Assembly: GCF_013408795.1 (NCBI RefSeq)
Contig: NZ_JACCCC010000001.1
Coordinates: forward strand, 248,001-312,000
Length of the DNA stretch: 64,000 nucleotides
Direction: 5' to 3'
Source of the DNA: Spinactinospora alkalitolerans
GTDB lineage: Bacteria; Actinomycetota; Actinomycetes; Streptosporangiales; Streptosporangiaceae
This document shows, piece by piece, positions 1 through 64,000 of this stretch. Both the position numbers and the translations under genes were made by a program. Every line of letters begins with the position of its first letter. Positions within the stretch are counted from its first letter, which is position 1. A model generated the notes under the pieces. That model was not told where the DNA came from. It made no database searches and was given only the letters and a program-made list of their open reading frames with translations.

Positions 1-1255
1 GCCTGGTGACGACCTCGGCCGCTCTACGGAAATTGAAGGCGTTGACCTCGGCATCCAGGCGGGCGGGCGCCTCGGCTCGAGCCCGGCGCAGGTCCGCCGA
101 CAGCTCGTTCTCCTCGCGCAGTGCCGGTATCACGCCCCTTCGATACCTGTTGACCATGGACACCGTTCGGTTGACGAGGTTTCCGATGTTGTTGACAAGG
201 TCCTCGTTATTGCGGGTGACCAGGCGCTCATCGGTGTAGTCGGTGTCGCCTGCGAGCGCGACGTCGCGCAGCATCCACCAGCGCACGGCGTCGGCGCCGA
301 ACCTCTCGGCGAGTTCGGACGGGTCTGCGGCGTTGCCCGCTGATTTGCTGATCTTCCTGCCGTCGGCGGTCAGGTACTCGTGCACGAAGACGGTGGTGGG
401 CAGCTCGACCCCGGCCGACAGCAGCATGGCCGGCCAGTACACGGCATGGAAGCGGACGATGCCCTTGCCTATGACGTGGACGCGCTCGTCGCTGCCGGTC
501 CACCAGTGCGCGAAGCCCTCACCATCGGTGCCGTAGCCGGGCGCGGTGATGTAGTTGGCGAGCGCGTCGTACCAGACGTAGATGACCTGGCCGGGCCGGT
601 CCGGCACGGGGATACCCCAGCCACGGGCCCGTTCCATGCTGCGCGAGATGCTGAAATCCTCGAGGCCGGACTCGATGAACGACAACACCTCGCGCTTGCG
701 GTGTGCGGGCTCGATCTTCAGCCGGTCGCTGGAGATCAGCTCAATCAGCCGGTCCTGGTAGCGGCTCAGCCGGAAGAACCAGTTGTTCTCCTCGATCAAG
801 TCCGGTCGCACGCGGTGCTCCGGACACAGCCCGTCGTCGAGTTCATCATCGGCGTAGTACTGCTCGCAGCCATAGCAGTACAGACCGGTGTAGTTCTTGG
901 TGTAGAGGTCACCGCGCTCGGCGCAGGCCGCCCACAGCTTTTCCACACCGGGGCGGTGTCGAGGGTCGGAACCGGTCTTGATGAAGTCGTCAAAGGACAG
1001 GTTGAGGGCCTTGCCCAGCTTCAGGAAGTCCTGTGCCACCTGCTCGACGTACTCCTGCGGGCTCACCCCGGCCGCCTCGGCGCTCCGCACGTTCTTCAGG
1101 GCGTTGTCGTCGGTTCCGGTCTGCGCTCGCACCTCATCGCCCCGTTGTCTGCGGTAACGGGCCAAAAAGTCGGTCTCGACCAGTTCCAGGGCGTGTCCGA
1201 CGTGCGGTCGGCCGTTTACGTAGGGAATGGCGGTCATGGCGAAGTAGCGACTCAT
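1..1255 (-). CDS. metG: methionyl-tRNA synthetase, 3' end beyond window
   Basis: Charges tRNA-Met with methionine in the cytosol (class I synthetase). About 418 N-terminal residues are visible. The HIGH-type motif HVGH is at residues 18-21 and the KMSKS-type motif KISKS at 301-305. A zinc-knuckle-like set C127, C130, C144, H147 lies in the connective peptide, followed by the helical anticodon-binding region. Residues 46-52 read TGTDDNA where most MetRS have TGTDEHG. Together with the cysteines, this differs from the usual actinobacterial housekeeping MetRS as I remember it, so a second, specialised MetRS is possible. ATG at 1253-1255 is preceded by GGAAAGG at 5-nt spacing. The gene lies behind a Met-rich leader peptide and hairpin (1287-1396). 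MetRS identity is certain; the paralogue idea is inference. Confidence 0.93.
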   Translation of the reverse strand, partial: MSRYFAMTAIPYVNGRPHVGHALELVETDFLARYRRQRGDEVRAQTGTDDNALKNVRSAEAAGVSPQEYVEQVAQDFLKLGKALNLSFDDFIKTGSDPRHRPGVEKLWAACAERGDLYTKNYTGLYCYGCEQYYADDELDDGLCPEHRVRPDLIEENNWFFRLSRYQDRLIELISSDRLKIEPAHRKREVLSFIESGLEDFSISRSMERARGWGIPVPDRPGQVIYVWYDALANYITAPGYGTDGEGFAHWWTGSDERVHVIGKGIVRFHAVYWPAMLLSAGVELPTTVFVHEYLTADGRKISKSAGNAADPSELAERFGADAVRWWMLRDVALAGDTDYTDERLVTRNNEDLVNNIGNLVNRTVSMVNRYRRGVIPALREENELSADLRRARAEAPARLDAEVNAFNFRRAAEVVTR

Positions 1256-1286
1256 GCGGACCTTTCCGCCCCGCCGCCGCCCCGGC

Positions 1287-1349
1287 TGAGGAGGCTCCGG
1301 CTGGGGCCTCCTCAAGCGGTTGGATCAGGGCACGCGTGAGAGGCCGGAG
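1287..1349 (-). promoter_or_regulatory. candidate attenuator hairpin and competing pairings in metG leader
   Basis: On the minus strand a perfect 9-bp stem, TGAGGAGGC (1314-1306) with GCCTCCTCA (1295-1287), closes a 10-nt loop between the leader peptide and metG. Two segments inside the end of the leader ORF can compete with it: CTCCGGC (1349-1343) pairs perfectly with GCCGGAG (1301-1295), and GGCCTC (1345-1340) with GAGGCC (1310-1305). Mutually exclusive stems after a peptide rich in the regulated amino acid are the hallmark of ribosome-mediated attenuation. There is no U-tract after the stem, so it could act as a weak terminator or at translation level. The function is inference. Confidence 0.6.
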
Positions 1350-1396
1350 AACATCATCATCCGACTCGGCATCATGGCCATGCGTGCCCGCTGCAT
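1325..1396 (-). CDS. Met-rich leader peptide of metG
   Basis: This 23-codon ORF ends 70 nt before the metG ATG. Met is at codons 1, 6, 8, 9, 13, 14 and 15, so 7 of 23 residues are Met, including an MM and an MMM run. Stop TGA is at 1325-1327, 10 nt before the hairpin. The start ATG lies 7 nt after a TAGCAT box, which fits a leaderless transcript. A longer in-frame ORF begins at 1507, but the Met cluster and the promoter-like box favour this start. Such clusters of the cognate codon are typical of attenuation leader peptides, for example the trp, ilv and leu leaders. Translation has not been shown. Confidence 0.65.
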   Translation of the reverse strand: MQRARMAMMPSRMMMFSGLSRVP

Positions 1397-1403
1397 GCTG
1401 ACG

Positions 1404-1438
1404 ATGCTATCCCGTACCGCCCTGCGACCGCCTGTCAA
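1404..1438 (-). promoter_or_regulatory. candidate promoter of metG leader
   Basis: A TAGCAT -10 box (1409-1404) sits 7 nt before the leader ATG, placing the transcription start at or next to the A of ATG. A perfect TTGACA occurs at 1438-1433, but the gap of 23 nt is too wide for a classical -35, so only the -10 box is used as evidence. Confidence 0.45.
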
Positions 1439-1618
1439 AGCGCGCATCCGCAGAACGCGGATTCCCACTTCCCTGTCCCTGTTTCTCTGCCCTCGTGGAC
1501 AGTTCATTCAATCCTTGCCGTAAGTGCACTTTTCAGTGCGCTCAGGTCTAATGTCGTCTTCTGCCGGGGGTTCGCCCCTGCGGCCGCGTGCCGCGGGCGA
1601 CCTCAAAGGGATCGATCG

Positions 1619-2332
1619 ATGGATCACCGGTACCGGATTGAAGGCGACATCAACAGCAGGGCGGTCCTGGGCGTCGGCTCGGGATACACCGACCCAGTAG
1701 CCGGAACCAGCGAGATGGAGGTTCGCTTTGAGCGGCTTCCCAGCGGCTGGGATCCCCGCACCATCGTCCTGATGTGCTGTGAGCGGGCCACCGTGACGTG
1801 TTCCAGGGAGAGCGACGGAGCGGTCGGCATGTTCCAGGCGTCCGGCGGTTACCTGACGATCGGCCGCGACCTGGTGAAGGTCGAACGGCGCGGCACCATG
1901 CGCAATGCCGAAGGCCAGATCATGGTCGACGTTCACGCCAGTTCGGTTACGGACTTTCGGGGTGAGCACCGCTACGATCACTCCCGGATCGAAGGCGGGA
2001 CCTCCCATATCCATTATGGAGAGAACGGCATCGCCGAGGTCCGGCCCTTCACCGGGGTCATGATGCAGGCCGGCCCGAACCTCATCACCGTCACCACCAG
2101 TTATGAAGCCGTTCTGGAGGACGACTCAACGCTCTACGGGACAACGTTCTACCCGCACTACCTCCCGCAGCAGCGAGTCCAGCTCCCCGGCCTCCAACTG
2201 CTGTCGCTGGTCTCGATCGAGCAAGAGTTCGACGGCCGGACCCTGTGGGTGCGCACCGAATCCGAGGTCACCCCGCTGACCCGCATGGCTGTTCCGGCGC
2301 CGACGGCCTCACAGCCCTCTGCGATCGGGTAG
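1619..2332 (+). CDS. hypothetical protein, 237 aa
   Basis: Not recognised. The protein is soluble-looking, with no signal peptide or membrane segment, rich in short beta-like stretches, and ends in a Pro/Ala/Ser tail. ATG at 1619 follows AAAGGG at about 1605-1610. It is transcribed divergently from the metG leader and lies next to the WhiJ-like regulatory trio, so it belongs to an accessory patch. The upstream region holds a perfect AAGTGCACTT palindrome at 1522-1531 that could be an operator. Codon use is ordinary for the window, so it is probably a real gene of unknown function. Confidence 0.65.
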   Translation: MDHRYRIEGDINSRAVLGVGSGYTDPVAGTSEMEVRFERLPSGWDPRTIVLMCCERATVTCSRESDGAVGMFQASGGYLTIGRDLVKVERRGTMRNAEGQIMVDVHASSVTDFRGEHRYDHSRIEGGTSHIHYGENGIAEVRPFTGVMMQAGPNLITVTTSYEAVLEDDSTLYGTTFYPHYLPQQRVQLPGLQLLSLVSIEQEFDGRTLWVRTESEVTPLTRMAVPAPTASQPSAIG

Positions 2333-2577
2333 TCCCCAAGGTCGCCGCCGACTTCCGCAGTGTGGCCCGGCCCGCAAACGAGGCTCGGGCCACACAACGC
2401 CACGATCGGTCCACCTCTCAATCGAGGAGATCGTGGCCGTCGTGGGTGCGGATGTGCGGGCCGTGGTGGTCCAGGGCGTCCAGGAGCCGGCAGGCGTAGG
2501 CGGGCGCCATGCGTGCGCGGACCTGGCCGGGGGTGAGCCGGTGGCCGACAGCTCTCCCCGTCGCCGAGTGTGCCTGC

Positions 2578-2722
2578 GAAGGCTGTGGTCAGCGCGCCAG
2601 CGCTGGCCGCGCGAAAGGTCGCGCTCAGCCTTTTGCGCACCAGAGCCCGAACACAGGACTTGCACAAGCGCTGGTACCGCGACCTTTCGTGTCGCCACCG
2701 CTGGCGCGCTGACGACAGCCTG
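2578..2722. repeat. dispersed palindromic repeat family 1, divergent copy
   Basis: In the gene-free stretch 2333-2833 there is an imperfect inverted repeat. The arm at about 2590-2627 and the arm at about 2674-2711 are complementary at roughly 30 of 36 positions. The right arm matches the repeats at 16.6 kb and 42.7 kb (shared phrase GACCTTTCGYGYCGCCACCG), while the spacer between the arms differs. The rest of 2333-2833 shows no credible gene. Confidence 0.55.
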
Positions 2723-2833
2723 TTTCCGTGGGCTCCGGCTGAGGGAGTCCTGGATCGCCACGTCCTTTGATAAGCGCCTTCTCACCTCTGACTTCGCGGC
2801 CTTGGGTTGAAGCCCAAGTTCAGGATCGGCGCG

Positions 2834-3055
2834 CTAGAGGGCGTCGCGCTTGGCGGCGGTGAGGAAGGCCCGCCACTCGGCGGAGGGGAAGAGGAGGGTG
2901 GCCATGTCGCGGTTCTGGGTATCGCGCACGGCGGAGGCGCAGGGGGCGTCGGCGACCTCGACGCATTCATTCCGTGTGGCGCTGTAGCTGCTCTTACGGA
3001 AGATGAGTCGTTCGGTCTCGGGCTTGTGGGGCATGGCGGTTCTTTCTCTACTCAT
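2834..3055 (-). CDS. DUF397 protein (BldB-like family)
   Basis: A small 73-aa protein of the DUF397 family, which includes BldB-type developmental regulators of actinomycetes. The family core is visible as FRKSSYSATRNECVEVADAP followed, after a short linker, by TLLFPSAEWRAFL. Its ATG overlaps the stop of the upstream XRE gene by 8 bp (ATGAGTAG), indicating a translationally coupled two-gene operon. In actinobacteria these proteins are normally encoded next to a DUF5753 XRE regulator and often an anti-sigma-like ATPase, as here. They are thought to act through protein-protein contact with the XRE partner; the DNA or signal target is unknown. Confidence 0.9.
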   Translation of the reverse strand: MSRERTAMPHKPETERLIFRKSSYSATRNECVEVADAPCASAVRDTQNRDMATLLFPSAEWRAFLTAAKRDAL

Positions 3056-3899
3056 ATCTCTTGATCAACTCTGCCATGCGAGTTGTCGAGGCCTCTGGAT
3101 GGTCGGCCATGACACGGATGTCATCCCAGGCCTCTCGGTAGATCTCGACCATGGTGGGATCCTCTTGGTAGATACCGTCGGTGCGCGTCTCGAAGTACGC
3201 GATCGGCTTGTCCGCCGGGTTGGGGAAGTCCAGAAGAGTGAACGATCCGGTGATGCCAGGGTGCAGGCCACGTTCGAGAGGGAGAACCTGGATCTTTACT
3301 GTGTTCACCTCTTCCGAGAGGCAGATGAGTTTTTCGATCTGGGCGCGCATGACGTCCTTGCCGCCGGCGGGGCGTAGCAGCACTGCTTCGTCGATGACCG
3401 CCCAGAGCTTCGGCGCATCCTCGCGGTCAAGGATCTCCTGGCGTTCCATCCGGGCCGCCACCGCCCGCTCGGTGGCGCTCGTGTTGCGCAGGTGCACGGC
3501 CCGGTCCGAGGCCGTGGCGTATTCGGGAGTCTGAAGCAGGCCGGGAACGACCATGGTCTGATAGGTCGAGATGACCGATGCTTCTGCCTCGAATCCGACG
3601 TAGGCGTCGGTGAAGACATCCTCGAACTTTGTCCACCAGCCCTTGGCCCTGCTCTGCTTGGCCAGCGTCACCAGTGCTTCGGTGGTCTCCTCGGACGCCT
3701 TGTAGAGCGTGGCGAGCGCGCGCACGATCACGGGATCGGGGCGCTTCCACTTGTTCAGCTCCATGTTCGTCAGGCGACCACGTGACCAGCCCAGGTGTTC
3801 GCCTACCTGCTCGGCCGTCAGGTTCGACTCTTCGCGCAAGCGTTTCAATTCAGCAGACAGCCGTCTCCTGCGGAGGGTAGGGCTCAGTCTGTCTGCCAC
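3048..3899 (-). CDS. XRE-family regulator with DUF5753 domain (WhiJ-like)
   Basis: 283 aa. An N-terminal helix-turn-helix at about residues 15-65 (LKRLREESNLTAEQVGEHLG) is followed by a DUF5753 domain from about residue 95 to the end, with the family phrase VVPGLLQTPEYA. This is the architecture of WhiJ and other Scr1-type regulators, which repress developmental or antibiotic genes and are relieved by their DUF397 partner. It is coupled to the downstream DUF397 gene by an 8-bp overlap and is divergent from an AbaA-like ATPase at 4080. The AT-rich intergenic region carries a candidate operator. Target genes cannot be read from the sequence. Confidence 0.9.
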   Translation of the reverse strand: MADRLSPTLRRRRLSAELKRLREESNLTAEQVGEHLGWSRGRLTNMELNKWKRPDPVIVRALATLYKASEETTEALVTLAKQSRAKGWWTKFEDVFTDAYVGFEAEASVISTYQTMVVPGLLQTPEYATASDRAVHLRNTSATERAVAARMERQEILDREDAPKLWAVIDEAVLLRPAGGKDVMRAQIEKLICLSEEVNTVKIQVLPLERGLHPGITGSFTLLDFPNPADKPIAYFETRTDGIYQEDPTMVEIYREAWDDIRVMADHPEASTTRMAELIKRYE

Positions 3900-3992
3900 T
3901 GCTCGGGCTCCTTGGCCTCGCTGTTGTCTTCCTGCGGAGATGTTAGGTCACCCCTTCAACCAACTTTTTGAGGCCCTAGTACTGCCAATCCG

Positions 3993-4011
3993 AACTTTTG
4001 TATTGAAAGTT
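3993..4011. promoter_or_regulatory. inverted repeat between WhiJ-like and AbaA-like genes
   Basis: AACTTT (3993-3998), 7 nt, AAAGTT (4006-4011) forms a perfect 6-bp-arm palindrome in a strikingly AT-rich island of the divergent intergenic region. It is a plausible binding site for the XRE regulator at 3048. The whole interval 3900-4079 otherwise holds only promoters. Confidence 0.4.
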
Positions 4012-4079
4012 TAGTTGTCCGGGGGCACACTAAAGGACGTAGAGCTTTCACGCCGCCACAGGCGGCCTGACCCCTGGGG

Positions 4080-4589
4080 GTGTCTGTGTTGTCTGTGGTG
4101 CCGTCTACCGCCTTCTCACCGGTGCGGTGGGAGCCGCGGATCTACCGCGGGTCGTTGGAACTGACCGGCCGGGTCCGGGGGCATGTGCGCCGGGACCTGG
4201 ACGGCTTTCCGGCCGAGGTGGCCTCGGACGTGGAGCTGTGCGTCTCCGAGCTGTTCGCCAACGCCGTCGAGTACACCGCCTCCGGCGGCGAGGGCGGGGA
4301 GGTGGTGCGTGCGATGGCCCTGCCCGACGCCGGGCGGCTGCGCGTCGCCGTCACCGACGGCGGGTTCACCGAGACCCGGCCCGCCATTCCCGAGCTCACC
4401 GGCACCGACTGGTTCGAGTCCGAACGCCACCGAGGCCTGCTCATGGTCTCCGCGCTCGCCCTGGACTGGGGCTTCCGCTCGGTGATCGAGCACCCCACCC
4501 TGAACCTGGGTCTGGTGGTCTGGGCCGACTTCGCCCTCGCCGCCGGTCAGGCCCCCTCCGGCCTGCCCCGCTTCATCCACGCCGCCTGA
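4080..4589 (+). CDS. ATP-binding anti-sigma-factor-like kinase (HATPase_c, AbaA/RsbW-like)
   Basis: About 169 aa with a single GHKL ATPase fold of the RsbW/SpoIIAB type. The N-box reads ELCVSELFANAVEYT (about residues 57-71) and the G1 box VTDGG (about 100-104), with a C-terminal segment typical of the family. It probably binds or phosphorylates a partner protein, but no sigma factor or antagonist gene is adjacent. It is divergent from the WhiJ/BldB-like pair, completing the common WhiJ-BldB-AbaA arrangement. The start could be GTG 4080 or GTG 4086. The latter has GGGGG at better spacing (4076-4080). Confidence 0.85.
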   Translation: MSVLSVVPSTAFSPVRWEPRIYRGSLELTGRVRGHVRRDLDGFPAEVASDVELCVSELFANAVEYTASGGEGGEVVRAMALPDAGRLRVAVTDGGFTETRPAIPELTGTDWFESERHRGLLMVSALALDWGFRSVIEHPTLNLGLVVWADFALAAGQAPSGLPRFIHAA

Positions 4590-4680
4590 TCCGACCCCGC
4601 CCAACCAATGACCCAGGGCGGGCCAGACGCGGCCACGCTCGTGCCGCCGGCGCTACGCGCACTGCGACAGCCAGACTCCC

Positions 4681-4722
4681 TGCACCCAGACCCCTGCACC
4701 CAGACCCCTGCACCCAGGCCCC
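4681..4722 (+). repeat. 14-bp tandem repeat, three copies
   Basis: TGCACCCAGACCCC occurs three times head to tail (4681-4694, 4695-4708, 4709-4722, the last with one change), in the leader of the 4759 gene. It is a candidate for slippage variation. Confidence 0.9.
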
Positions 4723-4758
4723 CAAGACCACGGCCGTCAAGGAACACGGAGCACGACC

Positions 4759-5274
4759 ATGACCAGAGCCGCCACCCACCGCGACCGCGCCGTCACCAAG
4801 TCCGTTGCGGGCGAAGGCGCTCACGACGCCGAGCTCGCCGCCCTGATCCGCCGGCTCGCCGTCCAGCGCCCCGACATCCTCACCGACCAGCCCCCGCTGC
4901 CCGTCCCCCGACCGCGCCCGGTCACCGAACCGCACTCCCGTCCCGGCACCGACACCCCGCCCGCGCTCATGGCCGACCCCGATACCGGGCGCCTGCTCAC
5001 CCGAGACGACTTCCCCGTCGACCCCGGCGCCCTCAACCACATCGCCCATCTGCGCGCCCTGGCCAACGGCAACCGCCGCCCCGGCGACCACTGGCCCACC
5101 CACACCACCCCCGCCTTCCGCGCCAAGATGGCCCGCCCCAGCCTGCGCCGCCGCACCATCCGCGCACTCACCCACGCCGCCCGAGCCGCCTGCATGACCA
5201 TCGGCGCCGTCACCACCACCGCCCTCCCCCTCGCCTGCCTCCTCCTGCTCATCAGCCCGCCCCCGCCCGGATAG
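4759..5274 (+). CDS. hypothetical proline-rich protein with C-terminal membrane segment
   Basis: 171 aa, no family recognised. The N-terminal two-thirds is hydrophilic and rich in Pro, Arg and Asp. A basic stretch (RPSLRRRTIRALTHAAR) precedes one hydrophobic segment near the C-terminus (about residues 148-166), suggesting a tail-anchored inner-membrane protein. It follows the AbaA-like gene in the same direction after a 170-bp gap with a tandem repeat, and is closed by a terminator at 5304-5333. It is probably real given its compositional bias and terminator. The function is unknown. Confidence 0.5.
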   Translation: MTRAATHRDRAVTKSVAGEGAHDAELAALIRRLAVQRPDILTDQPPLPVPRPRPVTEPHSRPGTDTPPALMADPDTGRLLTRDDFPVDPGALNHIAHLRALANGNRRPGDHWPTHTTPAFRAKMARPSLRRRTIRALTHAARAACMTIGAVTTTALPLACLLLLISPPPPG

Positions 5275-5303
5275 CCCGTTCCAGAGAGGACCGGGCACGT
5301 GAA

Positions 5304-5333
5304 AAGGGCCTCGGCGCGGTCGCCGGGGCCCTT
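5304..5333. terminator. bidirectional terminator between 4759 gene and regX3
   Basis: AAGGGCC (5304-5310) pairs with GGCCCTT (5327-5333), enclosing an inner CGGCG/CGCCG stem. It lies between convergent genes. Confidence 0.8.
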
Positions 5334-5357
5334 CTCGCTTCAGCGGGGAGTGGGGGG

Positions 5358-6047
5358 TCAGGCGCCCACGGGTTCGAACTTGTAGCCCAGTCCCCGGACG
5401 GTCACGATGAACTCGGGGTTGCCGGGGTCGGCCTCGATCTTGGCGCGCAGGCGCTTGACGTGGACGTCGAGGGTCTTGGTGTCGCCCACGTAGTCGGCGC
5501 CCCACACGCGGTCGATCAACTGCATGCGGGTGAGCACCCGGCCGGCGTTGCGCAGCAGCACCTCAAGGAGCTCGAACTCCTTCAGCGGCAACTGCACGTG
5601 GTCGCCGTGCACGGTCACGACGTGGCGCTCCACGTCCATCCGGACCGGACCGGCCTCCAGCGCCGTCGGCAGCAGCGCTTCGTCCTCGCCCCGGCGGCGC
5701 AGCACCGCGCGGATGCGGGCCACGAGCTCGCGGGAGGAGAACGGTTTGGTCACGTAGTCGTCCGCGCCCAGTTCCAGGCCGACGACCTTGTCGATCTCGC
5801 TGTCCTTGGCCGTCAGCATGATGACCGGCACGTTGGACTTCTGCCGCAGTGTGCGGCAGACCTCGGTGCCGGGCAGCCCCGGAAGCATCAGGTCCAGCAG
5901 CACCAGGTCGGCCCCGGTGCGGTCGAACGTGTCCAGCGCCTGATCCCCGGTCGGGGCCACCGCGACCTCGAAGCCTTCCTTGCGCAGCATGTACGACAGG
6001 GCATCGCTGTAGGATTCCTCGTCCTCAACGACGAGTACACGCGTCAC
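5358..6047 (-). CDS. regX3: phosphate response regulator RegX3
   Basis: 229 aa OmpR/PhoB-family response regulator. The receiver domain covers residues 1-118, with phospho-acceptor D52 in LLDLMLPG, acidic pocket VVEDEE, and TKPF lysine. A winged-helix DNA-binding domain covers about 130-227 (KEFELLEVLLRNAGRV, RLRAKIE, GLGYKFEP). It activates the Pho regulon under phosphate limitation when phosphorylated by SenX3. The ATG overlaps the senX3 stop by 4 bp, so the two are co-transcribed. PhoU is divergently encoded next to the pair, with a PHO box between them. The family assignment rests on this classic actinobacterial context. Confidence 0.95.
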   Translation of the reverse strand: MTRVLVVEDEESYSDALSYMLRKEGFEVAVAPTGDQALDTFDRTGADLVLLDLMLPGLPGTEVCRTLRQKSNVPVIMLTAKDSEIDKVVGLELGADDYVTKPFSSRELVARIRAVLRRRGEDEALLPTALEAGPVRMDVERHVVTVHGDHVQLPLKEFELLEVLLRNAGRVLTRMQLIDRVWGADYVGDTKTLDVHVKRLRAKIEADPGNPEFIVTVRGLGYKFEPVGA

Positions 6048-7222
6048 TGTGGTGCCTCCCGATAGGTTCTCTCAGCGGAGCGCCGGCGCTCCCGAGTCTC
6101 CGGCCGGGGCAGACGCAGCGTGAACGTCGACCCCGAGCCTTCTTTGCTCCACACGGTCACTTCTCCACGGTGGTGGGTCGTGATGTGCTTGACGATCGCC
6201 AGGCCGAGGCCGGTGCCTCCGGTCGCCCGGCTTCGAGCGGCGTCCACTCGGTAGAACCGCTCGAAGATTCGTTCCAGGTCCTGCTGGGGGATCCCGATCC
6301 CCTGGTCGGCGACGCTGATGTCCACCGTCGTGTCGGTGCTGCCCACCGAGACCGAGACGCGGGTGCGTTCGGGGCTGTAGGCCACCGCGTTGGCCACGAG
6401 GTTGCGCATGGCGGTGACGAGCAGGCCCTCGTCGCCCATGACCACCATGCCCTCGGTGCCGCTGGCGATGAGCTCGATCTCCTTGGAGTCGGCCGCCATG
6501 CGCACCGCGTCCAGGGCCTCCTCGACCACGGTTTCGATCTCGATCTCGTCGGGCTCGGCCATCGGCTCGGCCCCCTGGATCCGCGACAGCGTGATGAGGT
6601 CCTGGATGACGCTGGTCAGCCGGGCGGCCTCCTGCTGCATCCGGCCGGTGAAGCGGCGGACGGCCTCGGGATCGTCGCTGGCGTCGGCCACCGTCTCGGC
6701 GAGCAGCGAGAGCGCGCCCACCGGCGTCTTCAGCTCGTGGCTGATGTTGGCGACGAAGTCCCGGCGCACGGCCTCGACCCTGCGCCGCTCGGTCTGGTCC
6801 TCGGCGAGCACCAGGACCAGGCCGGTGCCGCCCAGCGGGGCCACCCGGACCGCGAAGGAGGTGGAGTCGGGGCCGAACTTGCGGACGGCGACCTCGATCT
6901 CGGTCTCGCGGATCACGCCGTCGCGCCGCACGTGCCGGGCCAGCGCGAGCAGGTCGCCGATGACCAGCTCCTCGCCGCGCACGATCCCGAACGCCCGGGC
7001 CGCGGAACTGGCGCGCAGCACCCGGTCGGCGGAGTCCAGGACCACGGCCGAGGACGGCAGGGCCGAGAGCACCTCGGCGATTCCCGACGGAAGCTCGGAC
7101 TGGGGCGCCGGTGTCGGGGTACGACTGCGGCCCGCCTCACTGATTCGAAATGCCAGACCGGCCGCGACACCCGTCACGAGTCCGACAAGCCCCGCGATCG
7201 CGGCCAGCAACTCCCCTTGCAC
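6044..7222 (-). CDS. senX3: phosphate sensor histidine kinase SenX3
   Basis: 392 aa membrane kinase. One N-terminal hydrophobic segment (about residues 5-25) precedes a PAS-like domain (about 45-140), a HisKA domain with H162 in SHELKTP, and a HATPase domain with NLVANAVAYS, DQGIGIP and GTGLGLAIVKH. It phosphorylates RegX3. The GTG start lies 6 nt after TACGAT (7234-7229), so the mRNA is probably leaderless. The gene is followed directly by regX3 and is divergent from phoU, whose product restrains this kinase in phosphate-replete cells (family knowledge). Confidence 0.95.
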   Translation of the reverse strand: MQGELLAAIAGLVGLVTGVAAGLAFRISEAGRSRTPTPAPQSELPSGIAEVLSALPSSAVVLDSADRVLRASSAARAFGIVRGEELVIGDLLALARHVRRDGVIRETEIEVAVRKFGPDSTSFAVRVAPLGGTGLVLVLAEDQTERRRVEAVRRDFVANISHELKTPVGALSLLAETVADASDDPEAVRRFTGRMQQEAARLTSVIQDLITLSRIQGAEPMAEPDEIEIETVVEEALDAVRMAADSKEIELIASGTEGMVVMGDEGLLVTAMRNLVANAVAYSPERTRVSVSVGSTDTTVDISVADQGIGIPQQDLERIFERFYRVDAARSRATGGTGLGLAIVKHITTHHRGEVTVWSKEGSGSTFTLRLPRPETRERRRSAERTYREAPQ

Positions 7223-7282
7223 ACTTCGATCGTAAACGGACGGACCGCCGCGTTACCCGTTTGACCATGTGTTACAACCGAG

Positions 7283-7311
7283 GTTCCCTGAGAATTCACC
7301 ATCGATTCCGA
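7283..7311 (+). promoter_or_regulatory. candidate PHO box upstream of phoU
   Basis: Three 7-mers in an 11-nt rhythm, GTTCCCT (7283-7289), ATTCACC (7294-7300) and ATTCCGA (7305-7311), resemble the actinobacterial PhoP/RegX3 direct repeats of GTTCACC with 4-nt spacers. They sit between senX3 and phoU, as expected for autoregulation. Confidence 0.6.
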
Positions 7312-7344
7312 AACGCTTCAGCTACCACCTGGGACGATCAGATC

Positions 7345-8007
7345 ATGCGCGACACTTACCACGAGGAGCTCGACGCCCTCAGTGACCGCCTCGTCGAGAT
7401 GACGAGACTGGCCCGCCACGCGATCGCACGTGCGACGACCGCGCTGCTCGACGCCGACCTCAACGCCGCACAGGAGGTGATCTCCGGCGACGAGGCGCTC
7501 AACCGCCTCGACGACGAGATCGAGCGGAGCGCCTTCGACCTGATGGCCCGCCAGCAGCCCGTGGCCCAGGACCTGCGCAGCATCATCACCGCGCTGCACA
7601 TGGGCGGCGACCTGGAGCGGATGGGCGACCACGCGGTCCACATCGCCAAGATCGCCCGGCGCCGGCACCCCGACTCCGCCATCCCGGCGGAGCTGCGCTC
7701 CATCGTGCTGGAGATGGGCCACCAGGCCGAGCTGCTGGTCATCAAGGCCGGCGAGGTCGTGGCCGAGCGCGACGCCGACACGGCGCTGGAACTCGACTCC
7801 GACGACGACCGCATGGACCGGCTCCGCCGCAAGCTGCTGGAGCGGATCCTCAGCCCGAACTGGGGCCACGGCGTGGAGGCGACGATGGACGTCACCCTGG
7901 CCGGCCGGTTCTACGAGCGGTTCGGCGACCACGCGGTGCACGTCGCCGACAACCTCGTCTACATGGTGACCGGGGAGAAGCCGAAGGACTACGAGCCGGA
8001 GGTGTAG
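7345..8007 (+). CDS. phoU: phosphate signalling protein PhoU
   Basis: 220 aa, an all-helical two-repeat protein. Each half has the PhoU E-R-x-G-D-H signature: LERMGDHAVHIA and YERFGDHAVHVA. It negatively regulates phosphate uptake and SenX3 signalling and binds metal clusters through these motifs. The start ATG 7345 gives MRDTYHEELD, the usual N-terminus. An in-frame extension to 7150 overlaps senX3 and is rejected. It is divergent from senX3-regX3 with PHO-like repeats in front and a strong terminator at 8032-8063. Confidence 0.95.
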   Translation: MRDTYHEELDALSDRLVEMTRLARHAIARATTALLDADLNAAQEVISGDEALNRLDDEIERSAFDLMARQQPVAQDLRSIITALHMGGDLERMGDHAVHIAKIARRRHPDSAIPAELRSIVLEMGHQAELLVIKAGEVVAERDADTALELDSDDDRMDRLRRKLLERILSPNWGHGVEATMDVTLAGRFYERFGDHAVHVADNLVYMVTGEKPKDYEPEV

Positions 8008-8031
8008 TCCCGCCGCGTCCTCCAGGTGACG

Positions 8032-8063
8032 GGAGGGTCCCTCGGACGTCCGAGGGGCCCTCC
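8032..8063 (+). terminator. terminator after phoU
   Basis: The outer stem is GGAGGG/CCCTCC, and inside it lies the palindrome CCCTCGGACGTCCGAGGG (8039-8056). Its core is shared with the terminator at 9386-9434. Confidence 0.8.
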
Positions 8064-8304
8064 GTGCGTCTCGGGGAGGGCGGGAGCGGCGCGCCGCTCC
8101 CGCCCCGGGGACGGGGCCGACCGAGTGTGACGGTCGCAACGGAGCGCGGCCGCTGCGCCGGGAGAGCGGGGGAAGCGGGGGATTCGGGCGGCTTCGGCTT
8201 CACCCTCCGTGTCGGCGTCCGGGCCGGTCGGGGCGGGGCGGAGTGGCGCCACCGACCCCCGGCAAGCACCTCGGGTATACTTTGTCAAGACCCGAATTGC
8301 CCTC

Positions 8305-8362
8305 TTGACCTGCGCGTTCGCAAACCGAATAGGTACGTTAAGTCACAGATTCGTGGTACCCT
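8305..8362 (+). promoter_or_regulatory. candidate promoters of carD
   Basis: Two possibilities: TTGACC (8305-8310) with TAGGTA (8330-8335) at 19 nt, and a second -10 TACCCT at 8357-8362, giving a short leader with GGAAGGGG as ribosome site. The remainder of the 8064-8389 gap shows nothing else. Confidence 0.45.
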
Positions 8363-8389
8363 TGTGTTAGCGGAAGGGGTACTTGTCAC

Positions 8390-8872
8390 ATGACTTTCAA
8401 GGTCGGCGACACCGTTGTCTACCCCCATCATGGGGCTGCTCGCATTGAGGCTATCGAGACTCGAACCATTAAGGGCGAGGATAAGACCTACCTCGTTCTG
8501 AAGGTCGACAAGGGCGATCTTACGGTACGCGTGCCGGCGGAGAACGCCCAGGACGTCGGTGTTCGCGACGTGGTCGGTCAAGAGGGCCTGGACCGGGTCT
8601 TCGAGGTGCTGCGCGCGCCGCACACCGAGGAGCCCACCAACTGGTCGCGGCGTTACAAGGCGAACCTGGAGAAGCTCGCCTCCGGTGACGTCAACAAGGT
8701 GGCCGAGGTCGTTCGCGACCTCTGGCGGCGGGATAAGGAGCGCGGTCTTTCCGCCGGCGAAAAGCGAATGCTCGCAAAAGCCCGGCAGATTCTGGTGAGT
8801 GAACTCGCCCTCGCCGAAAAGACCAACGAGGACAAGGCAGAGGCACTTCTCGACGAGGTTCTCACGAACTAA
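8390..8872 (+). CDS. carD: RNA polymerase-binding transcription factor CarD
   Basis: 160 aa. The N-terminal Tudor-like RNA-polymerase-interacting domain ([20 protein letters not shown], residues 3-22, to about 60) is followed by a helical DNA-binding domain with the conserved Trp region ([14 protein letters not shown]). CarD stabilises the open promoter complex, particularly at rRNA promoters, and is essential in mycobacteria. ATG 8390 has GGAAGGGG at 8372-8379. It is followed after 14 bp by ispF. The ispD gene that often lies between the two in other actinobacteria is absent here. Confidence 0.96.
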
Positions 8873-8886
8873 GAATCACTGCATTC

Positions 8887-9381
8887 ATGCGTAATATGCC
8901 GCGGGTGGGCGTCGGAACGGACGTCCACCCATTTACGTCGGGACGCCCCCTTTTCCTCGCCGGGCTCGAATGGCCGGGCGAGGACGGGGTCAGCGGCCAC
9001 TCCGACGGCGACGCCGCCGCGCACGCCGCGTGTGACGCTCTGTTCTCAGCCTGCGGACTGGGAGACCTCGGGGCGCAGTTCGGCACCTCCGACCCCGCCT
9101 GGCACGGGGCTTCGGGTGTCGCGCTGCTGACCGAGACCGCCAGGCGCGTCCGTGCCGCGGGCTACGAGATCGGCAACGTCGCCGTCCAGATCATCAGCAA
9201 CCGGCCGAAGTTCGCGCCGCGCCGCGCGGAGGCCGAGAAGGCCCTCTCCGAGGCCGTGGGAGCGCCCGTGACGGTCTCCGCGACCACGACCGACGGTCTG
9301 GGTCTCACCGGCCGCGGGGAGGGCGTCGCGGCCATCGCCACGGCGCTGTGCGCGCCCGCCGGGCCGGACGGGCGGCCGTAG
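8887..9381 (+). CDS. ispF: 2-C-methyl-D-erythritol 2,4-cyclodiphosphate synthase
   Basis: 164 aa. It catalyses ring closure of the CDP-methylerythritol phosphate intermediate in the MEP isoprenoid pathway. Metal ligands are in GVGTDVHPF (Asp, His) and in [12 protein letters not shown] (His). The C-terminal [16 protein letters not shown] motif forms the trimer and active-site wall. Start ATG 8887; an internal in-frame ATG at 8896 is also possible and neither has a strong ribosome site, so coupling to carD (14-bp gap) is likely. A 20-bp perfect-stem terminator follows. Confidence 0.95.
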
Positions 9382-9385
9382 CCGA

Positions 9386-9434
9386 ACGTCCGAGGGGCCC
9401 GCGGGACGAAGACTCCCGCGGGCCCCTCGGACGT
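9386..9434. terminator. strong bidirectional terminator after ispF
   Basis: A perfect 20-bp stem (9386-9405 with 9415-9434) closes a 9-nt loop between convergent ispF and the 9439 gene. The segment GTCCGAGGGGCCC is shared with the phoU terminator. Confidence 0.9.
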
Positions 9435-9438
9435 CTCC

Positions 9439-10713
9439 TCAATCCTTCGGGGGCGTCGGCTGGCTGCGGACGTGGTGGGAGGGGGGAGCCGGCGGGACGT
9501 CGGCCCCCGGGCCCTTGCGGGGCCTGAGCACCATGGGGCGCTTGCGCAGCTCCGCCGCCGACCGGGCGCCGTCGGCCGCGATCTCCGTGCTTTCAGCGGT
9601 CTCCGCGAACCCCGCGGTCTCGGGGGCTTCGACGCCGCCGTGCGCCTCGTCGCTGGTGGGGTCGTCGAGGGGCGGGTCGGACACGAAGCCGTCGTCGGGA
9701 TCGGCCGCACCGGGATCGGCGGCCGGGGTCCGCTCGGCGCTTCCGGTTCCCGGCGGCGGCACGGGATCGGGGGCCGCCGCCTGCTTGATCGGGTTGGTGC
9801 TCCCGGAGGGGCGGCGCTTGGGCAGATCCGAGCCGGACCGCGACCCCTCCGGCGCCCCGGGCTCGTGCGGCTCCTCCGGTGCACGCGGCTCCTCCGGGCG
9901 CTCCACCGCCTCGGGTTCCGTCCGCACCGCCTCGGGTTCCACGGCGGGCACGGGGCCGGGGGCCGACGCAGGCGTCAGCGGCGGGGAGGAGGCCGACAGC
10001 TCCTCCCCGGCCCGGGCGGCCGGCGCGGGAGCGTCCGGCTCGGATGCGGTGCCGGACGCGGGCAGCGGCGGCGCCTCGGCGGGCGCGGGCGCGGCCGCGG
10101 ACTCCCTGCGGAAGAGCCGGGTGTCCTGCTCCGAGGCGCTCCAGTCGATGTCGCCGACCTCGTGGTCGGCGGGCGCGTCGCCCGTGGGCGCCGGTTCGGG
10201 GACCGGAGCGGGAGCGACGGGGCGGGCCTCGGAGATACGGGGGCGCCGCTCGCCGCGCAGGTGCAGCACCACCCACAGCCAGATCCGGAATGCGACCAGC
10301 AGGGCGATCCACGGCGCGACCGCGACCACGACCACGGCGGCCGACTCGGCCAGGCGGTACTCCAGCGCGTTCATCGTGCTGGCCGCGGCCGCCAGCGCGA
10401 TCAGCGTCAGGACCAGCAGGTCCACCCACAGCCGCCGGGAGCGCCGCGCGTCGCGGAGCAGGTAGGTGGTCCAGAACGCCAGTAGCAGCAGGAGGGTGAA
10501 GACGCCCGGGTACAGATGCGCCATCCGCCCGTCGACGCCGCCCTGCAGCGCGACCTGGTAGATGCCGTTGTAGGAGAGCAGAACGGCGCACGCGGCGATC
10601 ACCGCGACGCCCAGGCCGGTGAACGCGATGGCGGTGAGCCCGGCGCCCCTGCCGGAACCCCGCGGAGCGGAGGGCGCACCACCAGAGGGATTGGAGGAGG
10701 AATTAGCAGCCAT
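9439..10713 (-). CDS. DUF2637-like membrane protein with long Pro/Ala/Glu-rich tail
   Basis: 424 aa from the chosen ATG (MAANSSSNPSGG). Four hydrophobic segments lie in the first ~190 residues (about 20-40, 62-80, 90-108, 125-150), in the arrangement of DUF2637/SpdB-like proteins of actinomycetes. The remaining ~230 residues are low-complexity Pro/Ala/Glu/Asp and probably cytoplasmic. DUF2637 proteins are associated with plasmid spreading in Streptomyces but many are chromosomal orphans; no transfer genes are nearby. A longer in-frame ORF to 10905 is possible but compositionally unlike the protein. The function is unknown. Confidence 0.65.
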   Translation of the reverse strand: MAANSSSNPSGGAPSAPRGSGRGAGLTAIAFTGLGVAVIAACAVLLSYNGIYQVALQGGVDGRMAHLYPGVFTLLLLLAFWTTYLLRDARRSRRLWVDLLVLTLIALAAAASTMNALEYRLAESAAVVVVAVAPWIALLVAFRIWLWVVLHLRGERRPRISEARPVAPAPVPEPAPTGDAPADHEVGDIDWSASEQDTRLFRRESAAAPAPAEAPPLPASGTASEPDAPAPAARAGEELSASSPPLTPASAPGPVPAVEPEAVRTEPEAVERPEEPRAPEEPHEPGAPEGSRSGSDLPKRRPSGSTNPIKQAAAPDPVPPPGTGSAERTPAADPGAADPDDGFVSDPPLDDPTSDEAHGGVEAPETAGFAETAESTEIAADGARSAAELRKRPMVLRPRKGPGADVPPAPPSHHVRSQPTPPKD

Positions 10714-11037
10714 CGTGCGCAGCAGGTTAGCCCAGTGAACACGGCCAACACGAGGTTCCATCCGAAAAGCGCCGCAACCCGAGCGGAGTCGGCCCGCTTC
10801 AGCAAAGCGGGGCGATCTGGAATTTCCGCAGTTGAGAGCGCATTTCAGGGAACGGGTCAGCGGGGCGCCGCGGCGCCGCGGCAATGCCCTCGGGACTTTT
10901 CGCACATCCGCAGAGGAAATATGGGCCGACTGTTTCCCACCGCTTCCCCGCCGTCTTCGCGCGCTCGGGCGGGTGCGGGGTCCTCCCCGAGGCCCGGTGG
11001 TGTCGCAGTTCGGCTCCGTGGTAGGTGCGGAAACGGT

Positions 11038-11043
11038 TACCCT
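11038..11043 (+). promoter_or_regulatory. -10 box for leaderless cysS
   Basis: TACCCT lies 7 nt before the GTG start of cysS, placing transcription initiation at the start codon. Confidence 0.55.
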
Positions 11044-11050
11044 GGGAACC

Positions 11051-12454
11051 GTGAGTCTGCGCTTCTACGACACCCGAGCCCGCACGGTCCGCGACTTCAC
11101 CCCGCTGAACGAGGGGTGCGTCTCGCTGTACCTGTGCGGCGCCACGGTGCAGGCGCCGCCGCACATCGGGCACATCCGCTCCGGTGTGAACTTCGACATC
11201 CTGCGGCGGTGGCTCACGCACAAGGGCTACTCGGTCACCTTCTGCCGCAACGTCACCGACATCGACGACAAGATCATCAACGTCGCCAAGGCCGAGGACG
11301 TCGCCTGGTGGGCGGTCAGCGAACGCAACCAGCGCGCGTTCACCCGGGCCTACGACATCCTGGGCTGCCTGCCGCCCACGGTCGAGCCGCGTGCCACGGG
11401 GCACGTCCCGGAGATGGTCGCGCTGATGCGCCGGCTGATCGAGCGCGGCCACGCCTACGCGGCCGGGGACGGCTCCGGCGACGTCTACTTCGACGTGCGC
11501 TCGTTCCCCGACTACGGCGTGCTGTCGAACCAGCGGATCGACCAGATGCGCGGCGCGGCCGACACCGACGGCGACCGCGACAAGCGCGACCCGCGCGACT
11601 TCGCCCTGTGGAAGGGCGCGCGCCCGGGCGAGCCGAGCTGGGAGACGCCGTGGGGCCCCGGTCGGCCGGGCTGGCACCTGGAGTGCTCGGCCATGGCCAC
11701 CAGGTACCTCGGCGCCGCCTTCGACATCCACGGCGGCGGGCTCGACCTCGTGTTCCCGCACCACGAGAACGAGATGGCCCAGTCCAACGCGGCCGGCGAC
11801 GACTTCGCCCGCTACTGGCTGCACAACGGGCTGCTGACCATGGGCGGCGAGAAGATGAGCAAGTCGCTCGGCAACTCGCTGCTGATCCCGGAGATGGTGC
11901 GCAGGGTCCGCCCGGTGGAGCTGCGCTACTACCTGGGCCAGGCGCACTACCGCTCCGTCATCGACTACTCCGAGGAGGCGCTGCGGGAGGCCGCGGCCGC
12001 CTACCAGCGCATCGAGGGCTTCCTGACCCGGACGGTCGAGGTCGCCGGCCCGGTGGAGCCGGCCGACCGGGTCCCGGCGGAGTTCGCTTCGGCGCTCGAC
12101 GACGACCTCGGGGTGTCCCAGGGGCTCGCCGTCGTGCACGGCCACGTCCGCGAGGGCAACTCCGCGCTCGCCGAGGGCGGCAAGGAGCGGGCCGCCGAAC
12201 TCGCCGCGCAGTTGCGGGCGATGCTCGACGTGCTCGGTGTCGACCCGCTGTCGGCGCAGTGGTCCGGGGGAGAGGCGACCGGCCTGCGCGACGTGGTCGA
12301 CGCCCTGGTCTCGGTCGCACTGGAGCAGCGCCAGGCCGCCCGCGCCCGTAAGGACTACGCTGCGGCCGACGAGATCCGCGACCGGCTCGGCGCGGCCGGG
12401 ATCATGGTCGAGGACACTCCCCGCGGTCCGCGCTGGGAGCTCAAGCGGGACTAG
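11051..12454 (+). CDS. cysS: cysteinyl-tRNA synthetase
   Basis: 467 aa class I synthetase. Zinc and substrate residues are visible in LYLCGATVQ (Cys), GWHLECSAM (Cys) and [10 protein letters not shown] (His, Glu). HIGH is exact in [10 protein letters not shown] and KMSKS is exact in EKMSKSLGN. The C-terminal anticodon-binding region ends at WELKRD. The GTG start (VSLRFYDT) is the usual N-terminus and follows a TACCCT box by 7 nt, so the transcript is probably leaderless. An in-frame extension to 10832 is rejected as non-homologous. A terminator follows at 12468, then rlmB, a frequent actinobacterial neighbour. Confidence 0.96.
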
Positions 12455-12467
12455 AAGGTCTCCGGCA

Positions 12468-12492
12468 GCGGCCCCGCGCGGGGCGGGGCCGC
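12468..12492 (+). terminator. terminator after cysS
   Basis: GCGGCCCCGC (12468-12477) pairs with GCGGGGCCGC (12483-12492), a perfect 10-bp stem with a 5-nt loop. Confidence 0.8.
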
Positions 12493-12571
12493 GATAATCA
12501 GGATTGTGGGCCACGGCCGACCACGGTCGTGGCCTTGCCGCGTGTACGCGGGGAAGGGAAGGGCGAGCGCG

Positions 12572-13549
12572 ATGCCGTCGAACAAGAGCAAGAAGGGCCC
12601 GACCAAGGGCAGCGGTGGCAAGGGCCGGCGTTCCCTCGAGGGCAAGAAGGGCACCCTGCCCGCCGAGGAGCGGCACTGGTACGCGGACAAGCAGCGCAGC
12701 CGTGCGGCCAAGCGGCCGCAGCAGGGCGGTACCGCGCCGGGCGGTGAGGGCGCCGCGCGTCCGCGCTCCGGCGGGCGGCGCGACGGGAGCGGGCCGGAGC
12801 TGCTGGTCGGCCGCAACCCGGTCGTGGAGGCGCTGCGCGCAGAGGTCCCGGCGACCAGGCTGTTCCTGGCCAACAGCCTCGACAGCGACGAGCGGATCAA
12901 CGAGGCCGCCAAGCTCGCCGGAGCCGCCGGGGTCGACATCAACGAGGTGAACCGCTCCGAACTGGACCGCCGCTGCGAGAGCAACGGCCAGCCGGGCGCC
13001 GCCCACCAGGGCATCGCGCTGCAGGTGCGGCCCTACCGCTACTGGGCGGCCGAGGACCTGCTCGACGCGGCCACCCAGGCCGAGACCCCCGCGCTGGTCG
13101 TCGCGCTGGACGGCGTCACCGACCCGCACAACCTGGGCGCCATCGCCCGTTCGGCCTCGGCGTTCGGCGCGCACGGCCTGCTCATCCCGGAGCGCCGGGC
13201 CGCGAGCGTGACCATGACGGCGTGGAAGACATCGGCGGGCACGCTCGCCCGGCTGCCGGTCGCGCAGGCCGTCAACCTGACCCGGACACTGGAGTCCTAC
13301 AAGAAGGCCGGCCTGTTCACGGTGGGCCTCGACGCGGGCGGCGACACCCGCCTGGACCACCTGGAGCTGGCGACGGGGCCGCTGGTCGTCGTGATCGGCT
13401 CGGAGGGCAAGGGCCTGTCACGCCTGGTCCGCGAGACCTGCGACGTGGTCGCGAGCATCCCGATCAGCGGCGCGGAGTCGCTGAACGCGTCGGTGGCCGC
13501 CGGGGTGTCGCTCTACGAGGTGGCCCGGCGCCGCTCGTCAGCGGACTAG
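12572..13549 (+). CDS. rlmB: 23S rRNA (guanosine-2'-O-)-methyltransferase RlmB
   Basis: 325 aa. A basic Lys/Arg/Gly-rich N-terminal extension (about residues 1-75), common in actinobacteria, precedes a substrate-binding domain starting [12 protein letters not shown]. Then comes the SPOUT catalytic domain with the three TrmH motifs: [27 protein letters not shown] and [15 protein letters not shown]. It methylates the ribose of a conserved 23S rRNA guanosine using SAM, as E. coli RlmB does. ATG 12572 follows GGGAAGGGAAGGG. It is downstream of cysS and just upstream of tRNA-Thr. Confidence 0.93.
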
Positions 13550-13589
13550 CCGCGAGCCGGTACCATTCGACTGGGTGTCCACGACACCG

Positions 13590-13662
13590 GCCGGCGTAGC
13601 TCAATCGGCAGAGCAATCGCCTTGTAAGCGATAGGTTAGGGGTTCAAGTCCCCTCGCCGGCT
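13590..13662 (+). tRNA. tRNA-Thr (anticodon TGT)
   Basis: The cloverleaf is complete. The acceptor GCCGGCG/CGCCGGC pairs fully with discriminator T. The D-arm has AGCTCAATCGGCAGAGC, the anticodon stem ATCGC/GCGAT encloses loop CTTGTAA (anticodon TGT, reading ACA), and the T-arm is AGGGG-TTCAAGT-CCCCT. CCA is not encoded. No duplicated 3' end suggesting an integration site was seen nearby. Confidence 0.97.
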
Positions 13663-14084
13663 CTCACAGTCCTCCACCTGCGCAAACGCAGGATCGGTAG
13701 CCCGAACCGGCCGACCGCGCCGCTCATGCGGCGATCGCCTGCGGCCTCTTTCCGCGGCGGCGTCACCGCACCAGCGCACCACGGCCGCTCCCAGGGAGGA
13801 CCGCAGCGACGCCCACCACGCTCCTTCGGGACGCTCGAACGTCTTCACCATGTAGATGAGCACCGGCCCGTCATCCGCCCCGCCCCGGCTTCCCGCCATA
13901 CCGAAAACACCGCGCCTGCTGCCCGCGGCCTCCCCGTGCGTACGTTCGGTGGTGGTCGGTGGGCGAGCGATCCGTGTTTCGGTCCATCCCTTTGACGGCA
14001 TTGGGACGGTGGCGTACGGGGGAACGGGTGACGGATTCCCTCTTGCGGGTATCCGGCCATGGGGAGAGCCGTGAGGAGGGGCGC
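13663..14084. other. intergenic region with no credible gene
   Basis: About 420 bp between tRNA-Thr and the serine hydrolase. A minus-strand ORF (13636-14001) runs through the tRNA and has no recognisable domain. No repeat of the tRNA end, no integrase and no clear terminator were found. Confidence 0.5.
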
Positions 14085-15101
14085 GTGCGGGACGGGGATT
14101 GGGTTGCGGACACCGGGACGGAGATCCGCGGTGTCCTGAAGGTGATGGTCGACGCCGGATGGCTGCCCGGCGGGGTCGCCGTCGTCGGGACCGGCAGCAT
14201 GTGGGAGTTCGTCGCCGTCGGGGAGATCGGCACCGGGCTCGACGGCGCGCCGGCGGCCCCCGATGTGTACTACGACGTCGCCAGCCTGACCAAGGTCATG
14301 GCCACCTGGCCGCTCGTGGGACAGGCGGTCGCCGAGGGCCTGCTCGATCTCGACGCCCCGATGTCCGAATACGTCGGCGGCGGCCCCTATGCCGGCGGCG
14401 CGGTGACGACGCGCCAGATCCTCACCCACACCTCGCGGCTGAATCCGGTGACCTGGCTGGAGCGCTACGTCGGGACCGAGCAGGACCTGATCGAGGCGAT
14501 CCTGCTGGAGCCGCTGGAGGAGGAGGGGCACCGCTACATCGACCGGGGCTTCATCCTGCTCGGGCTGCTGCTGGAGCGGCTGCTCGGCGAGCCGCTGGAC
14601 CGGTTGGCGGCGCGGGTGTGGCGCCCGGCCGGGATGTCGGCGACCGCCTACGGCCCGCTGCCGCGCACCCCGAGCGTCGCCCCGACCGAGCAGCGCATCC
14701 CCGGTACCGCGCCCACCTGGGGCGTGGTGCACGACGAGGCGGCCGCGCTGATGGGCGGCGTGGCCGGGCACGCCGGCGTGTTCAGCACGGCGACGGACCT
14801 GGGCGCGTTCGCCCGCCGCCTGCTGCTCGTCCACTCCGGCGAGGACGGGCCGAGCGCCTTCGCCCGGTTCGTCCGGCGGAGCTGGCGGCCGCAGGTGCCC
14901 GTCGGCGAGCACTACGCGCGCGGACTGGCCTGGCTGGTCACCGAGGAAGGATTGGTCTACCACAACGGCTACACCGGGACGAGTCTGTACATGCACCCCG
15001 AGACCGGCCGCTACGTCGGGCTGCTCACCAACGCCGTCCACCACGGCCGCCGCCGCACGGGCCTGTTCGACCTGCGGGCCGCGGTCCGCGCCGCGTTCTA
15101 G
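14085..15101 (+). CDS. serine hydrolase, beta-lactamase/penicillin-binding-protein fold
   Basis: 338 aa. The nucleophile motif SLTK (S67-K70) is clear. The second motif reads YID at 151-153 instead of the usual YSN, and a third-motif-like HNGYTG occurs near residue 290. There is no signal peptide from the chosen start, so it is likely cytoplasmic, like EstB-type esterases of class C fold. Physiological substrate unknown; this is not evidence of beta-lactam resistance. GTG 14085 was chosen because GAGGAGGG precedes it by 4 nt; GTG 14028 is an alternative. Its TAG stop overlaps the stop of the convergent mycosin gene within a single CTAG. Confidence 0.8.
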   Translation: MRDGDWVADTGTEIRGVLKVMVDAGWLPGGVAVVGTGSMWEFVAVGEIGTGLDGAPAAPDVYYDVASLTKVMATWPLVGQAVAEGLLDLDAPMSEYVGGGPYAGGAVTTRQILTHTSRLNPVTWLERYVGTEQDLIEAILLEPLEEEGHRYIDRGFILLGLLLERLLGEPLDRLAARVWRPAGMSATAYGPLPRTPSVAPTEQRIPGTAPTWGVVHDEAAALMGGVAGHAGVFSTATDLGAFARRLLLVHSGEDGPSAFARFVRRSWRPQVPVGEHYARGLAWLVTEEGLVYHNGYTGTSLYMHPETGRYVGLLTNAVHHGRRRTGLFDLRAAVRAAF

Positions 15102-16375
15102 CGCCGGCGCCTGCCGCCGAGTCGGCGGCGCCCGCCGCCGCGGGCCCTGCGCCGTCCCCGCCGCGGGGCGGCCGGTCCGCGGTCCTCCTCGCGTTCGGGC
15201 AGGCCGTAGGGGTTGACCATGCTCCTGCGCAGCAGCACGATCCCCACGGCGCCCAGGACCAGGACGAGCGCAGCGGCACCGGCCCACAGCGTCCAGGCGG
15301 GGACGGGCAGGCCGTCGTCGCCGTTCTGCGCCAGTTCCGGGTTGAACGGGGGCACGTCCTCAGCGGTCCGCCCGGCGGCGGCCAGCGCCTCGGGCGCGCT
15401 GATCACCCCGGCGCCGTAGCCGCCCCCCGTCTGCGCCCCCGCCGGCGGCTGCGCGCCCGCGAGCAGGGCCTCGACCACCTGGTCCGGGCGCAACTGCGGA
15501 TGGGCGGAGCGGATGAGCGCGGCGACACCGGTCACGAACGCCGCCGCCGCGCTGGTTCCGGTCGCGTTGAGGTACCGCCCGCCGGGGCCGGTCGTGGCGA
15601 TCTCCTCGCCCGGGGCGGTCAGCGCGATGTGGTCCTGCAGGCTGGAGAACTCCGAGACCCGCAGGTCGGCGTCGACCGAGCCGACCGCCAGCACGCCGTC
15701 GTAGGCCGCGGGGTAGGCGGGTTCGCCCGCGGCGCCGCCGTTGCCGCCCGAGGCGATCACGACGACCCCGCTGCGCTCGGCGTAGTCGATGGCCTCCTGC
15801 TCGGCCTCGCTGCCTTCGTAGTCGCCGCTCGCGTCGCCGATGGACATGCTGATGACCTGCGCGCCCTGGTCGACCGCGTGGCGCACGCCCTTGGCCAGCG
15901 CCTCGGAGCGCGCGGCCCGCGCTTCGGGGTCGTCGCGGCCGGGGTCGTCCTCCTCCAGCGCGACCCTGATCGACAGGATGCCGGCCTCGGGCGCGACCCC
16001 CATGACGCCGCCGGAGTGCTCCTTGCCGTGCCCGTTGGCCGCGATGATGCCGGCCATCATCGTGCCGTGCTCGCCGTAGTGCTCGTCGCCGGGTTCGAGG
16101 TCCTGCCCGGTGTAGTCGGGGCCCAGGGTGACGGTGTCGGCCAGGTCGGGATGGGTGTCGTCGACCCCGGTGTCCAGCAGCGCGACCGTGACGCCGGAGC
16201 CCCGGCTCTCCTCCCACGCCTCGGCGGCCTCGACGGCCTCCAGCCCCCACTGGTCGTAGCGCAGGTTCCCCGCCTCGGTGTCCGCCGCGGCGGGCGCGGC
16301 GGCGGTGAGCTGCCCCCCGATGATCGCAGCACACGTTCCCAGCGCGACGAACGTGCCGGTCCTCTTCGTGCGCAT
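15098..16375 (-). CDS. mycosin-like subtilisin-family (S8) serine protease, membrane-anchored
   Basis: 425 aa. A signal peptide (about residues 1-31, ending AAAPAAADT) leads into an S8 domain with catalytic Asp in LLDTGVDDTHPDL, His in YGEHGTMMAGII and Ser in NATGTSAAAAFV. A C-terminal transmembrane helix (WTLWAGAAALVLVLGAVGI) and an Arg/Gly-rich cytoplasmic tail follow. This is the layout of MycP proteases of type VII secretion, acting outside the membrane. No esx, ecc or WXG100 genes are in the window, so it is an orphan here. It converges on the serine hydrolase with overlapping stops. Confidence 0.9.
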   Translation of the reverse strand: MRTKRTGTFVALGTCAAIIGGQLTAAAPAAADTEAGNLRYDQWGLEAVEAAEAWEESRGSGVTVALLDTGVDDTHPDLADTVTLGPDYTGQDLEPGDEHYGEHGTMMAGIIAANGHGKEHSGGVMGVAPEAGILSIRVALEEDDPGRDDPEARAARSEALAKGVRHAVDQGAQVISMSIGDASGDYEGSEAEQEAIDYAERSGVVVIASGGNGGAAGEPAYPAAYDGVLAVGSVDADLRVSEFSSLQDHIALTAPGEEIATTGPGGRYLNATGTSAAAAFVTGVAALIRSAHPQLRPDQVVEALLAGAQPPAGAQTGGGYGAGVISAPEALAAAGRTAEDVPPFNPELAQNGDDGLPVPAWTLWAGAAALVLVLGAVGIVLLRRSMVNPYGLPEREEDRGPAAPRRGRRRARGGGRRRLGGRRRR

Positions 16376-16496
16376 GGCGATGACCCTCCGATGATTGCCG
16401 TTCCACGCTGCGAGCGGCCGCGTACGGGCTGCTCAGGCGCTGGTCATTCTGCCACGGTGCGCGACCCGCGGAGGCGGGGCGCACGGCTGGATCGGT

Positions 16497-16752
16497 GATG
16501 GGGGAGGACGGAGCTGTTTCCAGGCCCTGCTTGGCCTTTGCGGGCCTGGCGGGGCTGTTGTCAGCGCGCAGCGTCCGGCGCGCGGAAGGTCGTGGGATTG
16601 CCGCCGCTCAAGGCCCCGGCCACCGGTGGCGGGCGACCGGCAGAACCCGTGCGGCGCGACCTTCCGCGCCGCCGGCGCGCTGACGGCGGCCTTCCCAGGT
16701 CATGCGGTGGTGGACGGGGGCTGTGGTCACAGTCTCCCGTTCCCGTCAGCGA
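16497..16752. repeat. dispersed palindromic repeat family 1, copy A
   Basis: About 255 bp filling the gap between the mycosin start and the SAM hydrolase stop. It matches 42507-42780 almost along its whole length (for example TGGCGGGCGACCGGCAGAA and GGCCTTCCCAGGTCATGCGG). It contains an imperfect inverted repeat: the phrase CGGAAGGTCG near 16600 is complementary to CGACCTTCCG near 16656, with flanking CAGCGCG/CGCGCTG. Confidence 0.8.
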
Positions 16753-16753
16753 T

Positions 16754-17587
16754 CTAGCCTTCGCGGATCTCCAGGTCCACCGGATCGCCGACCGCGGTGC
16801 CGAGCCGCTCGGCCGCGTTCCCGCCGTTCTCCGCGACCGCCAGGTGACCGGCGGAGTCGGCGATGAGCACCAGTTCGCCGGGGGCGACGTCGCCGAACGT
16901 GGCCCCGACGGCGATGACGCGGTCGCCGCGGTCCCGGAGCCGCACGGCGACGCGCCGCGGCCCCTCCGGCGCGCCGCCCATCCGCTCCAGGGCCCCGCCC
17001 CCCAGCGAGAGCTGGACGTTGCCGAACCGGTCGATCGCGCGCACCTCGCCGTGCGCGGCCCCCGGCCCGACGGCACTGCGCGGCTCGGGCAGCGACCGCA
17101 GGGTGTCGGCCGCGACCTCCTCGCCGACCTCCTCCAGCGGCAGGCCCGCGGCGATGCGGGCGCCCACGGGCGCGTAGACGTCGCGGCCGTGGAACGTCCG
17201 AGACACGGGATGCCGCCACAACCGCGGTTCGGTCAGCTCGCGGACGCCCCCGACGCCACCGAGCGCCGCGGCGGCCCAGGTCATCAGCCCGTTGTCCGGA
17301 CCGACCAGCACGTGCCCGCCCGCGGCGATCGCGACGCTGCGCCGCTCGGTGCCCACGCCGGGGTCGACGACGCACACGTGGACGGCCGGCGGGAGCTCGG
17401 GGACGGTCTCGGCCAGGACGGTCGCCCCGCGCCGGACGTCGCCCGGCGGCACCTCGTGGGTGATGTCGATGATCCGCACGGCGGGGGCGTGGCGCAGCAT
17501 CTGACCGTGGCAGATCGCCACGAACCCGTCGCTTCGCCCGTAGTCGGTGAGGAAGGACAGGCAACTGTAGCCCGCAAGGTCAGTCAT
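16754..17587 (-). CDS. S-adenosyl-L-methionine hydrolase (adenosine-forming), DUF62 family
   Basis: 277 aa. The DUF62 signature is intact: LSFLTDYGRSDGFVA at the N-terminus, DITHEVPPGDVRRGA, VVDPGVGTERR, PDNGLMTWA, and the C-terminal barrel with DRFGNVQLSL. Family members hydrolyse SAM to adenosine and methionine and are related to the SAM chlorinase and fluorinase; nothing here suggests halogenation. ATG 17587 follows GAGGAGAAG. An enormous in-frame upstream extension is rejected. It is divergent from the DUF3263 gene, and its role in the cell (SAM turnover) is not settled. Confidence 0.9.
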   Translation of the reverse strand: MTDLAGYSCLSFLTDYGRSDGFVAICHGQMLRHAPAVRIIDITHEVPPGDVRRGATVLAETVPELPPAVHVCVVDPGVGTERRSVAIAAGGHVLVGPDNGLMTWAAAALGGVGGVRELTEPRLWRHPVSRTFHGRDVYAPVGARIAAGLPLEEVGEEVAADTLRSLPEPRSAVGPGAAHGEVRAIDRFGNVQLSLGGGALERMGGAPEGPRRVAVRLRDRGDRVIAVGATFGDVAPGELVLIADSAGHLAVAENGGNAAERLGTAVGDPVDLEIREG

Positions 17588-17659
17588 GAAACATCTTCTC
17601 CTCAATTGGCAGGAGGAGTCGCTACGATAAGTCGCGCCGATCCGGACGAGGAGCACCCA

Positions 17660-17992
17660 ATGCCAAATGCCGGGCCATTTGATCAAGAACCACCCGATCC
17701 AGCGGCGGACGGCTCGATGCCGGCCGAGCCCGCCGAAGAGACCGACCTGAGCGAACGCGACCAGCGTATCCTCGCCTTCGAGCGCCAGTGGTGGAAGTTC
17801 GAGGGCTCCAAGGAACAGGCCATCCGGGACGAGTTCGGTTTCTCCCCGACCCGCTACTACCAACTGCTCAACGGTCTGGTCGACCGGCCGGAGGCACTGG
17901 CCTTCGACCCGATGACCGTCAAGCGGCTCCGCCGGCTGCGCGCCAACCGCCGCCGCCAGCGCACCGCCCGTATGCTGGGCATCCAACTGTAG
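17660..17992 (+). CDS. DUF3263 protein
   Basis: 110 aa. A disordered acidic N-terminus (to about residue 32) precedes the conserved DUF3263 domain, with SERDQRILAFERQWWKF, FGFSPTRYYQLLN and a basic C-terminus RRLRANRRRQRTARMLG. The fold resembles a small helix-turn-helix and members are often annotated as putative DNA-binding proteins of actinobacteria. ATG 17660 has GAGGAG at 17648-17653. An ORF extending 1.1 kb upstream in frame is antisense to the SAM hydrolase and rejected. It is followed after 21 bp by otsB. Confidence 0.88.
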   Translation: MPNAGPFDQEPPDPAADGSMPAEPAEETDLSERDQRILAFERQWWKFEGSKEQAIRDEFGFSPTRYYQLLNGLVDRPEALAFDPMTVKRLRRLRANRRRQRTARMLGIQL

Positions 17993-18013
17993 GACCCGCC
18001 TTCGCGGAGCGCC

Positions 18014-18895
18014 ATGCGCCCGCGCCCCGCCACGGCGTCCACGGCCCGCACCGTCTTTTCGAGCGAGAAGCCGCCCATGCCCCTGCCCAGTCCCGCAACC
18101 CCCGACGGCACCGCCGCGCTCGACCGGATCCGCAGCGACCCCGGCGGCGCGGTCCTCGCCTTCGACTTCGACGGCACGCTCGCGCCGATCGTGCCCGATC
18201 CCAGGGACGCCAGGGCCCACCCCGGCGTCGTCCCCGCCCTGGCGCGGCTGGCCCCGCTGGTGCGGGCGGTCGTCATCGTCACCGGGCGCCCGGCGGCGGT
18301 CGCGGTGGAGTACGGCGGCCTCACCGGGGTCGACGGCATCGTGGTGCTCGGCCAGTACGGCAGGGAGCGCTGGGAGGCCGACCGGCTCACCGTGCCCGAA
18401 CCGCCGCCCGGCGTCGCGCTGGTGCGCGCCGAGCTCCCCGACCTGCTCCGCCGCGCGGGAGCGCCCGAGGGCACCTGGATCGAGGACAAGGAACACGCCC
18501 TGGCGGTGCACACCCGCCGCGCGCCCGACCCCGGCGCGGCGCTGGAGCTGCTGAGCGTCCCGCTGGCCGAGCTGGCCGAGCGCGCGGACCTGGCGGTCGA
18601 GCCGGGCCGCATGGTCATCGAACTGCGCCCGCGGGGAATGGACAAGGGCACGGCGCTGACCGAATTCGTCACCGCCCTGGAGGCCGCCTCGCTGCTCTAC
18701 GCGGGCGACGACCTGGGCGACCTCGCGGCGTTCGACGCCGTGGAGCGGCTGCGGGGCGAGGGCGTCGCGGGTCTGACCGTGTGCAGCGGCTCCGACGAGG
18801 TCGCGGCGCTGGCCGAACGCGCCGACCTGGTCGTGGCCGGTCCGGCCGGGGTCGTGGAACTGCTGGACGGGCTCTCCGGCGCGCTCGGCGCCTGA
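18014..18895 (+). CDS. otsB: trehalose-6-phosphate phosphatase
   Basis: 293 aa HAD-superfamily phosphatase. Motif I is LAFDFDGTLAPI (nucleophile and acid-base Asp), motif II VIVTGRP, the Lys region is in GMDKGTAL, and motif IV is YAGDDLGDLAAF. It dephosphorylates trehalose-6-phosphate to trehalose. The partner synthase gene otsA is 2.3 kb downstream on the opposite strand (21171-22649). ATG 18014 has GGAG at good spacing; ATG 18077 (MPLPSP) is a possible shorter start. Trehalose serves as stress protectant and spore reserve in actinomycetes. Confidence 0.92.
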   Translation: MRPRPATASTARTVFSSEKPPMPLPSPATPDGTAALDRIRSDPGGAVLAFDFDGTLAPIVPDPRDARAHPGVVPALARLAPLVRAVVIVTGRPAAVAVEYGGLTGVDGIVVLGQYGRERWEADRLTVPEPPPGVALVRAELPDLLRRAGAPEGTWIEDKEHALAVHTRRAPDPGAALELLSVPLAELAERADLAVEPGRMVIELRPRGMDKGTALTEFVTALEAASLLYAGDDLGDLAAFDAVERLRGEGVAGLTVCSGSDEVAALAERADLVVAGPAGVVELLDGLSGALGA

Positions 18896-18942
18896 CCGAT
18901 GCCCGACGATCGGGTTCGCACAGGACGGCGGTCCTCTCGGCG

Positions 18943-19180
18943 ATCTTGACCTTGAGTTTCGACCTCGACCCCAGGGGGTTGTGAAGGCCCGCCCCAGGAG
19001 GGACGGCGTGCGGGTGGGCGATTCTCTCGCGTGGCCGAAGGCCCTTGATAGGGATCGCCCGGTCACCGCGGATTCCTCCTTCGGCCGAGGTCAAAGACCC
19101 CCAGAGGCCAAGGTCGAAGCCCGGGTTGACCTTGTGGGACCTGAAAACGTCGCAGTAACCCCGACAAGGTCGAGATCGCC
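18943..19180. repeat. large imperfect palindrome, repeat family 3, copy 1
   Basis: The core is GGGCGAT (19016-19022), a 31-nt loop with TCTCTCGCGTGGCCGAAGG, then ATCGCCC (19054-19060). The flanks extend outward as further imperfect complementarity (for example TTTCGACCTCGACCCC near 18957 against AGGCCAAGGTCGAAG near 19104). A second copy at 37605-37765 is in opposite orientation except for its core. The gap 18896-19356 contains nothing else convincing. Confidence 0.8.
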
Positions 19181-19356
19181 GGTGGAAGGCCCGGGGTGCC
19201 CCGCGTTCCGCGAACCGGCGCCGGGAGCGCGGCCCGCGACCGCCCCGCCGATTACGCCGCTCGCTTAACCCGTCCACAGGCGCCGCCGGCCGATGGCGGC
19301 GTCGGGGGGAGGCGCCGTAAGGTTGGCCCATCCGACCCTCGGCAGCGGAGGCACCC

Positions 19357-19701
19357 ATGACCGAACGCGTCCTGCACGCCGTCCCCGACATCGGGGCCGA
19401 GGACGAGCCGCTGATGCGCGACCTCATCGGAACCGTTCTGCGCCGCGCCCGCCTGGAGCAGGGCCGCACGCTGCGCGAGGTGGCCGAGACCGCCCAGGTC
19501 TCGCTGCCCTACCTCTCCGAGATCGAGCGGGGCCGCAAGGAACCCTCGTCCGAAGTGCTCGCCGCCGTGTACCGGGCGCTGGGGCTGCAGCTCGTCGACC
19601 TGGTGGGCGACCTCCACACCGAGCTCGCCCCGCCCGTGGCCGCCCCCCGGCGGCCGGCGCCGGGCGCACCCGGCCCGCAGGCCATGCTGCTGGCGGTCTG
19701 A
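19357..19701 (+). CDS. XRE-type regulator, ClgR/PopR-like
   Basis: 114 aa. The HTH (about residues 22-75) is very similar to the ClgR/PopR group: RRARLEQGRTLREVAETAQV followed by SLPYLSEIERGRKEPSSE. These regulators activate clpP operons in actinomycetes, and two clpP genes lie immediately downstream in convergent orientation, which supports the assignment. PopR-type proteins end in a short hydrophobic degron; this one ends MLLAV, but a degron role is inference. A recognisable ClgR box was not found with confidence. ATG 19357 is preceded by GGAGGCACCC. Confidence 0.8.
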   Translation: MTERVLHAVPDIGAEDEPLMRDLIGTVLRRARLEQGRTLREVAETAQVSLPYLSEIERGRKEPSSEVLAAVYRALGLQLVDLVGDLHTELAPPVAAPRRPAPGAPGPQAMLLAV

Positions 19702-19746
19702 GCCCGCCCGGCGCCCCCGTTCACCCCGCGTCCCCGCGGCCCGGCC

Positions 19747-20358
19747 TCACGCGGCGCGGGCGGCGGGATCGCGGCTGGTGATCAGCTCGTCGACCAGCCC
19801 GTACTCCTTCGCCTGCCGCGCGGTGAAGATCTTGTCCCTGTCGGTGTCCTCGCGCAGCCGCTCGACGCTCTGCCCGGTGTGCAGGGACAGGATCTCCTCG
19901 ATCTCCGCGCGGATCCGCAGCACCTCGGCGGCCTGGATCTCCAGGTCGGCGGCCTCGCCCTGGCCCTCCGTGGACGGCTGGTGCAGCAGCACCCTGGAGT
20001 GCCGCAGCGCCATCCGCTTGCCCGGCGTCCCCGCGGCGAGAAGCACGGCCGCGCCCGAGGCCGCCTGCCCCATGCAGAAGGTCGCGACGTCGGCGCGCAC
20101 GAACTGCATGGTGTCGTAGATCGCGGTCAGCGCGGTGCTGGAGCCGCCGGGCGAGTTGATGTAGAGCTGGATGTCGCTGACACTGCTCTCGTAGTCCAGG
20201 TGCAGCAGTTGCGCCATGACCACGTTGGCGACGTCGTCGTCGATCGGCGTGCCCAGGAAGATGATCCGCTCCGACAGCAGCCGGCTGAACACGTCGGAGG
20301 AGCGCTCCCCGTTGGAGGTGCGTTCGACGACCACCGGCACCGTGTACCGCCCGCTCAC
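19747..20358 (-). CDS. clpP: ATP-dependent Clp protease proteolytic subunit (second of pair)
   Basis: 203 aa. The catalytic triad is intact: Ser in [10 protein letters not shown], His in RVLLHQPS, Asp in [11 protein letters not shown]. The oligomerisation core [20 protein letters not shown] is present. It forms mixed ClpP barrels with the upstream-encoded paralogue and degrades substrates delivered by ClpX or ClpC. GTG 20358 overlaps the upstream clpP stop (GTGA), indicating translational coupling and equal synthesis. Neighbouring PopR/ClgR-like regulator suggests this may be the stress-induced clpP3-clpP4 type rather than clpP1-clpP2; no clpX or tig lies adjacent. Confidence 0.93.
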
Positions 20359-21026
20359 GCCCGCGCCTCCTTGCCCGCCGCGGCGGCCCGCGGCGCGCCG
20401 AACCCGAACCGGCGGGCGGCGTCCCCGCCCAGGTCGGCGGCGCTGTGCACGACGCGGTCGACGAATCCGTACTCCTTGGCCTGCTCGGCGGTGAACCAGC
20501 GGTCGCGGCGCTGGTCCTCGGCGACGGTCTCCAGGCGCTGCCCGGTGTGCTCGGCGATGAGCCGCTGCATGGTCTCCTTGGTGTAGGCGAGGTTCTCGGC
20601 CTGGATGGAGATGTCGGCTGCGGTGCCGCCCAGCCCGCCGGAGGGCTGGTGCATCATGATGCGCGCGTTCGGCAGGCTGTAGCGCTTGCCCGCCGTCCCC
20701 GAGCACAGCAGGAACTGCCCCATGCTGGCGGCGAAGCCCATGGCCAGCGTGGCGACGTCGTTGGGGATGAAGCGCATCGTGTCGTAGATGGCCATCCCCG
20801 CGTGCACGGCGCCGCCCGGGCTGTTGACGCACAGGGTGATGTCGCGCTTGGGGTCCTCTTCGGCGAGCAGCATCAGTTGGGCGCAGACGCGGTTGGCGAT
20901 GGCGTCGTCCACCTGCGCGCCGAGCACCACCACCCGGCCGTGCAGCAGCCGGGAGGCGATCTGGTCGTCGAACGGCGCGGTGCCGACCTCCGCCGCCGCC
21001 GTGAGCCCTGGAATGGTCGAGAGCAC
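20355..21026 (-). CDS. clpP: ATP-dependent Clp protease proteolytic subunit (first of pair)
   Basis: 223 aa from GTG 21026, which has an excellent GAGGAGGAAAC ribosome site; ATG 21050 gives an eight-residue longer form. The triad is Ser in [11 protein letters not shown], His in ARIMMHQPS, Asp in [30 protein letters not shown] is the family core. The C-terminal ~25 residues are an Ala/Gly/Arg extension beyond the typical end. It is first gene of a two-gene operon with overlapping downstream clpP. Heteromeric ClpP complexes are the rule in actinobacteria. Confidence 0.93.
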
Positions 21027-21170
21027 GTTTCCTCCTCGTCCCGGCCGCATGAGCAGCGGGCGCTCACCCGCTCGGGCCGGTCCATCCCAGCGTGCGGCCC
21101 GCGCCGCGGCGGAATCGAGCGTTTCTGCCGTGCGGAGATCTGCTGCGGGCAGAGGAGGGGCCGGCTGCGG

Positions 21171-22649
21171 CTACCCCAGCGCGCGCAACTGGTCGGTGAA
21201 CCAGCGTTGCGGGGGGAGGGCGACGGAGGCCTCCACGAGGCGCTCGCAGCGGGCGCGGCGCTCGTCATCGGGCATCGACAGCGCGGTGTGCAGCGCCTCG
21301 GCGGTCTCGGAGACGTCGTAGGGGTTGACCATCACGGCGGCGCCGCCCATGTCGTCGGCCGCCCCCGCCTCGGTGGACAGCACCACGGCGCAGCCGTCGT
21401 GGGAGAGCACCGGGCCCTCCTTGGCCACGAGGTTCATGCCGTCGCGGATCGGGTTGACCACCAGCACGTCGGCCAGTTGGTAGGAGGCCAGCGAGCGCGG
21501 GTAGTCGTCGTTGACCTCCAGGATCAGCGGGGTCCACTCGGGCGTCGCGAACTCCTCGTTGATCTCCTCGGCGATCCGCCGCACCGACTCGGTGTAGGCG
21601 CGGTACTCCGGCACGTCGCCGCGGCTGGGGTAGGCGAACGCGAGGTGGGTCACCCTGCCGCGCCATTCGGGCCGGGTGCGCAGCAGCTCGCGGTAGGCGG
21701 CCAGGCCCCGGACGATGTTCTTGGACAGCTCGGTGCGGTCGACCCGCAGGACGAGCCTGCGCCCGCCCACCAGTTCGCGCAGCGTCGCTCGGCGCTCGGC
21801 GACGTCCTCCTGCTCGGCACGCTCGCGCAGCCCCTCGGCGTCGGCGCCCAGCCCGTGCACGCCGGTCCTGACGATCCGGCCGCCGTGGTCGACGGTGCGG
21901 TGGTCCCAGTTGACGTCGGCGCGCAGGAAGGTCTCGCAGCACTTGAGGAACGCGTCGGCCCACCGTCGGCTGAGGAAGCCGACGTGGTCGGCGCCGAGCA
22001 TGCCCTCCAGCAGCTCGCGGCCGATGTCGGCGGGCAGCATCCCGAAGTACTCCGGCGGCGCCCACGGGGTGTGCGAGAAGTGCGCGATCCGCAGGTCGGG
22101 CCGGCGGCCGCGCATCATCCGCGGCACGAGCGCCAGGTGGTAGTCCTGGACGGCGGCCTTCGCCCCCTCGGCCGCGCCGGTGACCAGCGCCTCGGCGAAG
22201 GAGGCGTTGTAGGCCCGGTAGTCCTCCCACTCGGCGCGGAAGGCCGCGTCGAACAGGGGCTTGTTGGGGGTGTCGTAGAGCATGTGGTGGACGAACCACA
22301 GGGTGGAGTTGGCCACGGATGTGTAGGCGTTGGCGAAGGTCTGCTCCGGGATGTCGAGCATGCGCACCCGCGCGCCGCCCAGGTCGAAGCCGGCCCGGTC
22401 CAGCCGGCCGTCGGGGGCCGAGGAGGCGGCCTTGCGGTCGGCGTCGGACAGCGCCGCGCACACCCACAGGGTGTCGATCTCGGCGGCCACCGAGCTCAGC
22501 CCGGAGACCAGTCCGCCGCCGCCGCGGCGGAAGCTCAGGGAGCCGTCGTCATCGACCGAGAAGGACACCGGGCCCCGGTTGGAAGCGACGAGGATCTGCG
22601 CCTTGTCCACCTGTTCGCCCACCTCTCCAACGAAATGCCGGAACCCCAT
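21171..22649 (-). CDS. otsA: trehalose-6-phosphate synthase
   Basis: 492 aa GT20 glycosyltransferase joining UDP- or GDP-glucose to glucose-6-phosphate. Visible landmarks are ILVASNRGPVSF at the N-terminus, WFVHHMLYDTP, VQDYHLALVPRM, IAHFSHTPWAPPEYF, DRTELSKNIVRGL and the C-terminal NDDYPRSLA...VNPIRDGMNLVAKE...LSTEAGAADDMGGAA signature. ATG 22649 lacks a clear ribosome site; a GTG about 14 codons in (VDKAQILVAS) is an alternative. It works with OtsB (18014). It is transcribed away from the SAM-riboswitch operon. Confidence 0.95.
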   Translation of the reverse strand: MGFRHFVGEVGEQVDKAQILVASNRGPVSFSVDDDGSLSFRRGGGGLVSGLSSVAAEIDTLWVCAALSDADRKAASSAPDGRLDRAGFDLGGARVRMLDIPEQTFANAYTSVANSTLWFVHHMLYDTPNKPLFDAAFRAEWEDYRAYNASFAEALVTGAAEGAKAAVQDYHLALVPRMMRGRRPDLRIAHFSHTPWAPPEYFGMLPADIGRELLEGMLGADHVGFLSRRWADAFLKCCETFLRADVNWDHRTVDHGGRIVRTGVHGLGADAEGLRERAEQEDVAERRATLRELVGGRRLVLRVDRTELSKNIVRGLAAYRELLRTRPEWRGRVTHLAFAYPSRGDVPEYRAYTESVRRIAEEINEEFATPEWTPLILEVNDDYPRSLASYQLADVLVVNPIRDGMNLVAKEGPVLSHDGCAVVLSTEAGAADDMGGAAVMVNPYDVSETAEALHTALSMPDDERRARCERLVEASVALPPQRWFTDQLRALG

Positions 22650-22837
22650 ACTTAACTACACGAGCCCTTCGCCGAGACAGCGGGGTCACTCTGCTGCGAC
22701 TCGGTAGGTCTCACCCCTGAGGCCCCCGCGCAAACCCTTTCCGGCGGATCGCCGCGCCCCGCCGGGATGGCCGGCGCCGAACGGGCGGGGCGATGTCAGA
22801 TGGCTCACCCCGGATGGAAAACCGGACAGGGCGTCGG

Positions 22838-22843
22838 TTAAAG
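22838..22843 (+). promoter_or_regulatory. -10 candidate of the SAM-riboswitch operon
   Basis: TAAAGT lies about 44 nt before the first riboswitch stem, at the expected distance for the transcription start. No strong -35 is evident. The rest of 22650-22884 is featureless apart from GC-rich spacer. Confidence 0.35.
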
Positions 22844-22884
22844 TGACCAACGGATCCCTTCCGGGACCGCCCACAACTTCATAC

Positions 22885-23025
22885 AGCTCATCCAGAGGGG
22901 TGGAGGGAACGGCCCTGCGAAGCCCCGGCAACCATCTCGGTGAACGTTTCTCGTCAGGTGCGAGGCGGCCGGGACAGGTGCCAACTCCGCCCCGTGGTCA
23001 GAGCGGCCACGGGAAAGATGAGGGG
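22885..23025 (+). ncRNA. SAM-I (S-box) riboswitch
   Basis: All hallmarks are present. P1 is CTCATC (22887-22892) paired with GATGAG (23017-23022), then AGAGGGGTGGAGGGA, then GCGAAGCCCCGGCAACC, then AGGTGCCAACTCCGCCC. P4 is CCGTGG/CCACGG (22992-23009 region), and GGAAAGATGAG closes P1. The 3' strand of P1 runs into the AGGGGAG ribosome site of the next gene, so SAM binding would more likely affect translation than terminate. It precedes a gene annotated by homology as threonine synthase, although SAM-I aptamers normally govern methionine, cysteine and SAM genes. Confidence 0.96.
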
Positions 23026-23036
23026 AGACGCCTCGC

Positions 23037-24302
23037 ATGGCGATCACCGCCACGGAACCCGCACCCACCGCCGCCCACGCCTTCGGCCCCGCCGTCGCGC
23101 TGTCCTGCCGCGAGTGCGGTGAGCGCTACGAGCTGACCCCCCGCTTCGCGTGCGAGTTCTGTTTCGGCCCGCTCGAAGTGGCCTACGAGTTCGGATCGGT
23201 CAGCCGTGAGGAGATCGAGCGCGGCCCGAAGAACATCTGGCGCTACGCCGGCCTGCTGCCGGTCCCCGGCGACGTCCAGAACCTGCCCAACATGAACCCG
23301 GGCCTGACCCCGCTGGTCCGGGCCGACCGGCTCGCCGCGGAGCTGGGCCTGCGGTCGCTGAGCGTCAAGGACGACTCCGCCAACCCCACGCACTCCTTCA
23401 AGGACCGCGTCGTCGCCATGGCGGTGGAGGCCGCGCGCACGTTCGGCTTCCACACGCTGTCCTGCTCCTCCACGGGCAACCTCGCCGGCGCCGTGGGCGC
23501 GGCCGCGGCCCGCGCCGGCTTCAAGTCCTGCGTGTTCATCCCGGCCGGCCTGGAGGAGGGCAAGGTCGTGATGGCCGCCGTCTACGGCGGGCAGGTCGTG
23601 GCCATCGACGGCAACTACGACGACGTCAACCGCTTCTGCTCCGAGCTCATCGGCGACCCGGCCGGCGAGGACTGGGGCTTCGTCAACGTCAACCTGCGCC
23701 CCTACTACGGCGAGGGCTCCAAGACCCTGGCCTACGAGATCGCCGAGCAGCTCGGCTGGCGGGTGCCCGACCAGATCATCATCCCGATCGCGTCCGGCTC
23801 CCAGCTCACCAAGATCGACAAGGGCTTCCGCGAGCTGATCGAGCTGGGCCTGGTCGAGGACCGGCCGTACAGGATCTTCGGCGCCCAGGCCACGGGCTGC
23901 TCCCCGGTCGCCAAGGCGTGGGAGAGCGGCCACGACGTCATCCAGCCGGTCAAGCCCGACACCATCGCCAAGTCGCTGGCGATCGGCAACCCGGCCGACG
24001 GCCCCTACGTGCTCGACATCTGCAAGCGCACCGGCGGCGCGGTGGCGCACGTGAGCGACGCCGAGGTGGTCGACTCCATCAAGCTCCTGGCGCGCACCGA
24101 GGGCGTCTTCGCCGAGACCGCGGGCGGCGTCACGACCGGCGTGCTGCGCAAGCTGCTCGCCGAGGGCGCGCTCGACCCCGAGGCCGAGACCGTGGTGCTC
24201 AACACCGGCGACGGGCTCAAGACGCTCAACGCCGTGGACTCCGGGGTCACCGCGACGATCCGGCCGTCCCTGGACGCGTTCCAGGACGCCGGACTCGCCT
24301 GA
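23037..24302 (+). CDS. threonine-synthase-like PLP enzyme under SAM riboswitch (possible homocysteine synthase)
   Basis: 421 aa, fold-type II PLP enzyme of the ThrC family. The N-terminus holds a zinc-ribbon-like C24-x2-C27-x11-C39-x2-C42. The PLP lysine is in NPTHSFKDRVV, and the phosphate loop region includes SCSSTGNLAGAVG. By homology it would convert O-phosphohomoserine to threonine. Context argues otherwise: a SAM-I riboswitch immediately upstream and a ThiS/MoaD-like carrier 101 bp downstream point to methionine and sulfur metabolism. The enzyme may instead transfer sulfur from a carrier thiocarboxylate to O-phosphohomoserine, giving homocysteine. I recall such a pair being proposed in Streptomyces but cannot verify it. 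Family certain, reaction inferred. Confidence 0.85.
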   Translation: MAITATEPAPTAAHAFGPAVALSCRECGERYELTPRFACEFCFGPLEVAYEFGSVSREEIERGPKNIWRYAGLLPVPGDVQNLPNMNPGLTPLVRADRLAAELGLRSLSVKDDSANPTHSFKDRVVAMAVEAARTFGFHTLSCSSTGNLAGAVGAAAARAGFKSCVFIPAGLEEGKVVMAAVYGGQVVAIDGNYDDVNRFCSELIGDPAGEDWGFVNVNLRPYYGEGSKTLAYEIAEQLGWRVPDQIIIPIASGSQLTKIDKGFRELIELGLVEDRPYRIFGAQATGCSPVAKAWESGHDVIQPVKPDTIAKSLAIGNPADGPYVLDICKRTGGAVAHVSDAEVVDSIKLLARTEGVFAETAGGVTTGVLRKLLAEGALDPEAETVVLNTGDGLKTLNAVDSGVTATIRPSLDAFQDAGLA

Positions 24303-24403
24303 CCCCCGCCGTCCCCGGTCCGATCCCCGGCCCGCACCGGTCCGCACCGCGCCGGTCCGCACCGCCACCACCACGAGCCCCACGAGAAGGAGTACCCGCA
24401 GCC

Positions 24404-24682
24404 ATGAGCGTCAGCGTTCGCGTCCCGACCATCCTGCGCACCTACACCAAGGACGCGGCCGAGGTCACGGCCGAGGGCGGCACCCTCAAGGAGGTCCTGG
24501 CCGACCTGGAGGCCAATCACCCGGGCATTCAGGCCCGGATCCTCGACGACGGCGGGAAGATCCGCCGCTTCGTCAACGTCTACGTGGGGGACGAGGACGT
24601 CCGCTTCGCCGACGGACTCGACACCGCGGTCCCGGTCGGCAGCCAGGTCTCGATCATCCCCGCGGTCGCCGGCGGCTGCTGA
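24404..24682 (+). CDS. ThiS/MoaD-family sulfur carrier protein with C-terminal Gly-Gly-Cys
   Basis: 92 aa beta-grasp protein (VRVPTILRTYTKDAAEV...VNVYVGDEDVRF...GSQVSIIPAVAGGC). Members end in Gly-Gly, which is adenylated and converted to a thiocarboxylate that donates sulfur. Here one extra Cys follows the Gly-Gly, so processing by a protease (as for some carriers trimmed by JAMM-type peptidases) would be needed first. ATG 24404 has GAGAAGGAG upstream. It is co-directional with the ThrC-like gene and followed by a terminator, hence a two-gene SAM-controlled operon. It does not resemble molybdopterin-synthase context, as no other moa genes are near. Confidence 0.88.
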   Translation: MSVSVRVPTILRTYTKDAAEVTAEGGTLKEVLADLEANHPGIQARILDDGGKIRRFVNVYVGDEDVRFADGLDTAVPVGSQVSIIPAVAGGC

Positions 24683-24712
24683 CCCCGCCGTCCCCGACCC
24701 CGGTCCTGCGAG

Positions 24713-24744
24713 AACGGCCGGAGCGCATCGGCGCTCCGGCCGTT
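24713..24744 (+). terminator. terminator of the SAM-riboswitch operon
   Basis: AACGGCCGGAGCGC (24713-24726) and GCGCTCCGGCCGTT (24731-24744) form a perfect 14-bp stem with loop ATCG, followed by T-containing sequence. Confidence 0.9.
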
Positions 24745-24848
24745 GCTGTTGCGCCCCCCGGGCCGCCCGCCTCGGGCCCCGCCCGCACGTGAATCTTTTC
24801 GCGGCTCTGACCTGGGGGTAACCCCATGGCGAAATCGCGGTCAAGGCG

Positions 24849-24875
24849 TTTGCACTCCCCAAGGGAGAGTGCTAA
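24849..24875. promoter_or_regulatory. CIRCE element 1 (HrcA operator)
   Basis: TTTGCACTC-N9-GAGTGCTAA, one mismatch from the TTAGCACTC-N9-GAGTGCTAA consensus. Confidence 0.9.
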
Positions 24876-24886
24876 AAAAGGGACCG

Positions 24887-24913
24887 TTAGCACTCTGAGA
24901 CAAGGAGTGCTAA
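24887..24913. promoter_or_regulatory. CIRCE element 2 (HrcA operator)
   Basis: A perfect TTAGCACTC-N9-GAGTGCTAA, 11 bp after the first element, about 130 bp before groEL. Heat-shock derepression by HrcA is expected; hrcA is not in the window. Confidence 0.97.
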
Positions 24914-24932
24914 CCCAGGATCGAGGCGATGA

Positions 24933-26675
<1,743 letters not shown>

Positions 26676-26701
26676 GTCCCCGCGCGTCTCGGACGCCTGG
26701 C

Positions 26702-26733
26702 AAAGGGCGGCTCCCCACGGGGGGCCGCCCTTT
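26702..26733 (+). terminator. terminator after groEL
   Basis: AAAGGGCGG (26702-26710) pairs with CCGCCCTTT (26725-26733), ending in a short T-run. Confidence 0.9.
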
Positions 26734-26838
26734 CGCGTGCGCGGGGTTTTACGTCGGCGCCGGCCTTGAAGTCGTGCATCCCGAAACCATCGGAACCCCG
26801 GCGGAACCGCCGCGGTCGGCGGTGCGTCGGAGTTCTTT

Positions 26839-27432
26839 GTGGATGATCTGTTCAATACCGCGCCGATCCTGGTCAAGCAGCCGAAACGGTACTTCGTGGA
26901 CCGGTCGGAGTACTTCTGCTACAACCGCCAGGGCCAGCAGATCGCGCACATCGACGAGGTCGGCCTCAACGCCGGGATGCAGGCGCTGCGCCTCCTCGCC
27001 GACAGCGCCGAGAACTTCGGCCGCAAGCTCATGGTCAACGACGCCTCCCACCGGCCCCGCCTGATGATCGAGAAGGAGTGGTCGCTGTGGACCGCCTCGA
27101 CGGTCATCTCGGTGCCCAACGGTCCGCCGATCGGCTACATCGACCAGGACTTCAAGCTCTTCAAGGCCGGCTTCCGGCTGCTGGACCCCTACAAGCAGCA
27201 CATCGGCACGATCAAGGGCGACTTCTGGGGCTTCGACTTCCAGATCCTCGACGCCCGGGAGCACGAGGTCGCCAAGGTCAACCGGCATGTGGCCGACCTG
27301 GGTGAATACTTCACCGACGCCGACACCTACGTGCTGTGGCAGCGCTACCCGAACCTGCCCGAGCCGCTGAAGACCCTGGTCGTGGCCTCCGGGATCACGG
27401 TGGACCTGGTGCTGGCCGAGGGCAGGAAGTAG
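26839..27432 (+). CDS. LURP-one/scramblase-related family protein
   Basis: 197 aa from GTG 26839. The sequence has repeated beta-hairpin phrases typical of the LURP-one-related/phospholipid-scramblase-like fold (YFCYNRQGQQIAHIDEV, LMVNDASHRPRLMIEKE, PPIGYIDQDFKLFKAGFRL). There is no transmembrane segment apart from a mildly hydrophobic C-terminus. The bacterial role is unknown; some relatives bind membranes. It stands alone between groEL and the convergent R2lox gene, with a hairpin at 27434-27455. The start has no strong ribosome site. Confidence 0.8.
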   Translation: MDDLFNTAPILVKQPKRYFVDRSEYFCYNRQGQQIAHIDEVGLNAGMQALRLLADSAENFGRKLMVNDASHRPRLMIEKEWSLWTASTVISVPNGPPIGYIDQDFKLFKAGFRLLDPYKQHIGTIKGDFWGFDFQILDAREHEVAKVNRHVADLGEYFTDADTYVLWQRYPNLPEPLKTLVVASGITVDLVLAEGRK

Positions 27433-27433
27433 T

Positions 27434-27455
27434 CCCGGGCCGGCAGGGGCCCGGG
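27434..27455. terminator. hairpin between convergent genes
   Basis: CCCGGGCC (27434-27441) pairs with GGCCCGGG (27448-27455) between the LURP-one-like gene and R2lox. Confidence 0.6.
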
Positions 27456-27471
27456 GCCGTTCCTCGCGGGG

Positions 27472-28455
27472 TCAGCCGACCCCGTCCATCGCGGCGCGGT
27501 CCTCCTCGCCGAACTGCTCCTCCAGCGCCTCGGGGCCGGCGTCCACGTCGATCCGATCGACCGGGACCCCGCGTGCGGTCTCGATCGCGCCGAGGCGGCG
27601 CAGCGCGCGGTCGCTCGCGTACTTCAGCAGTTCGCCGGGCGGCAATTGGTACCGCTCTTCCTCCTCCTCCATGGGCTCGTCGTTGCGTTCCACGGTCGCG
27701 AGCAGGTGCGGCAGCAGTTCCTGGAGCCGGTCGTTGACGACCTCCCAGTTGCCGTCGTCGGCCGCGACGTGCCGTCGGCAGGTGAAGGTGCCCCAGGCCA
27801 TGTGCCGGCGCTCGTCGTCGCCGATGTGCTTGATGATCCTGCGCATGCCGGGGAAGATGCCGCGCGCCGTGCACAGGTGGTTCCACGCGTAGTAGCCGGT
27901 GAGCGCGAGGGATCCCTCGATGACGTGGTTGTAGGTCACCGAGGCGCGGACCTGGTTGCGCGGACTGGGGTCGTCGGTGAGGGCGTTGAGCGCGGCGGGC
28001 AGCTCCTCGTAGAAGAGGACCCGGTAGCCGGGGTTGTCGCGCACGTAGGCGTGCAGGTCGTCGGTGACGCCGAGGGCGTCCAGCCACATCCGGAAGACCT
28101 GGACGTGCTTGGCCTCCTCGAACGCGAACTGGGTCAGGTACATCTCGTCGCCGATGCGGCCCTCGGCCGCCATGGCGCGGATGAACGGCTGGATGTCCTC
28201 GGTGACGGCCTCTTCGCCCGCTGTGAACTGGGCGCACAGTCGCAGAATGCGCTTCTGGGCCTCGGGGCCGAGCCGCTCCCAGTCCTCGGCGTCGCGGCTC
28301 ATGTCGATGTCGGCCGGGTCCCAGAACCGCGCGTTGCCCTTGGTGAAAAGCCGCAGGGGGAAGGACTCCCAGTTCAGACCGCCCGCGCGCAGGGAGTGGA
28401 AACCCTGGCGGTGGACGGGGGCGGCGTCGGAGTCGGGGCGGGGTGGAAGGGCCAT
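27472..28455 (-). CDS. R2-like ligand-binding oxidase (R2lox)
   Basis: 327 aa ferritin-like protein related to the ribonucleotide reductase R2 subunit. The metal ligands fit R2lox: Glu in AGEEAVTED, Glu and His in EEAKH, Glu in YNHVIEG, Glu and His in [10 protein letters not shown]. The Val and Tyr that form the ether crosslink in R2lox are also in place (EEAV and TYNHV). The cofactor is a Mn/Fe centre with a bound fatty acid; the physiological substrate is unknown. The protein is not expected to make deoxyribonucleotides. ATG 28455 follows GGAGGATG. Upstream is a direct ACATGAT repeat. Confidence 0.92.
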
Positions 28456-28485
28456 GGAATCATCCTCCGCATCGTCCGGGTCCCA

Positions 28486-28502
28486 ACATGATTTGACATG
28501 AT
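28486..28502. promoter_or_regulatory. repeat upstream of R2lox, candidate operator
   Basis: ACATGAT occurs at 28486-28492 and 28496-28502, exactly one helical turn apart, and CATG-ATTTGA-CATG forms an inverted repeat. The segment is AT-rich and lies about 30 bp before the R2lox ATG. Confidence 0.45.
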
Positions 28503-28615
28503 GGGCACTGGTGTAAACGGTGGATCGGAACTTTTCCCGGCCGCCCGCCCGCCGCGGACCGGACGCCCGGCGCGCGGATCCGCCATCCGGCCGCTCGAAA
28601 CGGTACCGTCGGTGG

Positions 28616-28984
28616 GTGTCGTCCGCACGAGACCACCCCGGGCCCCGCGTCTTCTCCGCTGCCACGACGCCCGCCCTGATGCTGTTCGTGGACGCCTCGG
28701 CGATGCTCTCGTACGTGCTGTTCGTATTCGGAGACTCTGGAGACAACGTGTTCTGTGGGGACCCCCTCGCCCCCGGCTACGCGGCGTGCGTAGACCAGAC
28801 GGCGCTGTTCGCGATCGCGTCGCTGATCCCGGCGATGCTCGCCCTCATCCTCATGGTCGCCGCCTACGTGACGCCCGGCCTGCGCGAACGCCCCGCGCTG
28901 CGGGCCCAGACCCTCGGATACTCCCTGGTGGCCTGGGTGATCGCAGGGTTCACCTTCGTCATGGGCGGCCTGCCCTCGGTCTGA
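28616..28984 (+). CDS. small three-helix membrane protein
   Basis: 122 aa with hydrophobic segments at about residues 20-38, 65-90 and 100-120, and a short extracytoplasmic loop containing two cysteines ([17 protein letters not shown]). Not recognised. GTG 28616 lies 6 nt after TACCGT (28604-28609), fitting a leaderless transcript; a longer frame from 28520 has a poor start. It is divergent from R2lox, so both could share the 28486 operator. Its stop codon is the first base triplet of repeat family 2. Confidence 0.6.
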
Positions 28985-29110
28985 TCGGGCTCTGACCGCC
29001 GCGTTCACGGGGGCGGGGCGGGACTTTCAGGGCCGGGGTCCGCTGTGCCGCCGGCGGCTTGCGCGCACCGCGGCAGCCGGCTCCCGCGCGGAGCCCATCG
29101 TCGAACATCG
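28982..29110. repeat. dispersed repeat family 2, copy 1
   Basis: It starts exactly at the TGA stop of the preceding gene and matches 46885-47014 (shared GACCGCCGCGTTCA, GGGACTTTCAGGG, TGCCGCCGGCGGCTTGCGCG and CGTCGAACATC). It has internal palindromic GCCGCCGGCGGC. Confidence 0.85.
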
Positions 29111-29157
29111 GTGAGGCCCCGCTCGCCGCGGGACCCTCGGGCAAGGGGCCGACCCGC

Positions 29158-30810
29158 TCAGATCTCGTTGCCGGCGAGCACGTCGGAGGCGTCGACGATG
29201 CGGTAGGCGTAGCCCTGCTCGGCGAGGAAGCGCTGGCGGTGCGCCGCGTAGTCCTGGTCGAGGGTGTCGCGGGCGATGACGGCGTAGAAGCGCGCGGCCC
29301 GGCCGTCGGACTTGGGGCGCAGCACGCGGCCGAGGCGCTGGGCCTCCTCCTGGCGGGAGCCGAACGACCCCGACACCTGGATCGCCACGCCGGCCTCGGG
29401 CAGGTCGACGGAGAAGTTGGCGACCTTGGAGACCACGAGCGTGCGCAGCTCGCCGGAGCGGAACGCGTCGAACAGACGCTCGCGCTCCTTCACCCGCGTC
29501 TCGCCCTTGACGACGGGCGCGTCCAGGGCCGCGCCGAGCTCGTCCAACTGGTCGATGTAGGACCCGATCACCAGCGCCTGCTCGCCGGAGTGCCGCTCCA
29601 CCAGCTCGCGCACGACACTGCTCTTGGCCGCGGTGGAGGCGCAGAAGCGGTAGCGGTCCTCGGGCTCGGCGGTGGCGTAGGCCAGCCGCTCGCTCTCGGT
29701 GAGGTTCACCCGGACCTCGACGCAGTCGGCCGGCGCGATCCAGCCCTGGTTCTCCATCTCCTTCCACGGCGCGTCGTAGCGCTTCGGCCCGATCAGGGAG
29801 AACACGTCGCCCTCGCGGCCGTCCTCGCGCACCAGAGTCGCGGTCAGCCCGAGCCGGCGCCGCGCCTGCAGGTCGGCGGTCATCCGGAAGATGGGCGCCG
29901 GCAGCAGGTGCACCTCGTCGTAGACGACCAGGCCCCAGTCGCGGGCGTCGAACAGCTCCAGGTGGGTGTGCACGCCCTTCCGGCGCGCGGCCATGACCTG
30001 GTAGGTGGCGATGGTGACCGGGCGGATGTCCTTGCGGGTCCCGGAGTACTCGCCGATCTCGTCCTCGGTGAGCGTGGTGCGGCGCAGCAGCTCGTTGCGC
30101 CACTGGTGGACCGCGACGGTGTTGGTGACCAGGATCAGCGTCGTGGCCTTGGCCATCGCCATCGCCGCGGCCCCCACGATCGTCTTGCCGGCGCCGCACG
30201 GCAGCACCACGACGCCGGAGCCGCCGGAGTGGAAGCCCTCGGCGGCCTCGCGCTGGTAGCCGCGCAGCTCCCAGTCGCCCTCGGCCAGATCGATCTGGTG
30301 CGCCTCGCCGTCGACGTAGCCGGCCAGGTCCTCGGCCGGCCAGCCGAGCTTGAGCAGCGCCTGCTTGAGGTTGCCGCGCTCGCTCGGGTGCACCGCGACC
30401 GTGTCGGGCTCCACCCGCTCGCCGAGCATCGACCGGAGCTTCTTGGCCCGGACGACCTCCTCCAGCACCGCCTGGTCCAGGGCCTGCAGCACCAGGCCGT
30501 GGACGGGGTGGGAGAGCAGCCGGAGGCGGCCGTAGCGGTCCATCGTCTCGGCGACGTCCACGAGCAGCGAGTGCGGCACGGGGTAGCGCGAGTAGCCGAT
30601 GAACGCGTCGACGACCTGTTCGGCGTCGTGACCGGCGGCACGGGCGTTCCACAGCGCCAGCGGGGTGACCCGGTAGGTGTGGACGTGCTCCGGGGCGCGC
30701 TCCAGCTCGGCGAACGGCGCGATCGCACGGCGGCACTCGTCGGCCAGTTCGTGGTCGACCTCGAGCAGGAGCGTCTTGTCGGACTGGACGATCAGCGGTC
30801 CGTCGGTCAC
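29158..30810 (-). CDS. XPB-type DNA repair helicase
   Basis: 550 aa superfamily 2 helicase of the XPB/Ssl2 group. An N-terminal damage-recognition-like domain (about 1-190) is followed by helicase domain 1 with Walker A VLPCGAGKT, DEVH box, LTATLVRED, and domain 2 with VSKVANFSVDLPEA and the arginine-finger motif QRLGRVLRPK. It presumably unwinds DNA in nucleotide excision repair. GTG 30810 (VTDGPLIVQ) was chosen over ATG 30837 because AAGGAG precedes it by 6 nt. The helicase-associated partner is at 32155-34653 on the same strand, separated by two CD225 genes. Confidence 0.93.
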   Translation of the reverse strand: MTDGPLIVQSDKTLLLEVDHELADECRRAIAPFAELERAPEHVHTYRVTPLALWNARAAGHDAEQVVDAFIGYSRYPVPHSLLVDVAETMDRYGRLRLLSHPVHGLVLQALDQAVLEEVVRAKKLRSMLGERVEPDTVAVHPSERGNLKQALLKLGWPAEDLAGYVDGEAHQIDLAEGDWELRGYQREAAEGFHSGGSGVVVLPCGAGKTIVGAAAMAMAKATTLILVTNTVAVHQWRNELLRRTTLTEDEIGEYSGTRKDIRPVTIATYQVMAARRKGVHTHLELFDARDWGLVVYDEVHLLPAPIFRMTADLQARRRLGLTATLVREDGREGDVFSLIGPKRYDAPWKEMENQGWIAPADCVEVRVNLTESERLAYATAEPEDRYRFCASTAAKSSVVRELVERHSGEQALVIGSYIDQLDELGAALDAPVVKGETRVKERERLFDAFRSGELRTLVVSKVANFSVDLPEAGVAIQVSGSFGSRQEEAQRLGRVLRPKSDGRAARFYAVIARDTLDQDYAAHRQRFLAEQGYAYRIVDASDVLAGNEI

Positions 30811-31086
30811 GGTCGTCTCCTTGGGCCGTGTCGGCATTGTCAGCGGGCACGGCCGGGCGGTCTGCTGTGGTCACGGGAGGGAGCGGGCCGGTGCCCGGTC
30901 GCACCGGCGCGGGGACGGCGGTTTGGGCCGTGGTCCGGTCCGTGGTCCGGGCGGCGTCCAAGCCTACCGGTCGGCGGATCGCCCGGTCAGGGTGGTGAGC
31001 GGGCCAGTGCGGCCGTGCGGGCGGATGCCCGCGCCCGGGAGCGGACCTCCGCGTCCGCCGGACTCCCCGTCCCTGCCCAACGCGAC

Positions 31087-31115
31087 GGCGGCGGGCGGGA
31101 TTCCCGCCCGCCGCC
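31087..31115 (-). terminator. terminator after CD225 gene
   Basis: A perfect 13-bp stem (31087-31099 with 31103-31115) with loop ATT, just downstream of the 31122 gene. The gap 30811-31121 shows no gene. Confidence 0.8.
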
Positions 31116-31121
31116 CGCGGA

Positions 31122-31517
31122 TCACGCTTCGAGCGAGATCATGATCAGGAAGAACACCACCACGGCGACGGCGAGCCCGATGTGGATGAAGTTGCAGATC
31201 CACGCCCAGCGGGTGAACTTCTCGAACTCGTCGGGCTCCTTGTCCTTGCTCAGCGCGATGGCGGCGAACACGATCCCGATGATGTTGGTGGTGCAGCACG
31301 TCACCGTGGTCAGGATCGCGATGACGAGCGCGGTGATGGCGCCGCCCTTGGCCGGCGGCGGCCCGGGGGGTCCGGGGGGTCCGTAGGGCGGGTAGCCGGG
31401 CTGCGGGTAGCCGCCGCTCTGCCAGGCGCCGGACGGCTGCCCGTACCCGCCGCCCCACCCGGGCTGCTGCGGCTGCCCACCCCAGTAATCCGGTGGGTCG
31501 GGCCATTGGTTGCTCAT
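31122..31517 (-). CDS. CD225/dispanin-family membrane protein, copy 1
   Basis: 131 aa. A cytoplasmic Pro/Gly/Tyr/Gln-rich N-terminus (about 1-58) precedes two membrane segments: one re-entrant-like (ITALVIAILTTVTCCTTNIIGIVFAAIA) and a C-terminal helix (CNFIHIGLAVAVVVFFLIMI), joined by a charged loop. This is the bacterial CD225 layout, related to interferon-induced transmembrane proteins, with vicinal cysteines that could be acylated. Functions in bacteria are undefined. A paralogue is directly upstream (31613-32026). The pair is co-directional with, and between, the two helicase genes. Confidence 0.85.
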   Translation of the reverse strand: MSNQWPDPPDYWGGQPQQPGWGGGYGQPSGAWQSGGYPQPGYPPYGPPGPPGPPPAKGGAITALVIAILTTVTCCTTNIIGIVFAAIALSKDKEPDEFEKFTRWAWICNFIHIGLAVAVVVFFLIMISLEA

Positions 31518-31612
31518 TCGGGCCTGCCTCCGTCTGCTCTTCGCCCGGCTATGGGAATTGGACGCGACCGGGGCGGTCGCGTTCCGCGGAAACCGCGGAC
31601 ATCAGGAAAAAG

Positions 31613-32026
31613 TCAGTAGTTCGTTACCGGTGAGATACCGTCCACCCACGACCCCGCCTGGGTCAGGACCACCCCGAACAGCACGAACATCACCACGAAC
31701 ATCACCGCGGCGGCGCCCAGGCAGTACCAGGAGTAGCGGGTGAGCGTCTCGGCCTGCGCATAGAGACCGCGGTCGCGCTTGTGCGCGGCGCGCACGGCGA
31801 ACACGATCCCGACGACGCCGAAGATCCAGTTCGCGCAGCACAGGAACGTGAGGGCGTGCAGGATCAGCACCATCGTGGAGCTGCTGGACCCCCCCGGCGC
31901 CCGCTCGCGTTCGGCCCCGCGCTCGTCGCGCCGGTCGTCACCGTCACCGCGGTCGCGGGGACGGCCCCGATCGGGCCGGTCCTCCTGAGGCGAGGACGCT
32001 CCTGGCGGCAGCGACTGGTTGCTCAT
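31613..32026 (-). CDS. CD225/dispanin-family membrane protein, copy 2
   Basis: 137 aa. A hydrophilic N-terminus extremely rich in Arg, Asp and Glu (DRGRPRDRGDGDDRRDERG) is unlike the Gly/Tyr-rich one of copy 1. The CD225 core follows: VLILHALTFLCCANWIFGVVGIVFAVRAA, charged loop, and YCLGAAAVMFVVMFVLFGVV. ATG 32026 gives MSNQ, the same first four residues as copy 1, indicating tandem duplication with divergence of the cytoplasmic domain. A much longer in-frame ORF upstream is antisense-like shadow and rejected. Confidence 0.85.
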   Translation of the reverse strand: MSNQSLPPGASSPQEDRPDRGRPRDRGDGDDRRDERGAERERAPGGSSSSTMVLILHALTFLCCANWIFGVVGIVFAVRAAHKRDRGLYAQAETLTRYSWYCLGAAAVMFVVMFVLFGVVLTQAGSWVDGISPVTNY

Positions 32027-32154
32027 GGCCTCGACTGTCCCTCTCCGCGGGTTCCGTGGGTCTGCGGGTCCTCTCCATCCCATCAGACCCGGCGGCCCGT
32101 GCAGAGAGGGTTGTGCGGCGCATCCGGGTCGGCCCGGTCCACCGCTCGGGTCCG

Positions 32155-34653
32155 TCAGCCGGCCGGCTTCCCGGTCGGCCGTCCGGCCGGATCCCCACCG
32201 GGACCGACGGCGGCGACGCCGGTGATGCGGTGCACCGCGAATCGGTGCACGGCGGCGCGGGTCGCGTCGTAGGCGGTGAGGTAGCCGCCGTCCACCCGGG
32301 CCGGCTCCACGATCCTGCTGCTGGCGCGGCCCTCGGTGTCGAGGTAGCCGATCCAGACCCGGCGGCCGTCCACGGCCGCCGAGGACAGGGCCGCCAGGGT
32401 GGCCGCGGTGGGCGAGCGGGGCGGTTCGGCCTCCGGCGCGGCGATGGGGCTCCGGACCGCTGTCGCGGCCTCGTCCCCCGCGCGCAGCGCCCGCACCGCT
32501 GCCATGCGCAGCTCGGGGCCCGGCGGCTCGGGCTCGGTGAGCTCGCCCGGGGCGCGCCGCGCCGCGCGGCGGACCTCGGGGCGGCTGAGCTGGACCGACC
32601 CGTCGACGGCCTCGGGCACCGCGTGGTAGCCGAGGTCGTTCAGCCGGTCCAGCAGGACCGGCCTGGTGGACCGGCCGGCCACCACCGTCGGGGCGAGCCG
32701 GAAGAGCATGAGATCGGCGCAGCGGCGGTCGTTGAGGAGCTCCTCCAGCACGGCCGGGTCGTCGCAGCGCAGGTAGCTCGACGCGGTACCCACGCGCAGC
32801 CTGCCGTGGCTGCGGGCGATGTCGGAGATGAGGTAGCGCAGCGGCTGCGGGAGCGGGGTGGTGGAGTGCCGCTCCAGCAGCTCGGTCAGCTCGCCCGCGC
32901 CCCGCCCGGCGTCCAGCGCGCGGCGGACCGAGTCGGCGCTGAACCGGTAGACGGTCGCGCCGCCGGTGGACTCCACGTCGGCGGCCAGCGCGAGTTCCCT
33001 GGCCAGCGCGGGCACCAGCGGTCCGGGAGCGACCGCGGTCAGGTCCCCCTGGACCAGGAAGTGGTCGAGCGGCTCCGGCAGGGACCGGGCGAGCTCGGCA
33101 GCGGCGGCGGAGTCGGCGGCGAAACCGGCCGGACCGTCGTCGTGGCGCGGTCCGGTCGTCTCCTCCAGCAGCGCGCGTGCGTGCGGGGCGAGCGCGTCGC
33201 GGCCGGTCAGGCCGAGGACGCGGGCCTCGTCCAGCGCGGTCTCGACCAGGGTGGTGAACGCGGGCCCCTGGCGGCGCGGACGCAGCCACGCGAGGTGCGC
33301 GGCCACCGACTCTCCGGTGGGCGCCGTCGCCTCGGGCGCGGCGGCGAGCGCGCGCAGGACGTCGAGCCGGACCTCGGGGGCCGAACGCCGGTCCAGGCCC
33401 TCGCCGAGGACGTTGCGGGAGCGCCCCCGCGCGTCCTTGGTGCCGCCGAGACCGGCGACGCGGGTGGAGCGCAGCCACGCCTCGGCCAGCCGCACCCAGC
33501 GCCGCGCGGGTTCGGCCGCCCGCCAGACGTCGTAGTCGGCGGTGGGCAGCCATTCGCCGTCGACCTCACCGCTGGCCGCGATGAGCCCCGCCGAGTGCGC
33601 CGCCTCGACCAGCACCGCCGTGCTCGCCTCGTCGGAGTCGAGGGCCTGCGCGCTGCGCCGCAGGTCGCGCACTCCCAGGCCGCCGTTGCGCAGCACGCCG
33701 GGCGGGTCGGCGGCCCACGACTCCAGGAGTTCCTCGATCCCCCGGATCACCGTGAACGCCTGCCCCGCCGCTGTCCGCGCGACCGTCGTCGCGGTGCGCT
33801 CGGGGCCGGACGGCCGCGGCGGCTCCGCCTCGACCTCCCGGAACAGTCGGCCGCCGCGCAGGTGCAACGCCACCTCGCGGGGGAGCGTGACGGTGCGGTC
33901 GTCGGTCGCGACCAGCAGGCCGCGCGCCAGCAGCCGGTCGATCGGCGAGGTCGCGGAGGCCGCGTCGACGTCGCGGTCGGCCTGGGAGACGGTGCCGTGC
34001 GGCGGGCCCCAGACGAGCCGGTCCAGGACCGGCCGGGCGTCGTCGCCGACCTCGGCGAGCAGATCGGCCAGCCGGCCGGTCCGGGCGATGGCGGCGGCGA
34101 TGCGGTCGGCGGGGTCGCCGCCCTCGTAGCCGGTGGCGAGCCCGAGGTCGGCGGCCAGCCGGTTCAGCCGGTCGGCCGACCGGCCGGCGAGCAGGACGCG
34201 CATGGGAGGGCCGAGGCCGGCCGGCTGGGTGAGGATGTCGCGCAGCACGGTCACGGGGCGCAGCAGTCCGCCGTCCTCCCACACCAGCGCGGCGCCGCGC
34301 AGCCGGTCCAGTGCCGCGTCGAGCGCCGGTGCGGGGGCGTCCAGCGCCGTGGAGAAGGTGCGGCGGTCGGTGCCGTGCGGGGCGCTGGAGGCTCTGTCGT
34401 CACCGAGGGCCAGCAGCCCTTCGAGCACCTGGAGGGAGAACCGGTCCAGCCGGTCCAGGACCCGGACGACGGCCGGCCGCGAGGTGGCGCGGGCGGCCAG
34501 CCCCGCGATGTCGGCCGGCACCGGGGTGATGAGATCCGCGCGCGCGGTGAACAGCGCTGCCAGCTCCTGATCGGACAGGCTCCGCAGCCATGAGGTGTAG
34601 GTGAAAGGACGCCCTGCGGTGTGGCGCACCGCCGGCTCCGCGTCGTCGATCAT
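32155..34653 (-). CDS. helicase-associated protein with XPB/Ssl2-like N-terminal domain
   Basis: 832 aa. This is the family usually annotated as helicase C-terminal or XPB/Ssl2-like N-terminal domain-containing protein in actinobacteria. Landmarks are SWLRSLSDQELAALFTAR near the N-terminus, repeated winged-helix-like segments, and a C-terminal region (DGRRVWIGYLDTEGRASSRIVEP, VHRFAVHRI) resembling WYL-type ligand-binding domains. It lacks Walker motifs. It is near the XPB-type helicase on the same strand and probably partners with it. ATG 34653 lies 8 nt after TAGCGT. Confidence 0.82.
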   Translation of the reverse strand: MIDDAEPAVRHTAGRPFTYTSWLRSLSDQELAALFTARADLITPVPADIAGLAARATSRPAVVRVLDRLDRFSLQVLEGLLALGDDRASSAPHGTDRRTFSTALDAPAPALDAALDRLRGAALVWEDGGLLRPVTVLRDILTQPAGLGPPMRVLLAGRSADRLNRLAADLGLATGYEGGDPADRIAAAIARTGRLADLLAEVGDDARPVLDRLVWGPPHGTVSQADRDVDAASATSPIDRLLARGLLVATDDRTVTLPREVALHLRGGRLFREVEAEPPRPSGPERTATTVARTAAGQAFTVIRGIEELLESWAADPPGVLRNGGLGVRDLRRSAQALDSDEASTAVLVEAAHSAGLIAASGEVDGEWLPTADYDVWRAAEPARRWVRLAEAWLRSTRVAGLGGTKDARGRSRNVLGEGLDRRSAPEVRLDVLRALAAAPEATAPTGESVAAHLAWLRPRRQGPAFTTLVETALDEARVLGLTGRDALAPHARALLEETTGPRHDDGPAGFAADSAAAAELARSLPEPLDHFLVQGDLTAVAPGPLVPALARELALAADVESTGGATVYRFSADSVRRALDAGRGAGELTELLERHSTTPLPQPLRYLISDIARSHGRLRVGTASSYLRCDDPAVLEELLNDRRCADLMLFRLAPTVVAGRSTRPVLLDRLNDLGYHAVPEAVDGSVQLSRPEVRRAARRAPGELTEPEPPGPELRMAAVRALRAGDEAATAVRSPIAAPEAEPPRSPTAATLAALSSAAVDGRRVWIGYLDTEGRASSRIVEPARVDGGYLTAYDATRAAVHRFAVHRITGVAAVGPGGDPAGRPTGKPAG

Positions 34654-34759
34654 CGCCCATCACGCTATGCCATGCCGGGGACACCACGCATGCGAGACCG
34701 GTCACGCCCGGCGGCCGGTTTTCCCGGACCGGAAGGTGATCTTGCGGCACGATGGGCCT

Positions 34760-35608
34760 ATGAGCGAGCGCTCGGACCAACTGGTACTGGAGTACCTGGC
34801 GAAGGTCGGCGACGCCGCGCACCAGTACCTGCCGCCGCGCCGCCGCACCGCCTACATCACCGAACTGCGCGGCCGGATCGAGGACGCGTGCAGGTCGGCG
34901 CGGGCGCGCGACCCGGAGCAGGTACGCCGGGTGCTGCGCGGGTTCGGCGATCCGGCCGCGCTGGCGGCGCGGGAGTGCGCGGACCCGCCGCAGGACGCGG
35001 AGGCGGCGCGGGAGAGCCGGACCGGGCCGGAGGCGCCGACCGGACCGGTCGAGTCGGCCGCATCGGACAAGGCCGCCACGTCGGCCAAGCCGTCCAAGGG
35101 CGGCCTGACCGGCGGGTTCGCGCGGCAGGTGCGATTGCAGCGCGATCCGCCGCCGTGGCGCGGCGGTCCGAAGAGGAGCCGCCCGCGCCGGATTGCCACC
35201 CGCGAGGGCGCCGACGGCGGTCCCACACCGGGCGGGCTCTCCCCGGGCGACCTCGTCCCAGGCCTGCTCGCGGCGGTCCGGCGGCACCCGGCCGAGCTCT
35301 TCGCCATCGCCGTGTACCTGGTGAGCGCCCTGGTCGGGGCGGCGGCGTTCCTGTGGGTGATCGCCGCGGTGCAGGTGGGGCTGAGCCGGGTGTGGGACCG
35401 CTCCGACAAGCGGGTCGCGGTCGGCGTCCCGATCGCCGCGACGGTCGCCGGCATGCTGCTGTGGCCGGGCGAGGCGCCCTACATCGACGAGATGATCCGG
35501 CTGTCCCTGCTGGACACCGGCCTGGTGGGCATGCGCCTCGCCGTGGGCGGCTGCGCCCTCTACCTGGCCGTCCGGATCGCGCGCACCGCCCGGGCCGGGA
35601 CGGCGTGA
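34760..35608 (+). CDS. HAAS-domain (DUF1700-like) membrane protein
   Basis: 282 aa. The N-terminal helical HAAS-type domain (about 1-72: LVLEYLAKVGDAAHQYLPPR, then a helix ending LRGFGDPAALAAREC) is followed by a disordered basic linker (about 73-165) and three or four hydrophobic segments at the C-terminus. HAAS proteins commonly pair with PadR regulators in membrane-stress systems; no PadR gene is adjacent here. The role is unknown. ATG 34760 was chosen to match the start of the conserved domain; an in-frame extension to 34601 overlaps the divergent gene. Confidence 0.7.
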   Translation: MSERSDQLVLEYLAKVGDAAHQYLPPRRRTAYITELRGRIEDACRSARARDPEQVRRVLRGFGDPAALAARECADPPQDAEAARESRTGPEAPTGPVESAASDKAATSAKPSKGGLTGGFARQVRLQRDPPPWRGGPKRSRPRRIATREGADGGPTPGGLSPGDLVPGLLAAVRRHPAELFAIAVYLVSALVGAAAFLWVIAAVQVGLSRVWDRSDKRVAVGVPIAATVAGMLLWPGEAPYIDEMIRLSLLDTGLVGMRLAVGGCALYLAVRIARTARAGTA

Positions 35609-36196
35609 CTGCTGCGCGCCACCGCGCGGCGCAGCCGTGCCGCACCGCCGGGGCCGGCGTTGGGTCATCGTCCGTTAAATCCTCAGAAATATACTCCTTG
35701 ACCTGCGTTTTCGCGGGTGTTTCCGCCGGGGTCCCGAGTAATGATGTCCATGCGTTCCGCTCCACTTCCAGTTCACCGCAGGAACGTGATGGGCACCCTG
35801 GGCGGCGGCCAAGCCATTGTCGTAGGCCCACCGGGGCGATCCCGGCGCTGGTGCGCCATCCGGTTGACGGCATCCCGAGACCGCCGGGTCCCGTCCCACA
35901 ACTCCGCAACCAGCGGTATGGGGATGCCGCCGAGAGAGGCCCGGAGATCCGCCTCCGGGCCTCTCGCCCACCCGTGGCACGGGAGGCGGCCGCATGACCG
36001 GTTACGGCCGTGTTCCGTGGTGCTTTGCGGCAATTCGCCCCGGTCGATCTATCGCATCCCCCGAGTGCTTCGCACTAGCCTGAATGTGCGCCCATGTGAA
36101 GATGGGGCCGGGAGGCCGAGTGGACGTCCGACCCGCGGGGAGGCGGCCCGTCGGCTTCCCCTTCTTGTTCCGACGGCGAGAACGATGAGGTCACAC
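35609..36196. other. intergenic region, no credible gene
   Basis: About 590 bp. It contains the hairpin at 35934-35965 and, near 36071-36076, a TAGCCT -10 candidate giving the cold-shock gene a leader of roughly 110 nt. Short ORFs on both strands have no family resemblance. A decayed gene before the hairpin is possible but not demonstrable. Confidence 0.5.
35934..35965. terminator. orphan terminator-like hairpin
   Basis: GAGAGGCCCGGAG (35934-35946) pairs with CTCCGGGCCTCTC (35953-35965), a 13-bp perfect stem with loop ATCCGC. No gene clearly ends just before it on either strand. Confidence 0.7.
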
Positions 36197-36580
36197 GTGC
36201 CCACCGGCAAGGTCAAGTGGTACGACAGCGACAAGGGTTTCGGTTTCCTCACCAACGACGACGGCGGTGAGGTCTTCGTGCACTCCTCCGCGCTCCCCGC
36301 GGGCGCCGACTCCCTGAAGTCCGGCCAGCGGGTCGAGTTCGGCATCGTCGAAGGCCGCAAGGGAGCCCAGGCCCTGCAGGTGAAACTGCTCGACGCGCCG
36401 AGGTCGGTGGCCAAGGCGATGCGCAAGAAGCCCGACGAGATGGTCCTCATCGTCGAGGACCTCATCAAGCTCCTCGACGGCGTCTCGACCGCGTACCGTA
36501 GGGGTAAGCACCCAGATCGCCGCGAGGCGGCCAAGATCGCCCAGGTGCTGCGCGTCGTCGCCGACGACCTGGAGGCCTGA
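36197..36580 (+). CDS. cold-shock-domain protein with C-terminal extension
   Basis: 127 aa from GTG 36197 (VPTGKVKWYDSDKGFGFL), the usual length of this actinobacterial type. The N-terminal ~65 residues are an OB-fold cold-shock domain with RNP1 KGFGFL and RNP2-like VFVHSS. The C-terminal ~60 residues form a conserved helical extension (MVLIVEDLIKLLDGVS). It is likely an RNA-binding regulator or chaperone. The ribosome site GATGAGG is 6 nt upstream, and the leader is long and GC-rich, as in other cold-shock mRNAs. ATG 36185 is an alternative start. Confidence 0.9.
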   Translation: MPTGKVKWYDSDKGFGFLTNDDGGEVFVHSSALPAGADSLKSGQRVEFGIVEGRKGAQALQVKLLDAPRSVAKAMRKKPDEMVLIVEDLIKLLDGVSTAYRRGKHPDRREAAKIAQVLRVVADDLEA

Positions 36581-36745
36581 GCGTCTCCGCCGTCCGCACG
36601 CCCGCGGCACCCGAAAACCCGAGAGGGCGCGCCCTGTCACACCGCCGTGACCGGGCGTGTCATGCTGCCCTGGAAACCACGTAACGGTCGGCTATCGATC
36701 GCCGTCATGGTCAAGTTGGTGCCCGTAATCAGCGAAAATGGAAAC

Positions 36746-37552
36746 GTGAGCCGTACCCGTCGTTCTCCCACACCAGACCAGGCATGCATCGCAGCGGTGG
36801 ACCTCGCCCGTGCCGCGGCCGCCGAGATCGGACGACCGGAGTGGGTTGGCGAACACCTCTCCGCACAGGTCGAGGGTGACCGTCTGGTCACCCACCTCTT
36901 CGCCTGCCTCGATCCCGCCTACCCCGGCTGGCATTACGCCGTCACCGTCGTGCGCGCCTCCCGCGCCAAGCACGTCACGGTGAACGAGGCGGTGCTGCTG
37001 CCGGGTTCCCAGGCGCTGCTCGCCCCGGAGTGGCTGCCGTGGAAGGAGCGGCTGCGCCCGGGCGACCTGGGCGTCGGCGACCTCCTGCCCAGCTCCGAGG
37101 ATGACGAGCGGCTGATGCCGGGCTACGCGCAGGTGGCCGACGACGAGGTCACCGAGGACGGCGACGACAAGCAGATGGTCTGGGAGCTCGGCCTCGGCCG
37201 GGCCAGGGTCCTGTCCGACACCGGCCGCGAGTCCGCGGCCGAGCGCTGGTACAACGGCGCCGCCGGGCCGCACAGCCCCATCGCCGGTGCCGCTCCGGCC
37301 CAGTGCGCCACCTGCGGCTTCATGACCCCGCTGGCCGGCGAGTTCCGGCAGATGTTCGGGGTCTGCGCCAACGAGTACGCGCCCGACGACGGCAGGGTCG
37401 TCTCCCTCGACCACGGCTGCGGGGCGCACTCCGAGGCCGCGCCGCCGGCGCCCCCGTCCGAGCCGGTGACCCCGGTCGTCGACGAGCTGGGCTACGACCA
37501 CATCGTCTTCGACGACACCACCGAACTGGAGCTGGTCTCCTCCGAGAAGTGA
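36746..37552 (+). CDS. DUF3027 protein
   Basis: 268 aa actinobacteria-specific DUF3027 protein. Typical phrases are DQACIAAVDLARAAA, HLFACLDPAYPGWHYAVTV, LLPGSQALLAPEWLPWKERLRPGD, and a C-terminal Cys-x2-Cys ... Cys-x-Asn-Glu-Tyr segment (CATCGFMTPL, FGVCANEYAPDDG) that looks metal-binding. Function unknown. GTG 36746 fits the family N-terminus; in-frame codons continue to 36647 without ribosome site. It is downstream of the cold-shock gene in the same direction, and this pairing recurs in related genomes as far as I know. Confidence 0.88.
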   Translation: MSRTRRSPTPDQACIAAVDLARAAAAEIGRPEWVGEHLSAQVEGDRLVTHLFACLDPAYPGWHYAVTVVRASRAKHVTVNEAVLLPGSQALLAPEWLPWKERLRPGDLGVGDLLPSSEDDERLMPGYAQVADDEVTEDGDDKQMVWELGLGRARVLSDTGRESAAERWYNGAAGPHSPIAGAAPAQCATCGFMTPLAGEFRQMFGVCANEYAPDDGRVVSLDHGCGAHSEAAPPAPPSEPVTPVVDELGYDHIVFDDTTELELVSSEK

Positions 37553-37604
37553 CGCCGGCGCCCCGCCGCCGCGTCGGCCCGACGGCCGCGTGCGCGGTCC
37601 TTGG

Positions 37605-37765
37605 CTTCTAGGGGGTGTGAAGCCTCGGCCGAAGGTGGGATTCGCGGTGGTTGGGCGATTCTCTCGCGTGGCCGAAGGCCCGTGGACGGAAATCGCCCAC
37701 CCGCACGCCCTCCCTCCTGGGGCCGGCCTGACAGACCCCTGGACTCAAGGCCTCCTTCAGAGCCC
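37605..37765. repeat. palindromic repeat family 3, copy 2 (inverted core)
   Basis: GGGCGAT (37653-37659), a 32-nt loop starting TCTCTCGCGTGGCCGAAGG, then ATCGCCC (37692-37698). The outer flanks are the reverse complement of copy 1 (CTCGGCCGAAGG on the left, ACCCGCACGCC and TCCCTCCTGGGG on the right), but the loop is in the same orientation as in copy 1. Confidence 0.85.
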
Positions 37766-40700
37766 CCGGGCCGGGTCCGGGTCCAGGTCGGCCTCTGCGA
37801 GGAGGTCGAGGACGCTCCGGGGGTCCCTCAGGACCGCGGCCACCAGGTGGCGCAGGTCCCAGCGGCCCGCCGTCCAGGACAGGGCGCGGGCGAGACCGTC
37901 GGTGCCGCTCGCGTGCACCTGGCCCCCGATGCAGCGCCACTCCACCCGGGTCCCGTCCACGGTCAGCTCCTCGTGGTGCAGGTAGGTGAGGACCCCGGTG
38001 TCGAGGAAGACGCGCACCTCGTCCGGCACCTGGCGGACCTCGCCCGCCGACGTCACCCGGCCTTCGACCTCCTCGCCGGCCAGCGCCAGGTCCAGGACGT
38101 CGGCCAGCGCGGCGGCGTGCTCGGCGGGGACCAGCACCACCGGGCGTCCGGCCAGCAGCGGGAGCAGGTCGGGGGCGTCCACCACCACCGCGTCCTCGGC
38201 GTCGGCCACCACGATCGCGCCGTCGCGCACCGCCCGCACGCTCTCCGGCGGCGACGCCCGTTCGGCGTCCACCCCGGCCAGCGCCGCCCAGATCCGCCGC
38301 AGCGACTCCCGGGAGACCCGCCGCCCGGGGTCGCCCAGCCGGTCCAGCAGCTCGTCCGGCCCGTCGGGCTCGGCGAGCAGGTCGGCCAGCCCGGTGCGGA
38401 CGCCCAGCGCCCGGGCGAGGTGCGGGTCCAGTTCCGAGGGAGCCTCGTCGTAGAGCCCGGTCAGCGCCGGATCGGCGTCACCGGTCCGCAACTCCACCGG
38501 CCGCCGCCCGTCCAGGAGCGCGCCCGTCCGCAGCCACCACGCCGTGTAGGACGGCACGTCGACCGAGCGGCCGTCGCCGCGCAGCACCCGCACGGGTTCG
38601 GTGACCGCGGCCCGAGGCCCGCGCGCCGCCAGCAGCTCCAGCGCCCGCCGCCACCGGTCCTCGCGCACGAACTCCAGGTCCCGCACGCCCACCAGTTCCG
38701 GCACGACCGGCGGCAGGTCGGGGTGGCCGAGCCGCTCCATGACCTCGGCGGCCCAGTCCTCGACGCCGTCCAGCGGCAGGTCGTCCAGGCTTTCGTCCAG
38801 CGCGGCGCCCAGCGTCACGTCGCTCGCGCGGCACAGCGTGAAGGAGCGCAGCACGCCGACCGCCTCCAGCGTCTCCGCGTCGTAGCGCCGCACCAGGTCG
38901 TCGGCGACCACGCCGAACGGGGCGTCCTCGGCGAGGACCTCCAGCAGCGGGCTGTCCGGGAGCAGCAGCTCGCCCGCCAGGGAGTAGCCGCCCTCGTTGT
39001 CGCGCAGCGCCAGCTCGGCCAGCCACGGGGCCTCGTCGACGGTGGCCCCCGACGCCGAGACCAGCTCCAGCACCGACCGGGCGATGTCGTCGGGGTCGTC
39101 GGCGTCCAGCGAGTTCTCCACGGCGGCCCGTGTGAGCGGGTCGGTGAGCACCGCGCGCTCGTTCGCCTCGACCGCGCCGAGCCGCAGCAGCAGCGGGTCG
39201 ACGGCCCGCGGATGCACGATCCGCAGGCCCAGCGGCGCCAGCGCGCCCGGGTCGAGCGCGTCGGAGCCGAACGCCGGACCGCTGGGCGCCAGCAGTCCGC
39301 GCGGGCCGCGCACCAGCCGCCCGTCCACCAGCGGCACCGGGAGCGCGCCGAGCTCCTCCAGGTCGGCACCCTGCTGCCCGGCCGAGCGCAGCGCGGCGTA
39401 CAGCCGCGCCCACCAGGCCGGATCGTGCTCGAGGTCGCCGAGCAGGTCGGCCAGTTCGGCGAGTCCGACGCGGCGCAGCCGCAACTGCCCCAGACCGGGA
39501 TGGCGGAGGTTCCAGTCGCCCGGCAGCACGGTCGGGATCAGCTCGGACAGCACGTCGACGAGTTCGGTGCCGCCCTCCACCACGACGGCGTCGCGCGGCC
39601 GCACGGGTTCGCCGGCCGCGGTCACCAGGAACGGCGTGTCCAGCAGGGGAGCGGCCACCTCGCCGCGGAACCGGGCGTCGAACTCGCCGCCGCGCATGAG
39701 GTTGACCGGGACGAGGTCCCAGGTGGCCCGCGGATCGAGCAGGCGGAGCAGGTCGCAGTAGGCCCCGGCGGCCTCGGTGATGAGCGTGTCGGAGGCCGGG
39801 CCGAAGGCGATGTGGCGCCGGTCCGGGGTGAGCGGGAAGGAGCCGATGAGCAGCGCGGGGACGTGCAGCTCCTCGTCGCTGGGCGTCGGGGCGTGCACGA
39901 CGCGGGGCACGTCGGCGGGCAGGCCGGCGACGCCGCCGGCCTCGTCGACGGCGACGGCCCATGTGAGGCTCCAGTCGGTGCGGCCGCGCTCCTCGGTGGG
40001 GCGGTCCGCGAGCCGGTCGGGCTCGAAGCGGCCGGTCCGGGTGACCGTGCGCCAGTGGGTGCTGCGCTCGCCGGAGCCGTCGTCGATCCGGGTGACCAGC
40101 TCCCCGTCGGCCGCTCCGGGCCGCACGCGCAGCGTCCGGACGGCGCCCTCGACGTCGATCTCGACCTCGGCGAGGTCGGGCAGCGCGAGCAGCAGCGCCT
40201 GCCCGGTCTCGCCGAGCAGCCGGTTCAGCCGGACGCGGGCATCGTCGTCGCGGAGCCTGAGGACGACGGAGCTGTCGTAACCGTCGGGCGTGCGCGCGTC
40301 GGACTCGAACGGCAGCCGCAGCAGCGGCACGTCGCCGCCGCGCCGCTGGAGCTCCGCCGCCAGCTCCGGGCGGGCCCGGCCGCTGTCCAGCAGCGCCTCG
40401 CGCACGGCGGTGCGGGCGAGGTCGCGGGTCCAGCGCACGGCCCCGTCGCGGGAGGCGACCGTGACGTCGTCGCTGAGCGCGACCACGGCCGAGAACCCGA
40501 CCCCGAACCGCCCGACGGAACCGCCGGCGTCGGCGTCGTCGCGCTTCGCCGAGACCCGCAGCGTGGCGAGGGACTCCACCCCGGCGGGGGTCAGCGGGGC
40601 GCCGGTGTTGGCCGCCGTGAACACGTCGCCGCGCAGGGTCAGCCCCAGCCGCCCCCGGACGCCGGCCCGCCGGGCGGCGTCCGCCGCGTTCTGCGCGAGC

Positions 40701-40852
40701 TCCACGACGATCCGGTCGCGGTAGCCGCCGAGCGCGTAGTCCTCCTCGGCGTTGGCGTCCTCCCGGAATCGGGCGGGTGAGTCCGCCCATCCGTCGAGAA
40801 CTCGTCGCCGCAGTTCAGCGGTGCCGAACGGATCGGCCGTCACCTGGACCAT
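37757..40852 (-). CDS. sacsin-type HSP90-like ATPase protein
   Basis: 1031 aa from ATG 40852. The N-terminal GHKL ATPase domain resembles sacsin/HSP90: IVVELAQNAADAARRAG (N-box), DVFTAANTGAPLTPAG (G1 region), and SVGRFGVGFSAVVALSD (G2). The remaining ~850 residues have no recognised domain and are Leu/Asp/Arg-rich and helical. Proteins of this type occur once per genome in many actinobacteria, with unknown function; chaperone-like activity is a guess. ATG 40900 is an alternative start. Its 3' end overlaps the repeat copy 2 by a few bases. It is co-directional with the methyltransferase upstream. Confidence 0.85.
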   Translation of the reverse strand: MVQVTADPFGTAELRRRVLDGWADSPARFREDANAEEDYALGGYRDRIVVELAQNAADAARRAGVRGRLGLTLRGDVFTAANTGAPLTPAGVESLATLRVSAKRDDADAGGSVGRFGVGFSAVVALSDDVTVASRDGAVRWTRDLARTAVREALLDSGRARPELAAELQRRGGDVPLLRLPFESDARTPDGYDSSVVLRLRDDDARVRLNRLLGETGQALLLALPDLAEVEIDVEGAVRTLRVRPGAADGELVTRIDDGSGERSTHWRTVTRTGRFEPDRLADRPTEERGRTDWSLTWAVAVDEAGGVAGLPADVPRVVHAPTPSDEELHVPALLIGSFPLTPDRRHIAFGPASDTLITEAAGAYCDLLRLLDPRATWDLVPVNLMRGGEFDARFRGEVAAPLLDTPFLVTAAGEPVRPRDAVVVEGGTELVDVLSELIPTVLPGDWNLRHPGLGQLRLRRVGLAELADLLGDLEHDPAWWARLYAALRSAGQQGADLEELGALPVPLVDGRLVRGPRGLLAPSGPAFGSDALDPGALAPLGLRIVHPRAVDPLLLRLGAVEANERAVLTDPLTRAAVENSLDADDPDDIARSVLELVSASGATVDEAPWLAELALRDNEGGYSLAGELLLPDSPLLEVLAEDAPFGVVADDLVRRYDAETLEAVGVLRSFTLCRASDVTLGAALDESLDDLPLDGVEDWAAEVMERLGHPDLPPVVPELVGVRDLEFVREDRWRRALELLAARGPRAAVTEPVRVLRGDGRSVDVPSYTAWWLRTGALLDGRRPVELRTGDADPALTGLYDEAPSELDPHLARALGVRTGLADLLAEPDGPDELLDRLGDPGRRVSRESLRRIWAALAGVDAERASPPESVRAVRDGAIVVADAEDAVVVDAPDLLPLLAGRPVVLVPAEHAAALADVLDLALAGEEVEGRVTSAGEVRQVPDEVRVFLDTGVLTYLHHEELTVDGTRVEWRCIGGQVHASGTDGLARALSWTAGRWDLRHLVAAVLRDPRSVLDLLAEADLDPDPARGL

Positions 40853-40962
40853 GCGGGCTCCTCCCGAGTCGGTGCGGGACCACGGTACGCGACCGCCCAC
40901 CCGTTCTCAGACGGATTTTCCCGACCGGCCGGGGCGATCCCGCGCGGACCGCTCGGCGCGCC

Positions 40963-42450
40963 CTACCGCGCCACGCGGAAGAAGCCCTCGGCGATCAGCG
41001 CGCGCAGGGTGTCGGGGGTGCGTTCGCGCAGGTCGGCCTGGTCCTGGCCGGTCAGCTCGGCGATGGCGTCGAGCAGCGGGCCGACGGGCATCGTGCCGTC
41101 GCAGACGCTCGCCAGCGCGGCCTCCACCGTTCCGACCTGGGCCACCCGATGCAGGCCCGAGCCCTGGCGGAGCAGGATGCGCTCGGGGTCCGGGGCGCCG
41201 GGGACTCCGACGCGCTCCTCCTTCACCCCGGGGGCCAGCGCCACGTGCGCCGACAGCAGCGCGGCGTCGGTCAGCCGGTGCGAGGTCATCGCGCCGTTCA
41301 CCACCTCCGGCAGGTACGCGCCGACCGGCTGCTCGATCTCGTGGCGCAGCTCCTCCACCCGCACCGTGGCGTCCTGGGCGGCGTCGTTGCGCAGGCAGAT
41401 CCAGCCGAAGCCGATGCCTTTGATGCCCTCCCGCTCGAAGTAGTCCAGCCAGGCGTCGTAGCGCCGGGTGTACTCGGGCGTGCCGTGCTCGCAGGAGTCG
41501 CGCAGCCACAGCTCGACGTACTCCGCGGGGTCCTGCACGTCGCGCTGCACGACCCAGCCGGAGCAGCCGGTCCCGGTCACCCACGCGCCGACCCGGTCCC
41601 GCCAGTCCTCGCCGTCCACGTGCAGCCAGTTCGCCAGCAGTTGGCACCAGCCGCCGTCGGTGAGGCGCCGCGGGGCCCCGCGCACGATCTCGGCGCACAC
41701 CGCGTCGCCGGAGAGGTCGGACTCGCGGTAGGTGTAGCGCGCCGACTCCGGGGTGATCACGAACGGCGGGTTGGAGACGATGAGGTCGAAGCGCTCGTCC
41801 CGCACCGGCTCGTACAGCGACCCTTCGCGGGTGCGCACGTTGTCCAGGCCCGACAGCGCGCAGCTCATCTCGGCCATCCGCAGGGCGCGCGGGTTGACGT
41901 CGGTGGCGCAGACGTCGGCGGAGCGCTCGGCCAGGTGCAGGGCCTGCACGCCGCAGCCGGTGCCGATGTCGAGGGCGCGCTCCATCGGCCCGTCCACGAT
42001 GAGCCTGGACAGCGTCGCCGACGCGCCGCCCGCGCCGACCACGTGGTCCGGGTGCGGCTGTCCCAGGCCGGGGCGGACGGTGGGGTCGGAGACGACGTAG
42101 CCGGGACGGCCGTCCGCCAGCTCCCACGGCCCCAGGTGCACCAGCGCGCGCACCTCTCCGCCGGCCACCGCCAGCAGCCCGGTCTCGGCCAGCTCCGCGA
42201 CCGGCAGGATGGCCCGCGCCGCCTCCTCGGCCACGGGCTCCTGCAGCCACCACAGCCGCAGCAGCACGCCCAGGCCCTCTTCGCCGCCGGTGGCGCGCAG
42301 GGCGGGCACGAGCTGCTCGCGGGCGAGCGCCCGCGCGGCGGTGTCGCCGAGCCGGTCGCGTACGCCGGAGACGGTGTAGTCGGCCTCGATCAGGATTCGG
42401 CGAAGCCGCTCGGCGAGATGGCGTGGGAAGGGGTGGAACGAATTCGGCAC
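40963..42450 (-). CDS. class I SAM-dependent methyltransferase (HemK/PrmC-like)
   Basis: 495 aa. An N-terminal ~150-residue helical domain (DUF7059-like in current actinobacterial annotation, from memory) precedes a Rossmann domain with motif I ALDIGTGCGVQAL, motif II ATDVNPRAL, and the N6/N5-type motif SNPPFV (in DLIVSNPPFVITPES). A C-terminal domain of ~200 residues follows. The NPPF/Y motif suggests methylation of a planar nitrogen (protein glutamine, RNA or DNA base); the substrate is unknown. GTG 42450 (VPNSFHPFP) lies 6 nt after GATAAT, so the transcript is probably leaderless. Confidence 0.85.
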   Translation of the reverse strand: MPNSFHPFPRHLAERLRRILIEADYTVSGVRDRLGDTAARALAREQLVPALRATGGEEGLGVLLRLWWLQEPVAEEAARAILPVAELAETGLLAVAGGEVRALVHLGPWELADGRPGYVVSDPTVRPGLGQPHPDHVVGAGGASATLSRLIVDGPMERALDIGTGCGVQALHLAERSADVCATDVNPRALRMAEMSCALSGLDNVRTREGSLYEPVRDERFDLIVSNPPFVITPESARYTYRESDLSGDAVCAEIVRGAPRRLTDGGWCQLLANWLHVDGEDWRDRVGAWVTGTGCSGWVVQRDVQDPAEYVELWLRDSCEHGTPEYTRRYDAWLDYFEREGIKGIGFGWICLRNDAAQDATVRVEELRHEIEQPVGAYLPEVVNGAMTSHRLTDAALLSAHVALAPGVKEERVGVPGAPDPERILLRQGSGLHRVAQVGTVEAALASVCDGTMPVGPLLDAIAELTGQDQADLRERTPDTLRALIAEGFFRVAR

Positions 42451-42506
42451 GCGCCCATTATCAAGGACATATGCCACTCCGGGACCGTGTGGTCCGGGTC
42501 CTGGAC

Positions 42507-42780
42507 CGTTGACGGGGAGGGGGCGGGGATTGTCTCCAGGTCTTGGCCGGGCCCGTGCGGGCCTGGTGGGGCTGTTGTCGGCGCGAAGCGTCCGGCGACG
42601 CGGAAGGTCGCGGGATTGCCGCTGTCCAAGGCTCCGGCCGTCGGTGGCGGGCGACCGGCAGAAGGCGTGCGGCGTGACCTTTCGCGCCGCCACCGCCGGC
42701 GCGCTGACGGCGGCCTTCCCAGGTCATGCGGTGGTGAACGAAAGGACTGCGGCCACAGCCTCCCGTTCCCGTCAACGACT
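42507..42780. repeat. dispersed palindromic repeat family 1, copy B
   Basis: About 270 bp between the methyltransferase start and the DUF2530 stop, nearly collinear with copy A (16497-16752). Shared features include GGCGGGCGACCGGCAGAA, the complementary pair CGGAAGGTCG/GACCTTTCGCG, GGCCTTCCCAGGTCATGCGG, and the terminal CACAGCCTCCCGTTCCCGTC. No ORF in it is conserved in frame between copies. Confidence 0.85.
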
Positions 42781-42787
42781 CAGGACA

Positions 42788-43114
42788 CTAGGCGCTCTCG
42801 TCGGCCGGCTGCTCGCCGGGGGGCCGCTCCTCCTGGTCCTCCTGCTCCTCGGCGGCGGCCGCGCGCTTGGCGGCGTGCCGATCCTCGGCATCGGAGCGCT
42901 TGCGCAGCAGCCGCGGGATGTAGAAGAAGGCGAACACGCCGAGCACGATCCCGGTGACGCACACCCAGATCCACCAGCGGTCGGACTCGGCCAGCCGGTC
43001 GCCCATGGCGAGCAGCACCACGAGCGCCACGGCCCATGCCGCGGCGCCGAGGGCCGTGGGGACGCGGTAGTCGCTCTCCAGGACCTCGGGGTCGGGCTGC
43101 CGGGGCTTGCGCAC
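42788..43114 (-). CDS. DUF2530 membrane protein
   Basis: 108 aa. Two transmembrane helices (about 22-42, TALGAAAWAVALVVLLAMG, and 48-68, WWIWVCVTGIVLGVFAFFY) match the DUF2530 core, followed by a charged, Glu/Ala-rich cytoplasmic tail. Function unknown. The GTG start lies 6 nt after TAGCCT, a leaderless arrangement. It is divergent from the purine permease, and in actinobacteria DUF2530 genes are frequently found next to this NCS2-type transporter. Confidence 0.88.
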   Translation of the reverse strand: MRKPRQPDPEVLESDYRVPTALGAAAWAVALVVLLAMGDRLAESDRWWIWVCVTGIVLGVFAFFYIPRLLRKRSDAEDRHAAKRAAAAEEQEDQEERPPGEQPADESA

Positions 43115-43268
43115 GGTTTCAGGCTAGACGATCGGCCACATCCACCGGCACGGAGCGCCCGCGGTTGTGCGATCCTCCTAAAAGCGGCAGGTCAGCATGG
43201 TTTGAGTTAGAGGAAGATGCAATTAACCTGACTCAGTACCGTAATCCGGACAGATCAGGCTCAGACGA

Positions 43269-44768
43269 GTGAATCCAACGCCCAATCCCGCCCCCCAGGA
43301 CACGGAAGCCCCCCCGAGCACCGGTTTCAAGGGTGTGCTCGACCGCTACTTCCAGGTGTCGGCGCGCAGATCGAACTTCGCCCGCGAGATCCGCGGTGGC
43401 CTGGCGACCTTCTTCGCCATGGCCTACATCATCGTGCTCAACCCGCTGATCCTCGGCACCGCCGAGGACATGAACGGCGACGTGCTCGGCGGGGTGCGAG
43501 TCGCGGCGGTCACGTCGCTGGTCGCAGGCGCGCTGACCATCCTCATGGGCGTCGTCGGCCGCTACCCGTTCGCCCTGGCGGCGGGCATGGGGCTCAACGC
43601 CGTCGTCGCCTACACCCTGGCCCCACAGATGACTTGGGCCGACGCGATGGGGCTCGTGGTCCTCGAAGGCCTCATCCTGCTGGTCCTGGTGCTGACCGGC
43701 TTCCGCAGCGCCGTGTTCCGGGCGATCCCGCCCGGCCTGAAGACCGCGATCGCCGTCGGCCTCGGCCTGTTCCTCGCCCTCGTCGGCTTCGTCAACGCCG
43801 GCTTCATCCGCCGCGTGCCCGACGCGGCCGGCAGCACCGTGCCGGTGCAGCTCGGCGAGGGCGGCCTCAGCGGCTGGCCGATCCTGGTGTTCGTGGTCGG
43901 CCTGCTGCTGACCGTCATCCTGATGGTGCGCAAGGTCAAGGGCGCGCTGCTGATCGGCATCATCGCCTCCACCGTGTTCGCGATCGCCGTCGAGGCGCTG
44001 GTCGGGGTCGGCCCGATGGTCGACGCCGAGGGCGACTACAACCCCACCGGCTGGGCCCTGGCGCCGCCGGTGGTCCCCGACTCCGTCGGCGCGGTCGTCC
44101 AGCCGCCGGACTTCAGCCTGATCGGGCAGTTCAACCTGTTCGGCAGCTTCGAGCACGTGGGCGTCATCGCGGCGATCCTGCTGATGTTCACCCTGCTCCT
44201 GGCCGACTTCTTCGACACGATGGGCACCATGGTCGGCGTCGCCGGCCAGGCCGACCTGCTGGCGGAGGACGGCGACCTGCCCGGCGCCCGCAACGTGCTG
44301 GTGGTCGACTCGCTGGCCGCCGCGGCGGGCGGCGCCGCCTCGGCGTCCTCGGCCACGGTCTACGCCGAGTCCGCCGCCGGGGCCGGTGAGGGCGCGCGCA
44401 CCGGCTTCGCCTCGGTCGTCACCGGGGTGCTCTTCCTCGTGGCGACCCTGTTCTCCCCGCTGGTCACCCTGGTGCCGTTCGAGGCGGCCACCCCGGTCCT
44501 CATCGTCGTCGGCTTCCTGATGATGACGCAGGTGACCAAGATCGACTTCTCCGACTACGGGGTCGCCATCCCCGCGTTCCTGACGATCGTGATCATGCCG
44601 TTCTCCTTCTCGATCGCCAACGGCATCGGGGCGGGGTTCGTCAGCTACGCGGTCGTCAGGATCGCGCAGGGCCGCGCCAGGGAGATCCACCCGCTGATGT
44701 GGATCATCGCGGCGGCCTTCCTCGCCTACTTCGCCCTCGACCCCATCCGGGCCCTCCTCGGCGTGTAG
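43269..44768 (+). CDS. NCS2/AzgA-family purine permease
   Basis: 499 aa, 12-14 transmembrane segments. Family motifs are ATFFAMAYIIVLNPLI in helix 1, GRYPFALAAGMGLNAVVAY, and DFFDTMGTMVGVAGQ in the substrate region, placing it with AzgA-type hypoxanthine/guanine/adenine transporters rather than uracil or xanthine permeases. It imports purine bases by proton symport. The start GTG 43269 has only a weak ribosome site. The 43115-43268 region is AT-richer than its surroundings and may hold an operator, but no purine riboswitch is visible. A terminator follows at 44805. Confidence 0.92.
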   Translation: MNPTPNPAPQDTEAPPSTGFKGVLDRYFQVSARRSNFAREIRGGLATFFAMAYIIVLNPLILGTAEDMNGDVLGGVRVAAVTSLVAGALTILMGVVGRYPFALAAGMGLNAVVAYTLAPQMTWADAMGLVVLEGLILLVLVLTGFRSAVFRAIPPGLKTAIAVGLGLFLALVGFVNAGFIRRVPDAAGSTVPVQLGEGGLSGWPILVFVVGLLLTVILMVRKVKGALLIGIIASTVFAIAVEALVGVGPMVDAEGDYNPTGWALAPPVVPDSVGAVVQPPDFSLIGQFNLFGSFEHVGVIAAILLMFTLLLADFFDTMGTMVGVAGQADLLAEDGDLPGARNVLVVDSLAAAAGGAASASSATVYAESAAGAGEGARTGFASVVTGVLFLVATLFSPLVTLVPFEAATPVLIVVGFLMMTQVTKIDFSDYGVAIPAFLTIVIMPFSFSIANGIGAGFVSYAVVRIAQGRAREIHPLMWIIAAAFLAYFALDPIRALLGV

Positions 44769-44804
44769 CCCCTTCACGGGCCGGTCGAGGCGTCCAAGCG
44801 CTAC

Positions 44805-44837
44805 AGTGCCCTGTCCGCGCGCAGCGGGCGGGGCACT
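44805..44837 (+). terminator. terminator after purine permease
   Basis: AGTGCCC (44805-44811) pairs with GGGCACT (44831-44837), enclosing an inner CCGC/GCGG stem. Confidence 0.75.
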
Positions 44838-44916
44838 TCGCGTTCGCGCGGTCCGTTGTGATCGAGACCCCGTTTTCCCGCCGCCCGGATGATGTGAAAT
44901 ACCGCGCCGCGATATA

Positions 44917-44926
44917 TTGTTAGCAA
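44917..44926. promoter_or_regulatory. candidate MarR operator
   Basis: TTGTTAGCAA, close to the TTGCTAACAA-type palindrome bound by several MarR proteins, lies 13 bp before the marR start within an AT-rich island. Autoregulation is likely. Confidence 0.5.
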
Positions 44927-44938
44927 GAGTAATGAGCC

Positions 44939-45394
44939 ATGCTAATGAAGCATCCCAACGTTTCCCAGCAGACCAGGACCGACGCCGGTCTGGCCGCGGT
45001 GCTTCGCGTGGCCGTGGGCAGGCTCGCCAGGAGACTCCGCGCGCAGCGTCCGGACGCGTCACTGTCCCTGGGGCAGAGCGCCGTGCTGTTCACGCTCGCA
45101 CGGCATGGGCAGATGACGCCCGGCGCGCTCGCCGACCACGAGAAGGTGCAGCCGCCGTCGATGACCAGGATCATCGCGGCGCTGGAGGAGCGCGCCCTGG
45201 TGCGCAGGAGGAAGCACCCGGACGACCGGCGCCAGCAGTTGGTGGAGCTGACCGACGAGGGCTCCCAACTGGTGCGGGCCGACCGGCGCAGGCGCGAGGC
45301 GTGGCTGACCCTGCGCCTCGCGGAGCTGACGCCGGAGGAGAAGGCGACCCTGCGCAAGGCGGCGGAGATCCTGGAGCGGCTGAGCCAGTCTTAG
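44939..45394 (+). CDS. MarR-family transcriptional regulator
   Basis: 151 aa. The winged-helix domain contains LGQSAVLFTLARHGQMTPGALADHEKVQPPSMTRIIAALEERALV and the wing RRKHPDDRRQQLVELT, flanked by dimerisation helices. It likely represses the adjacent MFS efflux gene, which starts 17 bp after its stop, and releases DNA on binding a small hydrophobic ligand. ATG 44939 or the in-frame ATG 44945 could be the start. The upstream TTGTTAGCAA element supports autoregulation. Confidence 0.9.
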   Translation: MLMKHPNVSQQTRTDAGLAAVLRVAVGRLARRLRAQRPDASLSLGQSAVLFTLARHGQMTPGALADHEKVQPPSMTRIIAALEERALVRRRKHPDDRRQQLVELTDEGSQLVRADRRRREAWLTLRLAELTPEEKATLRKAAEILERLSQS

Positions 45395-45411
45395 CCGGGG
45401 CCGCGGCCGGG

Positions 45412-46887
45412 GTGCGTGAGGAGGAGACCACGACCACCACGACACCCCGGACGCGCGGCCCCGAACCCGGCACAGCCCCCGAATCCGCCGGTGGCCCCGA
45501 CGTGCCCGCGCCGACCGCGGCCGGACCCGTCGAACCGAACCGACCCGCCGAACCCACCGGGTCCCCCTCCGACGCCGAATCCGCCGGGGACGCCCCGAAG
45601 CGCGGCCGCGGACCCGCGATGTTCCGCTCCCTGACCGTCCGCAACTACCGGCTCTTCGCCATGGGCCAGGTCGTCTCCAACACCGGCACCTGGATGCAGC
45701 GCATCGCCCAGGACTGGCTGGTGCTTCAGCTCAGCGGCGGCAGCGGCATGGCGCTCGGCGTCACCACCGCGCTGCAGTTCCTGCCCATGCTGCTGTTCGG
45801 CCTGTGGGGCGGCACGCTCGTGGACCGGATGTCCAAGCGCCGCCTGCTCATCGCCACCCAGGCCACGATGGGCGTCCTCGCGCTCGGCCTCGGCGTCATC
45901 GCCACCGCCGGCGCGGCCCAGGTGTGGCACGTCTACCTGTTCGCCTTCGCGCTGGGCATGGTCACCGTCGTCGACAACCCCGCGCGCCAGACGTTCGTCG
46001 TGGAGATGGTCGGCCGCGACGACCTGCCCAACGCGATCGCCCTGAACAGCGCCAGCTTCCAGCTCGGCCGGGTCGCGGGCCCCGCGGTCGCCGGCCTGCT
46101 CATCGCCGTGATCGGCAGCGGTCCGGTGTTCCTGATCAACGCGCTGTCCTTCATCGCCGTCCTCACCGGCCTGTGGATGATGCGCCCGGGCGAACTGCAC
46201 GTCACCGAGCCGGCGCCGCGCACCAAGGGCCAGATCCGGGAGGGCCTGCGCTACATCCGCGGCCGCCCCGACCTGATGCTGCTCCTGCTCATGACCGCCT
46301 TCCTGCAGATGTTCGGCGCCAACGTGCAGAACCAGATCGCGCTGATGACGAACAACGTCTTCCAGGCCGGAGCCGGCGCGTTCGGCGTGGCCGCCGCGGC
46401 GATCGCCGTCGGCGCCCTGGCCGGAGCGCTGCTCGCCGCCCGCCGCGACCGCCCGCGGCTGCGCACCGTGCTGGCGGGGGCGTTCGTGTTCGGCGCGCTG
46501 GAGATCGCGTCGGCGGCCGCGCCCGGCTACCTGCCGTTCGTCCTCGTGCTGGTGCCGATGGGCGTCGCGTTCCTGACCTTCAACACGGCGATGAACGCGA
46601 CCTTCCAGCTCGGCGTCGACCCGCAGATGCGCGGCCGGGTCATGAGCATGTACATGCTGGTCTTCCTGGGCATGGCCCCGATCGGCGCGCCCATCGTGGG
46701 CTTTCTCGCCGACACCTTCGGCCCGCAGGTCAGCCTCGCCACGGGCGGCGTGGTCACCGTTGTGGTGACGGCCCTGGTGGCCGTGCTGCTCGGCCGCAGG
46801 CTCGGCGTCTCCCTGCGGGTGACGCCCCTGCGCCGCCCCTTCGTCGAGATCACCCGCCGACCGCTGGCCGAGGCGGAGGAGAGCTGA
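45412..46887 (+). CDS. major facilitator superfamily transporter (drug efflux type)
   Basis: About 491 aa. An unusual ~68-residue Thr/Pro/Glu-rich N-terminal tail precedes 12 predicted transmembrane helices. The MFS core starts at MFRSLTVRNYRLFAMGQVVSNTGTW, and motif A-like WGGTLVDRMSKRR lies between helices 2 and 3, as in MFS/EntS-type exporters. It probably exports a toxic compound under control of the upstream MarR. The start is uncertain: GTG 45412 lacks a good ribosome site, and ATG 45619 would remove the tail. Its stop codon is the first triplet of repeat family 2. Confidence 0.88.
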   Translation: MREEETTTTTTPRTRGPEPGTAPESAGGPDVPAPTAAGPVEPNRPAEPTGSPSDAESAGDAPKRGRGPAMFRSLTVRNYRLFAMGQVVSNTGTWMQRIAQDWLVLQLSGGSGMALGVTTALQFLPMLLFGLWGGTLVDRMSKRRLLIATQATMGVLALGLGVIATAGAAQVWHVYLFAFALGMVTVVDNPARQTFVVEMVGRDDLPNAIALNSASFQLGRVAGPAVAGLLIAVIGSGPVFLINALSFIAVLTGLWMMRPGELHVTEPAPRTKGQIREGLRYIRGRPDLMLLLLMTAFLQMFGANVQNQIALMTNNVFQAGAGAFGVAAAAIAVGALAGALLAARRDRPRLRTVLAGAFVFGALEIASAAAPGYLPFVLVLVPMGVAFLTFNTAMNATFQLGVDPQMRGRVMSMYMLVFLGMAPIGAPIVGFLADTFGPQVSLATGGVVTVVVTALVAVLLGRRLGVSLRVTPLRRPFVEITRRPLAEAEES

Positions 46888-47014
46888 TCGAACTCCGACC
46901 GCCGCGTTCATGGGGTGGGATGGGACTTTCAGGGCTCGGCCCTGCCGTGCCGCCGGCGGCTTGCGCGCACTGCGACGGCCGGTCCCTGTGCGAACACGGT
47001 CGTCGAACATCAGG
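46885..47014. repeat. dispersed repeat family 2, copy 2
   Basis: It begins at the TGA of the MFS gene and ends at the ribosome site of thpR. It matches 28982-29110 over about 130 bp with roughly four in five positions identical by eye. The palindrome GCCGCCGGCGGC is conserved. Confidence 0.85.
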
Positions 47015-47023
47015 AGGACGCAC

Positions 47024-47593
47024 ATGCGGCTGTTCGCGGCGCTGGAACCGCCGACCGGGACCCTCGACGCGGTCGGGCGGGCCCTCGCCGACGCCCGCCC
47101 GGACCGGCGCGGCGCCCGCCGGGACGTGCGCGGCGTCCGCTGGACGCCGCGCGCGGACTGGCACCTGACGCTGGTGTTCCTCGGCGAGGTCCCCGACGAG
47201 CGGGTGCCCGCGCTGCGCGAGCGGTTCACCGCGGAGACCGCGGGGCACCCGGCCATGACGCTCGCACTGCGCGGCGCCGGGACCTTCCCCGACGACGCCG
47301 CCCGCGCCCGGGTGCTGTGGGCCGGGGTGGAGGGCGACGTCGCCGCGCTGACCCGGCTCGCCGAGGGGCTGCGCGACGCGGCCGCCGACCTCGGCGTGCC
47401 GGTGGAGCACCGGCCCTACGTGCCGCATCTCACGCTCGTGCGCACCCGGTGGCCGTCCGACCTCTCCGCCCTCAGGCGCTCCCTGGACGGAATCGACGCG
47501 CCGCCGTGGCGGGCCGCCGACGTCCACCTGGTGCACAGCCGCCCGAACGGCGCTCCCCGGTACCGGACCGTCGCCACCTGCGCCCTATCCTGA
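47024..47593 (+). CDS. thpR: RNA 2',3'-cyclic phosphodiesterase
   Basis: 189 aa, 2H phosphoesterase family. The two catalytic H-x-T motifs are HLTLVFLGE near residue 46 and HLTLVRTRW near 140. Relatives open 2',3'-cyclic phosphates on RNA ends and were first described as 2'-5' RNA ligases; the cellular role remains unclear. ATG 47024 follows AGGAGG in the tail of repeat family 2, so the repeat supplies the ribosome site. Followed by a tiny membrane ORF. Confidence 0.9.
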   Translation: MRLFAALEPPTGTLDAVGRALADARPDRRGARRDVRGVRWTPRADWHLTLVFLGEVPDERVPALRERFTAETAGHPAMTLALRGAGTFPDDAARARVLWAGVEGDVAALTRLAEGLRDAAADLGVPVEHRPYVPHLTLVRTRWPSDLSALRRSLDGIDAPPWRAADVHLVHSRPNGAPRYRTVATCALS

Positions 47594-47648
47594 GGCTGGA
47601 TCCACGTCCACCGAGAACAGCCGTGCGGCCGAGAAGCGGGGCGACCCC

Positions 47649-47747
47649 ATGAGCATGCTCACCAACAACCGCAAGCAGCGCTGGCTGCTGCCCACGGTGC
47701 TCGCGGTGATCGTGCTCATCGTCGTCCTCGGGGCGCTGCTGGGGTAG
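47649..47747 (+). CDS. 32-aa single-pass membrane micropeptide
   Basis: MSMLTNNRKQRW followed by one 19-20-residue hydrophobic helix (LLPTVLAVIVLIVVLGALL) and a final Gly. A basic N-terminus before the helix fits an N-in membrane peptide. It lies 55 bp after thpR and ends 24 bp before the convergent BKACE gene. The ribosome site is weak (AGCGGGGCGA). Too short for most gene callers; support is the clean charge and hydrophobicity pattern. Confidence 0.5.
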   Translation: MSMLTNNRKQRWLLPTVLAVIVLIVVLGALLG

Positions 47748-47771
47748 CGCCCCGGAACGCCACGGGCGGGT

Positions 47772-48497
47772 TCAGGCCGACGTGGACGCCCTGGCGACCG
47801 CCAGGGCCACCAGCGCGGCGTTGTCCTCGGCCTCGGAGCCGTCCGGGGCCAGCAGCGTGTCCTCCAGCCCGATCCGCACGTCGCGCCCGTTGGCGACCGC
47901 GGCGTCCAGGAGCGGCCAGGCCGTGACGTCGGTGCCGTGCAGCGTCCTGGCCGACCGCAGGTCCGCGCGGTCCAGGACGGCGTCGATGCGCGCCACGGTG
48001 CCCAGCGCCTCCTGCACCGTCTGCTCCATGGGTTCCACGAGGACGCGGTCGAATTCCGCGGCCAGCCCGCTCGCGACCAGGATGCGGGCCGCGTCGGCCG
48101 TCCACACCCCCGCCTCCACGGAGACCCGCCGGTCGATGAGCATCCGCGCCACCTCCACCGAACCGGGCTCGTGCAGGTTCACCGTCGCGGCGTCGGGCAG
48201 TCCTCCCCACCGCTGGACGAGGTCGTAGCGCCGCCACGGATCGGGCTCGGCCGACAGCGCGGTCGTGACGCTGATGGGCACCCCGGGGACCGCCGCCCGC
48301 AGCGCCTCCAGCACAGCCGTCAGCACCTGCGGTTCCAGGCTCTGGGCGCCCTTGGCGTCGCGCGGGTGGACGTGCACCTCCGTCGCCCCCGCGGCCACCA
48401 CGGCGCGCGCGTCGGCGGCGAGCTGGTCCGCCGAGACCGGTAGGGACGGGTGCGCTCCCGGACGCCGGTCTCCGTTCAGGCAGGCGACTATCCTCAT
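47772..48497 (-). CDS. BKACE-family (3-keto-5-aminohexanoate cleavage-like) enzyme
   Basis: 241 aa TIM-barrel. The metal site VHVHPRDAKG (two His) and the catalytic Glu/Asp region (RIGLEDTL, near the C-terminus) are present, along with VTTALSAEPD. The family cleaves beta-keto acids with acetyl-CoA to acetoacetate plus an acyl-CoA; the substrate differs by subgroup and cannot be read here. It is shorter than the ~270-300 aa of many members. No lysine-fermentation genes are nearby, so that specific role is unlikely. Confidence 0.85.
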   Translation of the reverse strand: MRIVACLNGDRRPGAHPSLPVSADQLAADARAVVAAGATEVHVHPRDAKGAQSLEPQVLTAVLEALRAAVPGVPISVTTALSAEPDPWRRYDLVQRWGGLPDAATVNLHEPGSVEVARMLIDRRVSVEAGVWTADAARILVASGLAAEFDRVLVEPMEQTVQEALGTVARIDAVLDRADLRSARTLHGTDVTAWPLLDAAVANGRDVRIGLEDTLLAPDGSEAEDNAALVALAVARASTSA

Positions 48498-48595
48498 GGC
48501 CTTCCTCTCGCCTCGGGCGGATCACCTGTGTCCGAACATGCCCACGGCGCACGGGTCGCAAGCCATGTGCGACGGTCCGGATGGGAGGTGGCAGG

Positions 48596-49642
48596 ATGGC
48601 GCACATGACGAGAAGCGCCGTTGTACGGCTGGCGGCGGCGATCGCGGTGCTTCCCGTGACGCTCGGCGCGGCGCCGCCGCCCTCACCGGAGCCGTCGGCG
48701 ACGGGGGACCTGCCCGAGGGCTCCGAGCTCGCCTTCCACCTGGAGGACCCGAGCATCGCCGAGTCCAGCGGGCTGGCGGCCTCGCAGCGGCACGACGGCG
48801 TGTACTGGACGCACAACGACAGCGGGGACCAGTACGGCCCGGACCTCTACGCGATCGGCGCCGACGGCCGGACGCTGGCCACGATCACCCTGTCCGGCTC
48901 GGGCGTGGAGTCCCGCGACTGGGAGGCCGTCGCGGTCGGCACCGACGACGCGGGGGAACCGGCGATCTACGTCGGCGACATCGGCGACAACTTCCAGGGC
49001 GGCTGGCCCAACGTCCGGGTCTACCGGCTGCCCGAGCCCGCTCGGTTGACCGACCAGACCGTCGAGGCCACGACGTTCACGTTCACCTACGCCGACGGCG
49101 GCCGCGACGCCGAGGGGATGATGGTCGACCCGCGCGACGGCCGCCTCTACGTCATCAGCAAGGAGATCGCCGGCGGCGTCTACGCGGCCCCCGAGCGGTT
49201 GTCGGCCGAGGGGACCAACGAGCTGACCAGGGTCGGCTCGGCCCCGCTGTACGCCACGGACGCGGCGTTCGCGCCGGACGGCTCGCACTACGCCGTCCGC
49301 ACCTACTGGGGCGCCACGCTCTACGACGCGTCCGAGGGCGTCCCCGGCGACATCGTCGACCGCGTCTCACTGCCCGAGCTGGACCAGGGGGAGTCGCTGA
49401 GCTACACCGCGGACGGCACGGCCCTGATGGCCGGGACGGAAGGGGCGCGCAGCCCCGTCTGGCGGGTCCCGCTGCCCGCGGAGGGCGGGACCGGCCCCGA
49501 GGCCGAGGAGACCGTCTCGGCGACTCCGCCGGCCGAGTCGGCCGAGGACGAGGAGGGCGGCGCCTCAGCCTTCATCCTGGGCGGGATCGGCGTCGCCGCC
49601 GTCGTCATCGGCGGCATCGTCCTGCTCGCCAGGAGGGGATGA
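48596..49642 (+). CDS. secreted/membrane-anchored beta-propeller-like protein
   Basis: 348 aa. A signal peptide (about residues 1-25) precedes a ~260-residue beta-propeller-like ectodomain with repeated Asp/Gly turns (YWTHNDSGDQYGPDLYAIGA, EGMMVDPRDGRLYVISKE, DAAFAPDGSHYAVRTY). A linker rich in Glu/Pro and a C-terminal helix (AFILGGIGVAAVVIGGIVLL) with RRG tail anchor it to the membrane. Function unknown. ATG 48596 has GGGAGG upstream. It stands alone between the BKACE and Uma2 genes. Confidence 0.8.
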   Translation: MAHMTRSAVVRLAAAIAVLPVTLGAAPPPSPEPSATGDLPEGSELAFHLEDPSIAESSGLAASQRHDGVYWTHNDSGDQYGPDLYAIGADGRTLATITLSGSGVESRDWEAVAVGTDDAGEPAIYVGDIGDNFQGGWPNVRVYRLPEPARLTDQTVEATTFTFTYADGGRDAEGMMVDPRDGRLYVISKEIAGGVYAAPERLSAEGTNELTRVGSAPLYATDAAFAPDGSHYAVRTYWGATLYDASEGVPGDIVDRVSLPELDQGESLSYTADGTALMAGTEGARSPVWRVPLPAEGGTGPEAEETVSATPPAESAEDEEGGASAFILGGIGVAAVVIGGIVLLARRG

Positions 49643-49656
49643 GAGGGCGGACCCGC

Positions 49657-50262
49657 TCAGTCCCATTCCTCGCCCGGCGGGAATTCCGAGGTGTCGAGCT
49701 CCAGGTCGAAGGGCGCCGGAACGGTGATCTTCTCCCCGAAGGGAACCGTGTGGGAGTGCAGGTAGCGGCCAGACCGTGGGTTCTCGTACAGGGTGACCGA
49801 CGGGCCGTTCGGGTCCCACGCGTCGATCAGCAAATACAGCGGGACCGGGCCGTGGGCGTATCCCCAGAGCTTTGTCTTGCGATCGGTGTCGGCGTTGTCC
49901 TTGGAGGTGATCTCGACCGCGAGGAAGATCTCTTCGGCCGGGACCGGCGCCTTGGTGTCCCTGAGCACTGCATGCGGAGCGACGACCAGGTCAGGGATGA
50001 ACAGCTTGCACAGTGGAGTGATCCACATGCCAAGCGTCTGGTAGATGTCCCAATCGTCGGGAATCGTGCGCAGCAGGGCGCGGTTCGCCCGTCCGGCGAT
50101 GAAATTGTGTGGGTTCGAGGGGGGTGCCACCAGACTGATTCTTCCCGGGTCGATGATTTCGGCCCGCCATCCGTCGGGCACATCCAGCTCTCGCCAGGTG
50201 CGCAGCAGCAGATCCTCGCCGGGTGTGGCAGGGGAAACGGCTTCCATCACAGCGACACTCAT
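49657..50262 (-). CDS. Uma2-family putative restriction endonuclease-like protein
   Basis: 201 aa. The PD-(D/E)XK-like core of DUF820/Uma2 is present: DGWRAEIIDPGRI, the active-site Asp in FIPDLVVAP, and LAVEITSKDNADTDRKTK. The family is widespread in cyanobacteria and actinomycetes, often in many copies, with no established target; it is frequently mobile or stress-associated. ATG 50262 begins MSVAVMEAVS. No partner methyltransferase or antitoxin is adjacent. Confidence 0.88.
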   Translation of the reverse strand: MSVAVMEAVSPATPGEDLLLRTWRELDVPDGWRAEIIDPGRISLVAPPSNPHNFIAGRANRALLRTIPDDWDIYQTLGMWITPLCKLFIPDLVVAPHAVLRDTKAPVPAEEIFLAVEITSKDNADTDRKTKLWGYAHGPVPLYLLIDAWDPNGPSVTLYENPRSGRYLHSHTVPFGEKITVPAPFDLELDTSEFPPGEEWD

Positions 50263-50390
50263 TTCGCTACGTCACCTCCAGAACCGGAAGCGTAGTCAAC
50301 GCCGGTCCGGTCCGCCCGTCATTTCCACAGGATAAACAGCCGTTGTGGATCATGCGCGGTCAGCGCCTCGGGACCGGGCCGATTTCTCGG

Positions 50391-51350
50391 TTACAGCCCG
50401 GCGGTATCGGCCAGGACGCGGGCCTCGGTCATCTCCTGCTCCGCCTCTTCGGTGAAGCCGGTGTCGAGCAGGTCGAAGGACGATTCGACCGCGCGGGCGA
50501 AGGCCCAGGCGAGCAGCCGCTCGACCGGTTCGCCGAGCACGTCGGCGACCAGCGCGAAGCGGTGCCGGAAGACCGCCTTCGGGTCGGCGTGCCCGCCCGG
50601 CGGGTCGACCTGCATGAGCAGCGGCCACGGGTCGTAGCCGGGGTCGCCGACCATCGGCTTGGGGTCGATCGCCAGCCACGGGGTCCTGGTCGCGGCCAGT
50701 ATGTTGCCGGGGTTGAAGTCGCCGTGCACGGCGACCGTCCGCGTGGCGGTCGCGGGCAGCGACTCCAGCAGCCCGGCGCCCAGCTCCACCAGGCGCGGGT
50801 CGAACACCCGCGGGTCCGGGCGCAGCCGCGCGAAGCGTTCACGCGTCAGAACGGCCCACTCCGCGACGACGTCGCCGACGCGCTCCAGCCCCAGTCCCTC
50901 GCCCGATCCGCGCGACCACAGGCCCGCGAGCGCGTGCGCCGCCGCGGTCAGCAGGTCCTCGGGCGGCCCTTCCGCGTCCTTCAGCCTGCCGCCGGGCTCG
51001 CAGGCTTCGAGGAGCAGGGCGAAGCCGTCGGGGGAGGACCGCAGCAGCCGCACCGCGCCCGCGCCGTCCCAGAACCGCAGCGCGGCGCCCTCGCCCCGGG
51101 CCTCGCGGTGCGGGTAGGAGACCTTGAGGACGGCGCGCCCGCCGTCGGCGGTGGTCACCGGCGCCGCCCACGAGCAGCTGCCGCCGTCGAACGGGCGGCC
51201 CGGGTCCAGCTCCCACTCGGCGCACAGCCGCTCCAGGATGCCGGGCAGCGCGTCGATCCAGGCCGTCCCGTCCGTGAGCGCGCGGACGTTGCGGACGACG
51301 GGGGCCGGCAGCGGCGCAGGGGCGGAACGGGGGGCGGGGGTGCCGGTCAC
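50391..51350 (-). CDS. aminoglycoside-phosphotransferase-family kinase (streptomycin 6-kinase-like)
   Basis: 319 aa. The protein-kinase-like fold is shown by an N-lobe lysine in GRAVLKVSYP, the catalytic loop VAVHGDFNPGNIL, and the DxD-like LAIDPKPMVGDPGYDPW of the streptomycin/hydroxyurea kinase subgroup. It phosphorylates a small molecule with ATP; resistance to an aminoglycoside is possible but not shown, and many chromosomal members act on unknown metabolites. Seven bases separate its start from the GDPD stop, so the two are an operon. Confidence 0.85.
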   Translation of the reverse strand: MTGTPAPRSAPAPLPAPVVRNVRALTDGTAWIDALPGILERLCAEWELDPGRPFDGGSCSWAAPVTTADGGRAVLKVSYPHREARGEGAALRFWDGAGAVRLLRSSPDGFALLLEACEPGGRLKDAEGPPEDLLTAAAHALAGLWSRGSGEGLGLERVGDVVAEWAVLTRERFARLRPDPRVFDPRLVELGAGLLESLPATATRTVAVHGDFNPGNILAATRTPWLAIDPKPMVGDPGYDPWPLLMQVDPPGGHADPKAVFRHRFALVADVLGEPVERLLAWAFARAVESSFDLLDTGFTEEAEQEMTEARVLADTAGL

Positions 51351-51357
51351 GACGTGT

Positions 51358-52353
51358 TCAGCCCTCCTCCAGGAAGATCTCGCGGGCGAGGAAGGCGTGC
51401 CGCGAGTGGTCGGTGAAGACGCCGTCGACCCCCGCGGCGAAGAACGCCTCGTACTCGGCGGCGAAGCTCCCGAACGCGTTGGGGTCGGTGCCGGAGCGCA
51501 GGGAGGTCGGCAGGTAGGTGTTCTCGCTGCGGAAGGTGTAGGGGTGGACCAGCAGGCCGGCCTCGTGGGCGTCGGCGACCAGCGACGTGGGCTCGCCCAG
51601 GTCGCCGTTGTCGTCGCGCGGGACGACCAGCGCCTTGGCCGGACCGATCGCGTCGGCGAACGCCGCGACCTCCGCCAGGCCCTCCGGCGTGGTGAGGGGC
51701 AGCCAGTGCTCCTCGGTGCCCATCAACTGCACCAGCGGCAGTTCCAGCTCGCGCAGCTTCTTCAGGCTCTCGGCCTCGAACGACTGCAGGAAGACCGGGA
51801 CCTCCGGCTCCGGCCCGGCCAGCCCGCTCTCGCGCAGCGCCGCGATCAGCGGCGGCTCCAGCTCCAGGCCCGCGGAGACGTGGTGGGCCGGGTGCTTGGT
51901 TTCGGGGTAGACGCCGATCGGCCGGCCCAGCTCGGCGGTGAGCTTCTTCGCCAGTTCGATGATCTCGCCCAGGGTCGGGATCTCGAACCGGCCGTCAAGG
52001 GCGGCGTTGTCCGGGCGCACATCGGGCACCCGTTCGACCGCGCGCAGCGTCTTGACCTCGGCCAGCGTGAAGTCCTGGGCGAACCAGCCGGTGACCTCCC
52101 TGCCGTCGACGGTGCGGGTGGTGCGCCGATCGGCGAACTCCGGGCGCCCGGCGACGTCCGTGGTGTGCCCGATCTCCGACTCGTGCCGCGCGATCAGGTG
52201 GCCGTCCTTGGTGGCGACCAGGTCCACCTCGATGAAGTCGCCGCCGTAGCGCGCCCCCAGCTCATAGGAGCCCATCGTGTGCTCGGGCCGGTGGCCCGAG
52301 GCGCCGCGGTGAGAGATGATCTTGATCCTGGGTGCCTGCTTGTTCCTGCGCAA
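51358..52353 (-). CDS. glpQ: glycerophosphodiester phosphodiesterase
   Basis: 331 aa, GDPD TIM-barrel. ISHRGASGHRPEHTMGSYELG carries the catalytic His and metal-binding residues, followed by FIEVDLVATKDGHLIARHE (second His), PIGVYPETKHP and the C-terminal VDGVFTDHS. It hydrolyses glycerophosphodiesters to sn-glycerol-3-phosphate and an alcohol. No signal peptide is obvious, so it is likely cytosolic. First gene of the operon with the 50391 kinase. Confidence 0.9.
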   Translation of the reverse strand: MRRNKQAPRIKIISHRGASGHRPEHTMGSYELGARYGGDFIEVDLVATKDGHLIARHESEIGHTTDVAGRPEFADRRTTRTVDGREVTGWFAQDFTLAEVKTLRAVERVPDVRPDNAALDGRFEIPTLGEIIELAKKLTAELGRPIGVYPETKHPAHHVSAGLELEPPLIAALRESGLAGPEPEVPVFLQSFEAESLKKLRELELPLVQLMGTEEHWLPLTTPEGLAEVAAFADAIGPAKALVVPRDDNGDLGEPTSLVADAHEAGLLVHPYTFRSENTYLPTSLRSGTDPNAFGSFAAEYEAFFAAGVDGVFTDHSRHAFLAREIFLEEG

Positions 52354-52467
52354 CGCGAAAGGTCCGTCCGTTTCGACCCGCTGCCGGGTCCCTCGACCGC
52401 GGGCGGCCGGTCCGGGTCGACCCGGACCGGCCGCGGTGTCCGTTCGTGCTCGTCCGTCGGCGGCGCC

Positions 52468-53948
<1,481 letters not shown>

Positions 53949-55055
53949 CTACACGCCCTGGGAGATGGCCTCGTCGGCTCCGTCGACGGCCTTGATGTCG
54001 CGCTCGGCCGGGCCGATGTAGTCGGCGCTGGGGCGGACCAGGCGGCCGGTCCGCTTCTGCTCCAGGATGTGCGCCGACCAGCCCGCGGTGCGGGCGCTGG
54101 TGAACATCGAGGTGAACAGCGACGACGGGATGTCGGCGAAGTCCAGGACGACCGCGGCCCAGTACTCGACGTTGGTGGCGAGCACCCGGTCGGGCTTGCG
54201 GGCGTGCAGCTCGTCCAGCGCGGCGTTCTCCAGCGCGGCGGCCACCTCGTAGCGCGGGGCGTCGAGCTCCTTGGCGGTGCGGCGCAGCACGCGGGCGCGC
54301 GGGTCCTCCGCGCGGTAGACGCGGTGGCCGAAGCCCATGAGCCGCTCGCCCTTGTCCAGCGCCTGGGAGACGTAGGTGCGGGCGTCGCCGATGCGCTCGG
54401 TCTCGTCCAGCATGTGCAGCACGCGCGCCGGCGCGCCGCCGTGCAGCGGGCCCGACATCGCGCCCACGGCGCCGGAGAGCGCGGCCGCCACGTCGGCGCC
54501 GGTCGAGGCGATGACGCGGGCCGTGAACGTCGAGGCGTTCATGCCGTGCTCGGCGGCGGACGTCCAGTAGGCGTCCACGGCCTTGACGTGCCGGGGGTCC
54601 GGCTCGCCGCGGAGCTGGATCATGAACCGCTCGACGATGGAGGAGCCCTCGTCGACGCGGCTCTGCGGAACCTGCGGCCGGTCGCCGCGGGCGGACTGCG
54701 CGATCACGGAGAGAGCCGCCGAGGCCGCGCGGGCGACGTTGTCGCGCGCCTCCTCGTCGTCGATGTCGAGCAACGGCTTGAAGCCCCAGAGCGGTGCCAG
54801 GGTCGCCAGCGTGCTCTGCACGTCGACACGGACGTCACCGGTCGTGGTCGGCAGAGTGATCGGATCCGCGAAGGGAAGTCCGGGGTTGAAGCTGTTGTCG
54901 ACCAACAGCCCCCAAACGCGCCCGAAGGTGACGTGGCCGACGAGGTTCTCGATGTCGACACCGCGGTACCGGAGGGCGCCGCCCTCCTTGTCCGGTTCGG
55001 CGATCTCGGTCTCGAACGCCACGACTCCTTCGAGCCCGGGTTTGAAGTCCGACAT
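53949..55055 (-). CDS. citA: citrate synthase 2
   Basis: 368 aa. Catalytic landmarks are EHGMNASTFTARVIASTGAD, the His in SGPLHGGAPARVL, and GFGHRVYRAEDPRARVL with the second His. It is the short actinobacterial CitA type, lacking the N-terminal extension of GltA. It condenses oxaloacetate with acetyl-CoA (or possibly propionyl-CoA). ATG 55055 follows ACGGAGGAAG. It is divergent from pdxH, a conserved arrangement in actinomycetes. An in-frame ORF extends to 55505 but is antisense to pdxH. Confidence 0.94.
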   Translation of the reverse strand: MSDFKPGLEGVVAFETEIAEPDKEGGALRYRGVDIENLVGHVTFGRVWGLLVDNSFNPGLPFADPITLPTTTGDVRVDVQSTLATLAPLWGFKPLLDIDDEEARDNVARAASAALSVIAQSARGDRPQVPQSRVDEGSSIVERFMIQLRGEPDPRHVKAVDAYWTSAAEHGMNASTFTARVIASTGADVAAALSGAVGAMSGPLHGGAPARVLHMLDETERIGDARTYVSQALDKGERLMGFGHRVYRAEDPRARVLRRTAKELDAPRYEVAAALENAALDELHARKPDRVLATNVEYWAAVVLDFADIPSSLFTSMFTSARTAGWSAHILEQKRTGRLVRPSADYIGPAERDIKAVDGADEAISQGV

Positions 55056-55199
55056 ACCGGCTTCCTCCGTCTCCTCGGTCCCTGGAAAGGGTTGATCCCA
55101 GTGAACCGGTTGGGGATTTTTCGATGACACGCGAGGTGTCCCCAATGGTTGTGCCGCCAGGTGGCGTACGCCCCACAGATCGTGTGAGGATGCACCACT

Positions 55200-55865
55200 G
55201 TGAACCATTGTGACCCTGCTGAGCTGCGTGAACCTTACGACGGTACGCCTTTGTGCCGTTCTGCTCTGTCCGCGCACCCCATGGAGCAGTTTCACACCTG
55301 GTTCACACAGGCGCACACGGCGGGGTTGGCCGAACCGAACGCGATGGTCCTGGCCACGGTCGAACCGTCCGGAGCTCCCCGGGTCCGGACCGTCCTCCTT
55401 AAAGGGTACGACCGCTCCGGCCTGCGTTTCTTCACCAATTACACCTCGCGGAAGGGGCGGGCGCTCGCCGGTGAGCCGAGGGTCGGCGCGGTCTTCCCCT
55501 GGCACCCGATCCGGCGTCAGGTCGTTATTTCGGGCCGTGTCGAATATCTCAGTGACGAAGAGAACGACGCCTACTTCGCCCGGCGGCCGCGGGGCTCACA
55601 GATCGGCGCGTGGGCCAGTGAGCGCCAGTCGTCGAGGGTGGAGGGGCGCGCCGAGCTCGACGCGCTCTACGCGCAGTTCGATTCGGTCTGGCCCGAGGGG
55701 GAGGAGATCCCCCGGCCGGCCTACTGGGGCGGTTTCCGGATCCGCCCGGTGGAGGTCGAGTTCTGGCAGGGCCGTCCCGACCGGATGCACGACCGGTTCC
55801 GCTACCTCCTGGTCGGCGGCGACCCCGCCGACGAGACGTGGGAGATCGACCGCCTCTCCCCCTGA
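55200..55865 (+). CDS. pdxH: pyridoxamine 5'-phosphate oxidase
   Basis: 221 aa FMN enzyme that oxidises pyridoxamine or pyridoxine phosphate to PLP. Landmarks are PNAMVLATVEPSGAPRVRTVLLKGYDRSGLRFFTNYTSRKG (split here by position 48-89), GSQIGAWAS near residue 138, and the C-terminal FRIRPVEVEFWQGRPDRMHDR ending shortly before a typical RL-x-P tail. GTG 55200 is chosen; ATG at 55281 would truncate the N-terminus. It is divergent from citA, and serC, a PLP enzyme gene, lies close by. Confidence 0.93.
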   Translation: MNHCDPAELREPYDGTPLCRSALSAHPMEQFHTWFTQAHTAGLAEPNAMVLATVEPSGAPRVRTVLLKGYDRSGLRFFTNYTSRKGRALAGEPRVGAVFPWHPIRRQVVISGRVEYLSDEENDAYFARRPRGSQIGAWASERQSSRVEGRAELDALYAQFDSVWPEGEEIPRPAYWGGFRIRPVEVEFWQGRPDRMHDRFRYLLVGGDPADETWEIDRLSP

Positions 55866-55927
55866 GACCGCGTCTTTCCGCGTGATGGTGAACACATTGC
55901 CTGGAAGTGGGTTGCCCGTTGCCGCGC

Positions 55928-55933
55928 TATGAT
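55928..55933 (+). promoter_or_regulatory. -10 box of the DtxR-family gene
   Basis: TATGAT, a near-perfect -10 in otherwise GC-rich DNA, predicts a leader of about 150 nt ahead of the TTG start at 56090. Confidence 0.5.
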
Positions 55934-56033
55934 TGAAACAGCGGTGGCCGCTCCTGCGGTCAGAGGCGCTGAAGCCGGTGAGTGCCGCCCGCCTCCGGGT
56001 GTGCGATCGGCGGAACAGCCGCGCACTGGCCCG

Positions 56034-56067
56034 CGTTGAGAGATCTGCCGTTGACAGCTCTCAACGG
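56034..56067 (+). promoter_or_regulatory. alternative hairpins in the DtxR-family leader
   Basis: Two 5' arms compete for one 3' arm. CGTTGAGAG (56034-56042) pairs with CTCTCAACG (56058-56066), or CCGTTGA (56048-56054) pairs with TCAACGG (56061-56067). The 3' arm ends about 12 nt before the GAGGGGAGGGGG ribosome site. Confidence 0.55.
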
Positions 56068-56089
56068 GCCCACGAGGGGAGGGGGAGCC

Positions 56090-56800
56090 TTGACCGCACA
56101 CGGGCTTATCGACACCACGGAGATGTACCTCCGCACCATCTTCGAGCTCGAAGAGGAAGGCATCGTGCCGCTTCGAGCCCGCATCGCGGAGCGACTCCAG
56201 CAGAGCGGACCGACGGTCAGCCAGACGGTCGCCCGCATGGAGCGCGACGGACTGCTCCGCGTCGAGAACGACCGGCACCTCGTCATGACCGAGGAGGGCC
56301 GGCGGCTGGCGACCCACGTCATGCGCAAGCACCGCCTCGCCGAGCGGCTGCTGGTCGACGTCATCGGGCTGCCCTGGGAGGACGTCCACGTCGAGGCCTG
56401 CCGCTGGGAGCACGTCATCTCGGAGGCGGTCGAGGAGCGGCTGGTCAAGCTGCTGAACGCCCCGTCGGTCTGCCCGCACGGCAACCCGATCCCCGGCCTG
56501 GACGAACTGGGCCTGGACGACTACGCCCCCGAGCCCTTCTCCGGCGACTCCATCGTGCCGATGGTCGACGTCGCCAACGCCACCGACACCACGGTCACCG
56601 TGCGGCGCATCAGTGAGCAACTGCAAAGTGACACGGAAGTGATGCTCAGCCTCAAACGCGCCGGGGTACAACCTGATCAGGAAGTGACGCTCCTCGTGAG
56701 CGATGACGGCGTGCGAGTGATGGGTGGTACGCACAGGGATGGCGAGCCGACCGAGCTGTCACGGCAGATCGCCAGTCATATCTTCGTCGCAAAACCGTAG
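56090..56800 (+). CDS. DtxR/IdeR-family metal-dependent regulator
   Basis: 236 aa from TTG 56090 (LTAHGLIDTTEMYLRTI). The N-terminal winged helix (SGPTVSQTVARMERDGLL), dimerisation domain with metal ligands (H in MRKHRLAERL, HVEACRWEHV supplying H, C, E and H), and a C-terminal SH3/FeoA-like domain (about 160-236) are all present. With Fe2+ it would repress iron-acquisition genes, the IdeR role, though a Mn-responsive role cannot be excluded. GAGGGGAGGGGG is an excellent ribosome site, and its leader can form two alternative hairpins. An in-frame extension to 55982 is rejected. Confidence 0.93.
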   Translation: MTAHGLIDTTEMYLRTIFELEEEGIVPLRARIAERLQQSGPTVSQTVARMERDGLLRVENDRHLVMTEEGRRLATHVMRKHRLAERLLVDVIGLPWEDVHVEACRWEHVISEAVEERLVKLLNAPSVCPHGNPIPGLDELGLDDYAPEPFSGDSIVPMVDVANATDTTVTVRRISEQLQSDTEVMLSLKRAGVQPDQEVTLLVSDDGVRVMGGTHRDGEPTELSRQIASHIFVAKP

Positions 56801-56986
56801 CCGCGCGCGGGGCCGGGGCCCCCGAGCGGATGACGCGTTGCTCTGCGGATGGCTCCCCGCTGTTGCTACGCTCGGCTCATGGCGTGGGCCGATCGGCACG
56901 AAGCTTCGTGTGTCCATTGCGCGGGCAGCGACATGGATCGCGTGGGTCATTCTGAGTACGGTCCGTGACGGCGAGGTGGCGGCTTT

Positions 56987-59236
56987 ATGAAGCGGTGGGG
57001 GGAAGCCTTCTACGACGACAACGCGCTCACGGGGGCCGACGTCCTCGAGCAGGCTCAGGTCGCCGTGATCGTCACCGACCGCTTCAGCAACCTCCGGTAC
57101 TGGAACACCTTCGCGCTGGAGCTCTTCCGGTTCGTCGGGGGCCGCGACTACCTCGGCACCTCCCTGATGGATCTCGGCATCCACGAGGCCGACCAGGAGC
57201 ACGCGGCCCAGCTCGCGCGCCGGGTGCTCAAGGGCGAGACGTGGGAGGGCACCTTCGCCGTCCTGCGCGGTGACGGAACCTGGATCCACGTGCGCGCCCA
57301 GGCGGTGCCGCTGAAGCACGGCTCCGGGGCGATCGAGGGCGTCGTCATCTTCGCGACCGAGGCCATGCGCAACGGCCGCGTCGAGGAGCAGTACGGCCTG
57401 CTGTACCGCATCGGCGACCGGCTGGCGAGCTCCCTGGAGTTCGAGTCCACGATGAAGGTGGTCGCCGAGATCCTGGTGCCGCAGTTCGCCGACCACTGCT
57501 TCATCGACCTCTACGACCACGACCGGCTGGTCAGGCGCATCTCCGTGCACGCGGAGGGCTGGACGCCGCCGCCGGCGAGCTGGATCGACGTCGGCGAGGA
57601 GGTGCACTACCCCGACCACCACTTCGTCCGCAAGGCCATGCGGCGAATGGAGACCGTGATCGTCGGCGACTACGTGCACGCGGCCGACGTCGCACCGAAC
57701 GAGCGCTCGGCGCGGGTGTCCGAGCAGGTGGGGGTGACATCGGCCATCGCGGCGCCGCTGCGCGCCCGCGGTGAAACGCTGGGCGTGCTCACGCTCGCCC
57801 TGTCCAGCCTCTCCCCCAGGGAGAAGACGAACTACGACGGCTTCGACCGGGACCTGGTCGGCGCCGTCGCCTCGCGCGTGGCGCTGGCCATCGACAACGC
57901 CCGGCTGTTCGAGGAGGAGCGCAGCACGGCGCTGGCGTTCCAGCACAGCCTGCTGCCGCGCGACTTCCCGCCGTTCGACGGGCTGACCATCGCGCACCGC
58001 TACCTCCCGGCCAAGCCGCTGGAGGCGCACGGGCACGGCATCCAGACCCAGGTCGGCGGCGACTTCTACGACGTGATCCCGCTGTCGGCCGGCCGGGTCG
58101 GGATGGTGGTCGGCGACGTCGAGGGCCGCGGGCCGCATGCGGCGGCGGTGATGGGCCAACTCCGCGCGGCGCTGCGGGCGTTCGCCCAGGCCGACCGCGA
58201 ACCGGGCGACATCCTGCGCGAACTCGACGAGTGGGTCCGCCAGCTCGGCCGCCCCGACGACGAGGGCGGCACCTGGGTGCCCAGCGTCAGTTGCCTGTAC
58301 ATGGTCTACGACGCGTGGTCGCGCGAGCTGTCCTACGCCAACGCCGGGCACCAGCCGCCGCTGCTGATCAGCGACGGCCGGGTCGAGGACCTCGCGCTGG
58401 AGCTGTCGGACAAGCTGCTCGGCGTCAGGCCCAAGGGGGTGCCGGGCGAGGCCGCCTACCAGCAGGACAAGCTCACGCTGCCGCCGGGCGCGACGCTGCT
58501 GCTCTACACCGACGGCCTGGTCGAGCGCAGGCCCCTGGGCGGCACGGTCGACCTCCGGCGCTCCATGGTGCAACTGCACGAGCGGGTGCGCGAGGTGGCC
58601 AACAAGGACGTGGAGCAGATCGCCGAGGTCGCCGAGCGGGCGGTCCCCGGCGAGATGGACGACGACACCGCGCTGCTGGTGGTGCGCTCCCACCCCGAGG
58701 AGCTGGCCCTGCAGGAGGGCTGGTTCGTCGCCGAGGCCCCGACGGTCGGGGAGGCCCGCCACCTGGCGGCGACGACGTTCGCGAACTGGGGCATGGACCG
58801 CGACCAGGCGGAGCTGGCCTGCCTGCTGGTGTCGGAGATCGTCACCAACGTCGTCATCCACGCGACCCCGCACCCGGTGAGCCGCGAGTTCACCGCCGAA
58901 GGCGTCAAGGACTCCGACTCCACCGAGGCGGGCGGCGACCTGGGCGGCTTCGACGACTTCGACGAGGACTGGTCCGACCTCCTGGAGGAGGTGGCCGACG
59001 ATGCCGAGGACCAGGCCGGGCGCGAGTTCCTGCTCAGGCTGCGCAGGGGGGCCGAGTCGGTCTGGGTGGAGGTCTTCGACCGCGACCTGCGCCTGCCGAG
59101 GATCCGCAGCGCCGGCGCCGACGACGAGGGCGGCCGGGGCCTCTACCTGGTCGACCAGTTGGCCTCCAGATGGGGCTCCAGGCCCACCCCCGACGGCAAG
59201 GCCGTGTGGTTCGAGATCCCGATGCAGGGGGACTAG
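56987..59236 (+). CDS. PAS-GAF-PP2C(SpoIIE)-HATPase regulatory phosphatase
   Basis: 749 aa, soluble. PAS domain about 18-130 (VAVIVTDRFSNLRYWN), GAF about 150-310, PP2C/SpoIIE phosphatase about 335-565 with metal-binding GGDFYDV, VGDVEGRGP, ANAGHQPP and DDDTALLVV, then an RsbW-like HATPase (SEIVTNVVIHA ... GRGLYLVDQLASRWG). The HATPase is interrupted by a ~45-residue acidic insert (FDDFDEDWSDLLEEVADDAED). It probably dephosphorylates an anti-anti-sigma protein in a sigma-B-like partner switch, sensing a ligand through PAS/GAF. No sigma or STAS gene is adjacent. ATG 56987 starts MKRWGEAF. Confidence 0.92.
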   Translation: MKRWGEAFYDDNALTGADVLEQAQVAVIVTDRFSNLRYWNTFALELFRFVGGRDYLGTSLMDLGIHEADQEHAAQLARRVLKGETWEGTFAVLRGDGTWIHVRAQAVPLKHGSGAIEGVVIFATEAMRNGRVEEQYGLLYRIGDRLASSLEFESTMKVVAEILVPQFADHCFIDLYDHDRLVRRISVHAEGWTPPPASWIDVGEEVHYPDHHFVRKAMRRMETVIVGDYVHAADVAPNERSARVSEQVGVTSAIAAPLRARGETLGVLTLALSSLSPREKTNYDGFDRDLVGAVASRVALAIDNARLFEEERSTALAFQHSLLPRDFPPFDGLTIAHRYLPAKPLEAHGHGIQTQVGGDFYDVIPLSAGRVGMVVGDVEGRGPHAAAVMGQLRAALRAFAQADREPGDILRELDEWVRQLGRPDDEGGTWVPSVSCLYMVYDAWSRELSYANAGHQPPLLISDGRVEDLALELSDKLLGVRPKGVPGEAAYQQDKLTLPPGATLLLYTDGLVERRPLGGTVDLRRSMVQLHERVREVANKDVEQIAEVAERAVPGEMDDDTALLVVRSHPEELALQEGWFVAEAPTVGEARHLAATTFANWGMDRDQAELACLLVSEIVTNVVIHATPHPVSREFTAEGVKDSDSTEAGGDLGGFDDFDEDWSDLLEEVADDAEDQAGREFLLRLRRGAESVWVEVFDRDLRLPRIRSAGADDEGGRGLYLVDQLASRWGSRPTPDGKAVWFEIPMQGD

Positions 59237-59240
59237 GGCG

Positions 59241-59399
59241 TCACCGCCACGACCACGCCCACAGCAGCAGCACCAGGAAGACGAAGAACACCACGATGCC
59301 GCCAGTGGCCCAGGGGACGTGCATCCTGCGGCGGAGCCTGCGCACGCCGATCACCAGCAGGATGACCAGCAGACCGAGAACGATGACGCCGTCGTACAC
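59241..59399 (-). CDS. small two-helix membrane protein, 52 aa
   Basis: GTG 59399 (VYDGVIVLGLLVILLVIGVRR) gives one N-terminal helix, a basic loop (RRLRRRMHVP), and a second C-terminal helix (VVFFVFLVLLLWAWSW). The ribosome site GAAAGGG is at about 9 nt. It sits between the PP2C phosphatase stop (5 bp away, convergent) and the acyl-CoA dehydrogenase stop. Not recognised; the membrane pattern and ribosome site make it credible. A longer frame to 59600 is antisense to the neighbour. Confidence 0.6.
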   Translation of the reverse strand: MYDGVIVLGLLVILLVIGVRRLRRRMHVPWATGGIVVFFVFLVLLLWAWSWR

Positions 59400-59437
59400 G
59401 CCGTGACCCTTTCGCCGTGACCCGTCGGGGGCGTGGC

Positions 59438-60580
59438 TTACAGGCCCAGCGACCGCCCCACGATCTCCTTCATGATCTCGGTGGTGCCGCCGAAGATCGA
59501 CTGGATGCGGGCGTCCTGCCAGGCCTTCGCCACGGGGTACTCCATCATGTACCCGTACCCGCCGTGGAGCTGGAGGCAACGGTCCATCACCTTGTTGCAC
59601 AACTCACTCGTCCACCACTTCGCCTTCGCGGCGTCCTCCACGCTCAGCTCGCCGCGGTTGAGCAGGGTGATCGCCCGGTCCACGTAGGTGCGCGCGAGGT
59701 CGACCTCGGTGGCCAATTCGGCCAGTACGAAACGGGTGTTCTGGAACTTGCCGATCGGGCGGCCGAACGCGGTGCGGTTCTTGCAGTACTCGATCGTCTC
59801 GGCGAGCATCCGCTCGGCGCCCGCGGTGGCCGACACCGCGATCGAGAGCCGCTCCTGCGGCAGGTTGTGCATCAGGTGGACGAACCCCTGGTTCTCCCGG
59901 CCGATCAGATTGGCGGCGGGCACCCGCACGTCGGTGAAGGACAGTTCCGCGGTGTCCTGGGCCTTCAGGCCGATCTTGTCCAGGTTGCGGCCCCGCTCGA
60001 AGCCGGGTGCGCCGCGCTCCACGGCGATCAGCGAGATGCCGTGCGCGCCGGCCTCGGGGTCGGTGCGGGCCACCACGACCACCAGGTCGGCGTTGATGCC
60101 GTTGGTGATGAAGGTCTTCTGCCCGTTGACGACGTAGTCGTCGCCGTCGCGGACCGCCGTCGTCCGGATGCCCTGGAGGTCGCTGCCTGCCCCCGGCTCG
60201 GTCATCGCGATCGCGGTGATCAGCTCGCCACCGGCGAATCCGGGCAGCCAGCGGCGCTTCTGCTCGTCGGTGGTCAGCCCGACCAGGTAGGGCGCCATCA
60301 CGTCGTTCTGCAACGGGATCCCGAGGCCGGAGGCGCCGACGGCGCAGATCTCCTCGTCCACGATCGCGTTGAACCGGTAGTCGTCGATTCCCGAGCCGCC
60401 GAACTCCTCGGGCACGCCGAGGCCGAGCAGTCCCACCCCGCCCGCCTTCACCCACACCTCGCGCGGGACGATGCCGTCCCGCTCCCACTGGGCGTGGAAG
60501 GGCACGACCTCGCGTTTGAGGAACTCGGCCACCGAATCGCGGAACAGGCCGTGTTCGGTGTCGAAGAGCTCCCTCTCCAT
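59438..60580 (-). CDS. acyl-CoA dehydrogenase
   Basis: 380 aa flavoprotein of the ACAD family. FAD and substrate motifs are AIAMTEPGAGSDLQGIRT, NGQKTFITNGI, FGRPIGKFQNTRFVLAE, LHGGYGYMMEYPVAKAWQDARIQSIFGGTTEIMKEIV (C-terminal end of the catalytic region). It introduces the alpha-beta double bond in acyl-CoA beta-oxidation. Divergent from the thiolase; both share an intergenic region with two ACCGAA-N5-TTCGGT palindromes. ATG 60580 follows GAAGGAGTAGTCC. Confidence 0.93.
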   Translation of the reverse strand: MERELFDTEHGLFRDSVAEFLKREVVPFHAQWERDGIVPREVWVKAGGVGLLGLGVPEEFGGSGIDDYRFNAIVDEEICAVGASGLGIPLQNDVMAPYLVGLTTDEQKRRWLPGFAGGELITAIAMTEPGAGSDLQGIRTTAVRDGDDYVVNGQKTFITNGINADLVVVVARTDPEAGAHGISLIAVERGAPGFERGRNLDKIGLKAQDTAELSFTDVRVPAANLIGRENQGFVHLMHNLPQERLSIAVSATAGAERMLAETIEYCKNRTAFGRPIGKFQNTRFVLAELATEVDLARTYVDRAITLLNRGELSVEDAAKAKWWTSELCNKVMDRCLQLHGGYGYMMEYPVAKAWQDARIQSIFGGTTEIMKEIVGRSLGL

Positions 60581-60647
60581 GGACTACTCCTTCACTCGCG
60601 CCGGTGCCGGCCCGCGGGGCGGCGGATGACCTCTTGGGAACACCGTA

Positions 60648-60664
60648 ACCGAATAGCGTTCGGT
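60648..60664. promoter_or_regulatory. operator-like palindrome 1 (ACCGAA-N5-TTCGGT)
   Basis: ACCGAA, TAGCG, TTCGGT, located just upstream of the acyl-CoA dehydrogenase gene. It matches the palindrome at 60800-60820 and has the size of a TetR-family operator. Confidence 0.7.
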
Positions 60665-60799
60665 CTTACAGAGTTTACATACTGGGTATTGCTGTCAAGT
60701 GTCGGTGTCCGCGGGGTGCGGGCCCGCTCCGATCCGCTCCGGCCTGTTCGGACGCGCTCGGGCGGGCTTCGGGTACCCCGGGGACTTGCTTCCCGACGC

Positions 60800-60820
60800 G
60801 AACCGAATATGGTTCGGTTC
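60800..60820. promoter_or_regulatory. operator-like palindrome 2 (GAACCGAA-N5-TTCGGTTC)
   Basis: GAACCGAA (60800-60807), TATGG, TTCGGTTC (60813-60820), 37 bp before the thiolase GTG and 135 bp from the first palindrome. Both have the same core. Confidence 0.75.
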
Positions 60821-60856
60821 AAATGGGTTGGATCGATGCGCCTCCAGGAGGACACC

Positions 60857-61999
60857 GTGGCTGAGGCATTCATCGTCGGGGCCGTTCGCACCCCGGTAGG
60901 GACCAGGAAGGGCGCGCTGGCCGCAGTGCACCCGGCCGACCTGGGGGCGCACGTCCTCAAGGAGCTCGTGGCGCGCACCGGGGTCGACCCGGCCGCGGTC
61001 GAGGACGTCATCATGGGCTGCGTGAGCCAGGTCGGTCCGCAGGCGCTCGACCTCGCACGCACCGCGTGGCTGTCGGCGGGGCTGCCCGAGACGACGGCCG
61101 GCGTCACCATCGACCGGCAGTGCGGCTCCTCCCAGCAGGCCGTGCACTTCGCCGCGCAGGGCGTCATGTCCGGCACCCAGGACATCGTCGTGGCGTCCGG
61201 TGTGGAGAACATGGGCATGGTCCCGATGGGCTCCAACGTCAAGTTCGCGATCGACGCCGGCCTGCCGCTGTTCGGCGACGGCTGGACCGAGCGCTACGGC
61301 GCACAGGAGATCTCGCAGTTCCGCGGAGCCCAACTGATGTGCGAGAAGTGGGGGTTCGACCGCGACGACCTGGAGGCGTTCGCGCTGGAGAGCCACCAGC
61401 GGGCCGCGGCGGCGCGCGGGGCGGGGCACTTCGAGAAGGAGATCGCGCCGCTGGCCGGCGTCACCCAGGACGAGGGCGTGCGCCCCGACACCTCGCTGGA
61501 GGCGATGGCCGGGCTCGACCCGCTGCGCGAGGGGTGGGCGATCACCGCTGCGGTGGCCAGCCAGATCTCGGTCGGCGCGAGCGCCGTGCTGATCGCCTCG
61601 GAGCGGGCCGTCAAGGAGCACGGCCTCACGCCGCTGGCCCGCGTCGTCCAGCTCTCCCTCGTCGGCGACGATCCGGTCTACATGCTCACCGCCCCGATCC
61701 CCGCGACCAGGACCGCGCTGAAGAAGGCCGGGCTGAGCATCGACGACATCGACGTCACCGAGATCAACGAGGCGTTCGCGCCGGTGCCGCTGGCCTGGCT
61801 CAAGGAGACCGGCGCCGACCCGGCCAGGACCAACCCCAACGGCGGCGCGATCGCCCTCGGCCACCCGCTGGGCGCGACCGGGGCCGTCCTGATGACCAAG
61901 CTGGTCCACGAACTGCACCGCAGCGGTGGCCGCTACGGCCTGCAGACCATGTGCGAGGGCGGCGGCCAGGCCAACGTCACCGTCATCGAACGGGTCTAG
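60857..61999 (+). CDS. acetyl-CoA acetyltransferase (thiolase)
   Basis: 380 aa. The thiolase landmarks are catalytic Cys in TIDRQCGSSQQAVHFA, DVTEINEAFAPVPLAW, GGAIALGHPLGATGAVL (His) and the final Cys in TMCEGGGQANVTVIE. It degrades or forms acetoacetyl-CoA or a longer 3-ketoacyl-CoA, consistent with pairing with the divergent acyl-CoA dehydrogenase in a beta-oxidation module. GTG 60857 has AGGAGG at 60847-60852. An IS4-family element inserted directly after its TAG stop; the stop lies in the target duplication and the reading frame is intact. Confidence 0.93.
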   Translation: MAEAFIVGAVRTPVGTRKGALAAVHPADLGAHVLKELVARTGVDPAAVEDVIMGCVSQVGPQALDLARTAWLSAGLPETTAGVTIDRQCGSSQQAVHFAAQGVMSGTQDIVVASGVENMGMVPMGSNVKFAIDAGLPLFGDGWTERYGAQEISQFRGAQLMCEKWGFDRDDLEAFALESHQRAAAARGAGHFEKEIAPLAGVTQDEGVRPDTSLEAMAGLDPLREGWAITAAVASQISVGASAVLIASERAVKEHGLTPLARVVQLSLVGDDPVYMLTAPIPATRTALKKAGLSIDDIDVTEINEAFAPVPLAWLKETGADPARTNPNGGAIALGHPLGATGAVLMTKLVHELHRSGGRYGLQTMCEGGGQANVTVIERV

Positions 62000-62002
62000 A
62001 CG

Positions 62003-63484
62003 CAATGCCGTTCAGTTAAGGAAGTCAGGGCTCTGTCAACACCGTGATGTCCACGGTGGCTTTGTAGGTAGTGCGGTCTACCCCGTTGGAGCGGGCGTGG
62101 TACTTCGAGATCGCGCGTTTGACCACCCGCGGCGCCGTCCGCAGACGCCGCTGGGGCAGCAGGTTCGCCAACACCTGCTGCCCGATCACCCCCCGCAGGT
62201 CGACCCGCTCGCCGGCGATGGTGTTCTCGGCCCGGACCAAGCAGTCCCGGGCGGCCTCGACCGCCACGGTGAAACTCGCTTGGAGCGGGCTGTGGCCGGT
62301 GGCGGTCACCGCGTCAGCGATCGCGTACCGCACCACCTGGTAGGTCGCCAGCAGCGCCCACACCTCCTGCTCCAGCCCTTCGGGGTCCTTGGCCCGCAGC
62401 ACCCGGCGGCCGAGCAGGGAGGACTTCAGCTCACCGTAGGCGGTCTCGATCTCCCACCGCTGGTGGTACAGGGCCACCAGGTCGGTAGCCGGGTAGCGGT
62501 CGACGTCGACCAGGGTGGTGGCCAACCGGTAGCGGCCGGTGCTTTGGCCCTGGCCGGTGGCGATGGTGATCTGTGCCTCGATCAGCCGTAGCCGCCGCTT
62601 GCCGCGCATGACCAGCCAGGTCCCGTCCTTGAGTCGGCGTAGCCGTCGGGGGTTGCTGCCGGCGCTCATGCGCACGAGTATCTCGGCTCCGGTCGCGGTG
62701 AACTCTTCCAGCACGGTGGCGGCGTCAAAGCCGCGGTCGGCCAGGACCAGCCGGCCTGGGCCCATCGCCTGGCACAGGGCGGGCGCGTAGGCCGTCTCGC
62801 CGTGGCGGACGGGGCCGAACGTGGCTGCCAGGAGTGCGCGCGAGCCGGTCGCTACCAGGGCCAGCAGCCGTAGCTGGGGGTAGCCCGCCCCGGCCCAGCG
62901 GGTCGCTCCCTGGGAGCGGTGCACACTCCGGTTGGCTGCTGAGGCGGGCACGTCCAGCAGGGTGCCGTCGATGGCGCACACCAGCAGCCCTTTGAACCGG
63001 TGGGCGGTGTGGGTGGGGTCGGCCAGGAGGGTGAACAGGGCTTTGAGGGGTGCGGGGCCCAGGCGTTTGCGGGCGTAGAACAGCGCCGAGGCGGTGGGGC
63101 GGGGGGTCAGGTTCAGGCCGCTGGTGAGTTTGCGCCAGATCGCGGTCCAGCCCAAGGGGGCGAACAGTCCACCTGCCAGGAGCAGGTACACCACGACGCG
63201 GGCGGGCAGGAGACGGAGTCGCTGGTGGTGTCTGCCGCGCTCGGCGAGCACGGCGTCGACCATCTCGAAGGGCACGATCTGGGTGAGTTCTCCCAGGTGG
63301 CCGGGGGCGAAGACGCTGGGGGCGGAGCGGACTTCGCGGGTCGTGGCACAATGGTCGGGCAAGGGGTTCCCTGGTGACAGGCGTTGTGAGAGATGACTGT
63401 TCTACCAGGGAACCCCTTCTTCATGCTCCAGGGGGCAGGGGCCGGGGTTGACAAGGCACATCAGCCCCTAACTGAACGGCATTG
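62003..63484 (-). mobile_element. intact IS4-family insertion sequence
   Basis: A 1482-bp element with terminal inverted repeats CAATGCCGTTCAGTTAAGG (left) and CAATGCCGTTCAGTTAGGG (right), 18 of 19 identical. It is flanked by 10-bp direct repeats GGTCTAGACG at 61993-62002 and 63485-63494, the size IS4-family elements generate. Perfect target duplication and an intact transposase indicate a recent insertion. Confidence 0.95.
62025..63362 (-). CDS. IS4-family transposase
   Basis: 445 aa DDE transposase. Catalytic Asp residues lie in VCAIDGTLLDVP and RLVLADRGFDAA. The Glu is in the IS4 YREK-like signature YHQRWEIETAYGELK. An N-terminal IS4 helical domain (about 20-110, with LAGGLFAPLGWTAIWRKL) is present. 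The gene fills the element on the minus strand, starting 122 bp from its right end. No frameshift or stop interrupts it, so it should be active. Confidence 0.95.
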   Translation of the reverse strand: MPDHCATTREVRSAPSVFAPGHLGELTQIVPFEMVDAVLAERGRHHQRLRLLPARVVVYLLLAGGLFAPLGWTAIWRKLTSGLNLTPRPTASALFYARKRLGPAPLKALFTLLADPTHTAHRFKGLLVCAIDGTLLDVPASAANRSVHRSQGATRWAGAGYPQLRLLALVATGSRALLAATFGPVRHGETAYAPALCQAMGPGRLVLADRGFDAATVLEEFTATGAEILVRMSAGSNPRRLRRLKDGTWLVMRGKRRLRLIEAQITIATGQGQSTGRYRLATTLVDVDRYPATDLVALYHQRWEIETAYGELKSSLLGRRVLRAKDPEGLEQEVWALLATYQVVRYAIADAVTATGHSPLQASFTVAVEAARDCLVRAENTIAGERVDLRGVIGQQVLANLLPQRRLRTAPRVVKRAISKYHARSNGVDRTTYKATVDITVLTEP

Positions 63485-63505
63485 GGTCTAGACGCGTTGT
63501 TCGGA

Positions 63506-63580
63506 GAGGCTGTGGCCACAGCCTCCCGTTCACCACCGCATGACCTGGGAAGGCCGCCGTCAGCGCGGCGGGTGAGCGCT
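63506..63580. repeat. dispersed repeat family 1, truncated inverted copy
   Basis: Reverse complement of the right end of copies A and B (GGCCTTCCCAGGTCATGCGG and CGCGCTGACGGC regions). It starts with the perfect palindrome GAGGCTGTGGCCACAGCCTC (63506-63525). It borders the IS target duplication by about 11 bp. The rest of 63495-63655 shows no gene. Confidence 0.75.
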
Positions 63581-63655
63581 ACCCCGAGCCCGGCATGGCC
63601 GCCATAGACACGCGCTGACCGCCGGGGCCGGCCGGGGCCGGACGGCCGGGCCCCG

Positions 63656-64000
63656 TCACCGGGACGGGGTGGCGGGGCCGTTCTCCAGACCCAGCCAGGC
63701 GGCCATGTGCGCGAGTTCGGTGCCGAGTTCGTCGGTGGTCTCGGGCGGGGCGCCGTCCTCCAGGACCGTGTTGTGGACCAGCAGCCGACCCGCCCTGCGG
63801 TCGGCCTTCAGGTCCACGCGCGCCACGAGCCGGTCGCCGAGCAGGAACGGCAGCACGTAGTAGCCGTACCTGCGCTTGGCCGCGGGGACGTAGAACTCCA
63901 GACCGTAGTCGAAGTCGAACAGCCGCCGGGTCCGCTCCCGCTCCCAGACCAGGGAGTCGAACGGACTGAGCAGCGCGCGGGCGCCGATCCGGCGCGGGAC
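63656..64000 (-). CDS. YcaQ/AlkZ-family DNA glycosylase-like protein, 5' part beyond window
   Basis: The visible C-terminal 114 residues read on the minus strand from the window edge and carry the family phrases [21 protein letters not shown] (positions 10-30 of the visible part) and [28 protein letters not shown]. These match winged-helix DNA-binding proteins of the YcaQ type, which unhook interstrand crosslinks or bulky alkyl adducts; the E. coli and Streptomyces members have catalytic residues that lie outside this window. The protein ends at TPSR after an Ala/Leu-rich tail. The frame is open to the edge. Confidence 0.9.

Follow-up and report, generated by a model that had tools for sequence, protein, structure and literature searches.

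A conserved methionine-codon leader with competing RNA helices precedes one kind of methionyl-tRNA synthetase gene and probably acts as an attenuator

One kind of methionyl-tRNA synthetase (MetRS) gene was found to be preceded by a short open reading frame rich in Met codons, and computational comparison of related genes showed that this ORF is conserved among them. The ORF is followed by RNA segments that can form mutually exclusive helices, and its anatomy makes it very likely, in our judgement, that the element is a classical ribosome-mediated attenuator of the trp type, which senses charged elongator tRNA-Met and controls the MetRS gene. From this anatomy we infer that the leader is translated, that the ribosome stalls, that transcription ends at the hairpin and that MetRS is induced. 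The evidence for the element comes from sequence comparison, the leader as a whole having an ordinary folding energy (z -1.29).

The element was recognized in a stretch of 64,000 nucleotides (71.6% G+C) of the 6.68 Mb genome of Spinactinospora alkalitolerans, hereafter the window; its features are listed in Table 1. An initial annotation of this DNA had described an ORF of 23 codons, seven of them for Met and three of these consecutive (MMM), and, 10 nt past its stop, a perfect 9-bp hairpin; both were confirmed, the ORF at 1396-1325 (-) and the hairpin by pairing of 1314-1306 with 1295-1287. The MetRS gene placed downstream is also there, with its ATG at 1255, and the description needs correction only in that this is one of two MetRS genes in the genome. 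The leader is the sole ATG-started 23-codon stretch with seven Met codons in the 64 kb window, the runners-up having five, and five Met codons per 23-codon stretch were reached in none of 60 Markov-shuffled windows.

Table 1. Features of the MetRS leader region (positions in the window)
Feature	Position	Strand	Remarks
MetRS gene, 5' part	1..1255	-	509 aa product; ATG at 1255; extends past the window to genome position 247729
Likely Shine-Dalgarno of the MetRS gene, GGAAAGG	1261..1267	-	read from the sequence
Segment 4, attenuator hairpin 3' arm GCCTCCTCA	1287..1295	-	U-run absent after it
Segment 3, attenuator hairpin 5' arm TGAGGAGGC (1314-1306)	1305..1314	-	GAGGCC 1310-1305 pairs with segment 2
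Leader peptide ORF MQRARMAMMPSRMMMFSGLSRVP, then stop	1325..1396	-	23 codons, 7 Met
Segment 2 TCCGGCCTC	1340..1348	-	GGCCTC forms antiterminator 2:3 with segment 3
Met-Met-Met codons ATG ATG ATG, putative regulatory	1352..1360	-	relatives have Met codons at the same place
Segment 1 GAGTCGGA	1360..1367	-	protector hairpin 1:2; runs into the Met-Met-Met codons
Predicted -10 box TAGCAT	1404..1409	-	7 nt upstream of the leader ATG

Relatives of the MetRS gene were collected by searches of 297 family genomes and 394 class genomes and by a scan of named genomes, which gave four loci, two Crossiella and Actinorugispora among them. The relatives found were 48-84% identical, the closest named one (84%) being that of Actinorugispora endophytica DSM 46770. 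The 250 nt upstream were examined in 80 genes (including the window's own and the two of Crossiella), in 24 more class-level genes and in seven plasmid-borne genes, the criterion being an in-frame ORF holding two adjacent Met codons (ATGATG). Such a Met-Met leader was present in 60/80, 21/24 class-level and 7/7 plasmid genes (46-56% identity), a total of 88/111 including the window, against 1.6 expected from dinucleotide shuffles and 1/111 on the reverse strand. Among the 23 genes without Met-Met, 18 had an ORF that was located by its -10 box and contained one or more internal Met codons, and no leader was found upstream of MetRS at L019, L027, L066, L075 and L088. The tandem cognate codons read ATGATG or ATGATGATG. 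A Met-Met leader was found in 0/21 housekeeping MetRS genes, in 0/12 MetRS genes of 38-41% identity and at 0/5 distant MetRS genes of the plasmid collection; under the relaxed definition (-10-box-placed ORF, at least one internal Met) the result was 0/33 control genes. The initial annotation had proposed aligning the orthologous upstream regions for conserved Met runs, and in this check the Met codons proved conserved, with Met-Met in 88/111 and a single Met in 18 more. These counts leave out L011 (same genome as L016), L141 and L146 (genes identical to L045 and L046), L014 and L158 (distant MetRS, leader absent) and a partial match in G132; the class matches G421, G511, G392 and G412 were not counted either, and three of them (G421, G511 and G412) were later recovered by an RNA model.

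That covariance model was built on 32 leaders and was blind to protein. The window's genome gave one strong match (58.7 bits), the next match being at 30.9 bits at a locus without a MetRS start. When 246 class genomes were searched, a MetRS of the window's kind lay just downstream in 29 of the best 30 loci, nine of them from training-set genomes and 20 outside training; three of these 20 (G352, G384 and G340) had been missed by the protein search of the 394 class genomes. A Met-Met leader was identified by script in 25 of the 29. The one locus of the best 30 that breaks the pattern, L191 at 35.3 bits, apparently falls within an unrelated coding region; model matches below 35 bits were numerous, and the linkage figure covers the best 30 loci.

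The leader also occurs ahead of MetRS genes on plasmid records of Embleya, Streptomyces, Rhizobium, Sinorhizobium and Agrobacterium. All seven Rhizobiaceae plasmid matches (H3-H9, 45.9-47.1% identity) carried it, two of which postdate the 111 count, and one leader-bearing plasmid, pBSY16_2, was typed as conjugative by prediction. Leader peptides containing MMPRS are common to Actinobacteria and Rhizobium. A MetRS tree was built from 72 sequences, without L045-L092, whose sequence stretches were too short; in it all leader-bearing genes fell in one clade (58 of 65 tips) with support of 0.979, and the distant MetRS genes fell outside it. The MetRS gene has probably spread along with its leader. 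At L188, from 1634 onward, a MetRS relative is apparently broken soon after its start, with the Met leader and hairpin still recognisable.

The second MetRS of the window's genome has 607 aa and is encoded at 639 kb (L010). The nearest solved relatives of the 509-aa MetRS are presumably the Aquifex, Brucella and mycobacterial enzymes. The best NCBI models were PRK12267 for the 509-aa enzyme and PRK00133 for the 607-aa enzyme, with both scores below the curated cut-offs, and we read the two enzymes as MetRS types 1 and 2, which are described in PMC8165550. Among 35 genomes carrying the window's kind of MetRS, which were picked by hand and some of which are incomplete (down to 92%) so that a second MetRS may be missed, at least one additional MetRS was found in 25 and the gene was the sole one found in 10. 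The leader was present in seven of these 10, namely Actinorugispora and six genomes of the f17 genus, and absent from three (L019, L066 and L075). The seven sole-MetRS genomes with a leader suggest that the control extends beyond auxiliary enzymes.

Two stretches of the leader had been noted initially as complementary to the hairpin, GGCCTC at 1345-1340 to GAGGCC at 1310-1305 in the 5' arm and CTCCGGC at 1349-1343 to GCCGGAG at 1301-1295. The first pairing is conserved in 23/23 sequences of the window's clade and was retained as 2:3; for the second, conservation was not apparent by eye in the alignment. This clade, clade A, comprises 23 sequences, among them Crossiella and 13 genomes from one genus (family f17); all 23 entered the count of pairs, 21 the Shine-Dalgarno folding (without L013 and L020) and 19 the U-run and energy set (without L013, L020, L131 and L132). 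Segment 2 reads TCCGGCCT followed by C or T in clade A, and 2:3, to which it contributes its final six bases, has 6/6 pairs in 23/23 sequences; the outermost pair is G-C in 10, A-U in four and G-U in nine. The upstream part of the leader offers segment 2 another partner, segment 1 being paired with 1348-1340 in the minimum free energy structure of the window. Counted over bases 1364-1358 and their counterparts, 6-7 of 7 pairs of 1:2 are present in 22/23 sequences and 4 of 7 in L018; in L022 both members of a 1:2 pair have changed, from T-A to C-G, and one Met codon is lost thereby. The other large clades show by eye an equal layout in different letters (CCCCGC, GCGGGGCC, GAGGCCCTG and CGGGGCCTC).

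Pairing between lineages was assessed by a swap test, in which segments were exchanged among 34 representatives (8-mer Jaccard <0.12) and binding to the own partner was compared with binding to exchanged partners. Own partners were preferred strongly for 3:4 (z -11.7, 0/20000) and also for 2:3 (z -4.2, 3/20000), and the controls with reversed segment 2 and with the wrong partner gave z of 0.4 and 1.0. For Actinobacteria alone 3:4 gave z -10.8, and 2:3 was weaker, with z -3.4 for 30 representatives and z -2.1 (410/20000) for 28; L041 and L068, in which the hairpin was mis-assigned, are included in the sets of 34 and 30 and were dropped for that of 28. Clade A alone gave z -1.9 (614/20000) for 2:3 by energy. 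Across an alignment of 32 leaders the 3:4 helix forms in 85.8% of the cells, not in all, and double-changed cells numbered 24 as compared to 8.2 in shuffles (0/500); when the helix was shifted along the alignment the signal dropped sharply. By these computations 3:4, and less strongly 2:3, covaries between lineages. Compensatory changes in the stems of orthologues had been named in advance as a check on the hairpin, and they were seen for both helices.

A fifth segment, which would pair with segment 4 and latch the antiterminated state, gave z -2.8 (57/20000) over the 34 representatives, with z of -1.6 to -1.8 in Actinobacteria and -0.2 in clade A, and is not claimed. In the Rhizobiaceae plasmid loci L153-L157, L195 and L196 a segment after the terminator can pair with the terminator 3' arm into a strong alternative hairpin, in several cases seen by eye; this arrangement is weakly supported elsewhere.

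The position of a promoter motif is conserved as well. TANNNT ends 6 (50 leaders), 7 (29) or 9 (1) nt upstream of the in-frame leader start in 80/88 leaders, the background being 2.4% per position; the five rhizobial leaders, L038, L072 and L139 lack it at that spacing. This spacing implies a leaderless transcript that would start at or next to the leader ATG, and the transcript start near 1396 expected in the initial annotation is fitted by the -10 box predicted 7 nt before that position. For S. lividans, a -10 motif TAnnnT and several leader peptides on leaderless transcripts are described in PMC8079986. A TTGACA at 1438-1433, separated from the -10 box by 23 nt, was considered as a -35 box; it was not visible by eye in the aligned relatives and was not accepted.

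The geometry of the segments would suit such a transcript. In nine leaders picked from the 88, the end of segment 2 fell within -9 to +11 nt of the first base of the stop codon; with the generally known length of a ribosome footprint, this location suggests that a terminating ribosome would cover segment 2, letting 3:4 form. Segment 1 begins just ahead of the Met run and reaches into it, and a ribosome waiting at the first Met codons would cover segment 1 and leave segment 2 free. In the proposed sequence of events, transcription would begin at or beside the leader ATG. With ample Met-tRNA the ribosome would reach the leader stop and cover segment 2, the 3:4 hairpin would form and transcription would mostly stop before MetRS. 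With scarce Met-tRNA it would stall at the Met codons and cover segment 1, 2:3 would pair and block 3:4, and the polymerase would continue into MetRS. The direction of control suggested at the outset, that a stall under scarce Met-tRNA frees a leader segment and breaks the hairpin, is supported by this anatomy. Severe loss of Met-tRNA would starve initiation of the leader too: methionine both initiates and is sensed, so that the switch must act between mild shortage and loss of initiation.

How the hairpins would act on the MetRS gene was judged from the sequences behind them. In 81 of 83 actinobacterial leaders (L041 and L068 left out) T accounted for 35% of the 9-nt stretch behind the hairpin compared to 16.5% of the upstream region, and in five rhizobial leaders 44% compared to 24%; at least four T in these 9 nt were present in 39/81 and 3/5, an example being GGCGGTTTTTC of a Rhizobium plasmid. 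In the window's clade, 0/19 leaders had at least four T in 9 nt after the hairpin, and the T fraction was 0.129 versus 0.147. The missing U-run, together with a distance of just 31 nt between the end of the hairpin and the MetRS start codon, would agree with translational attenuation, in which the ribosome-binding site of MetRS would be masked or opened by the alternative hairpins and transcription would not be ended. We consider this unlikely, since folding alone predicted the Shine-Dalgarno to be freed (>0.1) in the antiterminator state in 0/21 clade A leaders and 5/88 overall, and to be less exposed in that state in 10/21 and 20/88, and since relatives have the U-rich stretches just described. 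For the element as a whole transcription attenuation is therefore favoured, by these U-rich stretches and by the Shine-Dalgarno not being freed; at the window's own hairpin, where a U-run is lacking, we infer termination.

The same lack of a U-run in the window's clade would suit attenuation by Rho, whose access would be governed by the stalled or terminating ribosome with the hairpins merely assisting, and Rho has been proposed for actinobacterial cys leaders without terminators (PMC1262725). Covariation of 3:4 and 2:3 between lineages would be unneeded under Rho control, and we hold this explanation to be quite improbable. Arrest by the nascent peptide, in which the peptide itself would stall the ribosome on a drug or metabolite and its sequence rather than Met-tRNA would be sensed, could account for motifs after the Met codons that recur within clades (MPRSRGR, PSGLPRV and R-P...G-P...V-R forms). 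These residues, however, overlap segments 1 and 2 and vary between clades, the motif is cut short in other leaders, which end as MMPR or MMAP, and by eye the Met codons alone are common to all clades, which leaves this reading very little probability. As for a chance Met-rich ORF next to a chance GC-rich hairpin, hairpins are abundant in a GC-rich genome and the fold of the whole leader is usual. We give chance next to no weight: the leader is present in 88/111 genes versus 1.6 expected and in 0/38 control MetRS genes, the helices covary, and the RNA model is linked to MetRS at 29/30 loci, 20 of them outside its training set; on this comparative evidence the conservation already refutes it. 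The trp-type attenuator is the reading retained below.

The initial annotation had pointed to attenuation of trp, ilv and leu genes and mostly T-box control for synthetases; the literature holds closer precedents, namely leaders of leuS, trpS, alaS and thrS and a Met leader of metNIQ. The Streptomyces attenuators of trpS and leuS (Seliverstov et al. 2005, PMC1262725) resemble the present element: a leader peptide carrying cognate codons is combined with helices for antitermination and termination ahead of an actinobacterial synthetase gene. They differ in having Trp or Leu codons where Met codons are found here, and the trp and leuS terminators have poly-U tracts, which the window's clade lacks. 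Ahead of methionine operons that actinobacterial survey reports no conserved RNA structures. For S. lividans TK24, eight leaders are listed in PMC8079986, including metL (metNIQ), alaL, thrL, leuL and trpL2, and MetRS is absent from that list. The S. lividans metL is likewise leaderless with a Met-containing leader peptide, but it lies ahead of a methionine importer and its Met codons are scattered; alaL, thrL, one leuL and trpL2 share with the present leader a place ahead of synthetase genes, and trpL2 and thrL are described there without a uridine-rich stretch. In the window's own genome, 4.5 kb at the MetQ-type importer operon contained no short ORF with at least three Met codons.

A T-box raises the expression of a synthetase when its tRNA is uncharged. 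The Met element differs in that it would sense through a leader ORF and has no T-box match: no T-box was matched in the window at the Rfam gathering threshold, no Rfam family at all was matched in eight relatives, and a search of 1230-1430 at E up to 10 returned eight weak matches, which all scored far under their gathering thresholds and did not include a T-box. A Met-codon leader for MetRS was found neither in Rfam nor among the literature matches listed (titles and abstract openings, few subscription journals). The element shows those structural features of classical attenuators that were examined, except for the U-run in the window's own clade, and as far as we searched Met and MetRS are new to the synthetases known to be attenuated by a leader. 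With it, methionine and MetRS would join the list of synthetases attenuated through a leader peptide, among bacteria whose methionine operons showed no conserved RNA structures in an early survey.

An auxiliary, antibiotic-resistant TrpRS is reportedly under ribosome-mediated transcriptional attenuation and induced when charged tRNA falls (Vecchione and Sello, 2010). It is likewise reported to be a second synthetase gene under an attenuator with a cognate-codon leader, and it is the closest functional parallel to the element; it differs in the amino acid, Trp, and in that the Met leader also precedes the sole MetRS found in 7/35 genomes and no inhibitor is known here. That the leader is linked to a MetRS which is scattered widely and is often an additional one points to natural inhibitors of the enzyme that would be worth seeking. 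A tentative possibility, to which we assign a minor share of probability, is that MetRS and leader form a portable self-inducing cassette, spread across actinobacterial families and onto Rhizobiaceae plasmids, which would supply a MetRS of the alternative type when hypothetical natural MetRS inhibitors or methionine analogues block the resident enzyme.

No biosynthetic-cluster gene was recognized among the few proteins scanned near the MetRS gene. Its neighbours include an ORF without a Pfam match at 1619-2332 (+) and an HTH/DUF5753 regulator at 3048-3899 (-). No SAM riboswitch was found at the leader; the window's only Rfam SAM match is RF00162 (76 bits) at 22885-23024 (+), immediately 5' of a PALP-family PLP-dependent enzyme gene at 23037-24302, the product of which we read as threonine-synthase-like.
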